From NCBI GenBank assembly GCA_019310425.1, contig JAFDEI010000018.1:1-45422 (forward strand): a DNA stretch of 45,422 bases, given 5' to 3'. The stretch's first letter is position 1; each line of letters starts with the position of its first letter. The stretch is from Deltaproteobacteria bacterium. Its GTDB lineage: Bacteria > Myxococcota_A > UBA9160 > SMWR01. The notes beneath the pieces are model-generated. The model was not told where the DNA came from, ran no database searches, and saw only the letters and a list, made by a program, of their open reading frames with translations. Positions 1-45,422 of this stretch are shown here, in pieces. A program made the translations under genes and the position numbers.

Positions 1-1323
1 CGACTGCACGTTCGAAGTGGGTCTCGGCGGTTACCGGGTCGCCGGAGTCGAGAAATTGGAATGCAATCCCGTGGTGTGCCAGGAAATTCCCGTTCGTGAC
101 CTCGAGGGCGTGCGCGTACAACGTCGCAGTATCCAGCCAGTGTGACGTCTGTCGCCATGCGACGCCGGTGAGTACCAGGACTGCGACGCTGCTTGCAGCG
201 CCCAGCGCGAATCGAGCACTTCGCGTGCGTGCGAACGCGCTTCGCGCGCCCCAGGCAAGGGCGAGCGTGAGGCCGATTTGAGGGAGGTAGAGGTAGCGAT
301 CTGCTCGCGCCTGCATGCCGACCTGGATCAAGCCGATTACGGGAACGAGGGTGACGAGGTACCACAGCCATCCGACGATCCAGTAGGGATGAGTGCGTGC
401 GGTCGAAATGCAGAGCCCAGTCACCGCGGCCAGGCCCGTGGCGGCAGATGCTATCGGCGATGTAGATCCAGCAGGTCACCAGTGCGTTGCTGATTCGCAG
501 CGAGAGCGGAATCTGCGCATCGCTTGCCATTGCTCCGGCATCGTCCTGAACGACGATCGTGATCCACGCCACCACCGCCGCGATCGCGAACAGCGGCAGT
601 TTCTCCGCAATGCAGTCTCGCAGGCGTCTCCAGCCGATTCCTCCAGAATCGTCGGTACCGAGCCGCCGCAACGGCCAATAGTCGAGTAGCAACAACACCA
701 GGGGCAGCGAAACGAGCATCGGCTTCGCGAGCAATCCGAGCGCGAATGCGAGGAGGACGGTGAGCAGGGCGGTGAGTGAAGGCCTGGCGGCGTAGCGAGC
801 GTAGGCGAGCAGTGTGAGCATCCAGAACACTCCGCTCAGCGTATCCTTGCGCTCGGCGGCCCAGGCAACGCTCTCCACGTGCAGTGGGTGCACTGCGAAG
901 ACGGCCGCGACGAATGCACTCGGACCGAGTGCACGTGTCATTGCGAATAGTGCGAAATAGAGCAGAACCGCTGAGATCGTATGGAGAGCTGCGTTGACGA
1001 GGTGGTAGCCCGCGGGGTCCAGGCCGAAGAGTGCGTGATCGAAGTGGTACGAAATCCAGGTCAGTGGGATCCAGTTGGTCTCGTAGGCTTCGGAAAATGC
1101 GCGGACGACTGTTTGCCTGCTGAAACCAGCTGCGCCTGCTGAAACCAGCTGCCAGATTGGCATTCTCGGTGATGTAGATCGGGTCGTCGTACTCGATGAA
1201 GTCGTGATCGCGGACCTGGAAGTAGATCGTGAAGGTGAGGGCGCACAGCAGCAAAGTGACGATCGTGTGGAGGGTCGTTGCCGGCAGTCGCGAACCTCCG
1301 CCGGGAGCGAGATCCGAGGTCAT
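1..1323 (-). pseudogene. TPR-containing polytopic membrane protein, frameshifted, 3' end outside window
   Basis: The reading begins at the ATG at 1323, which overlaps the stop of the upstream sulfatase-like gene (ATGA). Read across frames, it gives the multi-membrane-segment protein family that ends in tetratricopeptide repeats (often annotated as O-GlcNAc transferase or TPR protein). Family-typical blocks are present in pieces: NWIPLTWISYHFD, LFGLDPAGYHLVN, HPLHVESVAWAAERKD, VGWLWYLVTLVPVIG, ADRYLYLP, and the start of a TPR region near the window edge. The frame breaks at an exact 19-bp tandem duplication (1115-1152). It breaks again near 425-455, where about one membrane segment seems to be missing between IADSI and LAAVTGL. 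As read, no full-length product can be made without correction. Role unknown; family members are associated with surface polysaccharide or protein glycosylation. It is probably the last cistron of the 4174-to-1 minus-strand operon. Family assignment is firm; whether it is decay or assembly error is open. Confidence 0.75.
1115..1152. repeat. Exact 19-bp tandem duplication inside the TPR membrane protein gene
   Basis: Positions 1115-1133 and 1134-1152 are identical copies of a 19-bp unit (gcctgctgaaaccagctgc). Removing one copy restores the family frame from NANLAAGFS into RQTVVRAFSEAYETNW. The duplication is therefore the direct cause of the first frameshift. Such a duplication could arise by replication slippage or as an assembly artefact. 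Confidence 0.9.
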
Positions 1324-2741
1324 CAGGGTTCCGTTTCGCCGACGTAGCCGAGCGCTTCGAGGCTCTTTCGCTCCTCGTCGCTCAGATCCTGAAGCGTCTC
1401 TTCGAGACCCCGTGCCAAACGCGCGCGAATGCGATTCAAACGGTTACGCATGGGTTTCGCGATCTGAGGTGCTGCGGCGGAGAGGTCGATATCGTTGCTG
1501 CGGTTGGTCAGGCGTGCGTCCCCGATTCCATCGCGTTGAGTGATGACGAGTCGGTACTCGCCATCTATGAGGCCGTGTCGCTGCTGATGTGACCCGCCGA
1601 GCGATGCGGAATAGGCGCGGCTCGGCGTTTGCTCGGCGTTTGCTGCGAGCAGATCGCGGCCAGCGGGCTCGGGTTCGAGTGGAAAGTCGATCGAGGCAGC
1701 GAGCAAGGTGTGGAAGACGTCGGTCAGAGACGCGACATCGTTGCGCCGCTCGGGAGCGCGCCCCGCAACGCGGAACATCAGCGGCACGTGGAGTTGACTG
1801 TCGTTCAAGTACTCGCCGTGGGCGAACCAATAGTCATTTTCGCCGAGCCCTTCACCGTGGTCTGCGGTAAACGCGATCAACGTCCGTCTTCCGAGTCCCC
1901 GCTCCTCGATCGCTTCGAGCAGTCGACCAATTTCGCCGTCGAGGTAGCGGATCTCAGCGTGGTATCCGGCCCGGTAGAAACCCACGTCTCGTCGGTCGTC
2001 GATGATCTGGTAATTCGGGATTGCGCCGATCCCGGTGTGGTCATCGCTGACCGGGAGCAATCGTTCCGAATCGGATCTTCCTTCCTCACGCGCGAGTTCG
2101 GCTGCGTGCAACGCCTCCGGTGGCGTGTAGGGACCGTGAGGGTCCTGATAGTGGACCCAGAGGAAGCAGTGGGAATCCTCGTCGGGAACGCAGTCGTCGA
2201 GAAGGGCGAGTGCGGCCTCGGTGGTGTCGGGTGCAACGCGTTCAGGCCACTTCCGGACGATCTCGACCTGCGGGAACTCGTCATCGAACGTCTCGAATCC
2301 AGAAGCAATTCCAGATTCATGACGCAAGATGAAGTTGCTCACGACCGCCCGGGTCTTCCAGCCGTATCGATTGAGCTCACTGGCGAGGGTGGGAACCGAG
2401 GCGGGGAACACGGATTCGTTGCGGAAGATCCCCAGCGCTTCGGGGTGGCGGCCGGTCATGAGCGCGCTCACCGAAGGCAAAGTGAAGGGGGCCGCTGCGT
2501 AGGCGGCCGTGAACACGACGCTGTCTTCGGCGAGGGCGTCGAGGTTGGGGGTCAGCCCGAGATCGCTCCCGTATGCGCCGAGCCGGTCGGCGCGCAGCGT
2601 GTCGACGGTGATGAGCAGCAGTAATTGGGGCGTTGTAGGTTTGCGGCCGCAGCCCATGAGCATTGCTACCAAGAGGCACACGAGCAGCAGATAGATGGCC
2701 CTAGTTCGTTTGCGCGAAATGCGGGGGGCGGGAATCGGCAA
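1323..2741 (-). CDS. Sulfatase-fold (alkaline phosphatase superfamily) lipoprotein, copy 1
   Basis: A 472-residue protein with a hydrophobic N-terminus ending in a lipobox (MLMGC), so probably a lipoprotein acting outside the cytoplasm. The fold is that of the sulfatase/alkaline phosphatase superfamily: the first metal Asp lies in TVDTLRADRLGAYG and the second metal pair in FTADHGEGLGE. The usual sulfatase motif C/S-x-P-S-R is replaced by T-L-P-S-V, so the formylglycine precursor Cys/Ser and the active-site Arg are both absent. In relatives such as nucleotide pyrophosphatases and phosphoethanolamine transferases a Thr is the nucleophile, so a phosphodiesterase or phosphotransferase role is as likely as sulfate ester hydrolysis. 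The start is a TTG, 8 bp after the stop of the paralogous gene upstream. The stop overlaps the next ATG. Substrate unknown. Confidence 0.85.
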   Translation of the reverse strand: MPIPAPRISRKRTRAIYLLLVCLLVAMLMGCGRKPTTPQLLLLITVDTLRADRLGAYGSDLGLTPNLDALAEDSVVFTAAYAAAPFTLPSVSALMTGRHPEALGIFRNESVFPASVPTLASELNRYGWKTRAVVSNFILRHESGIASGFETFDDEFPQVEIVRKWPERVAPDTTEAALALLDDCVPDEDSHCFLWVHYQDPHGPYTPPEALHAAELAREEGRSDSERLLPVSDDHTGIGAIPNYQIIDDRRDVGFYRAGYHAEIRYLDGEIGRLLEAIEERGLGRRTLIAFTADHGEGLGENDYWFAHGEYLNDSQLHVPLMFRVAGRAPERRNDVASLTDVFHTLLAASIDFPLEPEPAGRDLLAANAEQTPSRAYSASLGGSHQQRHGLIDGEYRLVITQRDGIGDARLTNRSNDIDLSAAAPQIAKPMRNRLNRIRARLARGLEETLQDLSDEERKSLEALGYVGETEP

Positions 2742-2749
2742 GCAGGGTC

Positions 2750-4174
2750 TCAGTCGGAGTGCGTCGTTTCGGGCGATTGAAGGTAGCCGAGCGCGCGGAG
2801 ATTCCGCTGATCCTGCTCGCTGAGTCTCTGGCGGCGGACGGGGACGGAGGGCTGCAGGTCCCGGCGGAGCGCCACCAGGCGCTCGTGCAGCATTCGAGCC
2901 CGCTCGGGATCACTGTCTGCGAGGTTGCGCCCCTCATAGCCGAGCCGGTAGAGCTCCTGTTGCCAGCCGTGGTCCGAGTGGGTCATGACGAATTTGTGAC
3001 CGTCGGCGATGATGCCGAATCGGGTGGGGCCGCCCGCGCCGAGCGTGGCGAGGTACGGCACGCTGTCGATCGCGCGCGCGTCGCTCGCGAGCAGGTCGCG
3101 TCCAGGCGCGTCAGGATCGACAGGCCGCTCGGACGCCAGCCGGAGCAATGTCGGGTTGACGTCCACCAGGCCTGCAATGTCGTAGCGCCGCGCAGGTGCG
3201 AGACCTGGAACGCGCAGCAGCAACGGAACCCGGACCAGCGCCTCGTCGAGCCGGTCGCCATGTGCGAACCAGTAATCACGCTCGCCGAGGCTCTCGCCGT
3301 GATCGGCCGTGAACACGACGACGCTGCGCGGCGTGAGTTCGCGTTCGTCGAGCACGCTGAGCAGGCGACCGAGCTCGGCATCGAGATAGTGGATCTCGCC
3401 ATCGTAGCCGGCCCGGTAGAAAGCGACCTCTCGCTGTTCATCGACGACCTGATAGTCGGGGATGTGGCCTCGGCCCCGGTGCCCGGTGGCTTCCGGCAGG
3501 TCGCGCTGACCATCTTGCTTCGCTCGCTCGCTTTCGAGGAATCGTTCGCGATGTCCCACGGGTGGCGTATAGGGACCGTGGGGATCCTGGTAGTGCACCC
3601 ACAGGAAGAGCCGGTCGTCGTGATTGCGTGGAAATCCATCGAGCTGCGCCAGTGCGGCGTCGGTGGTGTCGCGGGCGACCCGCTCGGGCCAGCCACGCGT
3701 CGATTCGAGGTCTTGCAGGTCATCGTCATAGACATCGAAGCCCTCGGCGAGTCCAGCGTTTCGGCGTAACACGAGGTTCCCCACCACCGCAGCGCTGCGC
3801 CATCCCGCCTCGCGGAGTGCGGTCGCGAGTGTTGGAACCGAGGGAGCCAGCGCCGACCGATTTCCGAGGATCCCGATTTCCTCGGGGTAGCGGCCCGTCA
3901 GCAGCGCGCTGATCGATGGCAGCGTGAACGATGTCGGCGCGTAGGCGGCTTCGAATACCTGACTCTGCTCCGCGAATGCGTCGAGGTTCGGGCTGATGCC
4001 GAGTTCGCTTCCGTAGCTTCCGAGTCGGTCTGCGCGCAGGGTGTCGACGCTGATCAGGAGCAGGAGCTGTGGGGCCGGGCTCGACGTGGGGGGGGTGCAT
4101 CCGGCGAGCGCCAGCAACAGCAGGATGGCGGGAATCGGGTCGCGCGCTATCACCGGGAGCTTGGGACGAACCAT
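2750..4174 (-). CDS. Sulfatase-fold lipoprotein, copy 2 (tandem paralogue)
   Basis: A 474-residue protein with signal sequence and lipobox (LAGC). It is clearly paralogous to the next gene downstream: both share LLLLI-VDTLRADRLG, the FTLPS motif, GFxxxDDxxQ/P regions, FLWVHYQDPHGPYTPP, and FTADHGE with LGExDYWFAHG. It too has Thr in place of the formylglycine Cys (T-L-P-S-I) and lacks the following Arg. The metal-ligand motifs are intact, so it is probably catalytic but not a classical sulfatase. It is the first gene of a minus-strand operon (this gene, its paralogue, the TPR membrane protein) and is transcribed divergently from the GT-C glycosyltransferase 47 bp away. That suggests modification of a surface glycan or lipid. 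Confidence 0.85.
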   Translation of the reverse strand: MVRPKLPVIARDPIPAILLLLALAGCTPPTSSPAPQLLLLISVDTLRADRLGSYGSELGISPNLDAFAEQSQVFEAAYAPTSFTLPSISALLTGRYPEEIGILGNRSALAPSVPTLATALREAGWRSAAVVGNLVLRRNAGLAEGFDVYDDDLQDLESTRGWPERVARDTTDAALAQLDGFPRNHDDRLFLWVHYQDPHGPYTPPVGHRERFLESERAKQDGQRDLPEATGHRGRGHIPDYQVVDEQREVAFYRAGYDGEIHYLDAELGRLLSVLDERELTPRSVVVFTADHGESLGERDYWFAHGDRLDEALVRVPLLLRVPGLAPARRYDIAGLVDVNPTLLRLASERPVDPDAPGRDLLASDARAIDSVPYLATLGAGGPTRFGIIADGHKFVMTHSDHGWQQELYRLGYEGRNLADSDPERARMLHERLVALRRDLQPSVPVRRQRLSEQDQRNLRALGYLQSPETTHSD

Positions 4175-4221
4175 TTTGAATCGGAGAGGCTAGCATTTCT
4201 CCCCATGGAGCTCTGCGGGCT

Positions 4222-5874
4222 GTGACGACCTTCGCCTTTGCCGTCTCGTCCTCCGTTCCGCGGAGTCTGCGATGGACGTGTGCGGTGGTGTTGTTCGTCG
4301 CGATCTCGGCGTTCGTGCTCGTTCGTGTGCCGTTGGTTTCGGTGCCCTTGGAGCGCGACGAGGGCGAATACGCCTACATCGCACAGCGCCTGCTCGAGGG
4401 CGACGTTCCGTACCGTGACGCGTTCGATCAGAAGCCGCCGGGGACATTCTTCGTCTACGCTGCAGCCCTCTCACTGCTTGGACCCTCGGTCGAGGGTATT
4501 CATCTCTTCTTGCACGCGTGGACTGCGGCGACCGCGTTGGCGCTGTTCGGCTGCGTTCGCCGCCGGGAAGGCCCGCTCGCAGCGGCATTCGCGGTCCTGC
4601 TGTTTTCGGTCCTGAGTGCCAACCCGAAGCTGACGGGCAACGCGGCAAATACCGAACTCTTCATGTTGTTGCCGATGGTGGCGTCGGTTTACTGCCTGCT
4701 GCGCGCGCTGGGTTCTCCGATGCAGCCGTGGTGGTGGATCGTGACGGGCGCCTTGGCTGCCGCGGCCTGCTGGTTCAAGCAGGTGGCGGTGACGAACGCA
4801 CTCTTCCTGGCGGCCGTGGCGGCGTGGCATTTCGGGCGGCCGTCGACTCGCGATATTGCTGCGCTTGCACGAGCCTGGGCGGGCCTCGTCGTGGGTGCTC
4901 TGCTCGTGAGCGCACCGGTGCTGCTCGGCTTCGCCGCGGCCGGTGCGTGGCGTCCCTTCGTCGATGCCGTCTTTTGGCACAATTTCCGCTACGCGCAGAG
5001 TGTCGGCCCGGCGCAGGGATTCGAGATGCTCGTGTACCGCCTGTCCGAGCAGGCGCCAAGCATGGCGGTGTGCTGGGCGCTGGCCGCGCTCGCGCTGTTC
5101 GTGCTGCGGCGGACCCGCGGCTCGAAGCGCGGTTTCTGGCTCGGCTGGTGGATCGCTTCCGCGGTGGGGGTCAGCGTGGGGTTCTTTTTCCGTCCCCACT
5201 ACTTCTTTCAGGCCCTGCCGGCGCTCGTGGTTCTCGCGGGTTGCGTCCTGGGTGCAACGGCGGAACGACTCCTGGCACGTGGTGGCACCGTAGCGGGTGT
5301 GGGGATCGCCGCGTTGATCGCGGTCGCGGTCTTGCCGCCGATCATCGCGAATCGCACGATCCTCGCGGCGCGCGATCCCAATGAGATCTCGCGCGCAATC
5401 TACGGCATGAACCCATTCCCTGAATCCGTTGAAATCGGACGTTACATTCGTCGGACCAGCGACCCCGATGACCGTGTCTATATCGTAGGGTCCGAGCCGC
5501 AGATCCTCTTCTACTCGGAGCGAGCGAGCGCGACACGCTACATCTTCTTCTACCCGCTCACAGGGTCCTACCCGGGGGTCCTCGAACGGCAACACGAGGT
5601 CATGGCGGAGGTTGCGGCGACGCGTCCGCGCTACGTGGTTTGGGTGAATCTGCGATCATCGCTGCTCCGGAGCGATGAAACGGAGCCGCATGTCTTCGAT
5701 GCATCGCGAGAGCTTCTCGATCGCGAATACGGGCTCGAATTGCTCGCATTTCCGGCGCCGGAGGGAGATTCGTACGATTTCGTCTACGGCCGAGAGGCCC
5801 TCGAATTGATGTCGGCGGCCGGTGAACGCGCTGAATCGGCGCCCTGGGTCGCGCTCTATCGCCGCCGAGGCTGA
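4222..5874 (+). CDS. GT-C type polytopic glycosyltransferase (family 39/ArnT-like)
   Basis: A 550-residue integral membrane protein with many hydrophobic segments over the first 380 residues and a polar C-terminal domain. Near the N-terminus it carries the GT-C signature: an acidic pair in the first loop (ERDEGEYAYIAQ) followed by PYRDAFDQKPPGTFFVYA, as in dolichyl-/polyprenyl-phosphate-sugar glycosyltransferases. By family it transfers a sugar from a lipid-phosphate donor on the outer face of the inner membrane; acceptor and sugar cannot be read from the sequence. The start is the GTG at 4222; the ATG at 4205 is out of frame and terminates at once. It is divergent from the sulfatase-fold lipoproteins, whose products could act on the same surface glycan (inference). 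Confidence 0.82.
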   Translation: MTTFAFAVSSSVPRSLRWTCAVVLFVAISAFVLVRVPLVSVPLERDEGEYAYIAQRLLEGDVPYRDAFDQKPPGTFFVYAAALSLLGPSVEGIHLFLHAWTAATALALFGCVRRREGPLAAAFAVLLFSVLSANPKLTGNAANTELFMLLPMVASVYCLLRALGSPMQPWWWIVTGALAAAACWFKQVAVTNALFLAAVAAWHFGRPSTRDIAALARAWAGLVVGALLVSAPVLLGFAAAGAWRPFVDAVFWHNFRYAQSVGPAQGFEMLVYRLSEQAPSMAVCWALAALALFVLRRTRGSKRGFWLGWWIASAVGVSVGFFFRPHYFFQALPALVVLAGCVLGATAERLLARGGTVAGVGIAALIAVAVLPPIIANRTILAARDPNEISRAIYGMNPFPESVEIGRYIRRTSDPDDRVYIVGSEPQILFYSERASATRYIFFYPLTGSYPGVLERQHEVMAEVAATRPRYVVWVNLRSSLLRSDETEPHVFDASRELLDREYGLELLAFPAPEGDSYDFVYGREALELMSAAGERAESAPWVALYRRRG

Positions 5875-5977
5875 CGGCGCCCCGGCGAGTTCTGTGGAGC
5901 ATCCGTCCGGCGCTCGGCGAATTCGGTAAGATCCGGCTTTGGCAGGCGCCGCCGCGCTCGCAATCGGAGGGGGATTC

Positions 5978-6757
5978 ATGAACCGAATGACACCGTTGGT
6001 CGCGATGGTGCTAATGGCGATATTGGTGCTCGTCTCAGGGTGTGTGGTGATCGAAGACGGGCAGGTGGGCGTGTCGAAGAGCTTTGGCTCGATCAGCGAC
6101 GAACCGGTGGGGCAGGGGGTCGTGCTGCAGTTCCCGGTGATCCGTACGGTCGAGACCTGGAACACCAAGCTGCAGGAACTCAAGGAGAGCGCACAGGTCC
6201 CGTCGTCCGAAGGATTGATCGTCGGGCTCGAAACCTCGTTGTTGTTCCGGGTGGACGCCGACCGGGCGCCTGAGATTCGCAAGACGATTGGCTGGAACTA
6301 TGTCGATCTTCTCATCATCCCGTATTTTCGAAACGCCGTGCGCGACGTGGTCAGCGGCTATCCGGTGAAGAACATCTACTCGGAAGTCGGACGCAAGGAG
6401 ATCGCCTCGAAGATCAAGGAATTCCTCAAGACGAATGTCGGAGTGCGGGGCATCTTGATCGAGGACGTGTTGCTTCGCGACGTGAAGCTTCCGCAGCGCT
6501 TTCGCGAGAGTATTGAAGCCAAGATGACCGCCGAACAGCAGGTGCAGCAGAAACAATTCATGTTGCAGCAGGCCCGCAAGGATGCCGAGATCGAGGTCGC
6601 GCGCGCGAAGGGTGCGGCGCAGGCTCAGGAGATCGTGCGTTCGACGCTCTCGGATTCCTACCTGCAGTACCTGTGGATCAAGACGTTGAGCGAGAACCCG
6701 AACGTGATCTACGTCGCGACTGAAGCGAATCTGCCGCTCTTCAAGCAGACGAAGTAG
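5978..6757 (+). CDS. SPFH/Band 7 (prohibitin-like) lipoprotein
   Basis: A 259-residue protein starting at the ATG at 5978, preceded by a very strong ribosome binding site (GGAGGGGG at 5966-5973). A TTG 39 bp upstream is in frame but has no such site. The N-terminus is a lipoprotein signal (VLVSGC). The SPFH domain follows (DGQVGVSKSFG, QFPVIRTVETWNTKLQ, SEVGRKEIASKI, GVRGILIEDVLLRDVKLP). A long alanine/glutamine-rich helix comes next (MTAEQQVQQKQFMLQQARKD), and then the ILWIKTL-like end typical of prohibitins (YLQYLWIKTLSENPNVIYV). Family members form oligomeric membrane-scaffold rings. The last 17 bp overlap the 3' end of the convergent methyltransferase gene. Confidence 0.88.
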   Translation: MNRMTPLVAMVLMAILVLVSGCVVIEDGQVGVSKSFGSISDEPVGQGVVLQFPVIRTVETWNTKLQELKESAQVPSSEGLIVGLETSLLFRVDADRAPEIRKTIGWNYVDLLIIPYFRNAVRDVVSGYPVKNIYSEVGRKEIASKIKEFLKTNVGVRGILIEDVLLRDVKLPQRFRESIEAKMTAEQQVQQKQFMLQQARKDAEIEVARAKGAAQAQEIVRSTLSDSYLQYLWIKTLSENPNVIYVATEANLPLFKQTK

Positions 6758-8141
6758 CGCGGCGTCGCATGCGGTAAAGCGTACGTTCGGAGCCCTCGAC
6801 CGGGATCCGGCTTTCGATCACGTAGACCTCGCCGAAGGCGGATTCGAAGCCATTCTCGCTGTAATCCGGGAAGATGTCCTCGCGCGTGCTGAGCAGGATG
6901 GCGACTTTCGCGTCCGATTTCGGAACGAACTCGATGATCAGATGTTCGGCGAGGCTTGCGAAGAACTCGGCGATCCGGCGCAGCGGGACGTTGTTCGAGA
7001 TCGCGATGTGGTGGATCAAGGCCAGGGCCATCACGGCATCGGCGCTGCTTCTCTCGGCAATCGAATCCCGCTCGGCCAGCGCCCATCCGATCGATGGGCT
7101 CGGGTTGGTGAGGTCGAGGAGCAGCGGCAGTAGCTGGGTCTCCCCCGCTTCCCTGACGGCTACGTAGTTCCGGTCGACGCAAGCCGGGTCGACATCGAAG
7201 GCTTTGGTGTCGATGCCGCGTGATGCGGCGATTCGGCTGTATTCTCCGGTATTCGCCCCCAGGTCCCAGATTTCCGAGGGGACTATTGCGTCGATGAATT
7301 CGCCGACGACCTGGCGTTTGTGGTCGCTGGCGCATTCGTCGTAGCTGTCGCCGTCGTAGTAGTCGGCCCATTCCGTGCCCTCTGCCTTCCAGCGCAGCTT
7401 CTTTGTCGCAGAGGCAAGCGCCGTGAGGAGGTTCTGGAGCGCCTGCTTTCTCATCGGGCGGATCTTCGAGGCACTGTCGGTATCGCCTTCGTAGCGACGT
7501 TGGTAGTTCGCGTGAATCCGAATGTGGAGCAGCAGATGTGGATTCAACCAGGCACGGATGGGAAGCAGGCTGCGCGCGAGGTCGAGGGGGACACCGTCCA
7601 TATAGACGCGGAAGAGCTGGAGCAGTCGCACGTCGCGATGGGCCGCGAGCGCGAGTGGTGCGAGGAAATGCTGGCAGAATTGCCGGTACGCGACCCATGG
7701 CGCGCCCTCTTTGTGACGCTCGAATGACAAGGTATCGATGAATACCGGCCGGCCGCAGAGGAATTGAACGTTGTACGCGCTCGCATCCTTGAGGACCATG
7801 TCGTAGCGCAGCGCAGCCTGTGCGATCCGGAGTGTTGCGAGTGCGGCATCCTGCAGCTGCGAGAAGCACCATTCGAACGGATAGGAGACGAAGGTGATCT
7901 GCTCCGGCTCGAGGGTCTTGTAGTGGCTGTCGTCTTCGTCCATACGGGATCGTGGCGACGTGACCTCCGCATGCGCCAGCAGCAGCCCGTTTTCGACGAG
8001 TTCCGCATAGAGGCCCGAATTCATCAGGTGGTCATAGTCTTCCGCGTAGGTTCGGTTGACCTGGCGGTAGACGACTCCGTCATGTTCGAAGACGAAACCG
8101 CTGGGATCGCGAAAGGACGCGCCGAGTGCCGCGTCAGTCAT
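6741..8141 (-). CDS. NoeA-like SAM-dependent methyltransferase
   Basis: A 466-residue protein. The N-terminal half carries the family's own domain (FRDPSGFVF, YRQVNRTYAEDYDHLMNSG, LKDASAYNVQFL). The C-terminal half has a class I methyltransferase fold: motif I is WDLGANTGEYS and the acidic end of strand 2 is AFDVDP. By similarity it resembles the nodulation protein NoeA group; its substrate is unknown. The chosen start is the ATG at 8141, which overlaps the 3' end of the small upstream membrane-protein gene by 8 bp; an ATG at 8171 is a possible alternative. The tight overlap suggests translational coupling. Many homologues sit near polysaccharide or glycosylation genes, which matches the STT3-like gene on the other side. 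Confidence 0.82.
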   Translation of the reverse strand: MTDAALGASFRDPSGFVFEHDGVVYRQVNRTYAEDYDHLMNSGLYAELVENGLLLAHAEVTSPRSRMDEDDSHYKTLEPEQITFVSYPFEWCFSQLQDAALATLRIAQAALRYDMVLKDASAYNVQFLCGRPVFIDTLSFERHKEGAPWVAYRQFCQHFLAPLALAAHRDVRLLQLFRVYMDGVPLDLARSLLPIRAWLNPHLLLHIRIHANYQRRYEGDTDSASKIRPMRKQALQNLLTALASATKKLRWKAEGTEWADYYDGDSYDECASDHKRQVVGEFIDAIVPSEIWDLGANTGEYSRIAASRGIDTKAFDVDPACVDRNYVAVREAGETQLLPLLLDLTNPSPSIGWALAERDSIAERSSADAVMALALIHHIAISNNVPLRRIAEFFASLAEHLIIEFVPKSDAKVAILLSTREDIFPDYSENGFESAFGEVYVIESRIPVEGSERTLYRMRRRATSSA

Positions 8142-8442
8142 CGCCGGGTGTGTTGCCCCTGGCGTCGTCATCTTCTTCGGGAGTTCCGCGACCGAACAAA
8201 CGCTTGATCTTCGCCCAGTACGCATTGATGGCTACGGCCGCTCCAGCGAGGGTTGCAACCAGCGCCTGGAGAATGAAGCTCCCCGAGCCAGGATCGACAT
8301 AGGCGAGGCGGGGGCCCGTGTCTGCGAGGGGGCCGGCTGCCTGCGACACCGCCGGTAGCCAAGCGGCTGCGCACAGCGCAACAACGCCGAAGGAGAGTCG
8401 GCGAGGAGTCAGGTCCGGCGGTCGTGTCTTCTTGGTTCGCAT
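8134..8442 (-). CDS. Small membrane protein with DPGSGS motif
   Basis: A 102-residue protein: signal-like N-terminus, then YVDPGSGSFILQALVATLAG followed by a second part of the same helix and a basic tail (YWAKIKRLFGRG). This tiny family (AYxDPGxGS, one conserved transmembrane helix) is regularly found beside methyltransferase and glycosylation genes; its function is not known. The start is the ATG at 8442; longer upstream readings lack family similarity. It overlaps the downstream methyltransferase by 8 bp, so the two probably form one operon. Confidence 0.7.
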   Translation of the reverse strand: MRTKKTRPPDLTPRRLSFGVVALCAAAWLPAVSQAAGPLADTGPRLAYVDPGSGSFILQALVATLAGAAVAINAYWAKIKRLFGRGTPEEDDDARGNTPGDD

Positions 8443-8444
8443 AC

Positions 8445-8460
8445 TGGCATGATTGTGCCA
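8445..8460. promoter_or_regulatory. Palindrome in the divergent promoter region
   Basis: The sequence tggcatgattgtgcca is an inverted repeat with 5-bp arms (TGGCA/TGCCA). It lies 3 bp upstream of the small membrane-protein start and within the 219-bp intergenic region shared with the STT3-like gene. It could be an operator, but there is no direct support beyond symmetry and position. The same region also contains a run of nine G at 8513-8521. Confidence 0.25.
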
Positions 8461-8661
8461 CTCCCGGCGCTCTGCTTCCAGGGTCATTCCACGGGGAGGG
8501 GTTCGGTGTTCTGGGGGGGGGCTCGGCTTGGTTCCCGCTGGTGTTCGGCGCCGGTCCTGGCAGTAGGAAGGCGTCGCGGGCCAGGCGATCACGATGTTGT
8601 CGATGCGGTAATCTGGGCGGGCTGTATTTCGCTGAGTCTCGGGGTTCACGGAGCGACGGAG

Positions 8662-10982
8662 TTGGACGGAAGGGCGAGTAGACTCTGGGCCCGCGTGCTC
8701 GCGCCGTTCGCCTTGTTCGTGCTGGCGCTCGCGGTTCGAGCCCTGCCCGCACAAGAAATCCTGGTCTGAAGGGCGCACGCTCTTCTTCGGGAATGACGCC
8801 TACTATCACATGCGTCGGATCCTCTATTCGGTCGTCCATTTTCCGAAATCACTCGTCTTCGACCCCTACATCAATTTTCCGGATGGTGGGCAGGCGATCT
8901 GGACGCCGTTCTTCGACTGGAGGGAGCATCGCGCTGCTGCTCCGGCCGCTACTCGGAAGCGTCGAACCGCTCCAGCTCGAACGGATTGCCGTCTGGGTCC
9001 CCCCATTCCTCGGTGCTGCGACCGTCGTCGCGAGTTATTTTCTCGCGCTCCGGTTCTTTGGTGTCGCGGTTGCGCTGATTTCGGGCGGCGTGCTGAGCGT
9101 AATGTCGGGGCATTTCTGGTACTCCCAGATCGGTTTTGTCGATCACCACGCCGCAGTGGCGCTTGCAGCGACCGGCGTGATCGCAGCCGGCATGCTGCTG
9201 CTGGCGGCAGATACCGAAGCGCCGAGCAGCCCGCGCAACCCCTGGACGAGCGTGTTTGCGATGGGTGCTGCGTACGGCGTCGCGCTGCTGCTGTGGCCTG
9301 GAATGCTGCTCCACGTGGCCCTGGTGGAGGTCGGGCTGCTCGTGCACCTGCTCGGACTCGCACCCCGCGACGCGGCGATCAGGTTCGTCGGTCGGCTTGC
9401 GGCCGTGCACGCGGTTGCATTCGTGCTGCTGTTGCCGTTCGGGTTGACGAGCAGCTGGGTCGTGTGGAGTCGCTTCAGCCCGGTCGTGTTGTCCGTGTTC
9501 CAACCGTGGTACTTCGGCGCCGCAACGCTGTTCTGTCTGTCGTGCTTCGCCTGCTGGCGCATGGGGGTTGGGTCGGAGACGCGCGCGAGTCGATTCCTCA
9601 CCGCCGTCGGGGTCGCGGCGGTGGTGCTGGGAGTGAGCGCATGGCTTCTCCCAGGTCTGGTGATTGCGTTCGGAGATGCGTGGGAGTGGTTCGCCAAGCA
9701 AGACAGTTTTCAAGCGCAAGTGGCGGAATCAAAGCCACTGTTCCTGTCCCGCGACGGATTCATGCTCGACGCCGCGGTGGGATACCTCTCGACCTTTTCG
9801 TTGCTGGTTCCGATCGCTTTGGGAGTCGGTTTCGCGACGGCTCATCGCCGCCTGGATCACTCGGCGATTCGTTTGTTTCTGTGGTGGAGCCTCGGTCTAT
9901 GTGCGGCCACGGTCTTCCAACGGCGCTTTTTCAACTCGGCGTCGGTGTCGGTCGCGCTGCTGTTCGCGCTCAGCTTCCGAGGTGTCTACGCGCGCCTGCC
10001 GGAGCTGCTTCGAGGCCGGCCATGGACGAGACGAATTGCCAAGGCAGTACTCGTTGCGTGCGCGATCTTCCTGTTGCTGCCGATGCGGACAAGCTACAGC
10101 GATCACCTTGCGAACGTCGCGGCCGGCCTGAGGGGTGAGAGCCCGAGCTCCAGTGCGGTAACACGCAGGAAGATCACGATGGTTCGGATGGGAAACTGGA
10201 TTCGTACCCGCACCCCCGAACCTTCCGCCTGGCTCGATGCGGATGCCCGGCCCGCCTATGGAATTCTCGCTCCGTGGACGATCGGACATCTGCTCGAATA
10301 CGAAGCACGACGTCCGACGGTCGTGACCAACTTCGGGGATGACATTGGCCGCAAGAATTTTCTGCTTGCGCGGCGTTACTACCAGAGTGAAGAGGGTCCC
10401 GCGGCAGAACTGCTCGACCGACTACGGGTGCGTTACGTGATTGCGCAGGAGGCTCCGAACTACCTCGGAGAGGATCCGCTTCCGAACTCGATGTTCTTCT
10501 CGCTCTTTCGCGACGATGGGTCGGGCTTCGAAGGGGACGGAACGGATCGCACCAATCCGGATCTGCCGGCGCTCGAACGACATCGATTGATCTACGAGTC
10601 ACCGCCGAGAGTGCGAACCGATCCACCGAGCCGTTCCATGTTCAAGATGTTCGAGTTCGTACCAGGCGCGAATGTCGTCGGACGTGCGGCGCCCGGGGCG
10701 CGGGTTCGTGTGACGCTCCGGCTGCGAAGCAACCGCCAACGCGGGATCGACTATACGGTGGAATCCGTCGCCTCCAGGTCGGGCGAATACAGGTTCAGGT
10801 TTCCCTACGCGAATCGCGGCGGGCCAGGCGCGGTAAAGGTCGGAGCCGCCTACCGATTCGAGTGTCGCGGCGAGGTTGCTAGCCTGACGATCGAAGAATC
10901 CGCCGTCGCGAGCGGGGCGATGGTCGAGGGGCCGGATCTCTGCCTGCCGGAGTGGGGGGTCTCGGGGTCGGGAGCCCACTGA
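8662..10982 (+). CDS. STT3-like oligosaccharyltransferase, two frameshifts near the N-terminus
   Basis: Translation pieces join into one protein of about 770 residues. A first membrane segment starts at about the TTG at 8662 (FALFVLALAVRALP). Then, after a frame change near 8767, come the luminal-loop motif FFGNDAYYHMRRI and PDGGQAIWTPFFDW. After a second frame change near 8920 the main body begins (SIALLLRPLLG) and is open to 10982. STT3 features are the loop-1 acidic residue in NDAYYH, the GFVDHH segment (second acidic motif) and about a dozen membrane segments followed by a soluble C-terminal domain. The position of the WWDYG signature reads YGILAPWTIGH, so the acidic D is missing from that motif. 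The presumed role is transfer of a lipid-linked glycan to protein outside the cytoplasm. The two shifts mean either a defective gene or sequence errors; the body from 8925 to 10982 is certain to be coding-like. Confidence 0.75.
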
Positions 10983-11066
10983 ACGAAAATCCGGCCGCTG
11001 CCGACCGGTATCGGGCTGCAGCTAGACGGATTCTGGAGCCAACGCGGGCCTGCTATAGATAGCGCC

Positions 11067-12467
11067 ATGGGCGATTCCAATTTCGATCTGATTGTCGTTG
11101 GCAGCGGTCCGGGAGGGTACGTCGCGGCCATTCGAGCGAGCCAGCTGGGACTCAGGGCAGCGGTTGTGGAACGCGAGCATCTCGGAGGTGTCTGTCTGAA
11201 CTGGGGCTGCATTCCCACCAAGGCGTTGTTACGAACCGCGGAGATTCGTCATCTACTCGGGCATCTCGATGAGCACGGGTTCACTGTGAACGATGTGCAG
11301 TTCGATTTCGCGAAGGTCGTCAAACGCTCGCGAAAAGTCGCCAAGCGGCTTGCGGCGGGGGTAAAGCATCTCTTGAAGAAGAACGCGGTGGAGGTCGTGA
11401 ACGGCCATGCACGCCTGCTGGGTCCTGGTCGCCTCGAGGTCGCGTCTGAAGGCGGAACTCGATCACTCGAGGCGAAGCACATCGTGCTTGCTACGGGCGC
11501 ACATGCACGCACGCTTCCTGGCCTCGAGCCGGACGGCGACCGGATCTGGAGCTACAAGGAGGCGATGGTCCCCGAGTCGTTGCCGGAGTCGCTGCTCGTG
11601 GTGGGCTCCGGGGCGATCGGCATGGAGTTCGCAAGTTTCTACAGCGACATGGGCTCGCATGTAACTGTGGTTGAAATCCTCCCGCAGATCCTGCCTGCCG
11701 AAGACGCTGAGATCGCCGCGGCGGCGCGTCGCTCATTCGAGAAGCGCGGGATCGAGATTCACACCGGAGCCGAGGTGGCCGCGCTCATGAATCGCGGCGA
11801 GGCCGTGTCCGCAACGCTTCGTCTCATGGACGGTTCGTCGAAGGAACTTTCGGTCGATCGCGCGATCCTGGCGGTTGGAATCGCGGGCAACGTCGAGGAC
11901 ATCGGACTCGAGACCACAGCGATCCGCAGCGATCGCGGCCACATCGTGGTGAATGAGTGGCTCGAGACCGACGAGCCCGGTCATTATGCGATCGGCGATG
12001 TCGCTGGGCCGCCGTGGCTCGCCCACAAAGCAAGCCATGAGGCCGTGCTGTGCGTCGAGAAAATCGCCGGGGTCGAGGGTGTGCGCCCGCTGGACACCTC
12101 GCGAATCCCGGGCTGCACCTATTGCCGTCCGCAGGTCGCGAGTGTCGGACTGACCGAAGCACAAGCGCTCGAGGCCGGGCACGAGGTCCGGGTCGGCCGG
12201 TTTCCCTTCCAGGCGAATGGCAAGGCGGTGGCGCTGGGTGAGGTGGAGGGGCTGGTGAAGACGGTTTTCGATGCCGCCACAGGCGAGCTGCTCGGCGCCC
12301 ATCTTTTCGGCGGCGAGGTCACAGAGTTGATCCAAGGATTCGCGATCGCGCGGACACTCGAGGCGACCGAAGCGGAACTCATGCAGGCGGTCTTCCCGCA
12401 TCCGACTCTCTCGGAGGCGATGCACGAAGCGGTTCTAGATGCTTACGGGCGGGCGCTGCACACTTGA
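11067..12467 (+). CDS. lpdA: Dihydrolipoyl dehydrogenase
   Basis: A 466-residue flavoprotein of the normal family length. It has the FAD Rossmann motif VVGSGPGGYVAA at the N-terminus, the redox-active disulfide GGVCLNWGCIPTK (Cys43 and Cys48), the NAD-binding VVGSGAIGMEF, the second FAD motif (HYAIGDVAG), and the C-terminal dimer-interface active-site His-Glu in HPTLSEAMHE. It oxidises the dihydrolipoyl groups of 2-oxoacid dehydrogenase or glycine cleavage complexes in the cytoplasm. No other complex subunits are next to it, so it is probably shared between complexes encoded elsewhere. The ATG at 11067 lies shortly after a TATAGAT sequence that could be a promoter -10 element. Confidence 0.95.
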   Translation: MGDSNFDLIVVGSGPGGYVAAIRASQLGLRAAVVEREHLGGVCLNWGCIPTKALLRTAEIRHLLGHLDEHGFTVNDVQFDFAKVVKRSRKVAKRLAAGVKHLLKKNAVEVVNGHARLLGPGRLEVASEGGTRSLEAKHIVLATGAHARTLPGLEPDGDRIWSYKEAMVPESLPESLLVVGSGAIGMEFASFYSDMGSHVTVVEILPQILPAEDAEIAAAARRSFEKRGIEIHTGAEVAALMNRGEAVSATLRLMDGSSKELSVDRAILAVGIAGNVEDIGLETTAIRSDRGHIVVNEWLETDEPGHYAIGDVAGPPWLAHKASHEAVLCVEKIAGVEGVRPLDTSRIPGCTYCRPQVASVGLTEAQALEAGHEVRVGRFPFQANGKAVALGEVEGLVKTVFDAATGELLGAHLFGGEVTELIQGFAIARTLEATEAELMQAVFPHPTLSEAMHEAVLDAYGRALHT

Positions 12468-12545
12468 GAGGCCCCACCCGGGGGAGATGATCAATCGCAG
12501 GGCACGAGGGCCGACAAATCGAGGGGAATGTGCCACACTTTTGAT

Positions 12546-12578
12546 GGCAGGAGCAGAGACCGCAAGGTCTCGCCTGCC
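12546..12578 (+). promoter_or_regulatory. Strong two-tier hairpin with GCAA tetraloop ahead of the riboswitch
   Basis: The outer stem GGCAGG/CCTGCC (6 bp) and inner stem GAGACC/GGTCTC (6 bp) are separated by a small asymmetric internal loop and capped by the GNRA tetraloop GCAA. It lies between lpdA and the GEMM aptamer, about 10 nt upstream of the aptamer core. No run of T follows, so it is not an obvious intrinsic terminator. It may be part of the leader's structure or the lpdA 3' end. Confidence 0.5.
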
Positions 12579-12582
12579 CCAG

Positions 12583-12666
12583 GACAAGAGCAAACCCGAT
12601 GGAAGCCGGGGACGCAAAGCCAGTGCCCGGCCTCGGTTGCACCGAGGGGTCGAACGGCTGCCGAAA
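12583..12666 (+). promoter_or_regulatory. Cyclic-di-GMP-I (GEMM) riboswitch
   Basis: The region carries the GEMM aptamer hallmarks in order. First is GCAAACC at 12590-12596. Then comes a short hairpin with a GNRA loop (GGAA instead of the common GAAA). Next is the near-invariant GGGACGCAAAGCC ending at 12621. A second hairpin follows (CCTCGG/CCGAGG, 12631-12647). A closing strand GGCTGCCG ends at about 12663. The base just before CAAACC is G (12590), corresponding to the G that selects c-di-GMP; cGAMP-type members have A there. The aptamer ends only a few bases before the ribosome binding site (AAGGGGTG) of the lytic transglycosylase, so c-di-GMP probably controls access to that site. No terminator stem followed by T residues is visible. 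Identification is by motif; covariance scoring was not possible. Confidence 0.85.
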
Positions 12667-12676
12667 GGGGTGAACG

Positions 12677-13300
12677 ATGCGACCGACCGATCGATGCTCA
12701 GCCTGTCTGATCACGCTGATCCTGTCCACGGTTTCCTGCTCCATCACACCGGCGACCCGAGTCGAGACCGTTTCTTCGCAGGTCGAGGCGCTGGATTCCG
12801 CGCCAACTCAGGAGACACTCGGTAGCGAGATCGACGGGATCGCGGGTGTCTTCTCCGATCGCAACCCCCGGCTCCTGCCCGCCGAGGCGGCGCACCTCGC
12901 GCGCGTAGTCGTGGCCGAGGCACATCGGGCCGGGTTGCCGCCGACCTTCGTGCTCGCGGTGATCGAGGTCGAAAGCAGCGGCCGCCAGGACGCGGTCTCG
13001 GAGGCGGGCGCGCTGGGCCTGATGCAGATCATGCCCGCGACCGGTGAATTCGTCGCAAGTCAGATCGATGTTCCGTGGCGTGGGCGCGAGAGTTTGTTCG
13101 ACCCGGTGATCAACGTGCGTCTCGGTGTCCACTACCTCGAAGAGCTGATCGAACGCTACGCGAACGTGCGCACCGCTCTGGCGGCGTACAACGCCGGGCC
13201 CGGCGACGTCTCACGCCGGATACGCAGCGGCCGACCCATCCCGCGCGACTACGCCGACAAGGTGCTGGCGGCCTATGCCGAAGCCGGCGAGGAGATCTAG
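12677..13300 (+). CDS. Lytic transglycosylase (SLT domain)
   Basis: A 207-residue exported protein. The N-terminus is a signal sequence with a possible lipid-attachment Cys21 (weak lipobox). The SLT domain covers residues 90-200: the catalytic Glu99 lies in IEVESSGRQDA, followed by SEAGALGLMQIMPATG and TALAAYNAGPG, all classic Slt/MltC-type motifs. It cleaves the glycan strands of peptidoglycan in the periplasm. The ATG at 12677 follows the ribosome binding site AAGGGGTG by about 6 bp. The leader is a c-di-GMP-I riboswitch, which suggests that cell-wall opening (for example for flagellar or pilus assembly, or envelope remodelling) is tied to c-di-GMP. Confidence 0.9.
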   Translation: MRPTDRCSACLITLILSTVSCSITPATRVETVSSQVEALDSAPTQETLGSEIDGIAGVFSDRNPRLLPAEAAHLARVVVAEAHRAGLPPTFVLAVIEVESSGRQDAVSEAGALGLMQIMPATGEFVASQIDVPWRGRESLFDPVINVRLGVHYLEELIERYANVRTALAAYNAGPGDVSRRIRSGRPIPRDYADKVLAAYAEAGEEI

Positions 13301-13316
13301 CACGGAGTACCCCTTC

Positions 13317-13351
13317 GCGTTTCGCTGGACGACGCGGAAGCACTGGTCGCG
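13317..13351 (+). repeat. Dispersed 35-bp intergenic repeat, copy C
   Basis: This 35-bp stretch between convergent genes matches two other intergenic stretches (16451-16485 and 23995-24029, both on the opposite strand) without gaps. The shared core is GACGACGC-GAAG followed by TGG-CGC. It matches the 16.4-kb copy at 28 of 35 positions by eye. The surrounding 13301-13461 gap contains no other recognisable feature. Confidence 0.5.
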
Positions 13352-13461
13352 AACCCACCAACGTGCAGCTCGGTGCCGAAAACACGACGTATTTCCCGCG
13401 ACCGACGACGTAGGAGTCCTGGCCGCAGAGTGTCCTGGACGCGGCTGGGGGTGCGTATCCG

Positions 13462-14004
13462 TCAGTTCGTGCCGGCCCCAACGCTCAGCGTGAAGCGCGT
13501 ACCCTGATCCATGTTTTCGGCGTTGACCATCACCCGGCGTTCGCCCTTTGTCGCGGTCAGCAACTTGGCGCGGCCGAGGTCGTTCACAGCTTCGACCGAC
13601 CAGCCGTTGCTGCTCAGTTGATCGCGATAGAAGTCGATGATGTCGCTAGCGCTCGCATCGGATTCGAGGGCGGCGACAGACATACCACCGGTTGTCTCGA
13701 TTGCGGACTGGACTACGGCGCCGGGGTAGCTGGGCAGGTCGCTGCCGAAATTGCTCGGGAGCGACACGTCGCCGCCCATTTGCGCCGTGAAGGCGCCTCC
13801 CGATGCAGTCTCACCGCTGTAACGGATTTCACCCTCGCTGCTGGGTTCGACAGTCAAGGGGGGCTCCGGCTTGCTCGGGAGTGCGGCAGGCTTCGGCTCC
13901 TCGAGCTTGGGGGCTTTCTCGTCGTCGTCGCCGCCACAAGCTGCGACGACGAATGTAAATCCGATGACCAGTGCGGTGGCTGCCCAGTGCTGGAACTTGA
14001 CCAT
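13462..14004 (-). CDS. Lipoprotein of unknown function
   Basis: A 180-residue protein with a clear lipoprotein signal (FVVAAC followed by GGDDD), then a proline/lysine-rich linker (about residues 30-50), then a folded C-terminal domain. That domain contains a DLPSYPGAVV segment and a segment resembling domains that bind small amphipathic partners (SDIIDFYRDQLSSNGW). The segment DFYRxxLxxxGW recurs in many exported proteins, often annotated only as DUFs; its role is not known. The ATG at 14004 has a G-rich upstream site (GGGGGA). The gene is monocistronic and convergent with the transglycosylase. Confidence 0.75.
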   Translation of the reverse strand: MVKFQHWAATALVIGFTFVVAACGGDDDEKAPKLEEPKPAALPSKPEPPLTVEPSSEGEIRYSGETASGGAFTAQMGGDVSLPSNFGSDLPSYPGAVVQSAIETTGGMSVAALESDASASDIIDFYRDQLSSNGWSVEAVNDLGRAKLLTATKGERRVMVNAENMDQGTRFTLSVGAGTN

Positions 14005-14071
14005 TTGGAAATCCCCCGGTTGATTGTGTGCAGCGTACCCCGATTTGAGGCGTAAGTGTAGTGCGGCCTAG

Positions 14072-14848
14072 CTATTTCGAGCGGAAGCGCGCCCGTGCGG
14101 CCACGGCGCGTGAGGCCTCGAGCAGCAGATCGCCGTCGATCTCGGTCAAGTCTCCGAGGCGCGTGCTCTGCGAATACGCACGTAGCTGCGTTCGGGTCAT
14201 GTGTACCGCAATTTCCGGCTTTGCAGACAGGCGATCGGCCCACTCTGCGACCGTTTCGGCGAGTGATGATTCGGGAACGGCACGGTGGACCACGCCCCAG
14301 TGCTCGGCTCGGGTTGCGTCGAAGCGTTCACTCAACAGCAGGATCTCCCGCGCCCGTGCGGCTCCGACTTCGGCGATCAGGCGAGGTACTGCCCCCCAGG
14401 TAAGCGGCAGGCCGAGGTCGACTTCGGGGTACTGGAAGAATGCGTCGTCAGCGGCCAGGCGAAAGTCGCACGAGAGCGCGAGTGCCAGGCCGCCCCCGAT
14501 CGCGTGCCCGTGGATTTGCGCGATCGTCAGTTGTTCACTGTCTTCGATTGCGCGACAGGCGCGGAGTCCGAGTTGTGCGGTGTGCCGGCGCTCGCGATCA
14601 CTCGCACCTGAATCGGCAGCCATGCGTGCGCTGCCTGGCGGATCGCTTCGGTCGGCTCCGGCGCAAAACGAGGGCCCGCGCCCCGCGATTACGACCACGC
14701 GCGTCTCGAAGTCCCGGCGGAGTTCTCCGAACACGCGAGTGATTGCTTCGAGCGTGGAGGTATCCAACGCGTTCCGCTTTTCGGGTCGGTTCAGCCAGAC
14801 CCGTGTGATGGGTCCCGCTCGTTCAATGTCGAGTTTCGGCTCGTGCAT
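14072..14848 (-). CDS. Enoyl-CoA hydratase/isomerase (crotonase family)
   Basis: A 258-residue crotonase-fold protein of normal family length. The oxyanion-hole segment is SFCAGADRSD, the second conserved block is IHGHAIGGGLALALSCDFRLAADDAFF, and the acidic end of the active site lies in PEVDLGLPLTWGA. It probably hydrates an enoyl-CoA in fatty-acid or amino-acid breakdown, but crotonases vary widely in reaction. The start is the ATG at 14848; upstream codons in frame overlap the AlkA gene and look non-native. Even so, its first 58 bp overlap the end of the Ada-AlkA reading frame, indicating coupled expression. Confidence 0.88.
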   Translation of the reverse strand: MHEPKLDIERAGPITRVWLNRPEKRNALDTSTLEAITRVFGELRRDFETRVVVIAGRGPSFCAGADRSDPPGSARMAADSGASDRERRHTAQLGLRACRAIEDSEQLTIAQIHGHAIGGGLALALSCDFRLAADDAFFQYPEVDLGLPLTWGAVPRLIAEVGAARAREILLLSERFDATRAEHWGVVHRAVPESSLAETVAEWADRLSAKPEIAVHMTRTQLRAYSQSTRLGDLTEIDGDLLLEASRAVAARARFRSK

Positions 14849-16341
14849 GATCGTTCGTGTACCACGTTCGCGTCCGATCTGTCGACGGGCATCGAGGTCC
14901 ACAACAGCATTGCCGCGTACGCGCGCCACGGGCGCCATCGCTCCGATATCACACGTAGTCGCGACGCAGAAATCGGCCCCGCCGGATCTGCCAGTGCGCG
15001 GCGCAACCCGAGGTCGGAGTGGGGGAGAGCATCGGGTTCACGCAGAGCGCGCATCGCGATGTAGTGCGCCGTCCACTCGCCGATTCCCGGTAGCGCGGTA
15101 AGCCGCGCGATCGAGTCCTCGAGGTCGCGGGACCCGTCGAAGTCGAGTTCACCGGATGCGACCACGCGCGCAAGCGATCGGATCGCCTCCGCTCGTGCCT
15201 GCGGCAGGCCGATCGCGGCGACGTCGCTTTCCGCGAGGATTGCTGGCGTCGGAAACAGAAACGCGAGGTCGGGATAGTCATTCGCCAGGCGTGCGGGGTG
15301 ACCGAAACGCGCTACAAGCCGGCCGCTCAGTGTGGTGGCGCCCTTGACCGAGATTTGTTGGCCGAGGATGGCACGCACCGCGAGCTCGAATCCGTCCCAG
15401 GCACCGGGAACGCGGATACCGGGAGCCGCGCGCAACAGCTCGGCGAGGATCGGGTCGCGTCCGAGGTCGGATGCGATGACGGCCGGATCCGCGCCCAGGT
15501 CGAAGATGCGTTGTGCGCGCTGCGAGATGGTCTGCACGTGGCGCGCGTCTTCGAGTCGAATGCGGGCGATCAACTGGTTCGCTCCCGGGTCGGGTGTGAC
15601 CTCGAGCAGGCCTTCGCTGTCGCCGAGTACGAGAGTTCGGCGATAGGAACGCTCTACGACGGACTCCACGCCGGGAATCGCGCGAACCGCGAGGAAGCGT
15701 TGCAGCGTGTTCCAGTCGAACGGCGGGCGGTAGGCGAGGCTGAGAGTGAGGTTGTAGCCATCGTCGCTCGGAGCTTTGCGCCCGCGATGACTACGCAGCT
15801 CGCGCGGCGATCGTCCATAGGTGCTGCGAATCGCGTCATTGAAACGCCGGACGCTCGAGAAGCCCGCCGACAACCCGACCTGCACCATCGGCAAGGCAGT
15901 TTCGTCGATCAGCTTCTTGGCGAACAGGACGCGCCGAGTCTGTGCGACGGAGACCGGGGATGCGCCGAGATGCCGCAGGAACAGGCGCCGGAGCTGTCGA
16001 TCGCCGACCCCGACCCGGGCTGCGAGTTCGCTGACGCTGCCACGATCGAGTGCACCGTCGTCGATCAATCGCAATGTGCGAGAGACGGTCGTCGACGTAC
16101 CGAGCCAGGCCGGGGTGCCGGGCGAGGTTTCGGGGCGACAGCGACGGCACGGCCGGTAACCGAGCTCCGCTGCCGCGGCCGCACATGGCAGGAAAAGGCA
16201 ATTCTCGGCCTTTGGTGTGGGTGCGGGGCAGATGGGGCGACAGTAGATTCCTGTCGACCGGACCGCCGTGAAGAAGCGGCCATCGAATCGTGCGTCGCGG
16301 GTTCGCAGGGCTCGATAGCAATGCTGAGGGTCGAGGTCCAT
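14791..16341 (-). CDS. alkA: Ada-type regulator fused to AlkA DNA-3-methyladenine glycosylase
   Basis: A 516-residue, three-part protein. Residues 1-80 are the Ada zinc/methyl-acceptor domain (TGIYCRPICPAPTPKAEN, then YRPCRRC: four Cys). Residues 85-185 are an AraC-type DNA-binding domain (GVGDRQLRRLF, then GFSSVRRFNDAIR). The rest is AlkA: the AlkA N-terminal domain, the helix-hairpin-helix GIGEWTAHYIAMRAL, and the catalytic Asp in PHSDLGLRRAL. It should sense methyl damage and excise 3-methyladenine-type bases from DNA. Such Ada-AlkA fusions are common in high-GC bacteria. The start is set at the ATG at 16341 (MDLDPQHCYRAL), the usual N-terminus of the family. It lies downstream of recQ on the same strand with a 186-bp gap holding a dispersed repeat. 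Confidence 0.93.
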   Translation of the reverse strand: MDLDPQHCYRALRTRDARFDGRFFTAVRSTGIYCRPICPAPTPKAENCLFLPCAAAAAELGYRPCRRCRPETSPGTPAWLGTSTTVSRTLRLIDDGALDRGSVSELAARVGVGDRQLRRLFLRHLGASPVSVAQTRRVLFAKKLIDETALPMVQVGLSAGFSSVRRFNDAIRSTYGRSPRELRSHRGRKAPSDDGYNLTLSLAYRPPFDWNTLQRFLAVRAIPGVESVVERSYRRTLVLGDSEGLLEVTPDPGANQLIARIRLEDARHVQTISQRAQRIFDLGADPAVIASDLGRDPILAELLRAAPGIRVPGAWDGFELAVRAILGQQISVKGATTLSGRLVARFGHPARLANDYPDLAFLFPTPAILAESDVAAIGLPQARAEAIRSLARVVASGELDFDGSRDLEDSIARLTALPGIGEWTAHYIAMRALREPDALPHSDLGLRRALADPAGPISASRLRVISERWRPWRAYAAMLLWTSMPVDRSDANVVHERSCTSRNSTLNERDPSHGSG

Positions 16342-16450
16342 GCGGAACGAGTATCGCGCGTCCAGGCCGATTCTGGCCATTTTCGGACCTGCTTTTCCGC
16401 CGGCGGGTTCGACCGGGAGGAAACGGCGGCGGGCGCTGCGTCGGCCGCTT

Positions 16451-16485
16451 CGCGGCCAGAACTTCCGCGTCGTCGCGGGAAACCC
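16451..16485 (-). repeat. Dispersed 35-bp intergenic repeat, copy A
   Basis: Lies in the 186-bp gap between recQ and the Ada-AlkA gene, reading on the minus strand. It shares GTTT, CGACGACGC-GAAG and TGGCCGC with the copies at 23995-24029 and 13317-13351. It is directly followed on the minus strand by the short hairpin GGCCGC-gaa-GCGGCC; the same 15-bp hairpin recurs at 25757-25771. Confidence 0.5.
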
Positions 16486-16527
16486 TTGCGTTTCCGGACT
16501 TCCAGCTGTCGAGTCCAGGTGCGTTGG

Positions 16528-18516
16528 TCATTGGACCTCCGGATTCGACGGTGGCACTGCGGGTGGCGCGTCCGTGGGCTCGGCGCGGCGGATGACCGCG
16601 AGCAGCTCCGCACCGTACTTTTCGGCCTTCGCGGGTCCGATCCCGTGCGCGAATTGGAGCTCGGCGGGCGAACGCGGACGAAGCCTCGCGAGGTCGCGCA
16701 GGCTGCGGTCGCTCGCAACGACATACGGCGGTACGCCCTCACGGTGTGCAACCTCACGGCGGTAACCCCGCAAAGCCTCGAAGACCCCGGCTGCGGCTGC
16801 GTCGAGTTCGTCGGAGGGCACGGAATCCGCGCTGCGCCGCGTGCGCGGATCGCCTGCTCCGGCGTGTAGCGGCGCCCGTCGATCCGATGGCAGCAACAGG
16901 CGGGCGGGGCGTGTGCCGCGCATGACCGCGGTACCGTCCTCCGTGAGCACCACCACCGGGCGATCGCCGCCGCTGAAGTCGACCCAGCCGGCGGTGACAC
17001 AGCGGCGCAGCAGTCGCAGCAACCAGTCCTCGCTGCGCTCCGCGAGGATGCCGAAGGTCCGAGTCCGGTCGAGGCCGGAATTCACGAGCCGCGGGTCGGG
17101 TTCTCCACGCAGCAGTTTTGCCGCGGCTGCGATTCCGAAGCGTCCGTGGATTCGCGCAACGGCCGACAGTGCTTTGCGGACCACCTCGGTTACGTGCTCG
17201 GGGTCGGCCCGTTCGTTGTCGTCGAGGTCCCGGCAGACGTCGCAGCGGCCGCAACCTTCGAGCGTCTCTTCTTCGTCGCCGAAGTAGCGCAAGATGGCGT
17301 CGTGGCGGCAACTGCCGCCCTCGGCCCAGCGCATCAGTTCGAGGAATACGTTCCATTTGTGCCGGACGGTTTCGAGGTCTACCGAGCGGCCTTCTACGTC
17401 GCTCTCGATCAAGTGCCGTCGCAGCGGCATGTCGCCCGGATTCACGAGCAATAGACCGACCGCGTCGGCGCCGTCGCGCCCGGCGCGGCCGACCTCCTGG
17501 TAGTAGGCTTCGATCGAGCCTGGCGGGCACAGGTGGATTACGGCGCGTACGTCGGCGCGATCGATCCCCATGCCGAATGCGTTGGTCGCGGTGACGACCT
17601 CGGTCTTACCGGCCGCGAACGCGGACTGAACGGCGTCACGAGCGGCGCCCGGGAGCCCCGCGTGGTAGGCCTCAGCGCGCCAGCCTGCGCTCACGAGTCG
17701 CCGCGCTTCCTCCTCGCTGGACTTGCGCGTGGGTGCATAGACGATCGCGGCACCTCGTCGGCCGCCCGGGGCTCCGAGTGTTTCCTCGAGCACCGCATCG
17801 ACATTTCTCTCCCGCTCTCGCTTCGACCTCACTTCGCGGGCCCGCAGCGCGAGGTTCGGGCGCGCAAAACCGCGCAGGATCTGCGGCGTATCGGCGTCGA
17901 GGCCGAGGCGTTCGAGGATCTCGTCGCGCACCACCGGGGTGGCGGTCGCGGTACATGCGAGTGCCCGCGCCCGCGGCAGGTCCTTCAGCATCTCGCCGAT
18001 CTGGAGGTATTCCGGCCGAAAATCGTGACCCCACTGGCTGATGCAATGAGCCTCGTCAACCGCGACGAGTGGGCAATCGAGGTCGGCGAGCAACGATCGG
18101 AAGCCCGGAAACGTCAGCCGCTCTGGCGCGGCGTAGATGAGCTTGTAGGCGCCACGACCGGCTTCGCCCATGCGCCTCCGCAGTTCCGAGGGCTCGAGTG
18201 TCGACGCCAGGTAGCTCGCCGCGATCCCGCGCTCGTTGAGTGCCGTGACCTGATCCTGCATCAGCGAGATCAACGGCGAGATCACGACCGTTGTACCGGC
18301 GAGCAGGCTGCCCGGCAACTGATAGATCAGGCTCTTGCCGCCGCCGGTCGGCGCGACCAGCAACAGGCGGCCGACGTCGAGCAGGCTGCGAACGGCTTCG
18401 AGCTGGCCGGGCCGGAAACGTTCGTAGCCGAGCTTGCGAAGGCCAGCCAGGAGCGCTTCGTCGCTGAGCTTCGTACCATCGGTCGTGGAGTGCGGTTTCT
18501 GCGCGATGCTCGACAT
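16528..18516 (-). CDS. recQ: ATP-dependent DNA helicase RecQ
   Basis: A 662-residue protein of typical RecQ layout. The helicase core has RFRPGQ (Q-motif region), Walker A APTGGGKS (residues 55-62), DEAHCISQWGHDFRPEY (motif II and aromatic loop) and GMGIDRADVRAVIH. A four-Cys zinc site follows (C-RHDAILRYFGDEEE, then CGRCDVC), then a winged-helix (RQC) region, and finally an HRDC domain at the C-terminus (about residues 575-650, with FAHGIGPAKAEKYG). It unwinds DNA 3' to 5' in repair and recombination. The ATG at 18516 is the only sensible start. Confidence 0.95.
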   Translation of the reverse strand: MSSIAQKPHSTTDGTKLSDEALLAGLRKLGYERFRPGQLEAVRSLLDVGRLLLVAPTGGGKSLIYQLPGSLLAGTTVVISPLISLMQDQVTALNERGIAASYLASTLEPSELRRRMGEAGRGAYKLIYAAPERLTFPGFRSLLADLDCPLVAVDEAHCISQWGHDFRPEYLQIGEMLKDLPRARALACTATATPVVRDEILERLGLDADTPQILRGFARPNLALRAREVRSKRERERNVDAVLEETLGAPGGRRGAAIVYAPTRKSSEEEARRLVSAGWRAEAYHAGLPGAARDAVQSAFAAGKTEVVTATNAFGMGIDRADVRAVIHLCPPGSIEAYYQEVGRAGRDGADAVGLLLVNPGDMPLRRHLIESDVEGRSVDLETVRHKWNVFLELMRWAEGGSCRHDAILRYFGDEEETLEGCGRCDVCRDLDDNERADPEHVTEVVRKALSAVARIHGRFGIAAAAKLLRGEPDPRLVNSGLDRTRTFGILAERSEDWLLRLLRRCVTAGWVDFSGGDRPVVVLTEDGTAVMRGTRPARLLLPSDRRAPLHAGAGDPRTRRSADSVPSDELDAAAAGVFEALRGYRREVAHREGVPPYVVASDRSLRDLARLRPRSPAELQFAHGIGPAKAEKYGAELLAVIRRAEPTDAPPAVPPSNPEVQ

Positions 18517-18698
18517 GGGTTCTCGGTCAGCGGGGCCGCAGAGGGTGGGAAGAGCAAGCTAGCACGACCTCGCTGGCGAGTTCCCTAGTTCTGAGCGCTT
18601 CAGGCAGCTATTCATCGTGTCGATCCAAGCAATCGATCGAATGCTGGCGATCTCCGCCCCTCGGCGCGATGCTCCGGCGCGCAAAAGGGGGCGAGCCG

Positions 18699-19886
18699 AT
18701 GCTGAAGGGACACATTCACCCGGATTTCTGGGGCGTCGCGCAGACGTTCTCCAGCATCGTCGAGCGTGCGAATGGCGGCGGCGCAGCGGTCTGCGTCTAT
18801 CACCAGGGCGAACGGGTGGTCGACCTCTGGGGCGGTTTCCGCGACGAGGCGGGCCACCCCTGGGAATCCGACACGCTGGCGTTGTCGTATTCGACCACCA
18901 AGGGGGTCGCGTCGACGTTGCTGCATATTCTCGCGGATCGCGATCTGGTCGACTACGACCAGCCGGTCTCGCGCTACTGGCCGGAATTCGCGCAGGCGGG
19001 AAAGGAGCAGATCACCGTCCGGCAGCTCATGGGCCATCAGGCGGGGCTCTACGACATCCGCAGCATGATCAGTGAGGCGAAGCAGATGCTCGACTGGGGC
19101 GGGATGGTCGATGCGCTTGCCGCCTCGCAGCCCGTCCATACACCTGGGGCCGCGGAGGGTTATCACGGCTTGACCTATGGCTGGCTCGTCGGCGAACTGG
19201 TACAGCGCCTCACCGGCCAGACGTTCGCCGAGGCCCTCGAGAGCGAAATTGCACAGCCGCTCGGACTCGAGGGGCTGTACTGCGGGCTGCCGGAGGATCG
19301 GCTCGACCGGCGTGCCCATCTGATCGATCAGGGAATCCAGCGAGGTGGGCCGGCCCTCGCGCGAGCGAAACGAATCGGAAAGTTCGTGAATCGCGGCTTC
19401 GCATTGGCGCGCATCTCGGTCGACTTGCGCAATCTCGCCGCCGCGTTGCTACCAGCCGGGATGGAGCAACTCGACTTCAATTCCGAAGAGCTGGTTCGCG
19501 CGTCGATTCCGGCTGCAAACGGCATGTTCGACGCGCGTTCGCTCGCGCGCCTGTATGCGTTGCTCGCCAACGGCGGCGAACTCGACGGCGTGCGGCTGCT
19601 GTCCGAACGGACGGTCAACAGAGCCAATACGATCCAGAGTCGCCGCCGCGACCGGGTCGTCCCTTTTCCGATGCACTGGCGGCTCGGCTACCACCGCGCT
19701 CCGGTTGCGAAGCCGCTGCCGAATGCGTTCGGTCACGCGGGGTTCGGCGGTTCGGGTGCGTGGGCGGACCCGGATCGGCGGCTTGCGGTCGCGTTGGTGT
19801 TGAACAGCGGCGTCGGCACGCCGTTCGGCGACCTGCGAATCGTTCGAATCGGAAACGCGGCCGTGCGCTGCGCTGAGCGTCGCTGA
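18699..19886 (+). CDS. Serine hydrolase of the class C beta-lactamase/esterase family
   Basis: A 395-residue protein with the SxxK active-site motif at Ser65-Thr-Thr-Lys68 (ALSYSTTKGV) and the matching Tyr motif in EGYHGLTYGW. There is no clear signal peptide, so it is probably cytoplasmic and more likely an esterase or peptidase than an antibiotic-resistance enzyme. HAGFGGSGAWADPDRRL near the C-terminus fits the third motif region (HxG type). The ATG at 18699 follows a purine-rich site (AAAAGGGGGCGAG); an in-frame ATG 30 bp upstream has none. It is convergent with the helicase gene 20 bp away. Confidence 0.87.
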   Translation: MLKGHIHPDFWGVAQTFSSIVERANGGGAAVCVYHQGERVVDLWGGFRDEAGHPWESDTLALSYSTTKGVASTLLHILADRDLVDYDQPVSRYWPEFAQAGKEQITVRQLMGHQAGLYDIRSMISEAKQMLDWGGMVDALAASQPVHTPGAAEGYHGLTYGWLVGELVQRLTGQTFAEALESEIAQPLGLEGLYCGLPEDRLDRRAHLIDQGIQRGGPALARAKRIGKFVNRGFALARISVDLRNLAAALLPAGMEQLDFNSEELVRASIPAANGMFDARSLARLYALLANGGELDGVRLLSERTVNRANTIQSRRRDRVVPFPMHWRLGYHRAPVAKPLPNAFGHAGFGGSGAWADPDRRLAVALVLNSGVGTPFGDLRIVRIGNAAVRCAERR

Positions 19887-19906
19887 TCGCTGAACACGTT
19901 GGTTGG

Positions 19907-21994
19907 CTACCATGCCATGAGGTCGCGGAGGAGCGGCGACGGTGTCCCGACGCTGGTGAGCCAGAGTTGGTGTACTGCCCGTGTTGCGCCCACGTGAAGC
20001 AGTCGCCGCGCTGCGGGTGTGTCGAGAAAGTTTTCGTGAGTCACATCCACGAGGATCACGTAGTCGAATTCGAGACCCTTTACCTGCTCGATTTCAGTTA
20101 CTTCGATTCCGGGTGCGAAGGTGAATTCCTGATTCACGACGCGGCGAATGCCCGCGAGGTCGGTCGCGCGCAGCCCCGAATAGAAACGCTCGCTGATCGC
20201 AGGCGAAGGAGTGAGTACCGCTACCGATGCCATCGGCTCTTCCTTTACGAGATCTGCGAGCGTATCGGAGAGAAACGCGATGCAGGCTCCCCGATCGGTG
20301 AAGCGGAACAGCTCGACCGGCGGCCCCGAGCGCGTGGTGATCGGCGGTTCGTCGTCCTCGCGCAGGTCGCCCAGCAGTGACAGGGAGAAATCGACGATTT
20401 CGCGTGAGGAACGATAGGCAATGCGTAGCGTTTCGATTTCTGCACCGGGAACCCCGAGTCGGCCGAGAAAGGCGCTCCACGAAGTGAAGCCGCTCTTGGT
20501 TACGACGTGCTGCTGGGTGTCGCCCGCCAGCGTGATGCTGCGATTACGGTCGAGGCAATCGATCAGGACCTGGATCTCGATCGGCGAGAAGTCCTGAACC
20601 TCGTCGATCGCGACGTGGCGGAATCTCAGAGGACGTTTGGCATGGCTGCGAAGCGCCCCGACCCGCAGCTGCCAGGCACGCAACAGCAGCGCATCGTCTT
20701 CGGGATCGAGCTCGGCGTACGCTTCGGGCTCACGCGCGAGGTGGCTGTCGAGCGCTTCGGCAGCGTGGCGATTCGACTCGACGAAACGGCGGATTTCGTC
20801 GTTCGTGACTTCGCCCGGCGCCTCCTCGGCGAAGGTCTGCTCGAGGATCTCACTGTGTGTGAGCACGCTTACCCAGTCATCGACCGCCTGCGGGCCGTTG
20901 GCCGGGCCTGAGACCCGCGCCACCTGGTGTTGGAGCGCGCGACCGAGCGCGGGGTGAAGCTTCAGGCGCTGGGTCAGCTCGGGCGTGTCTTCACGGACTG
21001 CGACGGGAAGCTGCGGGAAATGCCGGCGGCGCTGGTCGGCAGCCCATTCGCCGTAGGTGAGGGTCCGCACGTGTTCGACCCCGAGTGCGGGCAGGACATG
21101 GCTGACGTAGTTCCGCAATGCGGCTGAGAAGACGATGAAGACGGTCTGCGCGGAATCGAAGCCGGGGTCGTGGAACGCGAGATAGGCGATGCGATGGAGA
21201 GCGACGGTGGTCTTGCCCGAGCCCGCGGTCCCGCGGATCGCGAGGAATCCCGTCGACGGGCGAGTGATCAGCTCGAACTGGTCGGGGTCGATCAGGCTGG
21301 TGATCTCGGGCAGGTGCTTGTCGATACGGCGGCGCGCACCCGCGAGGTCGGTGCCCAGGCGGCGTTCTGCACCGTCGTCACCCGCATAGGCGCGCACTGC
21401 GGTTGCCTGACCGCCCGAGAGTTTCGGGCGCTCGCGCTGCACGTGCTGCCAGCCGCTCGTCGCGTCAGGGTCCTTGGTAAAGAACCCCTCGGGCGCCTCG
21501 ACGCGTTCCAGCAGCCCGTCGTGGACCTGGACCGTGCGGCGAGCAATGACTTCACCCGCTCGCAGACGACCGGCGAGGTTCTCCTCATACTCCTCGCCCT
21601 GCCGGTAGCGGTAGAAGATCCGCGAGATCGGTGCATTCCTCCAGTCGACGATTCGCACACCGCCTTCGATACAGGTTGCCCGGCCGAGGCAGAGATCTCG
21701 CTCGTGGCCATCCTCGAGCAACCGCAGGTGGGCGAAGTAGGGTGTGAGGGGATCGACGGTAGGGGCCTCGCGCGATGTTCGAAGCTGGCGGAGCAGCGCC
21801 GACTGGCGGTGCCATTGCTGCGTGAGCGCTCCCACATCCTTGCGATCACTGCCCGAGACGAGCTGGTCGCGGATTCGCTCGAGTTCCTCGACGATCGGCG
21901 CCTCGGATGGGGTCGGGGGACCGGTCAGGCGCTCGAGCAGCCGTGAAACCCGGTTCAGAAGTTCCAGTTCTTCGGAAATGATCGGATGCAGCAA
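19907..21994 (-). CDS. HelD/UvrD-like superfamily 1 helicase
   Basis: About 695 residues if started at the TTG at 21994; there is no in-frame ATG near the real N-terminus, and longer readings run into the divergent MutS-like gene. The N-terminal part is coiled and charged. YRYRQGEEYEENLAGRLRAG belongs to the HelD-type insertion. Walker A is RGTAGSGKTTVALHR, motif II is AIDEVQDFSPIE, motif III is LAGDTQQH, motif IV is RIAYRSSREIV, and motif VI is LLHVGATRAVHQLWL. HelD-type enzymes act on RNA polymerase or DNA; this gene could do either. The upstream gap to the divergent gene is 125 bp. Confidence 0.85.
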   Translation of the reverse strand: MLHPIISEELELLNRVSRLLERLTGPPTPSEAPIVEELERIRDQLVSGSDRKDVGALTQQWHRQSALLRQLRTSREAPTVDPLTPYFAHLRLLEDGHERDLCLGRATCIEGGVRIVDWRNAPISRIFYRYRQGEEYEENLAGRLRAGEVIARRTVQVHDGLLERVEAPEGFFTKDPDATSGWQHVQRERPKLSGGQATAVRAYAGDDGAERRLGTDLAGARRRIDKHLPEITSLIDPDQFELITRPSTGFLAIRGTAGSGKTTVALHRIAYLAFHDPGFDSAQTVFIVFSAALRNYVSHVLPALGVEHVRTLTYGEWAADQRRRHFPQLPVAVREDTPELTQRLKLHPALGRALQHQVARVSGPANGPQAVDDWVSVLTHSEILEQTFAEEAPGEVTNDEIRRFVESNRHAAEALDSHLAREPEAYAELDPEDDALLLRAWQLRVGALRSHAKRPLRFRHVAIDEVQDFSPIEIQVLIDCLDRNRSITLAGDTQQHVVTKSGFTSWSAFLGRLGVPGAEIETLRIAYRSSREIVDFSLSLLGDLREDDEPPITTRSGPPVELFRFTDRGACIAFLSDTLADLVKEEPMASVAVLTPSPAISERFYSGLRATDLAGIRRVVNQEFTFAPGIEVTEIEQVKGLEFDYVILVDVTHENFLDTPAARRLLHVGATRAVHQLWLTSVGTPSPLLRDLMAW

Positions 21995-22119
21995 TGAATT
22001 CTCGCAGTCGCGTGCTGGAGCCGGGGATTCGGACCGGACATTGTTCAGGATGAATGCCTCGGGTGCCAATCGCCGCGTGGGACGGGCGCCCGCGTCAACC
22101 GAATCGGTACATTGGCAGC

Positions 22120-23928
22120 ATGTCTGCAACGAACGGGTGCGGTGCGGAACCGGCCGATGAGTACACGCGGCGACTCGCTTCTCGGCGAAATGCCGCGGAC
22201 GCATGCCACCGCCGCTCCGCGGTCGTGTCGAACGTCCGGCTGGCTGTATTTGCAGCCGGGGTCGCGGTCGCTGCAGCGGTGTTCGGTCCGAAGGTATTGA
22301 GCGAGGCCTGGCTGCTGCCGCCGCTCGTCGTCTTCATCGGGCTGGTCGTGGTTCACGACCGCCTGATTCGGCGCGGGGATCGCGCCGAGCGCGCAGTCGC
22401 GTTCTACGAGGCGGGCGTGGCCCGGCTCGAGGGGCGTTGGATGGGTCGGAGCGAGAGCAGTGGGGAAGCATTCCGGGAGGCTGCGCATCCATATTCCGAG
22501 GACCTGGACCTGTTCGGGCAGGGTTCGCTGTTCGAATTGCTGAGTCTCGCCCGCACGCGCGCGGGCGAATGCACGCTCGCGGCATGGTTGTTGTCGCCGG
22601 CCACGGCCGAAGAAGTGATTGCGCGTCAGCCCGCCGTGGCGGAACTCGCTCCCAAGCTCGACCTGCGGGAGGACCTGTGGCTGATCGGGGCACCGGTCGC
22701 GGCCGGGATGCACCCCGAGGAGCTGCGCCGCTGGGGCGATGCAGAGCCCAGCGCCAGCGGGAAGGGGCTGCGGCTGGTCGCGCCGGTCCTGGCATCGCTG
22801 ACGATCGCCGCGCTGGTCGCATGGTGGACGCTGGGCATCGGGTCCGTGCCGTTTCAGGTCATGCTGGTGATCCAATCCGGATTTGCACTGTCGCTGCGCG
22901 GTCGAGTACGCCAGACGATTCTCGCCGTCGACGCGCCGTGCCGCGATCTCGCGCTGTTTTCAGCGCTGCTCGAGCGGCTCGAGAGTGAAGATTTCGATGC
23001 GCCTCGGCTCCGGTCGTTGCTCGAAGCGCTGGACAGCGGGGAGCATCTCGCGTCCGAACGAATTGCACGATTGCGGCGTTACGTCGACCTGCTGGACGCT
23101 CGGCGCAATCAACTCTTCGTACCGATCGGGGCTCTGCTGTTGTGGTCGACGCAGCTCGCGCTCGCGATCGAGGACTGGCGGATTGCCTGGGGGCCGAAGC
23201 TCGGCGAGTGGCTCGAAGCGGTTGGTGAGATCGAAGCGCTCGCGAGCCTCGCGGGCTTCCATTTCGAGAACCCGACGAGTGTGTTTCCGGAGATCCTGGC
23301 GGAGGGGACCCGATTCGAAGCCATGGCACTCGCGCATCCGCTACTGCCGTCCGAACGTCGCATCGTGAATGATGTCGCACTCGGCGAAGAACTCCAGCTA
23401 CTGGTCGTCAGCGGCTCCAACATGTCCGGCAAGAGCACGCTTCTGCGGACCGTCGGAACGAATGCCGTACTCGCGCTGGCGGGCGGGGCGGTTGTCGCCG
23501 AGCACCTGCGCGTGAGCCGGCTCGCGATCGGCGCCTCGATCCGGATTCAGGATTCGCTGCTGGAGGGAAGTTCCCATTTCTACGCGGAGATTCAGCGGCT
23601 TCGGCAGATCATGGAGCTTGCCGACGGCGAGACGCCGCTGTTGTTCCTGGTCGACGAGATCCTCCATGGAACGAACTCGCACGACCGCGGCGTCGGCGCC
23701 GAGGCGGTTGTTCGCGGCTTCGTCGAACGCGGGGCTCTGGGTCTCGTCACCACACACGATCTCGCACTCGCGCGGGTCGCCGACGCGCTCGCACCACGCG
23801 CCGCGAACGTCCACTTCGAGGATCATCTGGAAGCCGGTGTGATCGCTTTCGACTACCGACTGCGTCCCGGGGTGGTCGAGAAGAGCAATGCGCTCGAGCT
23901 GATGCGCGCGGTCGGGCTCGCGGTCTGA
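22120..23928 (+). CDS. Membrane-embedded MutS-like ATPase
   Basis: A 602-residue protein. The C-terminal third is a MutS ATPase domain: Walker A SGSNMSGKSTLLRTVG, the FYAEIQRL segment, Walker B LFLVDEILHGTNSHDRG and the switch His in LVTTHDLALA. In place of DNA mismatch-recognition domains, the N-terminal part has two transmembrane helices (about residues 45-90), two more near residues 225-265, and a hydrophobic segment near residue 340. Such MutS-related membrane proteins exist in several phyla but have no assigned function. Classical mismatch repair is unlikely, as domains I-II are missing. The chosen start is the ATG at 22120. It is divergent from the helicase, 125 bp apart. Confidence 0.85.
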   Translation: MSATNGCGAEPADEYTRRLASRRNAADACHRRSAVVSNVRLAVFAAGVAVAAAVFGPKVLSEAWLLPPLVVFIGLVVVHDRLIRRGDRAERAVAFYEAGVARLEGRWMGRSESSGEAFREAAHPYSEDLDLFGQGSLFELLSLARTRAGECTLAAWLLSPATAEEVIARQPAVAELAPKLDLREDLWLIGAPVAAGMHPEELRRWGDAEPSASGKGLRLVAPVLASLTIAALVAWWTLGIGSVPFQVMLVIQSGFALSLRGRVRQTILAVDAPCRDLALFSALLERLESEDFDAPRLRSLLEALDSGEHLASERIARLRRYVDLLDARRNQLFVPIGALLLWSTQLALAIEDWRIAWGPKLGEWLEAVGEIEALASLAGFHFENPTSVFPEILAEGTRFEAMALAHPLLPSERRIVNDVALGEELQLLVVSGSNMSGKSTLLRTVGTNAVLALAGGAVVAEHLRVSRLAIGASIRIQDSLLEGSSHFYAEIQRLRQIMELADGETPLLFLVDEILHGTNSHDRGVGAEAVVRGFVERGALGLVTTHDLALARVADALAPRAANVHFEDHLEAGVIAFDYRLRPGVVEKSNALELMRAVGLAV

Positions 23929-23994
23929 GAATGCTCGGCTCGCCGTCGCACCAGCGTCCTCCGCGCGGTCGGCGATTCTCCAAATACGCCACTC

Positions 23995-24029
23995 TGCGGC
24001 CAACGCTTCGGCGTCGTCGCGAAAAACGC
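23995..24029 (-). repeat. Dispersed 35-bp intergenic repeat, copy B
   Basis: Lies between the convergent MutS-like and PPOX genes. It matches copy A (16451-16485) at 27 of 35 positions without gaps by eye, with the same CGCGACGACGC core on the minus strand. No other element is seen in the 23929-24045 gap. Confidence 0.5.
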
Positions 24030-24045
24030 TCCGCGCTTTCCGCTC

Positions 24046-24447
24046 CTAGCCCGATTCCGGGGTTAGTTCGATCTCGATGATCGCTCGTGCGTCGTAACGG
24101 CCGGTCAGGCGCGAGAAGAAATCGGTGAGACGCATCTGCCAGCCGTACTTCCCGTGCAGAGCGTCGTAGGCGGTCGCAATCGATTCGTCATCCTCCACTC
24201 GTTGCGCACGACCTGGAATCCACTCGGCGTGGACCTTCCCGCGCATGTCGCAGGCTGCTACGCGGCATGTGGGATCGTTCTTGAGACGCTTCATCTTGCC
24301 CGCCTTCGCCTCGCTGAAGACGTACAGCTTCCCATTCGCGGGAGCGAACCAAACGGGGGTCTCGACTACTTTGCCGTTGCGGCGCAAGGTCGCGAGGCTG
24401 ATGTACGATTCGCGGGCGAGTCGGGTGGTCGGGTCGGCGGTCATCAT
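24046..24447 (-). CDS. PPOX-class (probable F420-dependent, Rv2061-like) oxidoreductase
   Basis: A 133-residue split-barrel flavin-type protein. The family features are ESYISLATLRRNGKVVETPVW near the N-terminus, then LYVFSEAKAGKMKRLKNDPTC (with VxxxAKxRNL-like spacing) and RVAACDMRGKV. This matches the short PPOX/F420-dependent group typified by mycobacterial Rv2061. F420 or FMN could be the cofactor; the sequence alone does not settle this. The start is the ATG at 24447 (a second ATG is directly behind), preceded by GGAGAG. Confidence 0.78.
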   Translation of the reverse strand: MMTADPTTRLARESYISLATLRRNGKVVETPVWFAPANGKLYVFSEAKAGKMKRLKNDPTCRVAACDMRGKVHAEWIPGRAQRVEDDESIATAYDALHGKYGWQMRLTDFFSRLTGRYDARAIIEIELTPESG

Positions 24448-24752
24448 CGCTCTCCGGATGGTGCTGGCTTTCGGTATAGCTCGAAGATTTGGGCACAAGG
24501 TACGGGATTTGCACGGAATTCCCAGCCGTGGCCATCCGAATTTCGAGGCCTGGAAGAATTGCAGCGCGGTGCTCTCCCGGAGCTGCCATGAGGGGCGCCC
24601 GGCTGCGATTGAAGATTCGCGGAGTCGCTCACGTCTAACAGCGGAGATCTGTTTTCGCCAAGTGAAGAATTTCACAGCGAGGCGGGTTGCAAGGTCATAA
24701 TGTGCGCAGGAAACCGCGATACGGCAGTGAACGAGGATGAGGAGGAGAGGTA
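24448..24752. other. 305-bp divergent intergenic region, no gene
   Basis: This region separates the PPOX gene from the glycine-zipper lipoprotein. It contains no plausible reading frame. Near its right end, TTCACA followed after 19 bp by CATAAT could be a sigma-70-type promoter for the lipoprotein, but the spacing is long. The lipoprotein's ribosome binding site (GAGGAGGAGAGG) closes the region. Confidence 0.5.
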
Positions 24753-25241
24753 ATGCAAGCAGTGTTTTCGGGTGAAGGACGCGGCGCGAAGACGCTCGCG
24801 GCAATGGTTCTGCTGGTCTTCCTGGGCACCGCTTGTGCGAACACGGGCCCGAAGACCGCGATCGGCGGAGCGACTGGCGCGGCGGCCGGTGGCCTGATCG
24901 GCCACGCAGCGGGGGGTGGAACGGCCGGAATCATCGGCGGCGTGCTGCTCGGCGGCCTGCTGGGCGGCGCCATCGGCAACGCGCTCGATCAACGCGACCA
25001 GGAACTCGCCATGCAGGCGGCCCAGAACAGTTTCGAGAACTCCCGGACCGGGACCCAGTCGAGCTGGCAGAACCCCGATTCGGGGAACTCCGGCACCATC
25101 ACGCCGACCCGCACCTACGAGAGCTCGAGCGGCCAGTACTGCCGTGAGTATCAGCAGACCGTGACGGTGGGGGGTGAGAGGCAGGATGCTTACGGCACGG
25201 CTTGTCGACAGTCCGACGGGAGCTGGCAGGTCGTCAACTGA
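24753..25241 (+). CDS. Glycine-zipper outer-membrane-type lipoprotein (17 kDa antigen-like)
   Basis: A 162-residue protein with a lipoprotein signal (FLGTAC at about residue 28). A strongly Gly/Ala-rich double glycine zipper follows (TAIGGATGAAAGGLIGHAAG and GGVLLGGLLGGAIGNALD), then DQRDQELAMQAAQ. A C-terminal domain with two Cys ends in a YCREYQQTVTVGG segment, as in the rickettsial 17 kDa surface antigen/RT0821 family. These proteins sit in the outer membrane; their role is structural or unclear. The ATG follows an excellent ribosome binding site. A perfect 10-bp hairpin follows the stop. Confidence 0.87.
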   Translation: MQAVFSGEGRGAKTLAAMVLLVFLGTACANTGPKTAIGGATGAAAGGLIGHAAGGGTAGIIGGVLLGGLLGGAIGNALDQRDQELAMQAAQNSFENSRTGTQSSWQNPDSGNSGTITPTRTYESSSGQYCREYQQTVTVGGERQDAYGTACRQSDGSWQVVN

Positions 25242-25249
25242 CTCCGTTC

Positions 25250-25283
25250 ACGGGCGGCGAGGCCCCTAAGCCGCGCCGCCCGT
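25250..25283 (+). terminator. Terminator-like hairpin after the glycine-zipper gene
   Basis: A perfect 10-bp inverted repeat, ACGGGCGGCG/CGCCGCCCGT, with a 14-nt loop, starting 9 bp after the stop codon. There is no T-run after the stem, so if it is a terminator it is a weak or non-canonical one. It ends 18 bp before the start of the next lipoprotein gene. Confidence 0.55.
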
Positions 25284-25301
25284 TCGGCCGATGAGTAGGG
25301 G

Positions 25302-25643
25302 GTGAAGATCCTGCTCCTGATGCTCGTGGGCCTTCTCTGTGGTGGTTGTTTCGTGTTCGACGAGATCGATCAGGGAATGGCGATCATGGACAGCCACACG
25401 CCGGACTCCCAGAGAGCCAAGGCAAAGGTCGAGGCCGTGGGTACGGCCGAGAACGCTGACGGCACCCCGAAGAGCGCTCGCGAACGCCTGAACGAGTACT
25501 ATGCGAAGCAGCGCGCGAAGGCGTCTGCATTGGTAAAGACCAGCGCCGAACCAGGGGACAAGCTCGGGCGCTGCCAGATCCGCGGAGCAATCCACTATAC
25601 CCGTCGCTCCGATTGCCAAACCCGTGGCGGCAAATTCCTGTAG
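25302..25643 (+). CDS. Small lipoprotein of unknown function
   Basis: A 113-residue protein starting at the GTG at 25302 (preceded by GGGGG). It has a short signal sequence with lipobox (CGGC). It then has a charged helical region (SARERLNEYYAKQRAKASAL) and a C-terminal part with two Cys (LGRCQIRGAIHYTRRSDCQ). No known domain was recognised. It is on the same strand as the glycine-zipper gene and possibly expressed from it by read-through. Confidence 0.65.
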   Translation: MKILLLMLVGLLCGGCFVFDEIDQGMAIMDSHTPDSQRAKAKVEAVGTAENADGTPKSARERLNEYYAKQRAKASALVKTSAEPGDKLGRCQIRGAIHYTRRSDCQTRGGKFL

Positions 25644-25756
25644 ATTGCGTCTCGAAGGATGCCGCCGGAGAACTCGGACACGCTTCCGGCTCGCGCTGTT
25701 CTAGAAGCCTCTGTAACGCGCGAACCCCGTTGCGCGTGACGATACGGAAGCTCAGG

Positions 25757-25771
25757 CCGCGAAGCGGCCAA
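25757..25771. repeat. Short hairpin repeat GGCCGC-gaa-GCGGCC
   Basis: A 15-bp perfect inverted repeat between the convergent small lipoprotein and phosphotransferase genes. The same 15 bases occur on the minus strand at 16444-16458 beside repeat copy A. It may work as a transcription stop for one or both genes, though no T-run follows. A second inverted repeat (ACGCGC/GCGCGT) lies about 40 bp to its left. Confidence 0.35.
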
Positions 25772-25778
25772 GGTGCGG

Positions 25779-26891
25779 CTAGCCGCGCTCTTCGGCTGCA
25801 CGCTCGACGGCGGTTCGCAGCGTGTCGAGATCGTTCAGCATCAAGTCGAGCAGGCGCAGCTGCGCGCGGGCGCGATCGAGATTCTGGCCGTCGCGCTGGA
25901 TCCGAAAATAGCGGTCGCCAGAGAGATGGTCGGCGAGAAACCGCACCGCGTTTTCCAACGTGAGGTCCGGGCCAGCAAGTGGCAGAGCGGCGATCTCGAT
26001 CGGGGTGAGAAACGGCGAGGCGCCGGTGAGGTAGCCGCGTGCCAACGCGTCGAACAGCTCGCTGTCGAAGTGTATTCGGTTGAGATCCGGCTCGTCTTCG
26101 GGCGAGCGGCAGGTGCCACTGCGGACGAGCTCGCCGAAGTCGAACAGTACGCTTCCGAGCATCACCGTGTCGAGGTCGATTACACACAGCGACTCGCCGC
26201 TGCGAGCGTCGAGAAGCAGGTTGTTCAGCTTGCAGTCGTTGTGGACGGTGCGTTCCGGTAGCTGATCGGCGCCGCACGCCGCCAGCGCGGCTTCGATCCG
26301 TGCGAATTGCCGCAGTGACTGGTCGAGCTCCTCTCGAACACCGGCAGCGCGTCCGACCAGGTCGGCTGCGGCGGCGTTCTCGAGTTGTCTGACGCGCTTC
26401 GGCAGGTCGTGAAAGTCGGGGATCGTCACTGCCAGCGGAGGAGGGGGCAGGTCGACGAGGTCGACTGCGAACCTGCCGAATGCGCGCGCCGCCGTATAGG
26501 CCTGCTTGGGGCCTTCGACGCAGTCGATGGTTCGGGTGCCGTCGATGAAGTGGAATACTCGCCAGGCGTCACCCGCCGCATCGGCATGGAACGGCTCACC
26601 ACTGCGCGTGTTGACCACCCGGAGACAGTGGCGCTCGGGCTCGAGGGTCTTCCGCTCTGAGAGTTTCGCGCGCAGATGCGTCGTGATTCGCTCGAGGTTT
26701 CGGCTCAACGCCTCCGGATCCGGGAAGATCTCCGCGTTGATCCGTTGCAGGATGTAACGGGACGCCAACCCGGAACCCTCGAAGGTGATCAGGAAGGTGT
26801 CGTGGATGTGTCCGCTGCCGTAGCGCCGGGTTTCACGCCAGGCGCCGTCGATGTGGAACTCGTCGATCAACGCGGGGTCGGCGTGTGTCAC
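25779..26891 (-). CDS. Aminoglycoside phosphotransferase-fold kinase (NahK-like)
   Basis: A 370-residue protein with the APH/choline-kinase fold. A nucleotide-binding N-lobe (SGHIHDTFLITFEG, YILQRIN) is followed by a C-lobe with the catalytic loop TVHNDCKLNNLLLD and the metal-binding CVIDLDTVM. Layout and the YxLQRxN segment are close to N-acetylhexosamine 1-kinases, so a sugar or small alcohol is a likely substrate; antibiotic resistance is unlikely. The start is set at the GTG at 26891 because it follows GGAGG by 4 bp; an upstream in-frame ATG (26927) has no such site. It is divergent from the histidine kinase. Confidence 0.85.
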   Translation of the reverse strand: MTHADPALIDEFHIDGAWRETRRYGSGHIHDTFLITFEGSGLASRYILQRINAEIFPDPEALSRNLERITTHLRAKLSERKTLEPERHCLRVVNTRSGEPFHADAAGDAWRVFHFIDGTRTIDCVEGPKQAYTAARAFGRFAVDLVDLPPPPLAVTIPDFHDLPKRVRQLENAAAADLVGRAAGVREELDQSLRQFARIEAALAACGADQLPERTVHNDCKLNNLLLDARSGESLCVIDLDTVMLGSVLFDFGELVRSGTCRSPEDEPDLNRIHFDSELFDALARGYLTGASPFLTPIEIAALPLAGPDLTLENAVRFLADHLSGDRYFRIQRDGQNLDRARAQLRLLDLMLNDLDTLRTAVERAAEERG

Positions 26892-27101
26892 ATTTCCTCC
26901 CGTTATGGCGCTCGTGAAGTCCTCCATGCGATACCGAGCTTTCTGGGCCGGCGCTATCCTTCGCGCCTCGACGACCCGCGTAACATGTCGGCACGGTGAG
27001 CAACGCGACCGCTCGTATCCCCCGACTGGGGTAAACACCGTGCAGCGTCTCGCGCCTCCAAGCGAGTATTCTGGGCTACCGTGCTCACGAGGAACGACGC
27101 C

Positions 27102-29154
27102 GTGAAGATTCCGTTCGCCGCGCTGTTGCAACCCACGCGCTTTGACGACGAGGCGCAGGATCTCCGCGCCGCGACACTTCATCTCGCGTTGTTGGTGCTG
27201 ATCGGCGGTGGGGTGGCCTGGGCCGCCGTGACCATGTTGCAAGACGACGACCCGAGTACACGGATGGTCCTCGTCGCGGCTGGACTCGCGGCCGAGGTCG
27301 TGGCGCTGATCGTGCTGCGCCGCCGACACCCGGGACTCGCAGCGGGGTTATTTGATGTTGACGGTTCTGTCCGGGGTGCTGATGGGAGGACGTGGAGCCA
27401 TCGTCGGTGGCGTACTCGCATTCTCGGCGGTGCAGTGGCTGAGCTACGCGGAGTCTCAGGCGTGGCTTCCCGAACCGCGATTGATGGAAAGTGGTGTCAT
27501 GCCGGTGATGCTCGTTGTTTCATTCGCTTCGGTAGCCCTGTTTCTATATATGGCCGACCGCAATCTCCGGGGCGTGTTGCGCGAACGGGCCGACCAACGC
27601 CGAGAAATCGAGGCCAGTCGCGAGCGCTACCGTGTGCTGACCGAGAATACGGTGGCACTGGTCTCCGAGCTCGATTCGGCGGGGCAGATCCTCTACGTGA
27701 GTCCGCAACACCGGGAACGGCTCGGCTGGGACCCTGAGGAGCTGGTAGGGCATCCGGCCGCCGAGTTCGTGCACCCCGACGATCAGGCGCTGTTGGTCTC
27801 GTCGATGCGCCGTATCCTCGAAAGTGGTGAACCCATCACCACGCGTTACCGGGTGCGGGCTCGAGACGGAGAGTGGCGGCATCTCGAGAGCGGCGGGCGT
27901 GCCTACACCGCCTCCGACGGTTCGATCCGGATCATTGTCGTCAGCATGGACTCGAAAGAGCGGGTTCGCGCCGAGGCCGCCTTGCAGGAGGTCGAGGCGC
28001 AGTTGCGGATCTCGCAACGGATGGAGTCGCTCGGCCGCCTGGCAGGGGGTGTTGCGCATGACTTCAACAACTTGTTGACCGTCATCCTGGGGTCGGCGCG
28101 TTGGCTGGAGCGCCATCCGGATCTCCCGCCCGAGGAGGTCCGGGAGTTTGCTTCGGGGATCGTACAATCGGCTCAGCGATCCGCGGATCTCACACGCCAG
28201 CTGCTCGCGTTCAGTCGCAAGCAGGTGGTGGAGACCTGTGTGCTCGATCTCGATGAGAGGATCGACGATCTTGCGCGAATCTTGAAGAGTCTGGCTGGTG
28301 ACGAGATCAATCTCGTCACCGTGACGCATCCGGGGCGGCATTTCGTCGAGGCTGACCCGAGTCAGATCGAGCAGATCGTCGTCAACCTGGTTGCCAACGC
28401 CTGCGATGCGATGCCGAAAGGTGGCACGGTGTCTATCCACACCGGGAAGGCACGGATCGGGGAACACGACGGGGCTGAGTTGCCGGCAGGTGAGTATGTA
28501 CGCCTCGAAGTCGAGGACGACGGCATCGGAATGTCGCAAGCGACGCGCTTGCGGATCTTCGAGCCGTTCTTCACCACGAAGGAGATGGGTAGCGGAACCG
28601 GTCTCGGTCTATCGACGGTTTACGGCATCGTCAGCCAGGGTGGCGGCCAGATCCGTGTGAATAGTGAGCCCGGGCAGGGCTCCCGCTTCCAGATCTTGTT
28701 GCCGCTCGTGGAGCAGCCCACCTCGGTGCCTGATCTGGAACATCGGGTGGAGCCGACGGCGAGCGGGCGCGGCGAGCGACTTCTGCTCGCTGAGGACGAG
28801 CCTGCGGTGCGGCAGTTCACGCGGCGGCTGCTCGAGGAGGCGGGCTACTGCGTGACTGCGGTCTCGAACGGCGTCGAGGCACTCGAGCGGATGGGCGAAT
28901 CCGATGAGGAGTACGAACTGCTCGTGACCGACGTTGCGATGCCTGAAATGGGTGGTGTCGAACTTGCGCAACGCTGCACGGAACGCGACTCTGGATTCCC
29001 GGTAGTCTTCGTCTCCGGATACACCGATCCGGAACTCGCGAAGGAGGGCCTGCGGATCGCGCGAAGCCGCTGGCTGAAGAAACCGTTCGCACCCGAGGAA
29101 CTGCTTGCGCGGGTGCGGCAGCTGCTCGACGCAAAGGCGCAGGGGGTCGCATGA
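27102..29154 (+). CDS. Hybrid sensor histidine kinase with receiver domain, N-terminus frameshifted
   Basis: The first part starts at the GTG at 27102 (GAGGAA 7 bp upstream) and gives two membrane helices, ending at HPGLAAGLF near 27348. The frame then changes, and from 27352 the protein continues with [18 protein letters not shown] and more membrane segments to residue ~75. About one membrane segment seems to be missing at the joint. The rest is intact: a PAS domain ([29 protein letters not shown]), HisKA with the phospho-acceptor His in [14 protein letters not shown], HATPase_c ([24 protein letters not shown]), and a C-terminal receiver with acceptor Asp in [13 protein letters not shown] and Lys in WLKKPF. 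It has no DNA-binding output. Its stop overlaps the AOR start (ATGA), so the two are translated together. The shift is either damage or sequence error. Confidence 0.82.
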
Positions 29155-31034
29155 TCAAGGGATACGCCGGACGGATTCTCGAAATCGATCTCGCCAATTG
29201 CAGCTTCGCCTTCAAGCCGCTCGACGAGGCGATCGCTCGGCTCTACATCGGTGGCAAGGGCTATGGAACCCGGTTGCTGTATGACCGGACCCCGGCGGGC
29301 ATCGATCCGCTCGGACCCGACAATCCGTTGATTTTCGCGACGGGCCCGCTGAACGGTTCGGTGGCCCCGCAGAGCAACCGCTTTGCGGTGGTGTGCAAGA
29401 GCCCGCTCACGGGCGGTATCGGCAACGCGACCTGTGGCGGGTCGTTCGCACTCGGAATGAAGAAGGCCGGTATCGACATACTGATCGTCGAGCGCTGTGC
29501 CGCTGCTCCCATACGCATCGAGATCGACGGTGATCGCGACGAGGTGCTCTTTCACGACGCCGCCGAACTGTGGGGCAAGGGAACCTACGCGACTCAGGAG
29601 TGTCTCGGGAAGAAGCAGCACCACGCGGTGATCGGTCCCGCAGGTGAGAATCAGGTGCTTTACGCGGGAATCGTTTCGAACGAGCGGATCGCGGGTCGGA
29701 CCGGTGTCGGTGCGGTCATGGGTTCCAAGCGGCTGAAGGCCGTGAGCGTCCAGGGCTCGCGCAAGCTCGACATGGAGGATCCGGAAAAGTTCAAGGAATA
29801 CACGATAGAAGTCCGAAAACTATTCAAGGATCATCCGGTTTTGGGTAATAGCATGAAACGTTTCGGAACCGGGGCGATCGTCAATACCGCCAACGCGCGC
29901 AACATCTTGCCGACACGGAACTTTCAACGCGGCTCGTTCTCGGAGGCGATGAAGATCTCGGGCGAGTACCTGGAGGACCACGAACTTCGCGGTGTGAAAT
30001 CGAGCTGCATCCACTGCCCCGTGACGTGCGGCCGCGATGTCGATGTCGAGGGGGTCGGGCGCGTGAAGGGCCCGGAGTACGAGACGCTTGCGCTGATGGG
30101 GTCGAATCTGGAGATCGGGAACCTGAAGAGGATCTCGGAATGGAACTACCTCGCTGACGACCTCGGGATGGACACGATCAGTCTCGGCGCATCACTCAGT
30201 TTCGCGATGGAGCTACACGAACGCGGCGTCCTCGATGCCGGAATCTCCTTCGGAGATCCCGAGGGCGTGAGTGAGCTGATTCGCGACATCGGGCATCGCC
30301 ACGGAATCGGCGACGATCTCGCGAACGGAACTCGCCGCATGAGCGAGAAGTACGGTGGTGAGGAGTTCGCGATGCACGTGAAGGGGCTAGAACTCTCTGC
30401 CTACGATCCGCGCGGTTCATTCGCCCAGGGGGTCGAATACGCGACCACGAACCGCGGGGGCTGCCACGTTCAAGGTGCGAGCATGTACATGGAATCGGTG
30501 GGTCCACTGACGATCAACCCGCAGAATCTGAAGCTGAAGGCCGACATCCCGGTGGTGCAGCAGAATCTCGCATGCGCGATCAACTCGATGGTTCTCTGTA
30601 TCTTCACGACCTACGGGATCATTCCCAAGGCGGTCCACGAGATGAATCCGAATTCACTCCGTTATCGGGCGCTCGCTCTGGCGTTCGAGAACATGGGGCC
30701 TCTCTTGCGTACCGCAATGGGGATGAAAGGGCCGCCGATGCTGTGGTTCGAAAAATGGCTCAGCTACATCACCGGCAGCAAGTTCTCGGGTGGCCATCTC
30801 CAGGAAATCGGTGCGCGGATCTTCAACCTCGAACGGATGTACAACCTGCGCGAGGGGTTCACGGCGGCGGACGACACGCTACCCGATCGGATCCTTCACG
30901 AGTCGACATTCGAGCACATGCAGAGCGGGCATCCACTTGGACAGTTGCTTCCGAAGTACTACAAGAACCGCGGCTGGGACACGCAGGGCGTTCCGACCCC
31001 GCGCACTCTGGAGCGCTTGCAGATCCGGATTTGA
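29151..31034 (+). CDS. Aldehyde:ferredoxin oxidoreductase (tungsten pterin enzyme)
   Basis: A 627-residue protein of normal AOR length. The N-terminal tungstopterin-binding region is clear: YIGGKGYGTRLLYD, ATGPLNGSVAPQSNRF and GGSFALGMKKAGIDILIVE. The iron-sulfur cluster Cys are at 286, 289 and 293 (CIHCPVTC), with a fourth probably in ACAINSMVLC. By family it oxidises aldehydes (or related carbonyls) to acids, passing electrons to ferredoxin, in the cytoplasm. Its start overlaps the upstream kinase stop by 4 bp. A MoaD/ThiS-like gene follows, as often seen for tungsten enzymes. No dedicated ferredoxin-type subunit gene is adjacent. The exact substrate class (AOR, benzoyl-type or other) is not visible. 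Confidence 0.92.
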   Translation: MIKGYAGRILEIDLANCSFAFKPLDEAIARLYIGGKGYGTRLLYDRTPAGIDPLGPDNPLIFATGPLNGSVAPQSNRFAVVCKSPLTGGIGNATCGGSFALGMKKAGIDILIVERCAAAPIRIEIDGDRDEVLFHDAAELWGKGTYATQECLGKKQHHAVIGPAGENQVLYAGIVSNERIAGRTGVGAVMGSKRLKAVSVQGSRKLDMEDPEKFKEYTIEVRKLFKDHPVLGNSMKRFGTGAIVNTANARNILPTRNFQRGSFSEAMKISGEYLEDHELRGVKSSCIHCPVTCGRDVDVEGVGRVKGPEYETLALMGSNLEIGNLKRISEWNYLADDLGMDTISLGASLSFAMELHERGVLDAGISFGDPEGVSELIRDIGHRHGIGDDLANGTRRMSEKYGGEEFAMHVKGLELSAYDPRGSFAQGVEYATTNRGGCHVQGASMYMESVGPLTINPQNLKLKADIPVVQQNLACAINSMVLCIFTTYGIIPKAVHEMNPNSLRYRALALAFENMGPLLRTAMGMKGPPMLWFEKWLSYITGSKFSGGHLQEIGARIFNLERMYNLREGFTAADDTLPDRILHESTFEHMQSGHPLGQLLPKYYKNRGWDTQGVPTPRTLERLQIRI

Positions 31035-31059
31035 GCCATATGGAACCAGGGGGTCGCAG

Positions 31060-31323
31060 ATGTCCGTAACGCTTCAACTGACCTACGAGATGAGCAAAGC
31101 GTTGGGTGTTCCCCGGCTCGAATTGGACGGTCCCGAGACGGTCGCAGACGTGGTCCGAACCGTCGAGAGTCGATTCGGCGATGCCGGCGCCGATTTCGCG
31201 AAGCTCACGCGGGTGACTGCGATCGCGGTAAACGGGGTGCTGGTCAATTACCGACGTGGCATGAAGACACGCCTGGGGGAGGGCGATGTCGTAGCGTTCG
31301 TGAAGGCGGCCGCCGGCGGTTGA
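31060..31323 (+). CDS. MoaD/ThiS-like sulfur-carrier protein
   Basis: An 87-residue ubiquitin-fold protein ending in the diagnostic Gly-Gly (KAAAGG). Conserved blocks: TVADVVRTVESRFG, then TRVTAIAVNGVLVNY and EGDVVAFVKAAAGG. The terminal Gly is thiocarboxylated and donates sulfur, here most probably for the dithiolene of tungstopterin used by the AOR gene 25 bp upstream. The ATG at 31060 follows AGGGGG by 6 bp. Confidence 0.88.
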   Translation: MSVTLQLTYEMSKALGVPRLELDGPETVADVVRTVESRFGDAGADFAKLTRVTAIAVNGVLVNYRRGMKTRLGEGDVVAFVKAAAGG

Positions 31324-31391
31324 TCCTCCGTACCCAACGAGATCCGGAGATCCGGCAGGGATTGGCAGTCACACCGCGTACGTGTACGACT

Positions 31392-33047
31392 ATGCGCGTG
31401 GGTCGCCGACTCTTCCGTCTATTGGGATCGCTGTTCCTGTGGCTGCTGCCGAACCCGGCCGTCGCGGACGCGATCATGGTTTCGCGTGCGATGTCGGCGA
31501 CGACGATCGCGGAATTCTTCGTGGGCGAGGCATCGGTGCGAGTCGAACTCGAGGTGGGGCTTCCCGATCTGCGCGCGTTTCGGAAGCTGTTGCCCGACGA
31601 GCTCCACCAAGAGCTCGGTTTCGGCTCCGAGCCGCTCGGCGATCGGATGCCGGGGTTCTTTCGCGAGGACCTGGTGATTCGCACCGGCCGGGGTGAGCGA
31701 TTACCCGGCCGGGTGGTGAGCCTCGAGAAGCGGATTCGTTTGAAGCGCGACGAGATTACGGGAGAGCCGATGGTCACTGCGGCGGACGAGCCCGAGGCGG
31801 TGCTCTACGCGGTCCTCGACTACCCGTTCGAGGGTCGGCCGACATCGCTCGAGTTCGAGTCGATGTTCGCCGCCGAGAACCGCGGACCGAATATCGGCTT
31901 CGTCGTCTACCACCGGGGCTTGCCCGTGAATGATTTCCGGTACCTGAGCGGCCCGGTTCGGCTAGACCTCGACTGGCAGGATCCTTGGTATTCGAAATTC
32001 CGCACCAGGAATCTCCGGCGCCAGTACGATGCGCCGCTCAACGTCTTTCTCTACGCCGAGCCCTACGAGGTGCGTGTCGAGATCGTCGCGCGGCCCTTCG
32101 ACCTGCAGCAGTGGGTTGATCTCGGGGTTCGCGGAGGGGCGGTCATCGCGGTAGAGCAACAGCAGGAGCTGAAGCGCCGCGCGGCGGAATTTCTCGCCGG
32201 ACACGTCACGCTGAAGATCGATGGCGATCCGGTCGAGCCCGCATTCGATCGGATTCACTTTCTGCGGCGAACCTTGCGGAGCAGCCGGGTGATCGACCCG
32301 CCGGAAGACCTCGATCCCTACTCGGCGACACTCGGAGTGATTTTCGTCGCGCCGACATCGGGCTTGCCCGATGAGGCCAGCTTGACGTGGGATCTGTTCA
32401 GTTCGCGGATCACGCGGGTGCCCGCGGCTGCAACCGACGAAGCCGGGCCTCTCAGGTTCATACTCGATTCCGGTGACCGGGTGTTGCGCTGGCAGAATTT
32501 CCTGAAGCATCCAACGCTGCCGACACTCTCCCCAGTGACGCTGCCAGCGGGTAGGGCGGCTCGTATTGCCGCTGCGGCGACGCCCTGGCTGGGGCTGTTG
32601 TTGGCTGCCGTGGTGACGCGTCTGGTGGTCGGGAGGGTTCGTGGGAGGTCGCCGAAACTCGCCGGCTGGGTAGCGTGTGGGGTTCTCGCGTTGCTCCTCA
32701 CGGCGTCCTTCCGGGAGATGCGAGGAGTTACGATCGATGACGAGGAAGCTGCGGAGATTCTCTCGGCGGTGCTCCACAACGTCTATCGGGCATTCGATTT
32801 CCGAGACGAGAGTGCGATCTATGACGCACTCGAGCGCAGTGTCGCGGGGGATCTTCTGGAAGTCACCGATCTAGCCGCGGCGGAGGGATTCGTGGCGCGG
32901 GGCACCTGGACCGTGATGGGTTCGGTCGGCCATTGGGGGCACATCCACAACCGCCAGAACCAGTATCAGGCAGACGTGACCCTCGAGCCGGTTGCGGGAC
33001 ACTGGAAGATCACGGCTCTCGAGCTGCTGCAAGAGGAACGCCTCTAA
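31392..33047 (+). CDS. Uncharacterised exported membrane protein of the ABC system
   Basis: A 551-residue protein. A signal peptide (LFLWLLPNPAVADA) is followed by a long extracytoplasmic domain of about 360 residues, two transmembrane helices near residues 395-445, and a conserved C-terminal domain. That last part has blocks like EEAAEILSAVLHNVYRAFDF, RDESAIYDALERSV, GSVGHWGHIHNRQNQY and WKITALELLQEERL. The Trp/His-rich GHWGHIH stretch is suggestive of metal or ligand contact, but I know no assigned function. The ATPase gene begins one base after its stop, so it clearly belongs with the ABC transporter and the ZnuA-like gene. The start is taken as the ATG at 31392, giving a clean signal peptide; an earlier TTG at 31320 is possible. 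Confidence 0.78.
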   Translation: MRVGRRLFRLLGSLFLWLLPNPAVADAIMVSRAMSATTIAEFFVGEASVRVELEVGLPDLRAFRKLLPDELHQELGFGSEPLGDRMPGFFREDLVIRTGRGERLPGRVVSLEKRIRLKRDEITGEPMVTAADEPEAVLYAVLDYPFEGRPTSLEFESMFAAENRGPNIGFVVYHRGLPVNDFRYLSGPVRLDLDWQDPWYSKFRTRNLRRQYDAPLNVFLYAEPYEVRVEIVARPFDLQQWVDLGVRGGAVIAVEQQQELKRRAAEFLAGHVTLKIDGDPVEPAFDRIHFLRRTLRSSRVIDPPEDLDPYSATLGVIFVAPTSGLPDEASLTWDLFSSRITRVPAAATDEAGPLRFILDSGDRVLRWQNFLKHPTLPTLSPVTLPAGRAARIAAAATPWLGLLLAAVVTRLVVGRVRGRSPKLAGWVACGVLALLLTASFREMRGVTIDDEEAAEILSAVLHNVYRAFDFRDESAIYDALERSVAGDLLEVTDLAAAEGFVARGTWTVMGSVGHWGHIHNRQNQYQADVTLEPVAGHWKITALELLQEERL

Positions 33048-33048
33048 C

Positions 33049-33735
33049 GTGCCGGTCGAGACGATGGTGCAGCTCTCCGAAATCGAGTTCCGATACCCGG
33101 TCGGAGGTTTCGCGCTCCGAATCCCGTTGCTCGAGGTCGCGCGCGGTGAATCGGTGGCGGTCATCGGGCCCAGTGGGTCGGGCAAGACCACGCTGCTGCA
33201 GCTCATCGCCGGCATCTCGCTACCCGCGAGCGGCACGGTAACGACGAACGGCACCGCGGTGAATCTTCTCGATGACGCCGCTCGGCGCGAATTTCGCATC
33301 CAGAACCTCGGCCTGGTCTTCCAGGAGTTCGAGTTGCTCGAGTATCTGAGTGTCCTCGATAACGTGCTGTTGCCGTACCGTATCCACCCGCGACTCACGC
33401 TGGATTCAGGGGTCCGCGCGCGGGCGTTGGCGCTCGCCGAGTGCGTCGGCGTATCGAGCAAGCTCGACCGCAAGGCCCGGAAGCTCTCGCAGGGTGAAAA
33501 ACAGCGTGCCGCGGTCTGCCGAGCCCTCATCGCCGAGCCGAGGCTGTTGCTCGCAGATGAACCGACCGGCAACCTCGATCCGGACAACAAGCAGCGCGTA
33601 CTCGACATCCTGTTCGAGCAGGCAAGCGATTCCCACTCGACGCTGATCGTAGTAACCCACGACCGCGACCTGCTCGATCGCTTCGAACGCGTGATCGACG
33701 TGAAGGAGTTCCACGCCGATCGGGGAAAGTCATGA
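33049..33735 (+). CDS. ABC transporter ATP-binding protein (MacB/LolD type)
   Basis: A 228-residue ABC ATPase. Walker A is GPSGSGKTTLL, the Q-loop follows FQEFELLEYLSVLDNV, the signature is LSQGEKQRAAVCRAL, and Walker B is LLLADEPTGNLD with the switch His in VVTHDRDLLDR. The LADEPTGNLD form is typical of MacB/LolD/FtsE-type systems that power periplasmic work rather than import. The GTG at 33049 has GAGGAACG about 8 bp upstream; an ATG 15 bp later is an alternative. The next gene overlaps by 4 bp. Confidence 0.9.
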   Translation: MPVETMVQLSEIEFRYPVGGFALRIPLLEVARGESVAVIGPSGSGKTTLLQLIAGISLPASGTVTTNGTAVNLLDDAARREFRIQNLGLVFQEFELLEYLSVLDNVLLPYRIHPRLTLDSGVRARALALAECVGVSSKLDRKARKLSQGEKQRAAVCRALIAEPRLLLADEPTGNLDPDNKQRVLDILFEQASDSHSTLIVVTHDRDLLDRFERVIDVKEFHADRGKS

Positions 33736-34913
33736 CGGACATCTTGTTCCTGGCGTGGCGTTACCTCGCACACTACCGCGTCAAGACCGCCATACTGGTT
33801 ACGTCGATCGCGCTGATCGTGTTCCTGCCGGTGGGCCTCAATGTCCTCGTCGGGCAGAGCGCCGAACAGCTGACCGCGCGCGCCGAAGCGACGCCGCTAT
33901 TGGTCGGCGCGAAGGGCAGTCCACTCGAGTTGGTATTGAGTTCGCTCTACTTCGAATCGGACGTTCCGGATGACATCCCGTGGGCGGAGCTGGAAGCGAT
34001 CGCGGATTCAGGGCTCGCCCAACCGATTCCCCTGGATGCGCGGTTCCGGGCCCGCGCGCACCCGATCGTGGGAACGTCGCTCGAATACTTCGACTTCCGT
34101 GGCCTACGGCTTGCGGAGGGTCGGCGCATGGCGGTCGTCGGAGAGTGCATGCTCGGTGCACGCGCGGCCGCTGATCTTGCTGTCGGAGTCGGCGATGCGG
34201 TGCTGTCATCTCCCGAGAGCCTCTTCGACCTCGCCGGGGTGTACCCGTTGCGGATGCGAGTGGTCGGCGTCTTCGCAGCTTCGCACACACCCGATGACCG
34301 GGTTGTCTTCGTCGACGTGAAGACGAGCTGGATCATCCAGGGACTCGGCCACGGGCATCAAGACCTCGCAGCGGCCGGTGCGGCGGCGGCAGTGCTGAAG
34401 CAGGAAGGGAATCTGATTACTGCCAATGCCTCGGTGGTGCAGTACAACGAGATTACTCCCGAGAACATCGATTCTTTCCACTTTCACGGGGACCTCGGTG
34501 AGTACCCATTGACCGGGGTGATCGCGGTGCCCCGCGACGAGAAATCCGGTGTATTGCTGATGGGCCGCTTCGAGCGGCCCGAGGTGGCAGCGCAGATCGT
34601 GCGTCCCGCGACTGTGATGACGGAATTGCTCGACACGGTCTTCACCGTGCGGGCTTACGTGGTTGCAGCGATCGGCTTCGCAGGGGTGGGGACACTCGCC
34701 ACGGCTGCGCTGGTGTTCCTGCTGTCCTTGCGACTGCGGGAGCGCGAGATCGAGACCATCGTGAAGATTGGTGGCTCTCCCATGCGCGTGGCCGCGATCC
34801 TGGTGTCGGAGATCGTGGTGGTGCTCGTGCTCGGCGCGGCGTTCGCGGGCGTGCTGGCCGTACTCGCGAGCCGCTATGGATCAGAGGCGATTCGGCTGTG
34901 GATCACATCATGA
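33732..34913 (+). CDS. FtsX-like ABC transporter permease
   Basis: A 393-residue protein with FtsX/MacB-type topology: one N-terminal helix (AILVTSIALIVFLPVGLNVLV), a large periplasmic domain of about 250 residues, and three C-terminal helices (residues ~305-390). The cytoplasmic coupling helix RLREREIETIVKIGGSPMRVA is characteristic of this class. The periplasmic domain carries two His-rich short stretches (GLGHGHQDL and FHFHG), which fit a metal-linked role. The ATG overlaps the stop of the ATPase gene (ATGA) and its stop overlaps the start of the ZnuA-like gene. Confidence 0.88.
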   Translation: MTDILFLAWRYLAHYRVKTAILVTSIALIVFLPVGLNVLVGQSAEQLTARAEATPLLVGAKGSPLELVLSSLYFESDVPDDIPWAELEAIADSGLAQPIPLDARFRARAHPIVGTSLEYFDFRGLRLAEGRRMAVVGECMLGARAAADLAVGVGDAVLSSPESLFDLAGVYPLRMRVVGVFAASHTPDDRVVFVDVKTSWIIQGLGHGHQDLAAAGAAAAVLKQEGNLITANASVVQYNEITPENIDSFHFHGDLGEYPLTGVIAVPRDEKSGVLLMGRFERPEVAAQIVRPATVMTELLDTVFTVRAYVVAAIGFAGVGTLATAALVFLLSLRLREREIETIVKIGGSPMRVAAILVSEIVVVLVLGAAFAGVLAVLASRYGSEAIRLWITS

Positions 34914-35893
34914 GACCCGGATGGATGACCAGACGCGTGCCGATTCTCGCAGCGGCCATCGGCCTGATCGGGCTCGCATTGGCACTCGCATGCGGTACGG
35001 GTGAAGCCGAGAAGCCGCCGGGAGCCGAAGCGGAGCTGCGCGATGAGCGGCTCCTGGTATTCGCGGTGGCGTATCCGCTCCAGTACTTCGCGGAGCGGAT
35101 CGGTGGCGACGCGGTCGTCGTGCGCTTCCCAATCCCGGCCGGGATCGATCCGGCGCAATGGTCGCCCAGCGCGGAGATCGTGGCGGAGTACCAGGCCGCC
35201 GATCTGGTGTTGCTAAACGGTGGTGGCTACGCGCAATGGCTGAAGCGCGCATCGTTGCCGCGGCGTCGGCTGGTCGATACCTCGGCCGGATTTCCAGAGC
35301 GACGGCTGCGCGAGAGTGGGGGGGTCGAGCATGCTCACGGCCCCGAAGGTGAACACGCCCATGCAGGTGTGGCTCCGATGACCTGGATCGATCCGGAACT
35401 CGCGATCGCCCAGGCTCGCGCCATCACGGACGCGCTGATTGCGGTCCGACCGAGCGCGGCCGAACGCTTCGAGAGTGGCTTCGCAGCACTCGAGCGCGAC
35501 CTGCGCGCCCTGGAGCATAGCTTCGCGGTGGCCGCACAGGAACTCGGCGGCGCGCCGTTGTTCTTCTCCCACCCCGTCTACCCCTACTTCATCCGCCGCT
35601 ACGGTTTGAACGCGCGATCGTTGCATTGGGAGCCGCACGAGGTGCCGACGGAGGCGATGTGGACGGATTTCCGGGCTGCTCTCGTCGAGCATCCGGCCCG
35701 GTGGATGCTCTGGGAGGCGCCCCCGGAAGCCGCGAGCGAAGCTCTCCTGGAAAGTCTCGGGGTGCGCAGTCGCGTGTTCGATCCCTGTGCACAGCCTTCG
35801 GAATCGGGGGATTATCTCGAGCGGATGCGCCGAAATGTCGAAGAATTCGAAACACTGGGGGTAAACCAGCCGGCAGTCTCGGGCGTCCAATAG
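34910..35893 (+). CDS. ZnuA-like metal-binding lipoprotein
   Basis: A 327-residue protein. A signal sequence with lipobox (LALAC) is followed by a cluster A-1/ZnuA-type substrate-binding fold: VAYPLQYFAERIGGD, ADLVLLNGGGYAQW, the His-rich loop EHAHGPEGEHAHAG with HVWIDP-like APMTWIDPELA, and FFSHPVYPYFIRRYG. His residues in these motifs are the usual zinc or manganese ligands. The unusual point is the partner: the operon has an FtsX-type permease, not the ABC3-type ZnuB. It is therefore either a metal chaperone to an efflux or remodelling machine or a sensor. The ATG at 34910 overlaps the preceding stop by 4 bp. Confidence 0.87.
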   Translation: MRPGWMTRRVPILAAAIGLIGLALALACGTGEAEKPPGAEAELRDERLLVFAVAYPLQYFAERIGGDAVVVRFPIPAGIDPAQWSPSAEIVAEYQAADLVLLNGGGYAQWLKRASLPRRRLVDTSAGFPERRLRESGGVEHAHGPEGEHAHAGVAPMTWIDPELAIAQARAITDALIAVRPSAAERFESGFAALERDLRALEHSFAVAAQELGGAPLFFSHPVYPYFIRRYGLNARSLHWEPHEVPTEAMWTDFRAALVEHPARWMLWEAPPEAASEALLESLGVRSRVFDPCAQPSESGDYLERMRRNVEEFETLGVNQPAVSGVQ

Positions 35894-35911
35894 GGCAATA
35901 GGGCAATAAGG
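35888..35911. repeat. Three tandem copies of an 8-bp unit (CAATAGGG)
   Basis: Copies at 35888-35895, 35896-35903 and 35904-35911 (the last with one change, CAATAAGG) run over the stop codon of the ZnuA-like gene. Slippage here would alter only the C-terminus or spacing. It separates the metal operon from the sigma factor gene. Confidence 0.7.
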
Positions 35912-35926
35912 CGTCAGGTTCGAGAG

Positions 35927-36505
35927 GTGCCAGTGGAGTCGGTCGCCGTGTTGGAAAGCAGCCGGGTGGATCCCAAACTCGAAATTCGTTTCGAAGCGTT
36001 GGTCCACTCGCACCGCGAGCGTGCACGGCGCCTGGCGTGGCGACTCGTCGGGGGCGACGCGGCCGCGGCGGAGGACGTGACCCAGGAAGCCTTCGTGAAA
36101 GCCTTTCGCGGTCTGTCGAGATTTCGCGGTGAGGCCGCTCTCGAGACCTGGTTCTACCGCATTCTGGTTCGTCAGGCCTACAGCTATCGGCGTTGGCGGG
36201 GCATCCGCGATTTCTGGGACAGCGGCTCTACGGCCGAGCCGGCTGATCCATTTCCCGATCCGACACGAGACCCGGGGCTGCAACGGCGGATCGCGGCTGC
36301 ACTCGGAGAGCTTACGCGCAGTCAACGCGAGGTCTTCGTGCTGGTCCACCTCGAGGGATTTCGCGTGCGGGAATGCGCCGAGCTGCTCGAGAAACCGATC
36401 GGGACCGTGAAGAGCCATCTGCACCGCGCACTGGCGCGCATGCGCTGCGAGCTCACGGACCTCGTGGAACCCGATATCGCGCGGGAAAACGGAGAGAATC
36501 GATGA
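35927..36505 (+). CDS. ECF-family RNA polymerase sigma factor
   Basis: A 192-residue sigma-70 family protein with regions 2 and 4 only. Region 2: DVTQEAFVKAFRGLSRFRG and ETWFYRILVRQAYSYRRWRG. Region 4: LTRSQREVFVLVHLEGFRVR and IGTVKSHLHRALARMR. It directs RNA polymerase to its own regulon. The start is a GTG at 35927. The stop overlaps the putative anti-sigma gene (ATGA), and a periplasmic LTxxQ protein follows, as in metal- or envelope-stress ECF systems such as the cnr type. Confidence 0.92.
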   Translation: MPVESVAVLESSRVDPKLEIRFEALVHSHRERARRLAWRLVGGDAAAAEDVTQEAFVKAFRGLSRFRGEAALETWFYRILVRQAYSYRRWRGIRDFWDSGSTAEPADPFPDPTRDPGLQRRIAAALGELTRSQREVFVLVHLEGFRVRECAELLEKPIGTVKSHLHRALARMRCELTDLVEPDIARENGENR

Positions 36506-36915
36506 ACGAGAAACTGGAAGAGCAGCCGTCGCTGTCGGCCGAGGACGCAGAGTTCATCGGGCGATTGGCGGAGCATTATGTTCCACCTCCACTCAGTGCA
36601 GCGCGAAGCACAGAGCTCGACGCGGAACTGCGCGGTCGGATCGTCACGCCACGTGGCCTTGCTTTCGAGCGGCCGGCGTTCGCGACCGCGGCGGTGGTCC
36701 TCGCGATCGGTTTGGCGTTGGCGCTGGGCGCGTTCGAATCGACCGCACCCGAGGGCGCCCGGCCCGACGTGGTGTTCGTAGCTAGCCCGTCAGCCGCTGA
36801 CTGGGAGCGAGGACTCTTCGATCCGGACGCGCTCGACGATTTCGATGCAGGCGACGATCTGGGGGGGCTACCCGACGACTATGCGGCAATCGCTGGGATC
36901 TTTCTCGACGGGTGA
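36502..36915 (+). CDS. Putative anti-sigma factor (single-pass membrane protein)
   Basis: A 137-residue protein: a cytoplasmic N-terminal part of about 55 residues, one transmembrane helix (FATAAVVLAIGLALALG), and an acidic outer tail (DFDAGDDLGGLPDDY). No HxxxCxxC zinc motif is seen. The role is inferred from position: it is translationally coupled to the ECF sigma gene and followed by an LTxxQ periplasmic protein. Its own sequence does not prove sigma binding. Confidence 0.65.
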   Translation: MNEKLEEQPSLSAEDAEFIGRLAEHYVPPPLSAARSTELDAELRGRIVTPRGLAFERPAFATAAVVLAIGLALALGAFESTAPEGARPDVVFVASPSAADWERGLFDPDALDDFDAGDDLGGLPDDYAAIAGIFLDG

Positions 36916-36926
36916 GCGGGTAAACC

Positions 36927-36951
36927 CTTTGGATCGTTCAGCGCTCCAAAG
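36927..36951. promoter_or_regulatory. Inverted repeat upstream of the LTxxQ protein
   Basis: Perfect 7-bp arms CTTTGGA and TCCAAAG separated by 11 bp, lying between the anti-sigma gene and the next gene. The loop and spacing allow either an operator or an RNA hairpin; no T-run follows. Confidence 0.35.
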
Positions 36952-36990
36952 AGTCGGAGAGCCATCGGCCATAGAGTTCGAGGAGACAAC

Positions 36991-37728
36991 ATGCTGAAAT
37001 TGAAAAATGTCTTGGTCGCCGTGATCGTGGCAATGGGGATCGCGTTGGTGTTGCCCACGCTCGCGCAGGCTGAAGCCGACGATGAAGCGCGCAGCTCCGA
37101 TCGCAGGCCGGGTGGCTCGCGTCACGGGGCGCGCCGCGGACCGGATCCGGGGCGTTTCATCGACCGACATGGAGAAGAACTCGGCGTCGATGCCGAGACC
37201 CGCGAATCGATCCAGGCTATCGCCGACGCCTCGCGGATGCGGTCCCAGCGGATACGCGGCGAGATCGAGGTCGAGGAGGCAACGATGCGCGAGCTGCTTT
37301 CGCAGCCGTCGCCCGACGAAGCCGCGGTGATGTCGCAGGGCGATCGCCTCGGGGCACTGAAATCACAGCATAGGAAGAACCGCCTGGAGGCGATGCTCGC
37401 GATCCGTAAGCTTCTCACGCCCGAACAGCGTGAACAGCTGATCGGGATGCGCGAAGGGCGTCGGCAGGGTCGTGGTGAAGGTCGCAGATTCGACGAAGAG
37501 GGTGGACCCCGCCGAGGCGAGCGCTCCGGGAAGGGGCGGCGTGGTCCGCGTGCCGGCTGTCGTGACGATATGGCGAAGCTGTGCTCGGGGTCCGAATCCG
37601 GGCGAGCGAGGTTGCAGTGCCTGGATGCCCAGTGGGAAAATCTCTCGGACGACTGCCGGGCTGCCTTCGAAGGCCGCGGTCGCCGCGGCCCGCGACCCGA
37701 TCGGCCCGTCGATTCGGGTACCGAATAG
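36991..37728 (+). CDS. Periplasmic LTxxQ (CpxP/Spy/CnrX-like) protein with GLG1-type Cys-rich tail
   Basis: A 245-residue exported protein. A signal peptide (LPTLAQA) is followed by a helical Spy/CnrX-like domain of about residues 45-155 containing the LTPEQREQL motif, with Arg/Met-rich helices. A basic, Gly/Arg-rich linker comes next, and then a compact domain with four Cys (CRDDMAKLC, then RLQCLDAQWENLSDDC) resembling the GLG1 Cys-rich repeat. In related ECF systems the LTxxQ protein senses metals or misfolded protein in the periplasm. The fusion to a Cys-rich repeat is unusual. The ATG at 36991 follows GAGGAGA. Confidence 0.82.
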   Translation: MLKLKNVLVAVIVAMGIALVLPTLAQAEADDEARSSDRRPGGSRHGARRGPDPGRFIDRHGEELGVDAETRESIQAIADASRMRSQRIRGEIEVEEATMRELLSQPSPDEAAVMSQGDRLGALKSQHRKNRLEAMLAIRKLLTPEQREQLIGMREGRRQGRGEGRRFDEEGGPRRGERSGKGRRGPRAGCRDDMAKLCSGSESGRARLQCLDAQWENLSDDCRAAFEGRGRRGPRPDRPVDSGTE

Positions 37729-37759
37729 CCGATCGAGAAATCGATCGGTGGGCCGTGGT

Positions 37760-38314
37760 TCAGGCCTCGTGTGCGTGCAGGAAGTCCAACAGGCTGTGGG
37801 CATCCAGGTAACTGAACTCCACCTGGCCGAGTCGCACGCTGTCCCCTGATTTGAGCTCCATTGGCGGGCCATGACCCTGTGAAGGAACGGAATCCGAATT
37901 CACCATGGTGCCGTTCGTGGAGCCCGCATCCTGGATCGCGAGGCCGCCGCGTTCGGCTTCCTTCACAAATGCGTGAAAGCGCGAGACGCTGATGTCCGGG
38001 ATCACGACGTCGTTGTTCGCCGTCCTTCCCAGCGTGACAAGGTGTCCCGCCGATCGCTCGGTCCTTCGGAGCGGGTAGGCGAGCAGCGAGAGCCCGGCCG
38101 TGTGGTCGGAGGTCTCGTCATCGCTCTCGAGGTTGACGACGGTCATCGAGGGTCCCGCCGGTCTACGCAATTCGGCTGCTGTCAGCATCAGGAAGGCGCT
38201 TCCGTGGCGGTCTTCGAAATCTTCCTTGGAGAGATCACGGGCATCCGCGCGCAACGCTGAGATCGGGATGCCGCTGCCGTATTCTCCGGGATCAGGGCTC
38301 GCTGATTGGGTCAT
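37760..38314 (-). CDS. FHA-domain protein
   Basis: A 184-residue cytoplasmic protein. An N-terminal part has no known domain. The FHA domain in the C-terminal half holds the phosphothreonine-binding hallmarks: VTLGRTANNDVVIPD, SVSRFHAFV, DAGSTNGTMVN and LKSGDSVRLGQVEF. It binds phosphothreonine peptides, so a Ser/Thr kinase partner is expected elsewhere; none is in this window. The start is the ATG at 38314 with AGGAG 5 bp upstream. It follows the ATP-grasp gene on the same strand with a 163-bp gap. Confidence 0.88.
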   Translation of the reverse strand: MTQSASPDPGEYGSGIPISALRADARDLSKEDFEDRHGSAFLMLTAAELRRPAGPSMTVVNLESDDETSDHTAGLSLLAYPLRRTERSAGHLVTLGRTANNDVVIPDISVSRFHAFVKEAERGGLAIQDAGSTNGTMVNSDSVPSQGHGPPMELKSGDSVRLGQVEFSYLDAHSLLDFLHAHEA

Positions 38315-38477
38315 GTCGGACTCCTGCTGTTTAGAGTCAGGTCGGATGTCGGGGCGGGCGACTTGAGGCTCCGGTCCACGGGCCGGCTCCGGACGTTCTC
38401 GAGGGATTCGACTTCGACCGATTCTTCGACGGTCACGACGTTCCGGTCGCTTTCAATGATCGATTCCCGCGTGGCGC

Positions 38478-39494
38478 TCAGCCGGACGCGGTGCGCCGGA
38501 TTCCGAGATTCACGATGCGTTGAAGCAGCTGGGGGTATGCGATACCGGCGGCCTTCGCGGAGGCCGCGACTTCTTCCGAACGCGCGATCTCGGGGTTGGG
38601 GTTTGCCTCGAGGCAGTAGATCCGCCCACCATCGTCAATGCGGTAGTCGATGCGTGCGTAGCCTCCGAGTTGCAACGTCCGATAGACACGCTTCGAGGTC
38701 TTCACGATCTGCTGCGCCAGTGCTTGGTCGAGTCGCGGTGTGACGATCTTCACTCCGTGCTCCTTCTGGTAGCGCACATCGTGCTTCACCTTCTCGGTGG
38801 CAATCAGGGGTTCGTTGGCGTCATTCTTGCTCACTATGAGTTCCTGGGGCGGTAGCACCTCGAGTCGACGGTTCCCGAGCACGGCCACGTAGACCTCGCG
38901 CCCCGGGATGAACTGCTCCACGATCGCGTCGGTTTCGAAGCGTTCGTGAATGAACTGTACGCGGGCCGCGAGGCTCTCATCGTCACGGACGAGTGAGGTC
39001 TTCGCGATTCCGGCCGAACTCTCTTCCATCAGCGACTTGACGATCAACGGAAACTCGATGCGCCGTGACCGCCGGACGGTACGTCCGCGGCGGACGACGA
39101 AGAATCGAGGTACCGGAATCCGGTGGTAGCTGAGCAGCTTCTTCGAGAGCGCCTTGTCGCGCGCGAGCACCAGCGCGCGCGGGTTGCAACCGGTGTACGG
39201 GACGCCCAGCAACTCGAGGTAGGCGACGATGTGTTGGTCGAATACGGCCTCGTTCTGGAACTCTTCGAGGAGATTGAAGACGATATGGGGCCGCCATTGC
39301 TGGACCGTTTCGCGGATCGGTTTCAAGTCTTCGTTGACGCCGAGCTGACGAACCTCGTGGCCGATTCCGCGCAGTGTTTCGACGACGTCACGCTCTGTCT
39401 TGATGCGCTCCAGCTCTGACGGGGCCAGATCGTCGAGGCTCATCGGCACGAGGAAGTCCTCGTGAATCAGCACCAGTACGCGCAGTCGCCTCAC
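38478..39494 (-). CDS. ATP-grasp ligase (D-Ala-D-Ala ligase/RimK-like)
   Basis: A 338-residue ATP-grasp protein. Its N-terminal Rossmann-like part begins VLVLIHEDF. The lid and nucleotide region is FPLIVKSLMEESSAGI, with VEQFIPGREVYVAVLG next. The metal-binding end is RIDYRIDD followed by YCLEANPNPEI. It should form an acyl-phosphate and join it to an amine, as in peptide or amide synthesis; the substrates are not known. The GTG at 39494 overlaps the stop of the metallopeptidase gene by 4 bp (GTGA); an in-frame GTG 12 bp earlier is possible. The tight coupling to a peptidase suggests a shared pathway. Confidence 0.85.
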   Translation of the reverse strand: MRRLRVLVLIHEDFLVPMSLDDLAPSELERIKTERDVVETLRGIGHEVRQLGVNEDLKPIRETVQQWRPHIVFNLLEEFQNEAVFDQHIVAYLELLGVPYTGCNPRALVLARDKALSKKLLSYHRIPVPRFFVVRRGRTVRRSRRIEFPLIVKSLMEESSAGIAKTSLVRDDESLAARVQFIHERFETDAIVEQFIPGREVYVAVLGNRRLEVLPPQELIVSKNDANEPLIATEKVKHDVRYQKEHGVKIVTPRLDQALAQQIVKTSKRVYRTLQLGGYARIDYRIDDGGRIYCLEANPNPEIARSEEVAASAKAAGIAYPQLLQRIVNLGIRRTASG

Positions 39495-40519
39495 AGCGCG
39501 TGCCACTCACGGCCGCGGTAGACGTACTCGACGCTGCGCGCGGCCAGCAGGATGGCGAAATCGATCAGAATGTCCTCAGCGGGGTGCCCGACGCGGAGGT
39601 CGAGTTCTCGACAACGGACGATCATGTCCTTCAGCACGACCTCCAGAGCGTACTCCCGCTTGCCGGTTCCCTGTGCGACCATCTTGCGGATCCTCGGACC
39701 ATTCCGTCTCAGGAAATTCGCAGCCCGCTCGCGGCCGGATGACGCGGAGTCGGCACCAAAGATGCGGCGCAGGTCGGCATCGTAGAGATTGTTGGAGACA
39801 CCTTCGAAGCGTGCGCGCTTGGCGGCGTAATATTCGCGGACGGTCTGGCGCAGGCCGGAGATCGGTTCGACGCGCGCGCGACTGCGCACCCGCGGTGGCT
39901 GGCCCGAAAGTTCGCTCATCAACTGATCGACGTACTCGAGTTTCCGGAGCGCTGGCCAGCCCGCGTAGCGCTCACGCCAGCGTGACCCGGGCGTGAGCCA
40001 GATGGCGAAGGTCTCTGCGAAGTCTTCGTCCGGATGGGCCTGAGCGTACCAGTAAGCGAGATGCAGCACGTGGCGGCGGCTGGCCGGATTCGGTCGGTAG
40101 TATTCCGGATACGGTCGCGAAGAGTTGCCGAAGCGCGCCTGCCAGCGCGGCCGCCGGTGGAGTTCGAACGCGTGCTGGACCGCGTGTCCGATCTCGTGCC
40201 GGAGTAGCTTGCGACATTGCGCGAGTGTGCCGCCTTCGACTTCGAGCATCTGCTTGCGTTCGAGGCGCTTCAACCTCGGGTGCGCCAGGTAAAACGGAAT
40301 CGCGACTCCGATGATACCCTCGGGCGAGAACCAGTCGTCCGAGAGCCAGAATGCCGGGCGTAACCGCAGCCCGCGGTTCGCGAGTTCGTTCACGACGCCG
40401 CGGATGGGTGCCTCGAGCCAGCTGCCTTCGAGCGATACTCCGAGGTCGCACAGGCGAGTGTCCAGGATCGTCTCTTCGGGCGAGCCGTCGAGCGGCGATC
40501 GTCCACTGTTTGTTTTCAT
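39491..40519 (-). CDS. Putative zinc metallopeptidase (HExxH)
   Basis: A 342-residue protein with the zinc signature HEIGH at residues 108-112 (LLRHEIGHAVQHA) and a downstream acidic motif HPDEDFAETFA that can supply the third ligand. The pattern is that of the putative zinc-binding metallopeptidase family found beside ATP-grasp enzymes in several phyla. There is no signal peptide, so it is presumably cytoplasmic. The start is the ATG at 40519 with GGAAG upstream. It overlaps the ATP-grasp gene by 4 bp. Confidence 0.82.
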   Translation of the reverse strand: MKTNSGRSPLDGSPEETILDTRLCDLGVSLEGSWLEAPIRGVVNELANRGLRLRPAFWLSDDWFSPEGIIGVAIPFYLAHPRLKRLERKQMLEVEGGTLAQCRKLLRHEIGHAVQHAFELHRRPRWQARFGNSSRPYPEYYRPNPASRRHVLHLAYWYAQAHPDEDFAETFAIWLTPGSRWRERYAGWPALRKLEYVDQLMSELSGQPPRVRSRARVEPISGLRQTVREYYAAKRARFEGVSNNLYDADLRRIFGADSASSGRERAANFLRRNGPRIRKMVAQGTGKREYALEVVLKDMIVRCRELDLRVGHPAEDILIDFAILLAARSVEYVYRGREWHAL

Positions 40520-40713
40520 GCTGCGGCTTCCAACTCTCGTGGTCCGGCGGGCGATTCCAGCTTGCTGCGCGTTGGCCCACCACCCGATCCTCGGGCGGTG
40601 GGCCTGGGTATCGACCATAGCCGCTGCAGTGATCATCGGAAGAGCAGTCTGTCAGGAGTCCGATTCGGGCAGACCGTCCCGGAGCGATATACTGCGTCCG
40701 AGTCGGAGGGAAG

Positions 40714-41727
40714 ATGCGAGCCGAAGCCGTCCCGCGAAGGAGCCCCGAGGAGATCCGCGAATTGCGTGCGAAGCATGGTGACGTTCGGCTGCTCGACGTC
40801 CGCACCCGCGATGCCCGCGAGCTTCATCCGCAGGCAGTTCCCGGTGCCGAGTGGGTTCCCCTTGCCGACGTGGTCGAGTACGCGCGCTCTCTGCCTCGCG
40901 ATATTCCGCTCGTCACCTATTGCACCTGACCCGAAGATGCGAGCAGTGCCCGTGCGGCACTGTGGCTCAGCGCCGAAGGCTTTGGGGGTGTCTGCGTGCT
41001 GGCGGGCGGTCTCGACGCCTGGCTGAGTTCCGGACTCCCGGCTGTCGAGGTGGACTTCGGGGTGCAGCCCGACGTGGCGCGTGGAACCGTAGCGGACCGC
41101 AACGTGGCTTCCGATTCGGGCGTGGCGCATGCCAATGCGTTCCTGCCGAGTCTGGTCGAGCACTATGTCGAGCGCAGCGATCTGCCGCTGCGGCGGGAGC
41201 TCACGGTCCTGTTCGTCGACATCGCGGATTCGACTCCGCTGATCGTCCAGCGTGAACCGGAAGCAGCCCTCGCGCTGGTGCAGCGATTCATGGAGGCCGT
41301 CACCGAGGTGGCGCTGTCCTTCTGCGGCGATGTGAAAGACTACGAGGGTGACGGGGCGATGCTGTACTTCGAGTCGGTGACCGAAGGCGTCCAGGCCGCG
41401 TTCGCGATTCGCGAGCGGATCGCCGTGCAGCCTGCGGATGACGTGCGCCTGCACGCGCGCCTGAGTCTCGATGTCGGCAGCGTCGTGATCGGGATCATCG
41501 GCAGTCCGATGCGGCGTTCGGTGGCCCTGATCGGTCCGAGCATCAACCGGGCCGCGCGAATGCTGAAGGAGATTCCGCCGGATGGCATCATTGCGACCCA
41601 CGCCGTCGTCGATCGCCTGAATGCGGAGACTCCGCGCCTGGCCGGGCGTTTCGCGCCGCTCGATGCACCCCTGGTGTTGAAGGGCTTCGAGCAGGAGGTC
41701 GTCAACGCCTACTCGGCTCGGGACTGA
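40714..41727 (+). CDS. Rhodanese-class III nucleotidyl cyclase fusion, candidate selenoprotein (in-frame UGA at 40927)
   Basis: Read through the UGA at 40927-40929 as one amino acid, the protein is 337 residues. Residues 1-105 are a rhodanese domain: SPEEIRELR, LLDVRTRDARELH, VPGAEWVPL, then VTYC-T-U-PEDASSARAALWL and VCVLAGGLDAWLSSGLP. Relatives have Cys where the UGA stands (CTCP form), two codons after the predicted catalytic Cys70. Residues ~165-337 are a class III adenylate/guanylate cyclase domain: TVLFVDIADSTPL (metal Asp), DYEGDGAMLYF (second metal Asp) and SLDVGSVVIGIIGSPMRRS with INRAARM. The ATG at 40714 follows GGAGGG. A SECIS-like hairpin lies just after the UGA. If UGA is a stop, the gene is broken into a 71-residue fragment and a cyclase starting at an internal GTG (40996). 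Joining sulfur/selenium chemistry to cyclic nucleotide production is inference. Confidence 0.8.
40941..40968 (+). promoter_or_regulatory. Bacterial SECIS-like hairpin after the in-frame UGA
   Basis: The upper stem is CAGTGCC (40944-40950) paired with GGCACTG (40956-40962), a perfect 7 bp, with the 5-nt loop CGUGC. A short lower stem GAG/CTC (40941-40943 with 40966-40968) is separated by a 3-nt bulge on the 3' side that contains U. The loop begins 21 nt after the UGA, within the 16-37 nt window described for bacterial SECIS elements, and has G in its second position, with GU as in the E. coli fdhF loop. It lies wholly within coding sequence, as bacterial SECIS elements do. Confidence 0.7.
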
Positions 41728-41758
41728 CCCTGCTCGTGTAGGTTGCTAGGGTGAAGCG

Positions 41759-42202
41759 ATGGGGGTAAGCGAGGAACGGATGCGGGCCCTGATCGGCCAC
41801 GCGTTTCCCGGTGGCCACTACCGGATCGAGCCCTGGGAGAACTTCCTGTTGACCGAGGCGACCGGCGCGGAGCGTCTGCCCGACGGACTCGCCCATCCGA
41901 TCCACTTGTTCCACGTTCCGATCGCCGGCGTGGGAATCGGGATCAGCGAACTCTTCGAACTCGCAGAAGCTCCGTCGGATGCGTCGGTCACGATCGACTA
42001 TTACGACTGGGAATTCTTCGAGCCGTTGCGCGAATCACTGCGGTACACGATGCGGGGCGGGGTGCGCGAGCACGAACGCACCCCACACGAAGACGGGACC
42101 ATCGTCGATTCGCTCACCTATTGCATCGAGGTGCTCGCCGAAGCCGGGCAGGTCGTCGCTCGGGCGACCTTCCGTTGGCACTTCTGGCGGTTCGCGGAAT
42201 GA
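41759..42202 (+). CDS. MaoC/HadA-like hot-dog dehydratase subunit
   Basis: A 147-residue protein with the hot-dog-type dehydratase pattern: a loop LAHPIHLFHVPIAGVG, then ISELFELAEAP and the acidic EFFEPLRESLRYTM region typical of FAS1-like MaoC N-terminal domains. The catalytic Asp/His pair of active MaoC proteins is not apparent, so this is probably the non-catalytic half of a heterodimer. The next gene overlaps by 4 bp and is the likely catalytic partner. Confidence 0.72.
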   Translation: MGVSEERMRALIGHAFPGGHYRIEPWENFLLTEATGAERLPDGLAHPIHLFHVPIAGVGIGISELFELAEAPSDASVTIDYYDWEFFEPLRESLRYTMRGGVREHERTPHEDGTIVDSLTYCIEVLAEAGQVVARATFRWHFWRFAE

Positions 42203-42612
42203 AGGTGAAAGTCGGCGATCGCGTCCCGGAATGGACGCTCGAGCGCGTCACGCCGGAGCGGATGCGCACCGTGGCTGCGATCTTTCGCGATCCGAACCCA
42301 GTGCATTGGGACCGCGAATTTTCAGAGCGCGTCGGCCTCGCTGGACGAGTCGTGAATCAGAGCCCCGTGAACCTCGGCTACGTGGTGAACATGCTGCTGG
42401 CCTGGACGGGCCCCGCGAGCCTTCGGCGACTGCGGGTGGAGTTTCCGGCTCCCGTGCTCGACGGTGATCGGGTCATGGCCGGCGGGGTCGTGAAAGCGAT
42501 CCACTCGGAGGGCGGGCGGAGACTCGCGGAATGCGAGGTCTGGCTCGATCGCCAGGACGGGCAACGCGCTGTCCAGGGGATCGCGGTGGTGGAGTTGCCA
42601 ACGGGCGGATAG
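42199..42612 (+). CDS. MaoC-like (R)-specific enoyl-CoA hydratase
   Basis: A 137-residue hot-dog protein with the MaoC hydratase signature: FRDPNPVHWDREFSERVGLAGRVVNQ, in which Asp and His are the expected catalytic pair. It probably hydrates an enoyl-thioester, together with the preceding protein. The ATG at 42199 overlaps the previous stop (ATGA). No other fatty-acid gene is next to the pair. Confidence 0.85.
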   Translation: MKVKVGDRVPEWTLERVTPERMRTVAAIFRDPNPVHWDREFSERVGLAGRVVNQSPVNLGYVVNMLLAWTGPASLRRLRVEFPAPVLDGDRVMAGGVVKAIHSEGGRRLAECEVWLDRQDGQRAVQGIAVVELPTGG

Positions 42613-42767
42613 TTGCCTGTGGGAGTGGGTTGGCAGCGGTTTCCGCGCCTTGCTGATGAGCGGGTGCAGCCTGCCTAATCTCATGCGCAATTCCGGGCAC
42701 CAGATACCTCAACTTACATTCCAGATCGGCCGATTTCTCAAGTTGAAAGAACTCGAGGAAAGCCAGC

Positions 42768-43436
42768 ATGCAACACGCACTGATCATCCTGATTGCCGTC
42801 TTGACGGCGACTGGCGTAGCGGGGGCGGAGTCGTATACCAGCATTCCCGCGGCACCGATCGCGATCCCGGACGGAAACGCCAACCCCATTTTCGACAGCA
42901 TCGACACATCCGTCGACTTTGGTGCTGGTGACACGGTGACGTTCGTGTCGATCGACCTGATGATCGACCACACCTGGGTTGGCGATCTCGAGATCGTGCT
43001 GAGGAGTCCGGGCGGCGTCGAGTTGACCCTCATGGCGCGTCCCGGAGACAATCAGCCCGAGGGCGATTTCGAGGATCCCTGGGGCAGTGGCGCCGACTTC
43101 GTATCGAGCAATCCAATTACGTTCATCGATTCCGGCCCGACCTCGGCCGAAGCCATGGGCAGCGTGAACGTCGTAGGCGGCGACATCCTGGCCAGCAGCT
43201 ACTTCCCCGATCGGAACGGGTGGGACAGCGACATTGATACCTTCGCGGAATTCGTCGGTGACCCCGCCGCCGGACTCTGGGAGCTACAGATCCAGGACTA
43301 TGCGAACCTGGACACCGGCGACCTCGTGAGTTGGACCTTGAACATTCTCGCGATCCCGGAGCCCTCGACGGGCGTGCTGCTCGGACTCGGGTTGCTCGGC
43401 CTGGCCGGTGGGGAGCGCTGGTCCGCACGTCGCTGA
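42768..43436 (+). CDS. Exported P-domain protein with PEP-CTERM sorting signal
   Basis: A 222-residue protein. A signal peptide (TATGVAGA) is followed by a proprotein convertase P-domain-like beta fold: VSIDLMIDHTWVGDLEIVLRS, PGGVELTL, then DPAAGLWELQIQDYANLDTG and LVSWTLNI. The end is a PEP-CTERM signal, IPEPSTG followed by a Leu/Gly helix and SARR. Such proteins are exported and processed by exosortase, usually into an extracellular polysaccharide matrix. There is no attached protease domain. The ATG follows AGGAAAG. Confidence 0.9.
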   Translation: MQHALIILIAVLTATGVAGAESYTSIPAAPIAIPDGNANPIFDSIDTSVDFGAGDTVTFVSIDLMIDHTWVGDLEIVLRSPGGVELTLMARPGDNQPEGDFEDPWGSGADFVSSNPITFIDSGPTSAEAMGSVNVVGGDILASSYFPDRNGWDSDIDTFAEFVGDPAAGLWELQIQDYANLDTGDLVSWTLNILAIPEPSTGVLLGLGLLGLAGGERWSARR

Positions 43437-43444
43437 CGCCACTT

Positions 43445-43463
43445 GCGGGCGCTGCGGGCCCGC
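43445..43463 (+). terminator. Hairpin after the PEP-CTERM gene
   Basis: A 6-bp inverted repeat GCGGGC/GCCCGC with a 7-nt loop, starting 8 bp after the stop codon. There is no T-run, so it is a weak terminator candidate only. Confidence 0.3.
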
Positions 43464-43556
43464 CGTCGGTCTCGAGCTGGCGCCGAGGCTGGGGGCGAAG
43501 CGCTCCCGATGATATCGTCGCGCGCTCCGGCCGGGAGCCGTTCAGGGAGCAGATGG

Positions 43557-44501
43557 GTGTCGACTCGGATTCCCGCCGTCACGCGGGTCTACAAGAATCA
43601 CCACCTCGACTCGACGCGCTGGGACGTCTATGCGCCGCGCGCCGGCGACATCATCGTGACCACCTCTTACAAGTCCGGCACGACCTGGGCCCAGCAGATC
43701 CTGAGCTGGCTGCTGCGGGGTGACACCGCGGCCGTGCTCGAGATGCGCGACGTTTCACCGTGGGTCGACGCCTGCTTCATGGGGGTCGAAAAGGAGGATC
43801 TGCGGGAGCGGGTCGCGGCGCTGCCCGATCGGCGCTTCTTGAAGAGCCATCTCCCACTCGATGGCCTGCCGTATTACCCCGAAGTTCATTACATCATCCT
43901 CGGTCGCGATCCCCGCGATGTCTTCATGTCGCTTCATAATCACTACCGAAATTACACCGATCTGATTTACGAAGTCATGAACGATCGCGAGCGTCTGGTG
44001 GGCGAGCCGATTTCGGGTTGCCCCGAGGATCCGCGGGTGCTGTGGCGTGACTGGATCGGCCGCGGCTTCTTCGAGTGGGAGAGCGAAGGCTACCCGTTCT
44101 GGGCGAATATGGGACACGCGCAGAGCTATTGGGAGTACCGCAACCTGCCGAACTTCCTGTTCCTGCATTACTCCGACATGCTCGCGGACCTCGAGGGAGC
44201 CGTGCGGCAGATCGTCGAGTTCGCCGCGATCGATGCCTCCGAGGAGCGCATCCGCAAAGCCGTCGAAGAGACGACGTTCGCACGAGTGAAGGAACGCGCA
44301 GATGCACTGCCCGAGGATCAGGACTCTTCGCGAATCGCGTTTCGCGGTGGTGCAGGTTCGTTCTTCTACAAGGGTGTGAACGGTCGCTGGCGTGACGTGC
44401 TGACGAACGAGGATCTCGCACTCTACCAGGCGGCGAAGGCGCGCGTGCTGTCGCCAGAATGTGCGGCCTGGCTCGAACGGGGCGGCCCGCTCCCCGACTA
44501 G
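43557..44501 (+). CDS. Sulfotransferase (PAPS-dependent, cytosolic type)
   Basis: A 314-residue protein. The 5'-phosphosulfate loop is VTTSYKSGTTWAQQ, close to residue 40. The catalytic-His region follows KSHLPLD, and the 3'-phosphate motif is YIILGRDPRDVFMSLHNHYRN. The C-terminal block FRGGAGSFFYKGVNGRWRDVLT matches the RxGxxGxWK motif of the family. It transfers sulfate from PAPS to an alcohol or amine acceptor; the acceptor is unknown. The start is the GTG at 43557, with GGGAG well placed upstream; longer in-frame readings are basic and unlike the family. Confidence 0.9.
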   Translation: MSTRIPAVTRVYKNHHLDSTRWDVYAPRAGDIIVTTSYKSGTTWAQQILSWLLRGDTAAVLEMRDVSPWVDACFMGVEKEDLRERVAALPDRRFLKSHLPLDGLPYYPEVHYIILGRDPRDVFMSLHNHYRNYTDLIYEVMNDRERLVGEPISGCPEDPRVLWRDWIGRGFFEWESEGYPFWANMGHAQSYWEYRNLPNFLFLHYSDMLADLEGAVRQIVEFAAIDASEERIRKAVEETTFARVKERADALPEDQDSSRIAFRGGAGSFFYKGVNGRWRDVLTNEDLALYQAAKARVLSPECAAWLERGGPLPD

Positions 44502-44555
44502 ATCAGTTGTGGCTCGAAGATTGGGTCCGGCACGCGAAATGCAATATAGGCCCGC

Positions 44556-45422
44556 ATGCAGCGTCGCCTTCGGAGCTTCCCCCCCCCGCACTGTCCGAAC
44601 CCCGACTGTGATTCCCATGCCGATTCGGGGACTTGGCGCTTCAAGAAAAAGGGCTTTTTCGAACGCGCCAGAGGCCCGCGCCGCGTTCAGCGGTACATCT
44701 GTCAACACTGCCGCCGTAACTTCAGTTCACAAACCTTTTCCGTCGACTATTGGCTGAAGTCCCCGCAGCTCCTAAAAACCGTCTTCTGGGGCATCGTCAA
44801 CTGCTCGGGGCTGCGCCAGATCGCCCGCGCCACGGGGGTCCGCCACGCGACGCTTCAACGCCACGTCGAGCGCCTCGGCCGCCACTGCCTGTTGTTCCAC
44901 GAGTCCCTGCGACCTCCATCTCCCGAAGAACCCGTCGTACTCGACGGCTTCCGCACCCTCGAGTCCGGACACTATTGGCCCTTCGACCTGCAGCTGCTCG
45001 TGGGCGTCTCCAACTACGTCTACGGCTTCAACGATGCCGAACTCCGCCGTGGCGGTAGCCACAAGCCGCGACAGTTGGCGAAACGGCTGCGACTCGAAAC
45101 CCGCTTCGGCCGCCCGGATCCCCAAGCCACCCGGAAGGCCGTCCAAGAGCTTGCGACGCGACTCATAGCAGAGGGCGCTGCAGTCGAGCTTCACTCCGAC
45201 GCCCACCAGGCCTACCCCCGGGCCTTCGCGCGACTAACAAACCGGGAGATCCACCACCACGTCACGTCGTCCAAGGCCCCCCGGACTCCGAGCAACCCGC
45301 TGTTTCCGGTCAACCTCGCAGACCTGCTGCTGCGGCACTGCAGTGCGAACCACAAACGCGAGACGATCGCGTTCTCGAAGCGGCGGCAGGGCGCGCTGTA
45401 CCGGGCGGCGATCTGGTTGGTG
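44556..45422 (+). CDS. Zinc-ribbon transposase-like protein, 3' end beyond window
   Basis: Open from the ATG at 44556 to the window edge (289 codons, no stop). The N-terminus has a zinc ribbon: CPNPDC and later CQHC. A helix-turn-helix region follows (NCSGLRQIARATGVRHATLQ). The catalytic-type core has acidic residues in VVLDGF and SDAHQAYPRAF, consistent with a DDE-type nuclease. The C-terminal block NPLFPVNLADLLLRHCSAN is well conserved in a family I recall as multicopy in deltaproteobacterial genomes, often annotated as hypothetical or transposase. No terminal inverted repeats can be seen because the other end is outside. A run of nine C at 44579-44587, just inside the frame, could allow slippage. 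Confidence 0.72.
   Translation, partial: MQRRLRSFPPPHCPNPDCDSHADSGTWRFKKKGFFERARGPRRVQRYICQHCRRNFSSQTFSVDYWLKSPQLLKTVFWGIVNCSGLRQIARATGVRHATLQRHVERLGRHCLLFHESLRPPSPEEPVVLDGFRTLESGHYWPFDLQLLVGVSNYVYGFNDAELRRGGSHKPRQLAKRLRLETRFGRPDPQATRKAVQELATRLIAEGAAVELHSDAHQAYPRAFARLTNREIHHHVTSSKAPRTPSNPLFPVNLADLLLRHCSANHKRETIAFSKRRQGALYRAAIWLV

Follow-up and report, generated by a model that had tools for sequence, protein, structure and literature searches.

A predicted selenocysteine-containing rhodanese fused to a class III nucleotide cyclase domain in a deltaproteobacterial genome

The stretch of DNA analyzed here, referred to as the window, comprises 45,422 nucleotides of contig JAFDEI010000018.1 from a Deltaproteobacteria bacterium (assembly GCA_019310425.1). 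Toward its end lies a gene whose frame contains a single internal stop, the TGA of codon 72, which is preceded by 71 codons and followed by 265 open codons and a terminal TGA (Table 1). This terminal TGA is a genuine stop. Elsewhere in the window, a 729-amino-acid protein with matches to AglB/STT3 oligosaccharyltransferase domains is encoded at 8793-10982, and an aldehyde ferredoxin oxidoreductase with AFOR N and C domains, a member of a family of tungsten enzymes, at 29151-31034.

Table 1. Features of the rhodanese-cyclase gene and positions in the window
Feature	Position	Strand	Basis or remark
Predicted selenoprotein CDS, 337 aa, Sec at residue 72	40714..41727	+	rhodanese, linker and class III cyclase; frame, Pfam, orthologues
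Candidate Shine-Dalgarno GGAGGG, 3 nt upstream of ATG	40705..40710	+	sequence
Rhodanese domain, residues 11-105, unbroken across UGA	40744..41028	+	Pfam PF00581, AlphaFold2 (AF2)
CTU motif: Cys70 (TGC), Thr71, predicted Sec72 (TGA 40927-40929)	40921..40929	+	directly precedes helix 73-87
Candidate bSECIS hairpin within the coding sequence	40944..40962	+	stem 40944-40950/40956-40962, loop CGUGC 40951-40955
Low-confidence linker, residues about 122-148	41077..41157	+	pLDDT below 50; least conserved segment
Class III nucleotide cyclase domain, residues 162-305	41197..41628	+	Pfam, alignment, Foldseek

The initial annotation, made from the sequence alone, had described a rhodanese-to-cyclase frame open but for this UGA, with flanking residues fitting a rhodanese and Cys expected where the UGA stands, and the present analysis bears out these points. 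When the TGA was read through, Pfam returned a rhodanese match that spans it (PF00581, 37.8 bits against a gathering threshold of 22.2, E 2.7e-9), together with a cyclase match (PF00211, Guanylate_cyc, 27.9 bits against 21.9, E 2.1e-6). The AF2 model, for which 23 window and locus sequences were aligned, had a mean pLDDT of 86.5 and consisted of two well-predicted domains and a linker of low confidence, which is presumably flexible. The rhodanese domain reached a pLDDT of about 90 or more across most of its length, with Cys70 ending strand 66-69 and residue 72 immediately ahead of the following helix. The top Foldseek matches of the model were class III cyclases, the first being CyaC (1wc0, E 2.3e-15).

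The active-site stretch of the rhodanese half reads CTUPED and contains a C-x-U motif (C70-T71-U72). Usual rhodanese active sites are Cys-loops ending in Gly or Arg, from which CTUPED departs, and sulfurtransferase function of this half is putative. The in-frame UGA aligns with a conserved redox Cys, the site being occupied by Cys in the DedA-rhodanese homologues of G364 and of Proteobacteria and by TGA in 11 sequences.

Downstream of the UGA, a hairpin was found as initially described, with the 7-bp stem CAGTGCC/GGCACTG (7-8 bp), the 5-nt loop CGTGC and G at loop position 2; it begins 14 nt past the UGA, with 21 nt between UGA and loop. For the 42 nt that follow the UGA, the minimum free energy (MFE) was -16.8 kcal/mol. 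Every part of the published bSECIS model is satisfied, namely a loop of 3-9 nt, a stem of 4-16 bp, G in the first two loop positions, a distance of 16-37 nt from the UGA and an MFE at or below -7.5 (PMC13188914). The accompanying argument that a random nonsense mutation would be unlikely to bring such a hairpin is not strong by itself, since a compliant hairpin of at least 7 bp follows about 10% of all positions in the window (64% GC). Similarly, the published rule was passed by 33% of codon-usage-matched synonymous versions of the stretch, the exact 7-bp stem occurring in 2%. The hairpin in one sequence alone is thus weak evidence, the rule being loose in GC-rich DNA, and an Rfam search over it gave no SECIS match, only a below-threshold chance match to a microRNA.

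The comparison of homologues is more informative, as the TGA is conserved and the stem covaries between genera, which raises the hairpin well above chance. The rule was satisfied by all 11 TGA-bearing rhodanese sequences versus one of eight Cys homologues. Across the 11 sequences, 94.8% of the hairpin pairs were formed, compared with 83.8% in shuffles and 18-58% with slid partners, although the 11 rows are related and the shuffle counts are not probabilities. Three stem pairs have changed on both sides; these changes are compensatory and partly synonymous, and a C-G/G-C exchange at columns 18/36 falls on third codon (wobble) positions. A different 8-bp stem, shifted in register by two columns, is present in genome G017 and also passes the rule.

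Full-length fusions were found in three genomes, representing three genera of one family: the window genome, G005 (JAJDAM010000182.1) and G016. They are about 58% identical, and in each the TGA of the aligned codon is the only internal stop, so that close homologues keep the full-length frame, a point that the initial annotation had proposed to check. The same architecture is present in G017, from another family of the same order, where it is split by an assembly gap and the TGA lies in YCLUTGETSSSR. G017 is a one-contig genome with 100-N gaps, in which the two halves of the gene (L055 and L025/L059) lie about 125 kb apart, overlap in FLPRIAGQTFLEGRELP and show a few differences after the overlap, which may reflect mis-scaffolding or two copies. 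Because other assemblies carry the same TGA, a sequencing error appears implausible as its source. At the thresholds used, no fusion with a Cys or truncated rhodanese was found in the 91 genomes of the class or the 379 of the phylum. Outside the phylum, genomes were scanned once with a degenerate pattern, the sole match being the G005 record, and plasmid and viral searches yielded no full-length fusion. The three fusion loci share no synteny beyond the gene itself, and their neighborhoods give no hint of function or signal. In the rhodanese-domain tree, the three full-length fusions group together (98/95), while their placement relative to the DedA forms and G017 was not separated; the tree is compatible with one or more Sec origins for the DedA and cyclase fusions.

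Selection past the UGA was another proposed check. Between orthologues, the 38 codons after the UGA, i.e., the remaining rhodanese, had a dN/dS of 0.15-0.32 and 58-68% amino acid identity, versus 0.30-0.53 and 41-45% upstream of it; conservation is highest in the cyclase domain (0.12-0.24 and 68-75%). Although these ratios are rough, being Nei-Gojobori estimates with synonymous distances near saturation, the comparison indicates that the frame downstream of the UGA is constrained at least as much as that upstream. This bears on the reading of UGA-72 as a true stop, which would leave a short rhodanese fragment and a cyclase with a start of its own (GTG 40996 or later), as a pseudogene or as two genes. 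Such a split is what gene callers would give, an ORF from GTG 40996 does exist, and G005 has an ATG four codons past the UGA; however, in the window genome and G016 the 22 codons from the UGA to the first GTG, ahead of any possible restart, have low dN/dS and include some of the best conserved of the rhodanese (PEDASSARAALWL). Moreover, rhodanese homology carries on across the UGA, the stem covaries, and in no orthologue is the TGA replaced by TAA, TAG or a truncation. A true stop is accordingly considered very improbable.

The machinery for Sec insertion, likewise suggested for checking at the outset, is all present in this assembly (4.9 Mb, with a completeness of 91%), where selA (514 bits, cut-off 268), selB (289 bits, cut-off 242), selD (327 bits, cut-off 125) and tRNA-Sec (72.9 bits, cut-off 47) were all detected. 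A tRNA-SeC with anticodon TCA was independently called by ARAGORN. The SelD of this genome (L062 about 1305-2231, G000:C197) has an in-frame TGA within GGUARK and is itself a probable selenoprotein. At the strict threshold, selB was not found in G016, G013 and G017, whose genomes are 68-84% complete. Since selA is nearly universal in the class (84 of 91 genomes score above cut-off), finding it together with the TGA genes has little discriminating power. On contig C195, the rhodanese match close to selC is probably an ordinary MoeB-rhodanese protein.

The complete Sec machinery also speaks against the idea that the UGA is read as Trp, Cys or some other residue through leaky decoding or a code change. 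Such decoding would suit a frame that is open whatever TGA stands for, but the same gene terminates in TGA, Cys occupies the site in homologues and a conserved bSECIS follows it, which leaves this idea with hardly any probability. Taken with the alignment, covariation and selection data, comparative genomics strongly supports decoding of UGA-72 as Sec, which is regarded as highly probable: SelB and tRNA-Sec would decode the codon, with the downstream hairpin as guide.

Rhodanese selenoproteins of the CxU type are already known. The family was listed as 'form 3' (NF041203, rhodanese_LYCAU, TKB26178.1; PMC13188914, Table 1) and named 'COG0607 form 2, CxU' in another study (PMC9312934). It shares with the window protein the domain and the C-x-U pair, with Sec two residues past the catalytic Cys, and NF041203 is also the best NCBIfam match of the window protein (59.8 bits at full length, E 2.1e-16; 63.7 bits for the domain alone), although both scores fall short of the 115 bits set as its curated cut-off. 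In contrast to this model, which covers only the rhodanese domain (126 positions), the window protein adds a C-terminal cyclase. The initial claim of a new selenoprotein is therefore better put as one of a new architecture, namely the fusion to a cyclase, since the domain type had been described before.

Other fusions of related domains offer useful comparisons. The 'DedA family protein/thiosulfate sulfurtransferase GlpE' fusion contains a homologous rhodanese with the active-site motif Y-C-x-C/U-P-x-E, but the rhodanese lies C-terminal to a DedA membrane domain and no cyclase is present. Its Cys form was found in Xanthomonas, Burkholderia and Pseudomonas plasmids and its TGA form in sister genomes, the latter being a predicted second CxU rhodanese architecture in the class. 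In L066, L069, L070, L071 and L073 (genomes G044, G073, G087, G074 and G089), the TGA lies in YC[T/A]UPNEASSAR and is accompanied by a bSECIS-compliant hairpin; the upstream DedA frame of G087 looks broken. The two of these proteins that were scanned scored 70.6 and 78.3 bits, under the NF041203 cut-off. A further TGA-bearing rhodanese, L072 (G072), is also interrupted by an in-frame TAA in the part of the domain upstream of the TGA and may be a decaying gene or an assembly error. Besides these, the TsoB rhodanese/DsbD fusion-like selenoprotein (NF045694) also joins a rhodanese to another domain and contains Sec, with a UxxxxU motif and a DsbD-like partner (PMC13188914); the window protein gave no match to its model at E 1. 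The fusion to a cyclase is missing from an inventory of 2026 that covers 119 families of selenoproteins; this lists no nucleotide cyclase, and the word 'cyclase' does not appear in its text. No rhodanese-cyclase or selenoprotein-cyclase fusion was found in searches of mostly open-access literature.

In the cyclase half, the three complete orthologues all retain the metal-binding Asp residues D169 and D213 and the transition-state residues N278 and R282, as in CyaC of Spirulina platensis (1wc0) and CyaB of Pseudomonas aeruginosa (3r5g), which have the same fold. These two enzymes differ from the window protein in their base-recognition residues and in their partner, which is not a Sec rhodanese. 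The base-recognition positions are occupied by D209 and A271 in all three complete orthologues. Canonical pairs are Lys with Asp/Thr for ATP and Glu with Cys or a similar residue for GTP, neither of which is present here. In G017, His replaces the catalytic Asn278. Because of these non-canonical residues and the His of G017, cyclase activity is putative, as is its cyclic-nucleotide product.

Rhodaneses hold sulfane sulfur on the active-site Cys, and class III cyclases act as dimers. The joining of a CxU rhodanese to a cyclase that acts as a dimer suggests a redox or sulfane-sulfur switch. The rhodanese half would be the sensor, in which Cys70 could take up sulfane sulfur or become oxidized, and Sec72 would resolve it through a selenenylsulfide or Se-S exchange, or by faster reduction. 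A change at the Cys70-Sec72 pair might then alter dimerization or activity of the cyclase half, and a cyclic-nucleotide signal would thereby be linked to the state of redox, sulfur or selenium. The sensory function, which way control runs and which cyclic nucleotide would be formed are all inferred here, and a selenoprotein in which a rhodanese sensor controls a cyclase by this full mechanism is at best moderately probable. A serious rival, though a less probable one, is that Sec is inserted and the rhodanese half works as a redox or sulfurtransferase enzyme, while the cyclase half is degenerate, being non-catalytic or merely nucleotide-binding, so that no cyclic-nucleotide signal is produced. 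The unusual base-recognition pair, the substitution in G017 and the occurrence of rhodanese-DedA fusions devoid of any cyclase would be in keeping with degeneration, whereas retention of all four metal and transition-state residues in the complete orthologues and the strong conservation of the domain argue against it.

A working sensor-cyclase would place selenium in the sensor of a cyclic-nucleotide signaling enzyme, whereas most selenoproteins of prokaryotes are enzymes of redox and energy metabolism, and it would provide a testable link from selenium or sulfur status to second-messenger output. It is possible, and proposed only tentatively, that the protein is the first Sec-dependent second-messenger enzyme, in which a CxU rhodanese sensor switches a class III cyclase according to redox, sulfane-sulfur or selenium state, perhaps with unusual nucleotide specificity.

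Automatic annotation will split the rhodanese-cyclase gene, and the putative sensor half is then lost. In addition, with the Sec trait nearly universal across the 91 genomes of the class, the annotation of these genomes is likely to have missed or split other selenoproteins.
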